20,921 nucleotides of DNA, taken from positions 1 to 20,921 of IMG/VR virus record IMGVR_UViG_3300047462_000743. One strand, written 5' to 3'. How positions within the stretch are numbered: position 1 is the first letter of the stretch; each line of letters starts with the position of its first letter. The stretch comes from a virus. Position numbers and translations under genes: made by a program. Shown here piece by piece: positions 1 to 20,921 of this stretch. The notes beneath the pieces are model-generated. The model was not told the origin of the DNA. It did not search any database and saw only the letters and a program-made list of their open reading frames with translations.

Positions 1-591
1 TCACAAATCCAGAATCACTCCTCCAATATCATGATCAGCAAAGTTCGGCCAGATCGCCGAAGGCCTGCCGAATTGCATGACGGCGCCGGCATGCTGCCAA
101 TCCTGGTCCGGGATCGGCACCGGCACCATGGGCACCACGTCGCGCCCATGGTGATAGATGTGTAGCGCAACGCCATATTGGCGGAAGATGCGTGTCAGCA
201 TATCGTCGACCGATGTGCGCGGCGGCTCGAAGGCATGCACGGCCTTGGGCGGCTTGCCGGCCACGCATAGCCGTGCTGCAAGGTAGATGGCGCCGGCGGC
301 GCCTTCGGAATGGCCGCATAGCGCGGCCGGCGCCAATTGCCCGACTGCGTCATGGATGGCGGCAAAAGCCTGCCATATGCCGCGATGCACTTTGCCGTAG
401 ATGCCGGCATCGAACACCAATGCGTCGGCATCGGCCTCGATACAGGCGAAATTATTGGTGCCCGGTATCGCGAGCACCAGGCCTTCCGCCGTATCGTTGC
501 GCACCACGCGCGCCGCGCCCTCGGGGTCGCCGATGGCCGGCACGGCGCTGTAGGCGCGCTGCGCCAGGACGGCAAAGTCGCGCGGCGTCAT
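1..591 (-). CDS. Phage-encoded class-3-type lipase/esterase
   Basis: 196 aa alpha/beta-hydrolase of the lipase class 3 type. The predicted catalytic triad is visible: Ser95 in the nucleophile elbow GHSEG (93-97), Asp151 in GRDVVPMVP, and His187 in DHDIGGV close to the C-terminus. IPGTNN (42-47) fits the oxyanion region. I chose the ATG at 591 because it overlaps the stop of the upstream lipoprotein gene as ATGA; the reading frame is open further upstream, but there it runs antisense-free over the lipoprotein gene in another frame and looks non-coding. There is no signal peptide, so export would need lysis or holin lesions. It is the last gene seen of the lysis end of the late operon, which suggests a role in membrane breakdown at lysis; a lysogenic-conversion enzyme is the alternative. 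The family assignment is strong, the role is inferred. Confidence 0.82.
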   Translation of the reverse strand: MTPRDFAVLAQRAYSAVPAIGDPEGAARVVRNDTAEGLVLAIPGTNNFACIEADADALVFDAGIYGKVHRGIWQAFAAIHDAVGQLAPAALCGHSEGAAGAIYLAARLCVAGKPPKAVHAFEPPRTSVDDMLTRIFRQYGVALHIYHHGRDVVPMVPVPIPDQDWQHAGAVMQFGRPSAIWPNFADHDIGGVILDL

Positions 592-1013
592 TTTGTAGCA
601 GGGGTGGCGACCGCCGCAGGCTGCTCCACCTGTACGGCCTGTGCCACACTCAATAGGATCTGCAGGGCCAGCAAATCGGCAGCCAGCTTGGGGTTTTGCG
701 CCTGGGCGATCGGCAGCACCACGTTGAAGGCCAGGTTTTCCAAAGCCGCCGCATCGCCGGCATTTGCCAGCGCCGCGCTTGCACACAGGCTCTCCACTTG
801 CGGCGCGGCGAGGGCCAGGTCGTGCAAGGCGCCCTGCGGCAGGCCGACGTCGGCCTGCAAACCGGCAACCGCCACTTCCAGCGGCGTACAGACCTGGGCG
901 GCGATCTGGGCAGGTGGTTTCGGCGCAGCGCCGCTTGCTGCATCGGTGTTGGCGGGTGTGGAACAGGCGGCCAGAGCCAGGCCCATCAGGGTCGCAAAGA
1001 TTTTATGTGTCAT
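588..1013 (-). CDS. Small phage lipoprotein in the lysis cassette
   Basis: 141 aa. The N-terminus is a lipoprotein signal: MTHK, a hydrophobic stretch, then lipobox LAAC with the lipidated cysteine at 17. Ser at +2 predicts sorting to the outer membrane. The mature part is Ala/Leu-rich and probably helical, with an extra amphipathic helix at about 90-128 and two more cysteines (42, 77) that could form a disulfide. The start has an excellent ribosome binding site (AAGGAG, 6 nt before ATG). It lies 3 nt after the two-TM holin-like gene and overlaps the lipase by ATGA. It is not proline-rich like a typical Rz1 spanin and there is no Rz partner, yet its position in the cassette fits an outer-membrane lysis factor. 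Function otherwise unknown. Confidence 0.8.
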   Translation of the reverse strand: MTHKIFATLMGLALAACSTPANTDAASGAAPKPPAQIAAQVCTPLEVAVAGLQADVGLPQGALHDLALAAPQVESLCASAALANAGDAAALENLAFNVVLPIAQAQNPKLAADLLALQILLSVAQAVQVEQPAAVATPATK

Positions 1014-1016
1014 GCA

Positions 1017-1220
1017 TTACTCCTTGGGAGGTTGGGCGTCGGGGAAGAGAATCTTGATTGCGGCAGACGCGATGCCGCCCAGGGCCGTGCAGCGGCCCCA
1101 ATCAAGTGCTGCGTATTTCGAGCCGGCCAGCGTCAGCACGAACGCAATGCCTTGCCAGGTGCCTGGTTCGGCGGCGCGTTCGGCGAGGTAGGCCAGTAAT
1201 TGTTCAAGCCTGTCCTGCAT
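1017..1220 (-). CDS. Two-TM holin-like small protein
   Basis: 67 aa, starting at MQDRLEQLL. An amphipathic N-terminal helix (2-15) is followed by two modestly hydrophobic segments, about 22-39 (GTWQGIAFVLTLAG) and 47-60 (TALGGIASAAIKILFP), then a short charged tail (DAQPPKE). This pattern, with the AEPGTW stretch before TM1 and FPD after TM2, resembles small holin-like proteins beside phage endolysins. The reading frame is open far upstream, but that part overlaps the endolysin gene in another frame and is compositionally meaningless, so I use the internal ATG that overlaps the end of the endolysin gene by 17 nt. Likely inner-membrane holin or lysis-timing protein. Class is inferred from size, topology and context only. 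Confidence 0.68.
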   Translation of the reverse strand: MQDRLEQLLAYLAERAAEPGTWQGIAFVLTLAGSKYAALDWGRCTALGGIASAAIKILFPDAQPPKE

Positions 1221-1674
1221 GGCTGCCCTCCAGGTCGTACTGTTGCAGCCGGTGCGCATCGATGATGGCGCACAGGGTGTCGCCGTAGTCCGGCGCGGTG
1301 GCATAACCGGCTGCAGCCAAGGCGCGCGCAAAAGCGATGCTGTCGCAAGTGGCAAAGCAGGCGGCATAGCGCGGATTGGCGCGCAGGAAACGGCCGTGGT
1401 CGGCCAGGCTGGCGGCAAAGTCCGGGTAGGCGCGAAACGCCGCCGTGATCTCGACCCAGCGGCCGGCCAGGTCTTCATGGGTCAGGAAGCTGACAGTCGG
1501 CCCGCTCCAGGCGGCGTCGGCCTTGATGCCGAACAGGTTGTTGCCCGGCGCCTTGCCGCCCCAGGCCGATTCGCAGGCCGCCTGGGCCAGCGTGACGCCC
1601 GCGGGCACGCCGGTGGCGTCACGGCAGGCGAGGGCGCCGGGCAGCAGCGCGGCAATGAAATCGGCCGGCATCAT
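1204..1674 (-). CDS. Endolysin, glucosaminidase (GH73/FlgJ-like)
   Basis: 156 aa single-domain peptidoglycan hydrolase, expected to cleave the glycan strand between N-acetylglucosamine and N-acetylmuramic acid. Visible family marks are the catalytic Glu35 in ACESAWGG, the following GNNLFGIKA block (44-52), the FRAYPDFAASLADHG block (80-94) and YATAPDYGDTL (124-134), which corresponds to the conserved YATDP-type motif. There is no signal peptide, so it depends on a holin. The ATG at 1674 (tandem ATGATG) forms an ATGA overlap with the upstream one-TM gene; longer in-frame extensions run through that gene and are rejected. It lies between two holin-like genes, a complete lysis core. Family confident; exact bond specificity unproven. 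Confidence 0.88.
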   Translation of the reverse strand: MMPADFIAALLPGALACRDATGVPAGVTLAQAACESAWGGKAPGNNLFGIKADAAWSGPTVSFLTHEDLAGRWVEITAAFRAYPDFAASLADHGRFLRANPRYAACFATCDSIAFARALAAAGYATAPDYGDTLCAIIDAHRLQQYDLEGSHAGQA

Positions 1675-1865
1675 TTGGCCCACCCATGCGCGGCGAACCA
1701 GAGATAGACCGCGCCGGCCAGGGCGGCGGAAACCAGGCCGGCCAGCGTCCATTTGCCGAACGCGGCAAATTGCTTGTCGAGCCATTCCTGTAGCGCTTCC
1801 TTGACGATTTCCTTGTCCAGGGCCGGTGCGGACTTGTCCTTGCTTGATGAGAGTTTGTCGTTCAT
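1671..1865 (-). CDS. One-TM holin-like protein
   Basis: 64 aa. A charged cytosolic N-terminal half (MNDKLSSSKDKSAP, then an amphipathic helix DKEIVKEALQEWLDKQ) leads into one transmembrane helix at about 39-60 (WTLAGLVSAALAGAVYLWFA) and ends in HGWAK. It directly precedes and overlaps the glucosaminidase by 4 nt, the usual place of a holin or antiholin. The ribosome binding site GAAAGAA is moderate. Two small membrane proteins flank the endolysin, so this could be the holin and the other the antiholin, or the reverse; sequence alone cannot decide. Confidence 0.65.
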   Translation of the reverse strand: MNDKLSSSKDKSAPALDKEIVKEALQEWLDKQFAAFGKWTLAGLVSAALAGAVYLWFAAHGWAK

Positions 1866-1896
1866 GGCGTTCTTTCATGTTGTGGAAATTGGATGC

Positions 1897-3711
1897 TCAT
1901 TTGACGAATTCGACGGTCTGCGCCGTGAGTTGATTGGCGCTCGTGGCGCCGAACAAGACGTTTTGTCCGTTCACATTCGGAAATGCCTGGCAGGCATTGC
2001 TGCTGCCGAACGTGGAACTGATCTGGGTTGCGCTGCCCAATGCAATCGAGGTTCCGTTGATGGTGAATGGCGCGGCGAAATAGCCGGCATTGGCCACGCT
2101 GTAGTAGACGTAACCTGTGTAGCCCAGCACCGGTTCCAGGACCGACGCACCGTAATTGGAAGGAATGGCCACCGAGGCCGCCGGGCCCGCCGTCACCGTG
2201 GTGCCGGCGACGGTGAGCACGACCATGCGCAGGAAGCCGGTGTTGACGTTGAAGTAGGTGACCAGGAATTGGTTGCCGCCGAGCGAAACCATCTGCGCGC
2301 CGCCGCAACCGCTGTCGATACTCGTCAGCGGTGTGCCGATGCCGATTGCGGTGCCGCTGACGGTGACGACCACCGCGCTCATCGACGACGAGGAATTCAT
2401 GCCGACCAGCAGTGCGGTGTTGGCCGATATCGGCGCCAGGCAGGGCGTCTGGCCGACCGTGGCTGCGACGGCAGCGTTCACATTCCCGACCGGCCCCGGT
2501 ACGATCGTGGAGCCGGAGATCGTGAATGCGACGGCATTCATGGTCGAGCCGCTTCCGTTATTCCAGAGCGCCATGCCCAGCGTATTGCTCATGGCACAGC
2601 AGGCGCACAGGGTTCCCCCAGCCGTGCTCAGCAGCGTGGCGCTCGCACCCAGGGACAGCGTTGTGCCGTTCAAGGTCAGCACGGCGGCGGCCGGATAGCT
2701 TGAACCGCCCGCCTGCGAGCCCACGACCAATACCGTCGTCGCCGAAATCGGGGATACGGAAACCGCGCCACTCATGCCGGCACCGATGCCGATGACATTG
2801 CCGTACGTGATGCTGGTCCCGGCCACGGTGGCAGCAACGGCGAAGCCGGTGGTGGCGCCCTGCGACCATGCCAGCACAAATGTCGTTGCGGACACGGCGC
2901 ATCCTGTCAATGTGGCTGTTGCTGCTGCATCGGTGCAAACCGGCCCGATCACCACATTGCCCAGCCAGCCGAACTCCGACGAATTCCCCACCGCCCAGAC
3001 CCCGGCCGCCGTGGCATTTGCCGTCAGGTGCAGCATCACGCTGCCACGCACAGGCACGAGGGCAATCAACACGCCGCTGTGGTCGCGCACTTCGAACGGA
3101 AATTGTCCGTAGTTGCGCATCCAGTATTGCGGCCCGCCCACATTCAAGCCGGTTGCATCGGGCAGCGTCACCGCCTGGTACAGACTTGCCATATTGACGG
3201 GCACGAACAGGTAGCTCGACGCGAGCGCCGTGCCGGAGGTGATGGTCGGGGAGGTCGTGGACATTCCGGGGAAGCTCCACGTCACTCCGCCACCTGTGCC
3301 GCTCAACACCTTGCCCTGGTTGCCCGCCAAGCCCGGCAGGCTGGTCGAGACGACTGCGCCGTCCACATAGCCCTTCGTTGCCGCATCGCCCGAACCGGTG
3401 GGCGCACCGAGCGCGTTGATCTGGTACCCGGCCATGTTCTTCGCCTGCACCGCATTGGCCGTGTCGACATAGCCCTTGTTGGCCACATCGGCGGCGACAA
3501 CCGGCGTGGCCAGGTTGTAAAGCCGCTGCCCGTTCCAGTTGATTGCCGTGCCCGGCATACCCTGGCCGTCGCGCGTCAGGCAATTGTTGAGGCCGGCCAC
3601 GATGTCGTTGGTGTCCTGGTCCATGCGCGCGCCCTGGATGTTGACGTTGTTTTGCGCATCCTGCGCCCAGGAAAAGAGGCGCTGGAAAATACCGCTGTCG
3701 TTCCATGGCAT
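1897..3711 (-). CDS. Phage tail fibre with C-terminal propeller-like repeats
   Basis: 604 aa receptor-binding-type protein. Residues 1-150 look like a podovirus fibre base: DIVAGLNNCLTRDGQGMPG (37-54), a WNGQRLYNLATP stretch (59-70) and two fibre motifs NKGYVD (78-83) and TKGYVD (112-117). Residues about 150-260 form a beta-rich region with a capsid/fibre-type WAVGNSSEF segment. From about 270 to the end, six repeats of 50-53 residues each carry a core of the form hydrophobic-x-G-T/S-x-h-x-x-G (at 296, 347, 398, 451, 501, 551), followed by an LL/VVG-like strand; a closing half-repeat ends in AQTVEFVK. This suggests a beta-propeller or beta-solenoid receptor-binding head. Start is supported by GAAAGGA 7 nt upstream. 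A terminator separates it from the upstream gene. Confidence 0.85.
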   Translation of the reverse strand: MPWNDSGIFQRLFSWAQDAQNNVNIQGARMDQDTNDIVAGLNNCLTRDGQGMPGTAINWNGQRLYNLATPVVAADVANKGYVDTANAVQAKNMAGYQINALGAPTGSGDAATKGYVDGAVVSTSLPGLAGNQGKVLSGTGGGVTWSFPGMSTTSPTITSGTALASSYLFVPVNMASLYQAVTLPDATGLNVGGPQYWMRNYGQFPFEVRDHSGVLIALVPVRGSVMLHLTANATAAGVWAVGNSSEFGWLGNVVIGPVCTDAAATATLTGCAVSATTFVLAWSQGATTGFAVAATVAGTSITYGNVIGIGAGMSGAVSVSPISATTVLVVGSQAGGSSYPAAAVLTLNGTTLSLGASATLLSTAGGTLCACCAMSNTLGMALWNNGSGSTMNAVAFTISGSTIVPGPVGNVNAAVAATVGQTPCLAPISANTALLVGMNSSSSMSAVVVTVSGTAIGIGTPLTSIDSGCGGAQMVSLGGNQFLVTYFNVNTGFLRMVVLTVAGTTVTAGPAASVAIPSNYGASVLEPVLGYTGYVYYSVANAGYFAAPFTINGTSIALGSATQISSTFGSSNACQAFPNVNGQNVLFGATSANQLTAQTVEFVK

Positions 3712-3731
3712 GGTGCAATCCTTTCGGAAAT

Positions 3732-3754
3732 AAAAAACCCGGCGCTGGGCCGGG
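3732..3754 (-). terminator. Intrinsic terminator upstream of tail fibre
   Basis: Read on the minus strand: CCCGGC, 5-nt loop, GCCGGG, then six T. It lies just after the stop of the small 3766-4101 gene and 21 nt before the fibre start, so it faces the direction of late transcription. It could reduce fibre expression relative to upstream genes unless transcription is antiterminated. Confidence 0.75.
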
Positions 3755-3765
3755 GGATGGTCGGC

Positions 3766-4101
3766 TTATGCGCCGGGTGGGTCACCGAGGTCGCCGCCAT
3801 CGTTGAACGCGACTTCCTGGCCGTCTCCGGCATCGCCCGCACCCCGTCCAGCCGGAGCCGACTGTGCCGACTGTGCCGGCTCGGGCCGGCCCTGCAGCAT
3901 CTTCGTGGCGTTGTAACCCTGCAGCGCCTTCGCCAGCACCGACAGCGGGCTGATCGGTCCGCGCGGATTCTGGATCGGTTGGCCCGCCTGCGACAGCAAG
4001 GCCATGCCGATCGCTTGCCGCCGCTGCGGCGACAAGCTGGCGCAGTCGGTGGATAGCTGGCTTCCTGTATTCGATATGCTCATGATGAATTTCCGTTTCA
4101 T
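3766..4101 (-). CDS. Small phage protein of unknown function
   Basis: 111 aa, or 105 aa if translation starts at the second ATG (4083). Neither start has a strong ribosome binding site; the first lies 3 nt after the previous stop, the second follows CGGAAA at a suitable distance. The N-terminal half is predicted helical (LSPQRRQAIGMALLSQAG, then SPLSVLAKALQGYNATKML); the C-terminal third is Gly/Ala/Asp/Pro-rich and probably disordered (GRGAGDAGDG). No domain is recognised. Its place between the internal-virion-type gene and the fibre suggests a minor virion or assembly protein. It is followed at once by a terminator. Confidence 0.7.
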   Translation of the reverse strand: MKRKFIMSISNTGSQLSTDCASLSPQRRQAIGMALLSQAGQPIQNPRGPISPLSVLAKALQGYNATKMLQGRPEPAQSAQSAPAGRGAGDAGDGQEVAFNDGGDLGDPPGA

Positions 4102-4104
4102 TGG

Positions 4105-5472
4105 TCAGGCAAACAATTCCGCCAGGTAGGGCAGGGCTTCCTCGAAGGCGCTGCCGGCTTCTTCGCCGGCGCCGCTCTCGAACAGCGACGCCAATCCGTC
4201 GCCGGCAGCGCCGCCAAGGTCGGACAAGCCGCCGTAGCCGGCGTCGCCATAGATAGACTGCAAGGCGTCGCTGTCCAGCGCGGGCGCGCCCATGCCCGTC
4301 GGTGAGCCGATCGAGAAGGTGCCCGATCCGCCGCCGAACAGACTGCCCAAGCTGCCCAACAAGCCGCCGCTACTACTGCCGCCGCCCAGGTTCGACATCA
4401 TCGCCGCACTGCCCAAGCTGCCCAGGCCCTGCATCGTGCCGTTGTAGGCACCCACCTGGTTGGCATAGTTCTGCCCCACGATGCCGGCCACGTTGGTCGG
4501 CGCCGACGCCAGTGCGCCGTACTGCTGCGTCGCCGGCATGCCCGGTTGCGTGCCGTTCATCAGGGCCGAATATTCGGTCAGCGGCTCGTTCTGGGTCGTG
4601 ACGTCGTTGCTCAACTGCTCGGCTGCCGCATTGTTGTTCAATTGCGCGTTGAACTGCGCCATCGCATTGTCCTTCCCGGCATTGAATTCGGATAGTTGCG
4701 TTGCCGCCTGCGCGGCCTGGTCTTGCAGGCCGGCGTTGCCCATCGCCTGGTTGTATTGCTGTTGCTGCGCCGCGTTGTCGAAGTTCCCCGTGCTCAGTTC
4801 CTGTCCATATAAGGTATTTTCTTCGTTCAAGCCCTGGTTGAATGCCGACGACTCGGCCTGTTGCTGCTGGAAAGTCTGGTTGCGGTTCAAGTCGCCCTGC
4901 GCGCGGTTCCATGCGTCCGAGCCCTGCGTGATGCCCTGTGCCGCCAATTGCGAATCCAGATCGGACTGCTGTTCCTGCTGCTGCGGCGCCAGGTAACCCA
5001 TCTGCTCCTGGTAGGCCGCATTGGCCGACTGGTTGGCGAGCTGCTCCGGGTTTGGCCCTTCGAGCGAGGTCTGCACCGCCTCGCCGCCATTGCCGATATT
5101 GGTCACGTAGTTGCCCAGCGTCGCCTGCACGGCCGGCCCGGCGGAGGTTTGCAGCGCAGGCAGTTGCGGATTGAAATTCAAGCCGCCGTTGCCGGTCCAG
5201 TTGGCCAGCACCGCGCCGGCCTTGTTGGTCGCGTCCTGCTGGTTCGTCGTCGTGCTGTTGAAGATTCCCTGCTCGACCGGCGAGAGCGAACTGGTTTGCG
5301 TATAGAGCGGCGTGCCGTCGGGATTGGTACCGGTCTGCGACCAACTCGTCGAGCCGTAAGGATTGGCGGAATTGCTCTTGCTGAAGTCGGAGTAATACTG
5401 GTCGGCCAGCTCGTTGCTCTGGTTTTGCAGATTCGCCACTGTGCCGGGGTTCGGCGAACTAGGCTTGCCCAT
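4105..5472 (-). CDS. Gln/Asn-rich internal virion (ejection-type) protein
   Basis: 455 aa from ATG (MGKPSSPNPG); this start has AAAGG 8 nt upstream, while a GTG nine bases earlier has none. Composition is rich in Q, N, A, G and S. Residues 150-290 look like a long helical stretch with many Gln (AYQEQMGYLAPQQQEQQSDL, later FQQQQAESSAF and AAQQQQYNQAM). It includes the LDSQLAAQGITQGSDAWNRA motif typical of a family of podovirus structural proteins in this genome position. Residues about 355-385 are a Gly/Ser-rich hinge and the C-terminus is acidic (EEAGSAFEEALPYLAELFA). Such proteins are usually injected or line the tail channel; that role is inferred from position and composition. It overlaps the end of the GNAT-fold gene by 14 nt. 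Confidence 0.72.
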   Translation of the reverse strand: MGKPSSPNPGTVANLQNQSNELADQYYSDFSKSNSANPYGSTSWSQTGTNPDGTPLYTQTSSLSPVEQGIFNSTTTNQQDATNKAGAVLANWTGNGGLNFNPQLPALQTSAGPAVQATLGNYVTNIGNGGEAVQTSLEGPNPEQLANQSANAAYQEQMGYLAPQQQEQQSDLDSQLAAQGITQGSDAWNRAQGDLNRNQTFQQQQAESSAFNQGLNEENTLYGQELSTGNFDNAAQQQQYNQAMGNAGLQDQAAQAATQLSEFNAGKDNAMAQFNAQLNNNAAAEQLSNDVTTQNEPLTEYSALMNGTQPGMPATQQYGALASAPTNVAGIVGQNYANQVGAYNGTMQGLGSLGSAAMMSNLGGGSSSGGLLGSLGSLFGGGSGTFSIGSPTGMGAPALDSDALQSIYGDAGYGGLSDLGGAAGDGLASLFESGAGEEAGSAFEEALPYLAELFA

Positions 5473-5893
5473 ATTGATCACCTTTCAAGAATTTGCAGTC
5501 TTCGCGGCGCAGCGTATAGATCAGCAGCGCGCCTTCCGGGTCCGCGTCAGCAATGCTCGCCTCAAGCCGGAAGCCCAGCCTTTCGTCGAATTGCCGCGCA
5601 TGCCGGTTCGCCTCGCGCACGATGCCGATCACCTTCCGGCATGCAAGCACCACGAAAACATAGTGGAACACGTCTTCCAGGAAGCGCCGCGTCAGCCAGC
5701 GCCGTCCCTCACCCACGATGTGCGCCGTCACGCTGGCGCCGTTATAGTTCTCCAGCCACACTGCGCCGAGCAGTTGGCTTCCACCCTCGACCTGGGCAAT
5801 CGTGGAACAGCAGGGCTGGGCGGCAGGCCCGCCGAAGCGCGGCGCCATCCATTGCTTGACCAGGTCGGAGTCGCCATACAGCGTCTGCTTCAT
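5459..5893 (-). CDS. GNAT-fold phage protein
   Basis: 144 aa. The C-terminal half carries the marks of the GNAT acyl-CoA transferase fold: a beta strand KVIGIV (87-92), then NRHARQFDERLGF (96-108), equivalent to the N-x-x-A-x-x-F-x-E-x-LGF motif, then a strand ALLIYTLRREDC (122-133). The N-terminal part (MAPRFGG, LLGAVWLENYNGASVTAHIV) fits the substrate-binding strands. The start ATG overlaps the upstream nozzle-like gene stop by ATGA; a longer in-frame extension would lie wholly in that gene. GNAT-like genes occur among podovirus tail genes, where they may be virion components or modify a phage or host target. I cannot tell whether this one is catalytically active. Confidence 0.72.
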   Translation of the reverse strand: MKQTLYGDSDLVKQWMAPRFGGPAAQPCCSTIAQVEGGSQLLGAVWLENYNGASVTAHIVGEGRRWLTRRFLEDVFHYVFVVLACRKVIGIVREANRHARQFDERLGFRLEASIADADPEGALLIYTLRREDCKFLKGDQYGQA

Positions 5894-7437
5894 AGCGGCC
5901 CGCCCACTTGGTACGCCACCTCGGTCGCCTGCCATTGGCAGACCGCACCGGCCACCGACAATCCCACATGCACCGCGCCCGCGTCGCCCACGCCTGTGGC
6001 GCCATGCCACACGCGCAAGGTACCCGACGGGCTGGACCAGGGCGTTCCCCAGGGCGCACCCCATAGCGTGTTGTTCACCGGACTGTAGACGGTCGCCACC
6101 GCCGGCGTCGTCACGTCATAGTCGACATTGATCGAACATGCAGGATTGCTGCCGTTGGTCGCCAGCATCACCGGCTTCAAGGCGGTGAACAGCTTCTGCC
6201 GTCCCGGCGCATCGAAGAAATTGAAGGCCTGGATCGCATCGGCTGAAATCGGCATGCCGTTGTCGGAGAGGCCCGCATCGCATTGATAGACCACGCCGTA
6301 GCCGCCGAAAAACAATCCATCGTTGAACAGCTCGAAACAGAACGCATTCCAGCCCGTGAAGCGGCACCAGGCGCCGGTCAGCGTATTCATCACGTACTGG
6401 TAAGACTGGATGCCCGCGACCGCCGGCACGTTGATCAATACCTTGTTGCCGATCGGATAGAGGATCACCTGCCAGCCGAAGTTGCCCGCGTAGCTCTGCA
6501 CGTCGGCATTGATCAGGCTCTGGATCTTTGCCGTCACCGATTGGCCCAGTTGCGAGCGGTCCGTCAGCATCGCGGCCTTCAGCGGAAACAAGCCGTCGGC
6601 ACAGATCACGATCAAGTCCGAACCGAACTTTTCCAGGCAGCGGTAACCGATGGGCCGGCCGATGCGGAAATAGGCTTGTTCCGACCAGCTTGCCGCATTC
6701 GTCGGATCGTAACCCTCGAACACCACCACCTCGCCGTTGCTCGACATCGCGATAAAGAACTCGTTCAAGCCCGCCGTGTTGTCCACGGTCCAGCTCTGCA
6801 CCGCCTGCAGGTAGCCGCCCAGGCGGAAGAAGCCGCCGAAGTCCAGTATCCCGGCCGCGCCGCCGACCGAATTCACCGGCAGGTAAGCGCACTGCGTGCT
6901 GCCCTTGATCACGAAATACAGCCGCTGCTTGAACGCGCAGCCCTGGATGAAGGAAGAGGGCGTCGCGCCGGTGACCGACACCGGCGTGCTGCCGTTGGTC
7001 ACCTGCTGCCAAGCCGTGCCGTTATAGAGCCAGGGGCTGTCGACGCCATTGACCAGGTAGAGGAACTGCCCGTTGGCCGCCGTGCTGCCGAACGCCACCT
7101 TCTGCCATTGGTCGCTCGCATTGCCCGAGACCACAGGCGCACCTACGGCCCCGCTGCCGCTCACGTTGTAGATCTTGCCGCCGGACGCGGCGAACAACTG
7201 GTTGTTGCCCGCAATGCCGTTGTAGGCGAACAAGCCCGAAACCGGGCCCGGCAAACCGCTTGCCTGCACCGCACAACCGTTGCGCAGATTTACCGAGGTT
7301 GGCGTGGGGAACCAGTTGTCGAGCCTGGCCGCATCGTTGGGCGGCATGTCGGCCAGGGCATCGCGGCTGTTCAAGCCGCCTATGGGTGCCGCCAACACCT
7401 TGGTCATGGCACGCGGTTCTTGCATGGATGCCGGCAT
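5890..7437 (-). CDS. Podovirus tail nozzle/hub-like beta-propeller protein
   Basis: 515 aa. The N-terminus (about 14-45) reads APIGGLNSRDALADMPPNDA followed by LDNWFPTPT and a LRNG strand, a signature of a podovirus structural family located after the head-tail adaptor. The body is rich in short beta strands with repeated aromatic turns (LFAASGGKIYNVSG, FLYLVNGVDSPWLYNG, LYFVIKGSTQCAYL), consistent with a propeller or nozzle that closes the short tail. Start at 7437 is preferred: GGGAG lies 6 nt upstream and the gene begins 2 nt after the adaptor stop. It overlaps the GNAT-fold gene by 4 nt. Nozzle function is inferred from family and position. Confidence 0.77.
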   Translation of the reverse strand: MPASMQEPRAMTKVLAAPIGGLNSRDALADMPPNDAARLDNWFPTPTSVNLRNGCAVQASGLPGPVSGLFAYNGIAGNNQLFAASGGKIYNVSGSGAVGAPVVSGNASDQWQKVAFGSTAANGQFLYLVNGVDSPWLYNGTAWQQVTNGSTPVSVTGATPSSFIQGCAFKQRLYFVIKGSTQCAYLPVNSVGGAAGILDFGGFFRLGGYLQAVQSWTVDNTAGLNEFFIAMSSNGEVVVFEGYDPTNAASWSEQAYFRIGRPIGYRCLEKFGSDLIVICADGLFPLKAAMLTDRSQLGQSVTAKIQSLINADVQSYAGNFGWQVILYPIGNKVLINVPAVAGIQSYQYVMNTLTGAWCRFTGWNAFCFELFNDGLFFGGYGVVYQCDAGLSDNGMPISADAIQAFNFFDAPGRQKLFTALKPVMLATNGSNPACSINVDYDVTTPAVATVYSPVNNTLWGAPWGTPWSSPSGTLRVWHGATGVGDAGAVHVGLSVAGAVCQWQATEVAYQVGGPL

Positions 7438-7439
7438 GG

Positions 7440-8402
7440 TCAGCTCCCAAAGCCCGTGTCGGGCACGTTCTGCGTATTCAACAGCCGTACGCCCGACCCC
7501 GAAGCATTCAAGGGCAGATTGCGCGCGGTTGCCTGGCGTGCCAACAGGCGCTGTACATGCATCTCATACTCCGCCATCTCGGTATCGTAGGCAAAGCCCT
7601 TGCTGCGCCGGTAGCGCCACACCAGCCCCATCACCAGCGCATCGTCATCGATCAGGAACACATCGCTGTCGGCGGCGAAAGCGCTTTGGCCCACGCCGCC
7701 GGCAGAGCGGCAGCAGTTCACCGAGTAATACTCGTAGACCAGCGTGTTATTGTCCGACGGCACGGGATCGATGCAGAAATTGCCGCCTGCAATGCGAAAG
7801 CGCCGCCGCGGCCCGGTCGGTGAAATACCGGACTTCAACACCTGCCATTCCTGCGGATCGAGCGGCCCCAGCATTTGCCAGCGGAATGTCCGGTCCCAGA
7901 ACGTCTGCGGAATCAAGTGATCCACGTCGGCCGGAAACGGATAGGTGTCCTGACCGAACGCCATCGCCGCGCTGCTGCCGCTGATGGTCGCCGCCTGGCT
8001 TACCGTCACATGACTGCCGTTGACTGCCAGCACTACGGTGGGATAAGAAAAGGCCGCCGCATTCGCGCTCGACGCATTCGACAACACCCAGCCCACCTGC
8101 GGCGCCGTGGCGGGTACGCTCGCCAGCGTCACCACGTTGCTGCCGGCCGTGGTGCTGCCGGTGAACGTTCCCGTGCTCTGCACGCCGAACGCATACTCGG
8201 TACGCAGCACCTGCCAGCCGCCGACGGGCGCGCCGCGCTGCATCAGCATGCGCGCTTCGCGCTGCGCCAGCGACAGCAACAACTGCACATTCAAGTCCAC
8301 GTTGCCGAACACCGTCACCGGCGGCGTCAAGCCGATCTCGCGGCACGCCGTCTGGACCAGCGCCAGCAGGCTGGCGTGTCCGTTATTGCTCAATGCGCTC
8401 AT
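7440..8402 (-). CDS. Head-tail adaptor protein with an inserted beta domain
   Basis: 320 aa. The N-terminus is helical and adaptor-like: SLLALVQTACREIGL, then LNVQLLLSLAQREARMLMQRG and WQVLRTEYAF (63-72). The family pattern continues only at GQDTYPFPADVDHLIPQTFW (150-169). In between, about residues 78-149, is a Thr/Ser/Val/Ala-rich beta segment (GTFTGSTTAGSNVVTLASV, VNGSHVTVSQAATISGS) that looks like an inserted Ig-like surface domain. The C-terminal part (DVFLIDDDALVMGLVWRYRRSKG, AEYEMHVQRLLARQ) is again typical of adaptors that bind the portal ring. It sits directly upstream of the nozzle-like gene. Adaptor call is fairly secure from order and motifs. Confidence 0.77.
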   Translation of the reverse strand: MSALSNNGHASLLALVQTACREIGLTPPVTVFGNVDLNVQLLLSLAQREARMLMQRGAPVGGWQVLRTEYAFGVQSTGTFTGSTTAGSNVVTLASVPATAPQVGWVLSNASSANAAAFSYPTVVLAVNGSHVTVSQAATISGSSAAMAFGQDTYPFPADVDHLIPQTFWDRTFRWQMLGPLDPQEWQVLKSGISPTGPRRRFRIAGGNFCIDPVPSDNNTLVYEYYSVNCCRSAGGVGQSAFAADSDVFLIDDDALVMGLVWRYRRSKGFAYDTEMAEYEMHVQRLLARQATARNLPLNASGSGVRLLNTQNVPDTGFGS

Positions 8403-8436
8403 GGGCCCGCCCTATTCGCCACATGCCGCCAAATTT

Positions 8437-9063
8437 TTACCGGCCATGCTTGTGCCCCTTGATGCCGTCTTTCTTGAGCTGCTCGACCATGGCGCCCATA
8501 TCGCGCACCTGGTTCTGCAGCGCCGTCAATTGCTCGCGCAATTGGGCATTCTCGGTCGTCAAGCGCATCTCGGCCGCCGCGTCGCCGGCGCGCTCCAGCC
8601 AGGTGCGCGCCTTGGCCTGTATCTGGCGCGCGCCGAGCCAGGTCAGGGCCGTGTCGGGCATGGCGACCAGCTGCTCGACGGTGTGTACGCCGATCGACTT
8701 CAAGTCGTTCGCTTCCGACTTCGAAATCGGCGGCCATTCCCCGATCGGCAAACCGACGGCGCCTTGCTCTTCCTGCGCCTTGAACGCCGCCCACTGGCGC
8801 GGGAAGCGGTTCGCGTCCGCCGGCCCGTCGACGTCATCGATGAGCTTGGCCGGGCGGTCGATCTTCTTGGTCTTGTCGCCGGGGAAGTGGATCGTGATGA
8901 AAGGCACGTCGTGATGCACGGTGCGCCCTTCCTCGCGGCTCTTCACCGGATCGGCGACGGACTCCGTGCGGAACTCGACGAACAAACCTGCGTCGCTACC
9001 GTGCGATGCCATGCCTACCATGGCGCCCTTTAAATCTACTTGTGCTTGTGCGAAATTTTCCAT
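8437..9063 (-). CDS. Phage protein with HhH-like segment and C-terminal coiled coil
   Basis: 208 aa, unknown function. Residues 1-100 are mixed alpha/beta with FVEFRTESVADPVKSREEGR and VPFITIHFPGDKTK. Residues 112-145 (ISKSEANDLKSIGVHTVEQL, then AMPDTALTWLG) resemble a helix-hairpin-helix-type turn: I-G-V-x-T-V-E-Q-L-A. Residues 163-199 are a heptad-like coiled coil (AEMRLTTENAQLREQL, LQNQVRDMGAMVEQLKKDG), ending in a basic tail GHKHGR. The start has AAAGGA 5 nt before ATG. It lies between the capsid block and the adaptor; genes of this type may be head-completion or minor virion proteins, but no domain is identified with certainty. A paired REP element lies immediately upstream. Confidence 0.7.
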   Translation of the reverse strand: MENFAQAQVDLKGAMVGMASHGSDAGLFVEFRTESVADPVKSREEGRTVHHDVPFITIHFPGDKTKKIDRPAKLIDDVDGPADANRFPRQWAAFKAQEEQGAVGLPIGEWPPISKSEANDLKSIGVHTVEQLVAMPDTALTWLGARQIQAKARTWLERAGDAAAEMRLTTENAQLREQLTALQNQVRDMGAMVEQLKKDGIKGHKHGR

Positions 9064-9083
9064 GTGTGTCCTTTGGATAAGAA

Positions 9084-9264
9084 CCCCTCTCCCGTAGACG
9101 GGAGAGGGGCAGGGGTGAGGGGGGTTATGCTTTGGCTACGTCATTGAAGGTAAGAGAACCACTCTTAAATCGAAATGCAAATATTGATGCGAATCGAGTC
9201 AGGACATGGCACCCCTCATCGGAGCGCCGCCCGCCCCACCCCTCTCCCACCCGTGGGAGAGGGG
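9084..9264. repeat. Paired REP (BIME-like) element, copy A
   Basis: Two near-identical palindromes bracket about 130 bp. The first has 12-bp arms CCCCTCTCCCGT / ACGGGAGAGGGG (9084-9095, 9098-9109), the second CCCCTCTCCCAC / GTGGGAGAGGGG (9239-9250, 9253-9264), each with a 2-nt loop. The flanking tails are in opposite orientation (caggggtgagggg after the first, cacccctcat before the second). The inner part shares TGGCTACG and TGCAAA anchors with copy B at 12476-12639. It fills the whole gap between two late genes. Confidence 0.85.
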
Positions 9265-9271
9265 AGTTAAG

Positions 9272-10423
9272 TCAAGTAATCGCCCCCTGGGCGAGCGGAA
9301 ACGTCCCCCACATCACGCACTGGTTGTAAGCCAGCGTGGTCGCCTTCGCGCCGCTACCGAGCGTCGCGCCCAGCGGCGTGGAAAACTGCGTGCCCTGCGC
9401 CTGCTTCGATGCCACGGCGGTCGGCTGCACCGCCCCCGTCGCCGCGAAATAGGTCTGGTTGCCGGCCACCGGGTTGCCATAGCCGTACACCACCATCGCA
9501 CCGCCGACCTGGAACCAGGCCCATTGCCCGGCCAGTGGATAGCTGATCGCCGCGCCGAGCGACAAGCCGCTGTTGGCGGTACCCATCCAGGGCGTGGCCT
9601 GCAGCACCAGGTTGCCGTTGCCGTCCTGTGCGTGGATGAACTGCACGATCTGGCCTGCGCCGATGCCGGGCACGTAACTGCCCAACTGCGCCGGATTGGC
9701 AACCGGCGGGTTCACGTTCGGCATGACGTTCACGCCGTCCTGGTCGGTTACCAGTACGTTGCCTGGCGCATTCACGTAAGGCGGCACCTGCGAAAACACT
9801 TGCGCCGTGTTGATCACCAGCGTGGTGGCGGAAGGCACGGCATACACGGTGTAATAGTTGTTCCAGGCAGCCGGCGCAAAGCCGGCGAGCTGCACCGACG
9901 CGCCCAGGCCCAGGCCGTGGGGGGCTGCCGTCGTGATGGTGGCGAAGCTTGTGGCCGCCGCGTAGGCGCCCGCTGCCGTCGCATTGACGGCCGGCGTGCT
10001 TGAGGCGATGTTGAAGGTGAAGGTCGTGCCCGAACCGGAAGCCAGTACCCAGGTGCCGTTATAGGCGGCGGGCAGGGCGCCGGCAATGGTGATGATCGCG
10101 CCAGCGGCCAGGCCATGCGCCGCGGCCGTCGTCACCGTTACCGTTGTCCCGGCAATCGTCATCGACACGACCGCCTGCGCGGCGAATGCCGGCTTCAGCG
10201 CCACGCCCGTGACCGCCTGCGGCGCAATCGGCGCCACTTGCGCATAGGTGAAAAAGCCGCCCCCCAGCGCCGGATCGGTCGCGTCGACGAATTGCGAAGG
10301 CAGGTTGTAGCGCCCCATCTTGCCTGCGTTGGCGCCCACCAGCGCGTAAGGGCCCGGGCCGGCGATATCGACCAGCGTCAAATCGACCGCGCCCAACAGT
10401 GAGTCTTGCATTACCCAAGTCAT
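9272..10423 (-). CDS. Putative virion (decoration-type) protein with duplicated domain
   Basis: 383 aa, directly after the major capsid gene. Residues 87-140 and 160-208 are two copies of a beta-rich unit: TIAGTTVTVTTAAAHGL, then AGALPAAYNGTWV and TTFTFNIA in the first; TTAAPHGLGLGASVQLAGFA, PAAWNNYYTVY and TTLVINTA in the second. This HGL...YNG/WNN...TT-F pattern is common in phage surface and structural proteins. The last 130 residues (GAGQIVQFIHAQDGNGNLVL, WAWFQVGGAMVVYGYG) resemble podovirus proteins found next to capsid genes. The start follows AAAGGAA at good distance, 18 nt after the capsid gene. A head-decoration role is inferred; the gene is certain. Confidence 0.74.
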   Translation of the reverse strand: MTWVMQDSLLGAVDLTLVDIAGPGPYALVGANAGKMGRYNLPSQFVDATDPALGGGFFTYAQVAPIAPQAVTGVALKPAFAAQAVVSMTIAGTTVTVTTAAAHGLAAGAIITIAGALPAAYNGTWVLASGSGTTFTFNIASSTPAVNATAAGAYAAATSFATITTAAPHGLGLGASVQLAGFAPAAWNNYYTVYAVPSATTLVINTAQVFSQVPPYVNAPGNVLVTDQDGVNVMPNVNPPVANPAQLGSYVPGIGAGQIVQFIHAQDGNGNLVLQATPWMGTANSGLSLGAAISYPLAGQWAWFQVGGAMVVYGYGNPVAGNQTYFAATGAVQPTAVASKQAQGTQFSTPLGATLGSGAKATTLAYNQCVMWGTFPLAQGAIT

Positions 10424-10441
10424 GTTTGATTTCCTTTCTTG

Positions 10442-11431
10442 TTAAGCCGCCAGCACGCCCTGCATGCGGCGGTTCGACACTGTCATGTTGCCGGCGAAGC
10501 CCACCAGCTTGACCATCGCATCCTGGTTCGTCGCGAAGCGGTCGTCGCCCAGCGGCGTGAAGAAGCGGTCGCGATGCGGACGGAAGAACAGGTAGTTGGT
10601 GTTGAGGAAATACATGGTGTTGGCCGGCGCGCCGCCGCCGAAGCCGCCGTCGAGCACCACGTCGGCATTCATGTACTTCAGCGACGTGAAGCCGGCCTGC
10701 GCCATCTCGTCGGACGCGATGCGCTGGATCGATTGCAGCGATTCCAGGTAGAGGCGGTAGTAATTGTTGTCCGCCACGATCAGGTCCGGGAAATCGCTGC
10801 CGCGCACCAGTTGTACCCAGATCTGGTTCATGTAGGACTGGATGTTGGCCGACGTGGCCGGCGCGCCGCCATTGGCCAGGGCGGAGAACGCCACGTTGCG
10901 CCAGAACGCCCCGACCGAGGTCGAGGCATCGATGCCGCCCACCACGCCCGACGCCGGCGTCTTCGACACCAGCAGCTGCAGGCCGCCGATCTGCCGTCCG
11001 CCGTCGGCCGTGCCGTCGGAGTAGCAATCGAGTGCAATGTTCGACACCAGCGTGCGCTCGGCATTCTGGATGCGCGACTCGAGCAGGTCGATGATCGCTT
11101 CCTCGCCGCTGTTTTGCAGCATTTCGAGGCCCGAGATCGAAACGGCGACGGCGGCTTGCGCATAGTTGAACTCGGCGCCGGTGAACACGTCCGACGGCGC
11201 AATGTTGACCGGTTCGTATCCACTGTAGCGCTTGTACGTCCCATTCATACTGTATTCCAGCTCCTGCACAATCGTGCGTCCGCCGGAAACGGTCTTCACC
11301 TTGCCTTTCTTCTTCAAGCGCGACAGCAGCGCATTGTTCAAGCTGATGTTGTCGGCCAGTTGACCGCTGCGGTTGCGCAGTGTGGTCGTCACGATTTCCG
11401 TCAACGTGGTTGACGGGTTGATGAGTGCCAT
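10442..11431 (-). CDS. Major capsid protein
   Basis: 329 aa, the size of an HK97-fold coat protein without a delta domain. Features include an N-terminal TTLRNRSGQLADNISLNNAL, the basic turn RLKKKGKVKTVSGGRTIVQE, the E-loop-like LEYSMNGTYKRYSGYEPVNI and the spine-helix region MLQNSGEEAIIDLLESRIQN. The central part (DLIVADNNYYRLYLESLQSI) and the C-terminal HRDRFFTPLGDDRFATNQDA match the podovirus capsid subtype found downstream of scaffold genes. Ribosome binding site AAAGGA is 7 nt from ATG. The gene lies 12 nt after the scaffold gene. Fold inference is from family resemblance and gene order. Confidence 0.87.
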   Translation of the reverse strand: MALINPSTTLTEIVTTTLRNRSGQLADNISLNNALLSRLKKKGKVKTVSGGRTIVQELEYSMNGTYKRYSGYEPVNIAPSDVFTGAEFNYAQAAVAVSISGLEMLQNSGEEAIIDLLESRIQNAERTLVSNIALDCYSDGTADGGRQIGGLQLLVSKTPASGVVGGIDASTSVGAFWRNVAFSALANGGAPATSANIQSYMNQIWVQLVRGSDFPDLIVADNNYYRLYLESLQSIQRIASDEMAQAGFTSLKYMNADVVLDGGFGGGAPANTMYFLNTNYLFFRPHRDRFFTPLGDDRFATNQDAMVKLVGFAGNMTVSNRRMQGVLAA

Positions 11432-11443
11432 GGATTAATCCTT

Positions 11444-12394
11444 TCAGATTCGGCCCGTCGCCGCCTTCAGATTGGCAGCCAGCTCGTCGCGCAGGCTGCG
11501 GCCGTTGGCGGCGGCGGAAGTTTTGGTGGCGCCGGGATTGCCGGCGATGGAGGAGCCGGCCTTCCTGGCGGCTGCGGTCCGGCGCTGCTGGTCCGTGGCT
11601 TGCCTGCTCTGGCCGGATTGGTCAGCGATCAGTGCCTGGCGCAGCGCCGGGTCGGCCCACACCGCTATGTCGTAGGCTTCCTGGAGCGTATCGGCCGCGC
11701 CCTTGCTGATCAGCTCGTGCATGTGCGCACGCACTGCGTCAAAGTGCGGATTCTTCGCCCTGAAGCCGTCGACCTCGGCATGTGCCTGGGCCAGTTGCTG
11801 CTGTTCGTGTTGTTGTTGCCGGTGTTGTTCCGCTTCGCGCAATTGCTGGATCTGCGATTGCAATTGCGTGATGGCCGGATCGGCAAGATTGGGCCGGTGC
11901 TGCATGACCGCATCGAGGTCGATGCCGTAGTCGCGCGCCAGCAGATGGATGGCATTTTGCTTCTGCTCCGGCGAGCCGCTGCGCAGCGTATGCTCGAAGC
12001 CCAGCAGATGCGCCACCGCCTGGTGCGGATGCACGCCGGCCTTTTGGATATTGTCTGCATACGGCGCCAGGGCATCGCGCATCGACTTGCCCAGGTTGCG
12101 GTCTTCATCGAAGCGCGAAAAGCCGCGCTCGATCTCGCGCTCGCGCCCGGTGAGGTATTGCTTCAGGTCGGGATGCAAATCGGCCCAATGGGCTTTCGCA
12201 TCGGCCTTCCACGATGCCGGGGCGGGCGGGCCGTCGTCTTGCGGCTTTGCCGGTTCGGCCGCAGATTCGGCCGATGCGGCCGGTGCATCGGTGCGCTCCG
12301 CATAGGCTGCCTGCAGTTGGCCGCGCAAACCCTGGCCGTTGTCCTGCCTGTCGGCATTGGCAAGACGGCTTTTCTTTGTTGCTTTTTCGGACAT
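11444..12394 (-). CDS. Capsid scaffold protein
   Basis: 316 aa, highly charged and Gln/Ala-rich, immediately before the major capsid gene. The N-terminal 60 residues are disordered (SAESAAEPAKPQDDGPPAPA). Then comes SWKADAKAHWADLHPDLKQY (61-80) and a long helical region with LRSGSPEQKQNAIHLLARDYG, a Gln-rich coiled coil at about 178-207 (REAEQHRQQQHEQQQLAQAH) and a C-terminal basic stretch (QRRTAAARKAGSS, then RSLRDELAANLKAATGRI) of the kind that binds coat subunits. The WxxxAKAxWxxL motif is typical of podovirus scaffolds. Start is supported by GGAG 5 nt upstream. A strong terminator hairpin lies 16 nt before the start. Confidence 0.83.
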   Translation of the reverse strand: MSEKATKKSRLANADRQDNGQGLRGQLQAAYAERTDAPAASAESAAEPAKPQDDGPPAPASWKADAKAHWADLHPDLKQYLTGREREIERGFSRFDEDRNLGKSMRDALAPYADNIQKAGVHPHQAVAHLLGFEHTLRSGSPEQKQNAIHLLARDYGIDLDAVMQHRPNLADPAITQLQSQIQQLREAEQHRQQQHEQQQLAQAHAEVDGFRAKNPHFDAVRAHMHELISKGAADTLQEAYDIAVWADPALRQALIADQSGQSRQATDQQRRTAAARKAGSSIAGNPGATKTSAAANGRSLRDELAANLKAATGRI

Positions 12395-12409
12395 GGTTGC
12401 TCCAGATGG

Positions 12410-12429
12410 AAAAGGCCCGGTGGGGCCTT
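12410..12429 (-). terminator. Intrinsic terminator before scaffold gene
   Basis: On the minus strand AAGGCCC, loop CACC, GGGCCTT and two further T: a perfect 7-bp stem with a short T-run. It lies in the leader just upstream of the scaffold ribosome binding site and faces late transcription, so it may attenuate read-through from the portal region or act as an RNA processing hairpin. Confidence 0.6.
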
Positions 12430-12475
12430 GTTGATAAAAAAGGTTGATGCGCTGTTAGCGATTGCAAGCGCCCGG

Positions 12476-12639
12476 CTTCTCCCTATAGGGATACAGGGGG
12501 AGAGGGGAGTGAGGGGCGTGATGATCTGGCTACGCTTGGTAGGCCATATGAAGCAGTGCAAACAGATTATGTAAGATTCAAGTGTGGCCAGATCGGGATC
12601 TCCCTCACCCCCACCCCTCTCCCGCCTGCGGGAGAGGGG
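12476..12639. repeat. Paired REP (BIME-like) element, copy B
   Basis: The right palindrome is perfect: CCCCTCTCCCGC / GCGGGAGAGGGG (12614-12625, 12628-12639) preceded by tail CTCACCCCCA. The left member is degenerate (CTTCTCCC at 12476-12483 against GGGAGAGG at 12498-12505) and is followed by the tail ggagtgagggg. Between them, tctggctacg (12525-12534) and tgcaaa match copy A at the same relative positions. The gap from 12640 to 12771 holds no gene that I can support, only short inverted repeats. Confidence 0.82.
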
Positions 12640-12771
12640 AGTCGCGTGGCCACTCGCTTTGACTCCGAAAATTAAGTCTCGCCGAGTTAGGCGACGGATT
12701 AAATGCGAGCGGATGCGTGTCGTGCCGGCATCGCAATGCCAAGCGATGCGATATGCGATAAACGGACACAC

Positions 12772-13122
12772 CTACTTGCCCAGCACCTTGCGCGCAACTC
12801 CCGTCAATTCGCGCCGCACCGCAAACTCCCCGCGCAAAGGCGCACGAGAAACCGGCACATCATTCCCCACCTCCACATACCCATTGCGCTTCAAATACTC
12901 CCGATGCTGCGCGCGGCCTTCGATCATCGGCATCGTCCCGGTCTTGCGGTCCAGTGCTACAGCCCGGTAGGCCGGCGCATCCGCAACCACGGCCGGCGCC
13001 GCTATCTTGCGCGCCATGCGCACGCCGCAATGCAGCGGCAAATCCCGCTCCCTCTCCGCCACCCGGCGAAAGAGATCCAGCTCTTCGCCGCACTCCACAC
13101 ATCTCATCCGGTAAATCGGCAT
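12772..13122 (-). CDS. FmdB-like zinc-ribbon protein
   Basis: 116 aa. The N-terminus MPIYRMRCVECGEELDLFRR is the start of an FmdB-type regulatory zinc ribbon (first knuckle C-x-x-C at 8-11). The second knuckle is reduced to HCGVRM (31-36), with one Cys and a His, before the usual RKIAAPAV segment (38-45), so metal binding may be altered. The remaining 70 residues are charged (QHREYLKRNGYVEVGNDVPV, then RRELTGVARKVLGK) and unlike stand-alone bacterial FmdB. The start overlaps the portal stop by TGATG and has GGGAGAG upstream. In phages this gene type sits near portal and scaffold; its role is not known. It is the last gene before a 377-nt gap. Confidence 0.8.
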   Translation of the reverse strand: MPIYRMRCVECGEELDLFRRVAERERDLPLHCGVRMARKIAAPAVVADAPAYRAVALDRKTGTMPMIEGRAQHREYLKRNGYVEVGNDVPVSRAPLRGEFAVRRELTGVARKVLGK

Positions 13123-15380
13123 CACAGCTCTCCCTGGGCCGCATCGGCCGCCACAATTTGCGGGCGATCCAGCGCCGCGCCGGCTGCGATCTCGGCCGCC
13201 TCGATCTTCGCCGCATTGTTCATATGCACGATCAACAGCTCCATCCGGTTTTGCATCGCCGCCTGGTGCTGCTCCATCGCCAGCCGCATCGCTTCCAGCT
13301 TGGCCCCCTGCTGCCCCTCGCCTGCCGCGCGTTGCTGGTCGAATTGATGTTGCAGCGCCGCCTGCCTTTCCTGCGCCGCTTGATGCGACTGCGCCAGTTG
13401 CATCTGGAATTGCGCCTTCATGCGCTCCAGTTCCATGTCCGATTGCGCCTTCGCCTGCGCGATCCGGATATCGCCCTGCACGCGCCATTGCTGCGCCTGC
13501 GCTTTCACCAGTTCCGGATGCGGCGGCGCAGGCGGCGGATTTTTTGCCATCTGCTGCATCTGTTCAAGGGCCAGCTCGAAAGCGTTTTCCAGCGTGCGGC
13601 CGATACGGAAACCCCGCACCCCGAACATCAGCATCTCGCCCAGCAGGGGCGACAACTGCGGCGCCTGCCGGGTCGCCGCCACGATCTTTTCGATGTAGTT
13701 GCTCGTCGCATCGAGAAACGCCATACGCTCCGCGCGGTCCTGCTCTTCGTCGTCGGCGATTGTCGAGTCGGTCTCGATGTCGATGCGGAAGTTGCGCGCC
13801 GCGTCATTCTTGAGCAGGGCCAGCACGTCTTCCCAGCTTGGCTGCTGCAACAGCGCCATCTGCGCCGCAGCGGGCTTGGGTGCTTGTTGCCCTTGCTGTT
13901 GCGCCTGCGCCATCGCCTTCTGCTGGGCCGTCAGGAGCTTCACACCCGACATGCGCGCCAGCGTGTCGGCGCCGAAATGATGGGCAATGATCTCGCCCAT
14001 GATGCGCACCAGGTCGCATACGAAGCGCGACACTTCGTCCTGTACCTCGCGCAGGCGGATCGAGGCAAACGCGCCCTTCATGCGCGTGGCCGTTGCTGTT
14101 TCGGCCGGGTCGTTCGCACCGCGCAAGATGTCGGCCAGCCCCGTGATTTCGTACAAGTCCTGCTTCACCTTGTCGCGCGCTTCGTGCAGCGCCAGGAGCG
14201 TCTTCACGATATCGTCCAGCGGTATCAACTCGAACGCGCCACGGATCCCGCCCTTTTCGGCAAATGCGGCCCAGGAATCGACCGGCACCAATTGATTCTC
14301 GGTGCCTTCGGAAAGCAAGCGGTCCAGCCCCTGCTGAGAAGCGTCGTACACGCCGGCCACCTTGATTGCGCGCGTCAACGCCGCGATGCGCGCCGTCAGC
14401 TCATCGAGCTCATGCGCCTGGTCCTGGTATTCCACATAGTCAGGCACGGGAATCAGCGAATCGTTGGCCAGCGTGGCAAACAGCGGGCGGGGGCAGGGGA
14501 AGAAGCCGGATAGCCCCAAGGGGTCTTCCTGCTTGTCGAGCATGCCCTCGGGGAAATCCTTGCACAGCCAATAGGCGGTACGGCTGGGCTTGTCCCAGAT
14601 TTCGTAAATCACCGCCTTGTCGAGCCGCTCCGACCGCGAAAATTCGCGCGAGCCGTCGCGCTCGGTCTGCGAAGCGGATAGCGGAATCCGGTTGCCGGTT
14701 TCCTCGCCGAAGCGCGCCACGCATTCCGCGCGCGACAGATAGGCAATGCGCCACACCGCGCGCACTTCGGACCAGGTGCGCCCCACCGTATGGCCGAAAT
14801 CCTGCCAATGCACATAGTCGGGAATGCATTCCTCGAAATCGAGCACCTCGCCCGCGCCGACGTCGCCGGGCAAGCGGTCTATCTTGCCTGCCCCGATCTC
14901 GCCGGCATCGTCGCCGACCTCGACACCCTCGTCGCGTTCCTCGGCCGTGCCATCGACGTGGGCATCCTTGAAATGCGGCACGTAGCGCGCCCAGGCCGTC
15001 CCGCGCCCCGGCAGGAAGCGGTCCAGCACCGCGCAGCGCGCCACGTCCTTGAACGCATGCGCCGCCAGGCACCAGGCGATGCAGCGCTCCAGCACTTCCG
15101 ACGCCTGGCGTCCCACCGGGTCGTCATCGCGGTAACGCCGCTCCACCTGCGGCACCGGATTCTTCGCATACACGGCCGGCACCAGCACCTGCAGGTTGGA
15201 CCACAGGATGTTATAGCGCTGCGCATTTTCGTCGGCCGGCCCGTCGCGCTCATCCTTGTAGCGCTTGATGATCTTCTTCGCCCGTTCCTGCCAGCGCCGG
15301 CTCTCTTCCTCGTAGCGCGCAATCTCTTCAACCCAGCGCGCATAGTCCGGGTCGGTATGCGACAACAATGCCTTCGCCAT
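13122..15380 (-). CDS. Portal protein (podovirus type)
   Basis: 752 aa, within the range of P22-type portals and much longer than siphovirus portals. The N-terminal helices (ARWVEEIARYEEESRRWQER) lead to RYNILWSNLQVLVPAVYAKN (55-74), the classic podovirus portal start. Then come HWQDFGHTVGRTWSEVRAVW (191-210), an IWDKPSRTAYWL strand and the clip/stem marker LYEITGLADILRG (409-421) followed by ATATRMKGAFASIRLREVQD. The C-terminal 150 residues are Gln/Met-rich helices (QMQQMAKNPPPAPPHPELVK, ERMKAQFQMQLAQSHQAAQE) that could form the barrel. The ATG follows directly on the terminase stop (TGAATG) with AGAGGA 6 nt before it. It forms the DNA entry ring to which terminase and the adaptor dock. Confidence 0.9.
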   Translation of the reverse strand: MAKALLSHTDPDYARWVEEIARYEEESRRWQERAKKIIKRYKDERDGPADENAQRYNILWSNLQVLVPAVYAKNPVPQVERRYRDDDPVGRQASEVLERCIAWCLAAHAFKDVARCAVLDRFLPGRGTAWARYVPHFKDAHVDGTAEERDEGVEVGDDAGEIGAGKIDRLPGDVGAGEVLDFEECIPDYVHWQDFGHTVGRTWSEVRAVWRIAYLSRAECVARFGEETGNRIPLSASQTERDGSREFSRSERLDKAVIYEIWDKPSRTAYWLCKDFPEGMLDKQEDPLGLSGFFPCPRPLFATLANDSLIPVPDYVEYQDQAHELDELTARIAALTRAIKVAGVYDASQQGLDRLLSEGTENQLVPVDSWAAFAEKGGIRGAFELIPLDDIVKTLLALHEARDKVKQDLYEITGLADILRGANDPAETATATRMKGAFASIRLREVQDEVSRFVCDLVRIMGEIIAHHFGADTLARMSGVKLLTAQQKAMAQAQQQGQQAPKPAAAQMALLQQPSWEDVLALLKNDAARNFRIDIETDSTIADDEEQDRAERMAFLDATSNYIEKIVAATRQAPQLSPLLGEMLMFGVRGFRIGRTLENAFELALEQMQQMAKNPPPAPPHPELVKAQAQQWRVQGDIRIAQAKAQSDMELERMKAQFQMQLAQSHQAAQERQAALQHQFDQQRAAGEGQQGAKLEAMRLAMEQHQAAMQNRMELLIVHMNNAAKIEAAEIAAGAALDRPQIVAADAAQGEL

Positions 15381-16778
15381 TCAAATCCTCTTGTGTAAGT
15401 TCATGCCGTCCGACTTCCACAACTCGTCCAGCGACATCGCCTCGAAAAACTTCGGCCCCGCGATCGCCTCACGCGGTACTGCCTCCAATTCCATCATCTG
15501 CGCGCCATAACTGAACGCATCGCCCGGATGGCTGGCCCAGTCGTGCACCGGCTCCTTCGTCATCACGCGCGTTTCCATCTCGAAGGCAAAGCGCCAGGAC
15601 GACAAGCCGTCCAGCCCCAACCCGCAAGCTTCTTCGTCGAAGCGGCATTGCTCCACCACGCGGCGCGCGGCATTGATGCGATCGGCAATGCGCGTCTGCG
15701 GCACGATGCGCACCTTGTCGCCGCCAAACGCCGCGAGAAAGCGCTCGAACGGCGTGTGTTTGGTAGCGAAAGTCTTGTTGCGCGCATCGTGCGGCAGCCA
15801 CAGCTTGCCCAATCGCATGCCGCGCGCCGAGAGATAGCTGTGCAATTCCCCGATCCAGTCGTCGGCATCGCGTCCTGATGCGCCGAGATAGCCGACGAGC
15901 CCGAAGCCATCGCGCCGCGGCTGCCACACCCACCACGACGCCGTATCGCGAAAGCCCAGATCCGAACTGATGCAAACCGGTGCGCCTTCGGGGTCGAACA
16001 GGCCTGACGACACGACGCGCCCCTCGGCGCGAGCCCGCGTCATCCAGCGTCCCAGCACCGCGCCGATGATGGCGGCATCGAAGCTGCAGCCATATTCCTG
16101 CTCGAACATCGCGCCGCCCATTTCCGCGCCGAACTCGGCTGCATAGGCCAGGCGCTCGGCTTCAAGCTGCCCGGCCGAAAACACGCCGGTTTCGTAAGCC
16201 GTCAACACTTGGGCAAACGCCCCTGGTTTTTGCCGCGCGGCTTCCAGGGTTTTATAGGCATGATTGCGCCCGCGCGGCGTGGTGATGAAAATCTGCCACC
16301 CGCCATTCTCGGCCACGATAGGCCGCAGATAGGCGCGCGCCGCCGGATCGGCCAGCGCCCACTCCGAATACACGATCCCGGCCGGCGTCGCGCCGACCAG
16401 GCTGTTGAAATTGTCCGACCCCACGACCTGCCAGGTCGAACCGTTGATGAATTCGATGCGCATGTCGTGGTTGCGCGTGGTGCGCCGTAACGTCGGCGGA
16501 AATGCTTCGTCGATGCGCTTCTTTCCTGTGTGCGGATTGACCGCATCCCAGATCGCCTTGCGCGCCTGGCCTGCCTGCGGCAGCATGTGCCAATAGCCGG
16601 CCACGCGCTCGAACGCCGCGCAAGCGGTGCGGTGCAGGCTGATTTCGTCTTTCCCGGATCGCCGGTGCCAGATAAGTTCCGCATGCCGACCGCCTGCTTG
16701 TAGATAGCGCCAGGCGTCGAGCTGGTAGGGCCGTGGCGACCAGCCGTTGGGTAGATCTTGTTCTCGCATGGTGCCCAT
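15381..16778 (-). CDS. terL: Terminase large subunit
   Basis: 465 aa DNA-packaging motor. ATPase part: adenine-side motif WSPRPYQLDAWRYLQ (13-27), Walker A-like HRRSGKD (38-44), Walker B IVYSEW with Glu139, and coupling motif ITTPRG (165-170). Nuclease part: RNase H-like acidic residues Asp273 (SSDLGF), Asp331 (LPHDARNK) and Asp420 (HPGDAFSY). The set is complete, so the enzyme should be active. The first ATG overlaps the small terminase stop as TGATG; a second ATG nine bases further is possible. Its product would cut and pump DNA through the portal encoded next. Confidence 0.92.
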   Translation of the reverse strand: MGTMREQDLPNGWSPRPYQLDAWRYLQAGGRHAELIWHRRSGKDEISLHRTACAAFERVAGYWHMLPQAGQARKAIWDAVNPHTGKKRIDEAFPPTLRRTTRNHDMRIEFINGSTWQVVGSDNFNSLVGATPAGIVYSEWALADPAARAYLRPIVAENGGWQIFITTPRGRNHAYKTLEAARQKPGAFAQVLTAYETGVFSAGQLEAERLAYAAEFGAEMGGAMFEQEYGCSFDAAIIGAVLGRWMTRARAEGRVVSSGLFDPEGAPVCISSDLGFRDTASWWVWQPRRDGFGLVGYLGASGRDADDWIGELHSYLSARGMRLGKLWLPHDARNKTFATKHTPFERFLAAFGGDKVRIVPQTRIADRINAARRVVEQCRFDEEACGLGLDGLSSWRFAFEMETRVMTKEPVHDWASHPGDAFSYGAQMMELEAVPREAIAGPKFFEAMSLDELWKSDGMNLHKRI

Positions 16779-17074
16779 CAGAAGCGCCTGATGTTGACGG
16801 TGACCCCGTCGTCGGTTTCTGATGCGTCTTTCGCCTGGTGCGGCAACACCTTGGCTACCAGCCCGAGAAACGTCACGGGAATTTCATGCGCCTGCTGCTC
16901 CAGGTAAGCCACACCGCCGGCTGCAACGAGCGCATCGAGGACCATGTCCTTGATGTCGGGCCCGGCTTGCTTTGTTTCGGCGCGTTTGGGCGCCCTTGGT
17001 ATCAGCGGCAGCACGTCGGCGGAAGCTTCGACGACAAAGGGAGGGAGTTCAGATTCGGATGGTTTGTCTTGCAT
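16778..17074 (-). CDS. Putative terminase small subunit
   Basis: 98 aa from the ATG that follows GGGA at 6 nt; an upstream GTG in frame lacks a ribosome binding site. The N-terminal 40 residues are Pro/Glu-rich and probably flexible. Residues 40-82 (IKDMVLDALVAAGGVAYLEQ, AHEIPVTFLGLVAKVLPHQ) match the helical core seen in short terminase small subunits: an AGG-x-x-YL-x-x-QA turn followed by F-x-x-LV-x-K-VLP. A recognisable DNA-binding HTH is not obvious, so recognition may rely on oligomerisation. It precedes and overlaps the large subunit, as expected. The call rests on this motif and position. Confidence 0.72.
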   Translation of the reverse strand: MQDKPSESELPPFVVEASADVLPLIPRAPKRAETKQAGPDIKDMVLDALVAAGGVAYLEQQAHEIPVTFLGLVAKVLPHQAKDASETDDGVTVNIRRF

Positions 17075-17169
17075 GTCGTTTCCCACAAAGGCAATTCGAC
17101 CCGGAACGCGCCAGCCGGATCATGCAGGAAGCAGGGAAAGGGAAAGACGGTGGAGCACGCAGCGGAAAC

Positions 17170-17195
17170 AAAAAAGCCCCGCTGTTTAGCGAGGC
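17170..17195 (-). terminator. Intrinsic terminator in terminase leader
   Basis: Minus-strand hairpin GCCTCGCT, loop AAAC, AGCGGGGC (one T-G wobble), followed by six T. It stands about 95 nt before the terminase small subunit start and about 60 nt after the candidate promoter, so transcription from that promoter would meet it before reaching any structural gene. Confidence 0.8.
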
Positions 17196-17263
17196 TTTCA
17201 TACCGGCTCGGCTCCACCCTGGGCTGGCAGTCGCGGCATAGGCCGGATCAAATTGTGTAAGTC

Positions 17264-17292
17264 ATTTTTCGCGCTTGCCGGGGTTTTGTCAA
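17264..17292 (-). promoter_or_regulatory. Candidate late-operon promoter
   Basis: Minus strand: perfect -35 TTGACA (17292-17287), 17-nt spacer, then -10 AAAAAT (17269-17264, 4 of 6 consensus). Transcription would run left through the terminator at 17195-17170 into the terminase genes. The -10 box is weak, which would fit an activator or a low basal rate. Confidence 0.5.
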
Positions 17293-17393
17293 GCGTATGC
17301 GCGTTGTTGCGGGTTGTGTACGGCGGACTGTAGAAGGGTGGGAGAGCGGAGCACATCCCGCCACGTGCTTCAATGACGCTATTTGACGAACAT

Positions 17394-17420
17394 GGTGGAA
17401 TGCGCTTCGCTTTTTCCACC
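17394..17420. repeat. REP-like hairpin
   Basis: Inverted repeat GGTGGAA (17394-17400) against TTCCACC (17414-17420) with an inner GCGCTTCGC-type loop. The GGTGGAA...TTCCACC form is common in dispersed proteobacterial intergenic repeats and differs from the CCCCTCTCCC family inside the operon. No gene covers it convincingly. Confidence 0.5.
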
Positions 17421-17496
17421 CTTCGATTCTTTATGGCTTTGAACGGCGTGTCGGGTTCGGTGGGTTGCCCCGGGGATTGCAGGCCGCAGATGACGA

Positions 17497-17526
17497 AACC
17501 GCAGGACGGTGACCCGTCCTGCGGTT
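17497..17526 (+). terminator. Strong 13-bp hairpin, possible terminator
   Basis: Perfect stem AACCGCAGGACGG / CCGTCCTGCGGTT with loop TGAC. On the plus strand it is followed by a T-rich tail (CTTGTTTCTT); on the minus side the tail is poorer. No plus-strand gene is evident just before it, so it may be the leftover terminator of a lost gene. Confidence 0.5.
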
Positions 17527-17834
17527 CTTGTTTCTTCCTCTGGGCTCCAGAATGTTCTTGCTGGCGCCGATTTTTCCGTGACGGCTTCCCATTCTCGATA
17601 CCGAACACTGCGCGCCAGGCAGGGCGCTTTCTGTATCGTCTTTCTGATTTTATGTACGGTGTGATGCGTTCGCTTCCCCGTGAAACCATTATTCAACGAG
17701 TGGCCCCCAGGTGCAAGAAGAGATGTGCCGATTTTTCCATCTTTTACATTTTCATACAGTGTTTGTTACAAAGGCACCGATCGATACCCCCTTGGCGAAG
17801 CAGGCTTCGCGGCTGTTGCACCTACCGTAGAATT

Positions 17835-17867
17835 GCAATCACGAAACTGATAGCACGGCGTGATTGC
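17835..17867. repeat. Perfect 9-bp inverted repeat
   Basis: GCAATCACG at 17835-17843 and CGTGATTGC at 17859-17867, separated by 15 nt. It lies 60 nt upstream of the broken membrane-protein gene and could be an operator or an RNA hairpin; no T-run follows. Confidence 0.4.
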
Positions 17868-17929
17868 CGCTTTGAGAAGTCCGAGGCACCCGATTTCGCG
17901 CGAGGCATCTCGGAACCAACTTGTCACGC

Positions 17930-18198
17930 ATGGAAAATATTCCGACGCATCCAGTTGCACGTGTAGATTTGCGCGCCGTGCGCAATACCATCGTATTCGC
18001 GGCGATCTTTGCCGTTTTTTCGCCCAGCGATATGCATCTTTCATGCTGATCATTGCGGCACCTGTATTCCTTGTCTGGTTTTCTTACAGCACATACCTCG
18101 TTGCAAGGAAGCCTGGGCAGCGCCGTTTGCAGGCGCTGAAGGTGGCAATCTGGCTCGGTGTGCTATCCGTGATTGCTTGCTGTTCGTTTGCGCGCTGA
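17930..18198 (+). pseudogene. Frameshifted small two-TM membrane protein
   Basis: Two adjacent frames together make one plausible protein of about 89 aa. The first part starts at ATG 17930 and reads MENIPTHPVARVDLRAVRNT followed by a hydrophobic IVFAAIFAVF, then loses sense and stops (SPSDMHLSC). The second frame takes over near 18010-18043 with MLIIAAPVFLVWFSYSTYLV, ARKPGQRRLQALK and a second TM segment (VAIWLGVLSVIACCSFAR), ending at 18198. The combined length is not a multiple of three, so a single-base indel explains the break. The ribosome binding site is weak. It may be a true pseudogene or a sequencing error. Function unknown; likely an inner-membrane protein. The IS21 remnant abuts its 3' end. 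Confidence 0.6.
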
Positions 18199-18450
18199 AT
18201 TGCCCTGCTCAGTTTGACCCTCCCGCCGCTGCCTGGCGAACGCCGCAACCCTGCCGTACGACCCCTTTAAGCCCAAGTCGATAAGCTCCTCGTGAAGCTG
18301 CTTCTCTGCTTCCTGGATTTGGCAGCCTCGGTCTTGAGACAGCCGGCGAGCTGGTGGGCGTATGGGTCGATGGCGCTGGCGGTTTGGCGCTCCGCATAGG
18401 CCGCCTCGGTGGTTCCCGAGCGTAGGTATCTGTTGCACCTTCCTGCGACG
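18190..18450 (-). pseudogene. istA: IS21-family IstA transposase remnant
   Basis: Two minus-strand frames together match the N-terminal region of IstA. The first (upstream) reads RYLRSGTTEAAYAERQ, then IDPYAHQLAG and LKTEAAKSRKQR, and stops at 18267 after losing sense. The second frame continues from about 18310 as KQLHEELIDLGLKGSYGRVA, AFARQ and later NSARKRT. In intact IstA these pieces are contiguous: an LRSG segment after the first HTH, then the LH-x-EL...GSY-x-RVAAFARQW second HTH region. The start codon, the DDE catalytic core and istB are all missing, so it is an inactive fragment of about 85 codons with at least one frameshift. Ends are approximate. Confidence 0.72.
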
Positions 18451-18452
18451 AA

Positions 18453-19190
18453 TTAATACCCGAGGCGACATGACTCCCGCGCACCACTCAAAACATGCGC
18501 GCACAGCTTGTCAATCGCCACCGCCGGTTCATTCAATTCAAACACGTCATCGAACCTGCCCCGGGGAATTACGTAAATTTTCTGGTCTTTGGCATTTTGA
18601 TTCAACAACGCCAGGTCACCCCAATCGGTTTCGAGAAAAATGGTGACGTATTCCAGATCGCCCAGCAGTTTTTCGACTTTCGCGACCTTCTTTTTGGGCA
18701 GGCGCTCCTCTTTGCGATAGTCGTTGACCCTGCGCCACATACTCACGTTGTTGGGCAAGTTCCGGTGAAAAGGCAGGTTGGAAAAAGGCGCGCGCAGGCC
18801 GTTGAAATTTTCGTAGTAGGCTCGTAAAAAGTCCGGCATCAGGCTGTACAGGTTCTGCCAGTCGCGCAGATCGTCGCCCACGTTGAACGGGTTGATCCTG
18901 ATGACTTGCTCTTTCACGACGGATACAAAATCGATGACTCTGTTATATGTTTTATCGGTTGCCAGTACCGGTGCCGTACAAACCTTGGTCAGCGCATTCC
19001 ACGTCAGGGGTTGGCTTTCTTTAAGCGGGGCATAAAACGCTTCCATGCCTCGCGCAAACGATGCGGCGGTCTTTGAAATCAATTCGCCTTGATCGGCAAA
19101 ATAATCATCAGGCACCGGCTGGCCCGCTTCGATGTGGCGATGGTATTTATCCTTGATCTGTTCCCAGCTTAAAAACATGTCTGGCGGCAT
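18453..19190 (-). CDS. Hypothetical protein, lower GC
   Basis: 245 aa, no family recognised. The protein is soluble, mostly helical in the first two thirds (FLSWEQIKDKYHRHIEAGQP, LISKTAASFARGMEAFYAPL, DLRDWQNLYSLMPDFLRAYY), with a lysine-rich stretch EERLPKKKVAKVEKLLGD and then beta-rich YVTIFLETDWGDLALL and QKIYVIPRGRFDDVFEL. The start is backed by AGGA 7 nt upstream. GC is roughly 46-48 %, clearly below the phage genes, which suggests horizontal acquisition. The reading frame ends 3 nt from the IstA remnant, so the last residues (GARESCRLGY) may be a junction product rather than the native C-terminus. Confidence 0.72.
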   Translation of the reverse strand: MPPDMFLSWEQIKDKYHRHIEAGQPVPDDYFADQGELISKTAASFARGMEAFYAPLKESQPLTWNALTKVCTAPVLATDKTYNRVIDFVSVVKEQVIRINPFNVGDDLRDWQNLYSLMPDFLRAYYENFNGLRAPFSNLPFHRNLPNNVSMWRRVNDYRKEERLPKKKVAKVEKLLGDLEYVTIFLETDWGDLALLNQNAKDQKIYVIPRGRFDDVFELNEPAVAIDKLCAHVLSGARESCRLGY

Positions 19191-19262
19191 TGCTATTTTC
19201 CTGGTTCCGTTGGATATGATGGGATTTGCTGATCGTTAGTGTACGACACAGGCAAGGAAGAC

Positions 19263-19290
19263 GTGTCTGATTTCCGGTGTGGGATAGAAT
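19263..19290 (+). promoter_or_regulatory. Possible promoter for secreted-protein gene
   Basis: A good -10 TAGAAT (19285-19290) is paired, 16 nt upstream, with a poor -35 GTGTCT (19263-19268). It lies 57 nt before the ATG of the plus-strand gene. Only the -10 is convincing. Confidence 0.3.
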
Positions 19291-19346
19291 ATCAGCGCCC
19301 TGCTCAATCGTGGGAAACCAACGACACTTGTCTGGAACCGACAGCC

Positions 19347-19862
19347 ATGATCAAAGCAACGCCAGTCACCCTCGCCTTCCTGGTTACCTTGTTTGCGTCA
19401 GGCTTTGCATTCGCCGGACCGGCAAAAAGCGACTTTGACGGCCTCACCTGCCAGTCGAACATCGCGCAGGAACTGGTCGGACGCAAAATGTCCAATGAGC
19501 CGGTGGTCAAGACCGAAGCGCGCTATAAAAGCCTCGACCTGAAAGACCTTGGCGCCGATGAAATCAGCGACAATTTGTCGTCCATCGTCTGGCGTATTTG
19601 CGGCAATCAGTATGTGCTGCTGATGAAAAAAGACCGCGTACAGAGCGCGCTCAAGATTCCCGAGCAGTTTCGCAATAGCGGCGAGGTCATGACTTGCATG
19701 CCTTTGGACAAGGCGCTCACCGGCTATTACCTCGCCGTGTCGGGCAAACGCAGTGCGAAATCCATTCATGCTGATGCAGCTTGGGTGCTTGATGAAAAGC
19801 AGGCGAAATTCGTTTTAGTTGAATCTGCTGTTCTCGAATGTGAGCGGGAACCTGGTTCTTAA
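19347..19862 (+). CDS. Secreted/periplasmic protein of unknown function
   Basis: 171 aa starting at MIKATPV, with GGAA upstream; the frame is open for 36 codons before this, but that part has no signal and reads as non-coding. A Sec signal peptide is clear (MIK, hydrophobic TPVTLAFLVTLFASGFAFA, cut likely before GPAKSD). The mature protein has four cysteines (LTCQSN, RICGNQ, MTCMPL, LECERE), which could form two disulfides in the periplasm. Other visible blocks are KDLGADEISDNLSSIVWRIC and VWRICGNQYVLLMKKDRVQS. No family is recognised. It is divergent from the 18453-19190 gene and reads away from the prophage, as a chromosomal gene would. Confidence 0.72.
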   Translation: MIKATPVTLAFLVTLFASGFAFAGPAKSDFDGLTCQSNIAQELVGRKMSNEPVVKTEARYKSLDLKDLGADEISDNLSSIVWRICGNQYVLLMKKDRVQSALKIPEQFRNSGEVMTCMPLDKALTGYYLAVSGKRSAKSIHADAAWVLDEKQAKFVLVESAVLECEREPGS

Positions 19863-20102
19863 AGTTCTGCGGCACCTCGTCGGAAAATAATTCACATTCG
19901 ATTTGGCGCGCCTCGCGACCGGCAAAAATCCATGCGGGTGGCATGCAGTCCCGCCAGTCGAAATCGATGCGCCTTCTTTCTGCAACACAATGTACTGCTC
20001 TCACTCATCAATGCAGGCATTGCCTGGATTGGCAGCCATTCCAATCATTAATTCGAGGTATACGATAAAGGGCGAGTTTTTAGCATTTACAATTACTCGG
20101 GT
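19863..20102. other. Intergenic stretch with one coding-like fragment
   Basis: No intact gene. A minus-strand frame between about 20004 and 19870 gives a sensible-looking piece (RIDFDWRDCMPPAWIFAGRE, then ARQIECELFSDEVPQNF), but it has no credible end and continues over the secreted-protein gene. It may be a fragment of a lost gene. The 20040-20100 part is AT-richer and may hold regulatory sequence; I see no clear promoter pair. Confidence 0.35.
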
Positions 20103-20432
20103 ACGCTGAAGGCTTCGTCGTGCCATTGGGGCAGCCTGTATATGCCGAAGCCGTTATGGAGAGAAGTAACGGTAACAGCAAGAGATACGACCCTGACGAC
20201 TCTGATTTTGTAACCGCCAACGATATTCGCCAAAGGAGCCGACGCCAGCAAGCACGCTCGAAATCGTTTTGCCGATGTGGAATACGTCCATAGCGAAGAC
20301 ATTGCCATCATCCTTCTGGAGGCGGGACCGAAAGCATTGAAAGAGAACGGTGGGCACCAGCGTTTGCGTGAAACCGCCGAAGAGAAAAGCTGGCCCCGCG
20401 TACTGGCATGGCTCGATATGCATCTGGACTGA
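20103..20432 (+). pseudogene. Decayed gene remnant
   Basis: Fragments in different plus frames look protein-like. The C-terminal frame, open from 20214, reads FAKGADASKHARNRFADVEY, EDIAIILLEAGPKALKENGG, then HQRLRETAEEKSWPRVLAWL and DMHLD before its stop at 20430. An upstream frame gives GFVVPLGQPVYAEAVMERSN and YDPDDSDFVTAND. The C-terminal W-x-RVLAWLD-x-HL ending resembles the last helix of some alpha/beta-hydrolase peptidases, but this is a weak resemblance. Internal stops and frame changes argue that it is not functional. A hairpin terminator right after the stop supports a former gene end. Confidence 0.38.
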
Positions 20433-20435
20433 GAG

Positions 20436-20458
20436 CCGGGCGCATCAGCAGTGCCCGG
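20436..20458 (+). terminator. Hairpin after decayed gene
   Basis: CCGGGC (20436-20441), 11-nt loop, GCCCGG (20453-20458), then TTTCG on the plus strand. It begins 4 nt after the stop of the remnant gene. The T-run is short, so strength is uncertain. Confidence 0.45.
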
Positions 20459-20495
20459 TTTCGCCAGCGGCAAGCATGTTTTCAAAGAAGAGGAG

Positions 20496-20921
20496 TCAAA
20501 CCTTCCTGCGCATCCCCAACAACAAACCCACCGCCGCCAGCACAACGATTTCCGTCAACACCAGCGCCAGCCGTGTGTGCCATTCCTGTGCCGGCGTCAC
20601 TTCGTTCAAGCTGTGGGTGGGATCATCAGGCGAAAAATATACGGCGACCGGCTCGCCAATACGGTAGGCATCGCAGCGCTTGTGGGCCATGCCGCTGCCG
20701 TGATGCGCCGTCCCGCCGGCATCGAACGCATAGTCCACCTGCAAGTGGCTCGCGCACTGCGTCTGCACGATGCGTCCCTGCACCGCCTGATAGTTTTGCG
20801 CCAGCGAGTAAGCAGTGATCGCCTGCATTGTCGAATAAAACAGCGCCGTCACGGAGAGCACGGCGAACAGCAACGCCAGCACGGCACGGACGATCGTATC
20901 GCGCACTTCGCGTGCGTGCAT
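20496..20921 (-). CDS. DUF3592-type membrane protein
   Basis: 141 aa from an ATG at the window edge; an earlier start outside the window cannot be excluded. Two transmembrane helices (about 13-33, LALLFAVLSVTALFY, and 117-136, LALVLTEIVVLAAVGLLLG) flank an extracytoplasmic beta domain. That domain has the DUF3592 pattern: A-x-x-Y-x-A-V-x-GRIV (42-52), VDYAFDAGGTAHHGSG (62-77), YRIGEPVAVYFSPDDP (86-101) and a SLNE end. Function of the family is unknown. It ends with basic residues MRRKV, so the C-terminus is probably cytosolic. Chromosomal gene, unrelated to the phage. Confidence 0.75.
   Translation of the reverse strand: MHAREVRDTIVRAVLALLFAVLSVTALFYSTMQAITAYSLAQNYQAVQGRIVQTQCASHLQVDYAFDAGGTAHHGSGMAHKRCDAYRIGEPVAVYFSPDDPTHSLNEVTPAQEWHTRLALVLTEIVVLAAVGLLLGMRRKV

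Follow-up and report, generated by a model that had tools for sequence, protein, structure and literature searches.

An outer-membrane lipoprotein in the spanin position of phage lysis cassettes, followed by either of two unrelated predicted lipid hydrolases

Introduction

How might a phage lysis cassette open the outer membrane when it carries a lipoprotein and a lipase where a spanin pair would be looked for? The question is raised by one end of an IMG/VR virus record, analysed here as a whole (20,921 bp; hereafter the window), in which five genes lie together on the minus strand. It bears on a wider problem. Kongari et al. searched 677 phages and saw no spanins in 91 of them; they noted 31 genomes with a lipoprotein but no linked i-spanin, and they asked whether another route through the outer membrane exists (PMC6139136).

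The cassette in the window

The five genes occupy positions 1-1865 and are listed in the order of transcription.

1671-1865, minus strand: protein of 64 aa with one TM segment, which opens the cassette and by its position resembles a holin or antiholin
1204-1674, minus strand: glucosaminidase endolysin (Pfam PF01832, 4.4e-28; PHROG endolysin, 2.9e-50)
1017-1220, minus strand: holin-like small membrane protein (67 aa), weakly hydrophobic in two segments and located where a holin would be expected
588-1013, minus strand: lipoprotein (141 aa) with an L-A-A-C17 lipobox and Ser18 (Ser+2)
1-591, minus strand: class-3 lipase/esterase (196 aa) with a Lipase_3 match, the gene that closes the cassette and lies at the very end of the record

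This order, with the lipoprotein preceding the lipase, agrees with the first-pass annotation of the sequence. The junctions do not: overlaps or gaps of at most 3 nt had been described, and the actual overlaps are 4 nt (one-TM protein/endolysin), 17 nt (endolysin/holin) and 4 nt (lipoprotein/lipase), the one further junction being a 3-nt gap. The one-TM protein has no convincing family match in Pfam or PHROGs, and a protein resembling it precedes the endolysin in locus L024. The 67-residue protein had been called holin-like with two TM segments; its position and size bear this out, but the segments are weak by hydropathy (best 19-residue mean of 1.27), so that the label 'holin' rests on position and size. 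A signal peptide was looked for in the endolysin and none was seen. The lipoprotein has the reported LAAC motif and a serine rather than an aspartate at +2, in line with outer-membrane sorting. Both in the window and in its relatives, the endolysin and holin-like genes are co-directional and contiguous with the lipoprotein-lipase module. The record begins exactly at the stop codon of the lipase; its other end also stops at a gene boundary, that of a DUF3592 membrane-type protein (20499-20921).

The lipase and its relatives

The window lipase matches Pfam Lipase_3 above the curated cut-off (2.7e-6; 27.8 bits against 22) and the esterase/lipase family phrog_21992 in PHROGs (2e-43), and its alignment profile finds class 3 lipases with solved structures (2e-21). 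The predicted structure is very confident (pLDDT of 97.8). The protein is assigned by homology to the Lipase_3 (class 3) family and is a predicted lipid-ester hydrolase. The triad Ser95-Asp151-His187 (numbered with the ATG at 591 as residue 1) had been identified correctly and is invariant in 88 of 88 lipase loci. No signal peptide was seen when one was looked for in the window protein.

A search of IMG/VR found 95 stretches with related lipases, 80 of which were kept; genes in the IMG/VR loci were called with a composition-based caller written for this analysis, and the counts given below include related loci at full weight. Relatives are also present in Shewanella phage QDWS and Burkholderia phage BgManors32, in both of which a lipoprotein gene lies immediately upstream, and a genome scan adds prophage-like loci in Paraburkholderia and in metagenome bins. 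More distant matches in the Pseudomonas group and Photorhabdus (about 28-34% identity) have lipoprotein-like neighbours too. Relatives found through the tail gene of the window carry no comparable cassette. Together with the window, 11 of 82 other IMG/VR loci (L009, L017, L022, L025, L028, L029, L031, L037, L041, L061 and L089) break off right after the stop codon of the lipase, an ending that would be expected if proviruses were cut at their last viral gene and this gene were the lipase. In 30 loci the neighbourhood of the lipase includes an integrase-type gene, which mostly lies downstream of it and is encoded on the opposite strand.

A lipoprotein family coupled to the lipase

The first-pass annotation had proposed that related prophages be searched for lipoprotein-lipase pairs and that the structures of both proteins be predicted. 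The lipase is closely preceded by a member of one lipoprotein family in 78 of 88 phage-type loci (window included), directly so in 72; the direct neighbours overlap by 4 nt in 49 of these 72 and by 1 nt in 16. Among 59 aligned members Cys17, Cys42 and Cys77 are the only invariant columns, and exactly two further cysteines are present in 77 of 78 members. The conservation of these two residues suggests a periplasmic disulfide. The structure model, of moderate confidence (pLDDT of 74), consists of four helices. A tblastn search with the lipoproteins against cultured phages returned nothing beyond BgManors32.

The endolysin beside the module is of one of four kinds (phage lysozyme, chitinase-type, glucosaminidase or GH108; the chitinase-type label is taken from the BgManors32 annotation) and the holin belongs to one of three groups, and this range of partners indicates that the module is transferred whole from one lysis cassette to another.

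The lipoprotein occupies the place of Rz/Rz1

The occurrence of spanins was assessed with a detector for i-spanin/o-spanin pairs in all reading frames, which recovered six of six controls (lambda, P2, KL3, Bas80, L017 and L022) and which i-spanins of unusual topology would escape. The IMG/VR loci were scanned with 4-6 kb of flanking sequence, and QDWS and BgManors32 as complete genomes. No Rz/Rz1 pair was detected anywhere in the 20.9 kb of the window, upholding the earlier reading of the cassette, nor in the complete genomes of the two cultured phages, nor within the flanks of the 78 lipase cassettes that have the family lipoprotein; detector matches in L046 and L056 were set aside on inspection as chance.

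Only two lipase loci have real Rz/Rz1 genes, and both are without the family lipoprotein: in L017 (phrog_1026, 7.8e-8; phrog_1275, 1.2e-16) and L022 (phrog_8821, 6e-11; phrog_1267, 3e-8) a true pair precedes the lipase, and in L022 the Rz1 reading frame extends into the lipase start. When these loci are pooled with the DUF1353 loci described below, Rz/Rz1 is found in 0 of 132 cassettes with the lipoprotein versus 4 of 32 without it (Fisher p=0.0012, which is indicative, as the loci are related and kinship is ignored). An i-spanin with an N-terminal TM segment and a periplasmic domain adjoins the lipoprotein neither in the window, QDWS or BgManors32 nor in the 132 cassettes. The lipoprotein thus takes the place of Rz/Rz1 in the cassette: in L017, L022, L224 and E. 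coli phage Bas80 Rz/Rz1 stands where the lipoprotein stands elsewhere, which identifies this position as the spanin slot. The first-pass annotation had staked its interpretation on two points, the absence of a standard Rz/Rz1 pair beside the cassette and the persistence of the lipoprotein-lipase pair in related cassettes, and both hold in the relatives that carry the lipoprotein.

DUF1353 in the enzyme slot

In four lipoprotein records (L007, L008, L010 and L011) the lipase is missing, and a DUF1353 gene follows one or two genes downstream of the lipoprotein; in a fifth (L117) the enzyme slot is taken by a divergent Lipase_3 gene. DUF1353 was found in none of 37 lipase-bearing records. A search of IMG/VR starting from DUF1353 gave 80 loci, 77 of them readable. 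The lipoprotein is directly upstream in 46 of the 77 and within three genes in 54, known endolysin or holin genes are upstream in 69, and the lipase is present in none, so that the two enzymes are never found in one locus. Two DUF1353 loci, L195 and L224 (the latter assignment being backed by PHROGs matches), contain Rz/Rz1-like pairs, and both are without the family lipoprotein. In Bas80 the endolysin and holin genes come first, followed by Rz, within which Rz1 is embedded, and last by DUF1353. An endolysin-type gene is also adjacent or close to DUF1353 in Pseudomonas phages AH02 and phiPMW and in Fusobacterium phage Fnu1, and is absent there in jumbo phage GAP32 and Salmonella phage Arash. 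Neither the lipase nor DUF1353 was found among the lysis-region proteins of BPP-1, which is spanin-less in Kongari et al. (PMC6139136).

The DUF1353 protein TtaP is a proven phospholipase A2 with catalytic residues His70, Asp71 and Asp85, and its deletion is without a secretion phenotype (PMC11525133). All 81 phage DUF1353 members retain the equivalents of this His-Asp/Asp set at an identical spacing of 15 residues; an export signal was looked for in these proteins and none was seen. The PHROGs label 'tail assembly chaperone' looks wrong for DUF1353, being supported neither by the lysis context nor by the phospholipase-A2 residues. The Bas80 gene itself (L119, 4001-4342; phrog_1158) lies directly after Rz/Rz1 in the lysis cassette.

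The lipoprotein and Rz/Rz1 are therefore each found ahead of Lipase_3 and ahead of DUF1353, which makes up all four combinations. The two slots are exchanged separately, which indicates that the lipoprotein has the place of the spanin and that the lipid hydrolase is a further module. The presence of two unrelated lipid hydrolases in one terminal position behind one lipoprotein family is a case of convergence, and the simplest common denominator of Lipase_3 and DUF1353 would be lipid hydrolysis during lysis. The first-pass description of a lipoprotein and lipase 'instead of spanins' is accordingly right for the lipoprotein, which replaces Rz/Rz1, and not for the lipase, which forms a terminal module of its own and is found beside Rz/Rz1 as well. 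Its suggestion that the lipase is guided by the lipoprotein does not hold as a specific pairing, since members of one lipoprotein family stand before two enzymes unrelated to each other; nor was specific co-evolution found, the distance correlation between lipase and lipoprotein (r=0.31) being no higher than that between lipase and holin (r=0.39).

Proposed role in lysis and alternative explanations

The explanation that we favour, and to which we give about an even chance, is that the glucosaminidase and the lipase, released by the holin, and the lipoprotein, standing in place of spanin genes, jointly break the outer membrane. The holin would release two cytoplasmic enzymes, the glucosaminidase to act on the cell wall and the lipase on lipids, presumably the phospholipids of the envelope. 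The wall would be degraded first, and the lipoprotein, acting at the outer membrane, would then contribute to its rupture together with phospholipid hydrolysis. The lack of an export signal on both the Lipase_3 and the DUF1353 proteins is what would be expected of enzymes released by a holin, and the exchange of the enzyme between two unrelated kinds behind the lipoprotein points to an enzymatic step in the breakage of the outer membrane. More tentatively, and as a possibility to which we lean less, a lone and probably disulfide-bonded lipoprotein with a holin-released Lipase_3 or DUF1353 enzyme could perform the last step of lysis without membrane-fusing spanins as a widespread route in Gram-negative hosts. 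Both enzymes also accompany complete Rz/Rz1 pairs, and the hydrolases may thus be accessory; the observations are compatible with a hydrolase that is essential for outer-membrane rupture as well as with one that only helps.

The latter possibility is central to the alternative that survives best, although we regard it as rather unlikely: the lipoprotein would be an o-spanin or a self-sufficient disruptor of the outer membrane, acting alone or with an unrecognised membrane partner, and the hydrolase would be an accessory that, during or after lysis, digests membrane debris trapping or inactivating the progeny, for example, or speeds release. The exchange of lipoprotein and Rz/Rz1 in one place (L017, L022 and L224) and the presence of hydrolases beside true Rz/Rz1 pairs, as in Bas80, are both in keeping with this. 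Against it, no i-spanin-type gene is paired with the lipoprotein in the 132 cassettes, small holin-like genes apart. A self-sufficient disruptor of the u-spanin type is likewise disfavoured, as no 19-residue segment reaches a mean hydropathy of at least 2.0 in 78 lipoproteins (median of 1.55, borderline), leaving no clear C-terminal TM segment, and about a quarter of the lipoproteins are short forms with 16-47 residues after the last cysteine.

Lysogenic conversion, raised as an alternative in the first-pass annotation, is the chief functional alternative that lies outside lysis, and is improbable. The lipase would be a moron that alters the host surface, either through expression from the prophage or after release, and is merely parked beside the lysis genes. 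The nearby integrase-type genes place it where conversion genes are usually found, and the loci that end at its stop codon do so as trimmed proviruses would, but in most loci the lipase is co-oriented with the lysis genes and coupled to them by start and stop codons. It is also kept with all four kinds of endolysin, is replaced in place by another lipid hydrolase and has no visible signal peptide, and the alternative is weakened to that extent.

Type VI secretion lipases have lipoprotein immunity proteins, and the adjacent, coupled genes in the cassettes, like the lipoprotein-like neighbours of the distant lipases, could suggest an inhibitor that shields the envelope from the lipase until lysis; this is very improbable, given that one lipoprotein family precedes two unrelated enzymes, that L017 and L022 have the lipase but not this lipoprotein, and that the inner membrane already holds back a cytoplasmic enzyme until the holin opens.

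Comparison with known systems

Rz/Rz1 of lambda and LysB/LysC of P2 have an outer-membrane lipoprotein right after the holin and endolysin genes, as does the window. They differ from it in that an i-spanin and an overlap-encoded gene are absent in the window, where the lipoprotein is larger and helical, has two conserved cysteines and is followed by a lipid hydrolase. The lysis cassette of T1 likewise has one lipoprotein of about this size, the unimolecular spanin gp11, but the window family has no clear C-terminal TM segment and its short forms have no such region at all.

Lipases in lysis cassettes have been proposed already. One analogue is LysB of mycobacteriophage Ms6, a serine esterase that provides a third enzymatic step; its target is the mycobacterial envelope (mycolyl-arabinogalactan; PMC5707550), whereas Lipase_3 is paired here with a Gram-negative lipoprotein. 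A GDSL lipase, with esterase activity measured in a fusion protein, was proposed in the lysis cassette of a Pseudomonas syringae pv. actinidiae phage (PMC12173070); unlike the window lipase, it has a carbohydrate-binding domain and lies upstream of the holin and endolysin, and no lipoprotein module was reported. The putative lytic cassette of Wolbachia phage WO, in which a patatin-family lipid hydrolase and a holin-like gene were proposed to act in lysis (PMC9203015), is a proposal only and differs from the window in enzyme family and in having neither endolysin nor lipoprotein. TtaP has the kind of activity proposed here, and its phage relatives occupy the enzyme slot behind the same lipoprotein; its family is unrelated to Lipase_3, works through a His/Asp catalytic dyad and is without a known role in lysis. 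The typhoid toxin islet that encodes TtaP also encodes a muramidase (PMC11525133), and this phospholipase A2 with a muramidase at its side may have its origin in a phage lysis module.

In the open-licence literature we found no description of the lipoprotein family, of its pairing with Lipase_3 or DUF1353 or of the two-slot exchange. The lipoprotein-hydrolase module is a concrete, conserved candidate for the route that Kongari et al. asked about, and the natural swaps in both slots make the question of a spanin-free route testable. The enzymes that it brings to light may also be active on the envelope of Gram-negative bacteria.

Additional genes in the cassettes

Several further genes recur in these loci. 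An HNH-type endonuclease gene is part of the cassette in 34 of the lipase loci; in L003, L004, L007 and many relatives its place is between the endolysin and holin genes. A small DUF6527-like ORF sometimes separates the lipoprotein gene from that of the lipase or DUF1353 (L040, L045, L080, L170, L193 and L235), overlapping its neighbours by 4 nt in several loci. In L083 (5444-6007) holin-like and lipoprotein sequences share one continuous frame of 187 aa, reflecting either a fusion or an internal start. A second small lipoprotein-like gene is often located between the holin and the main lipoprotein (L080-L082, L084, L159, L167, L174 and L183, cluster 29; L043 and L046, cluster 40), so that some cassettes would carry two outer-membrane lipoproteins.
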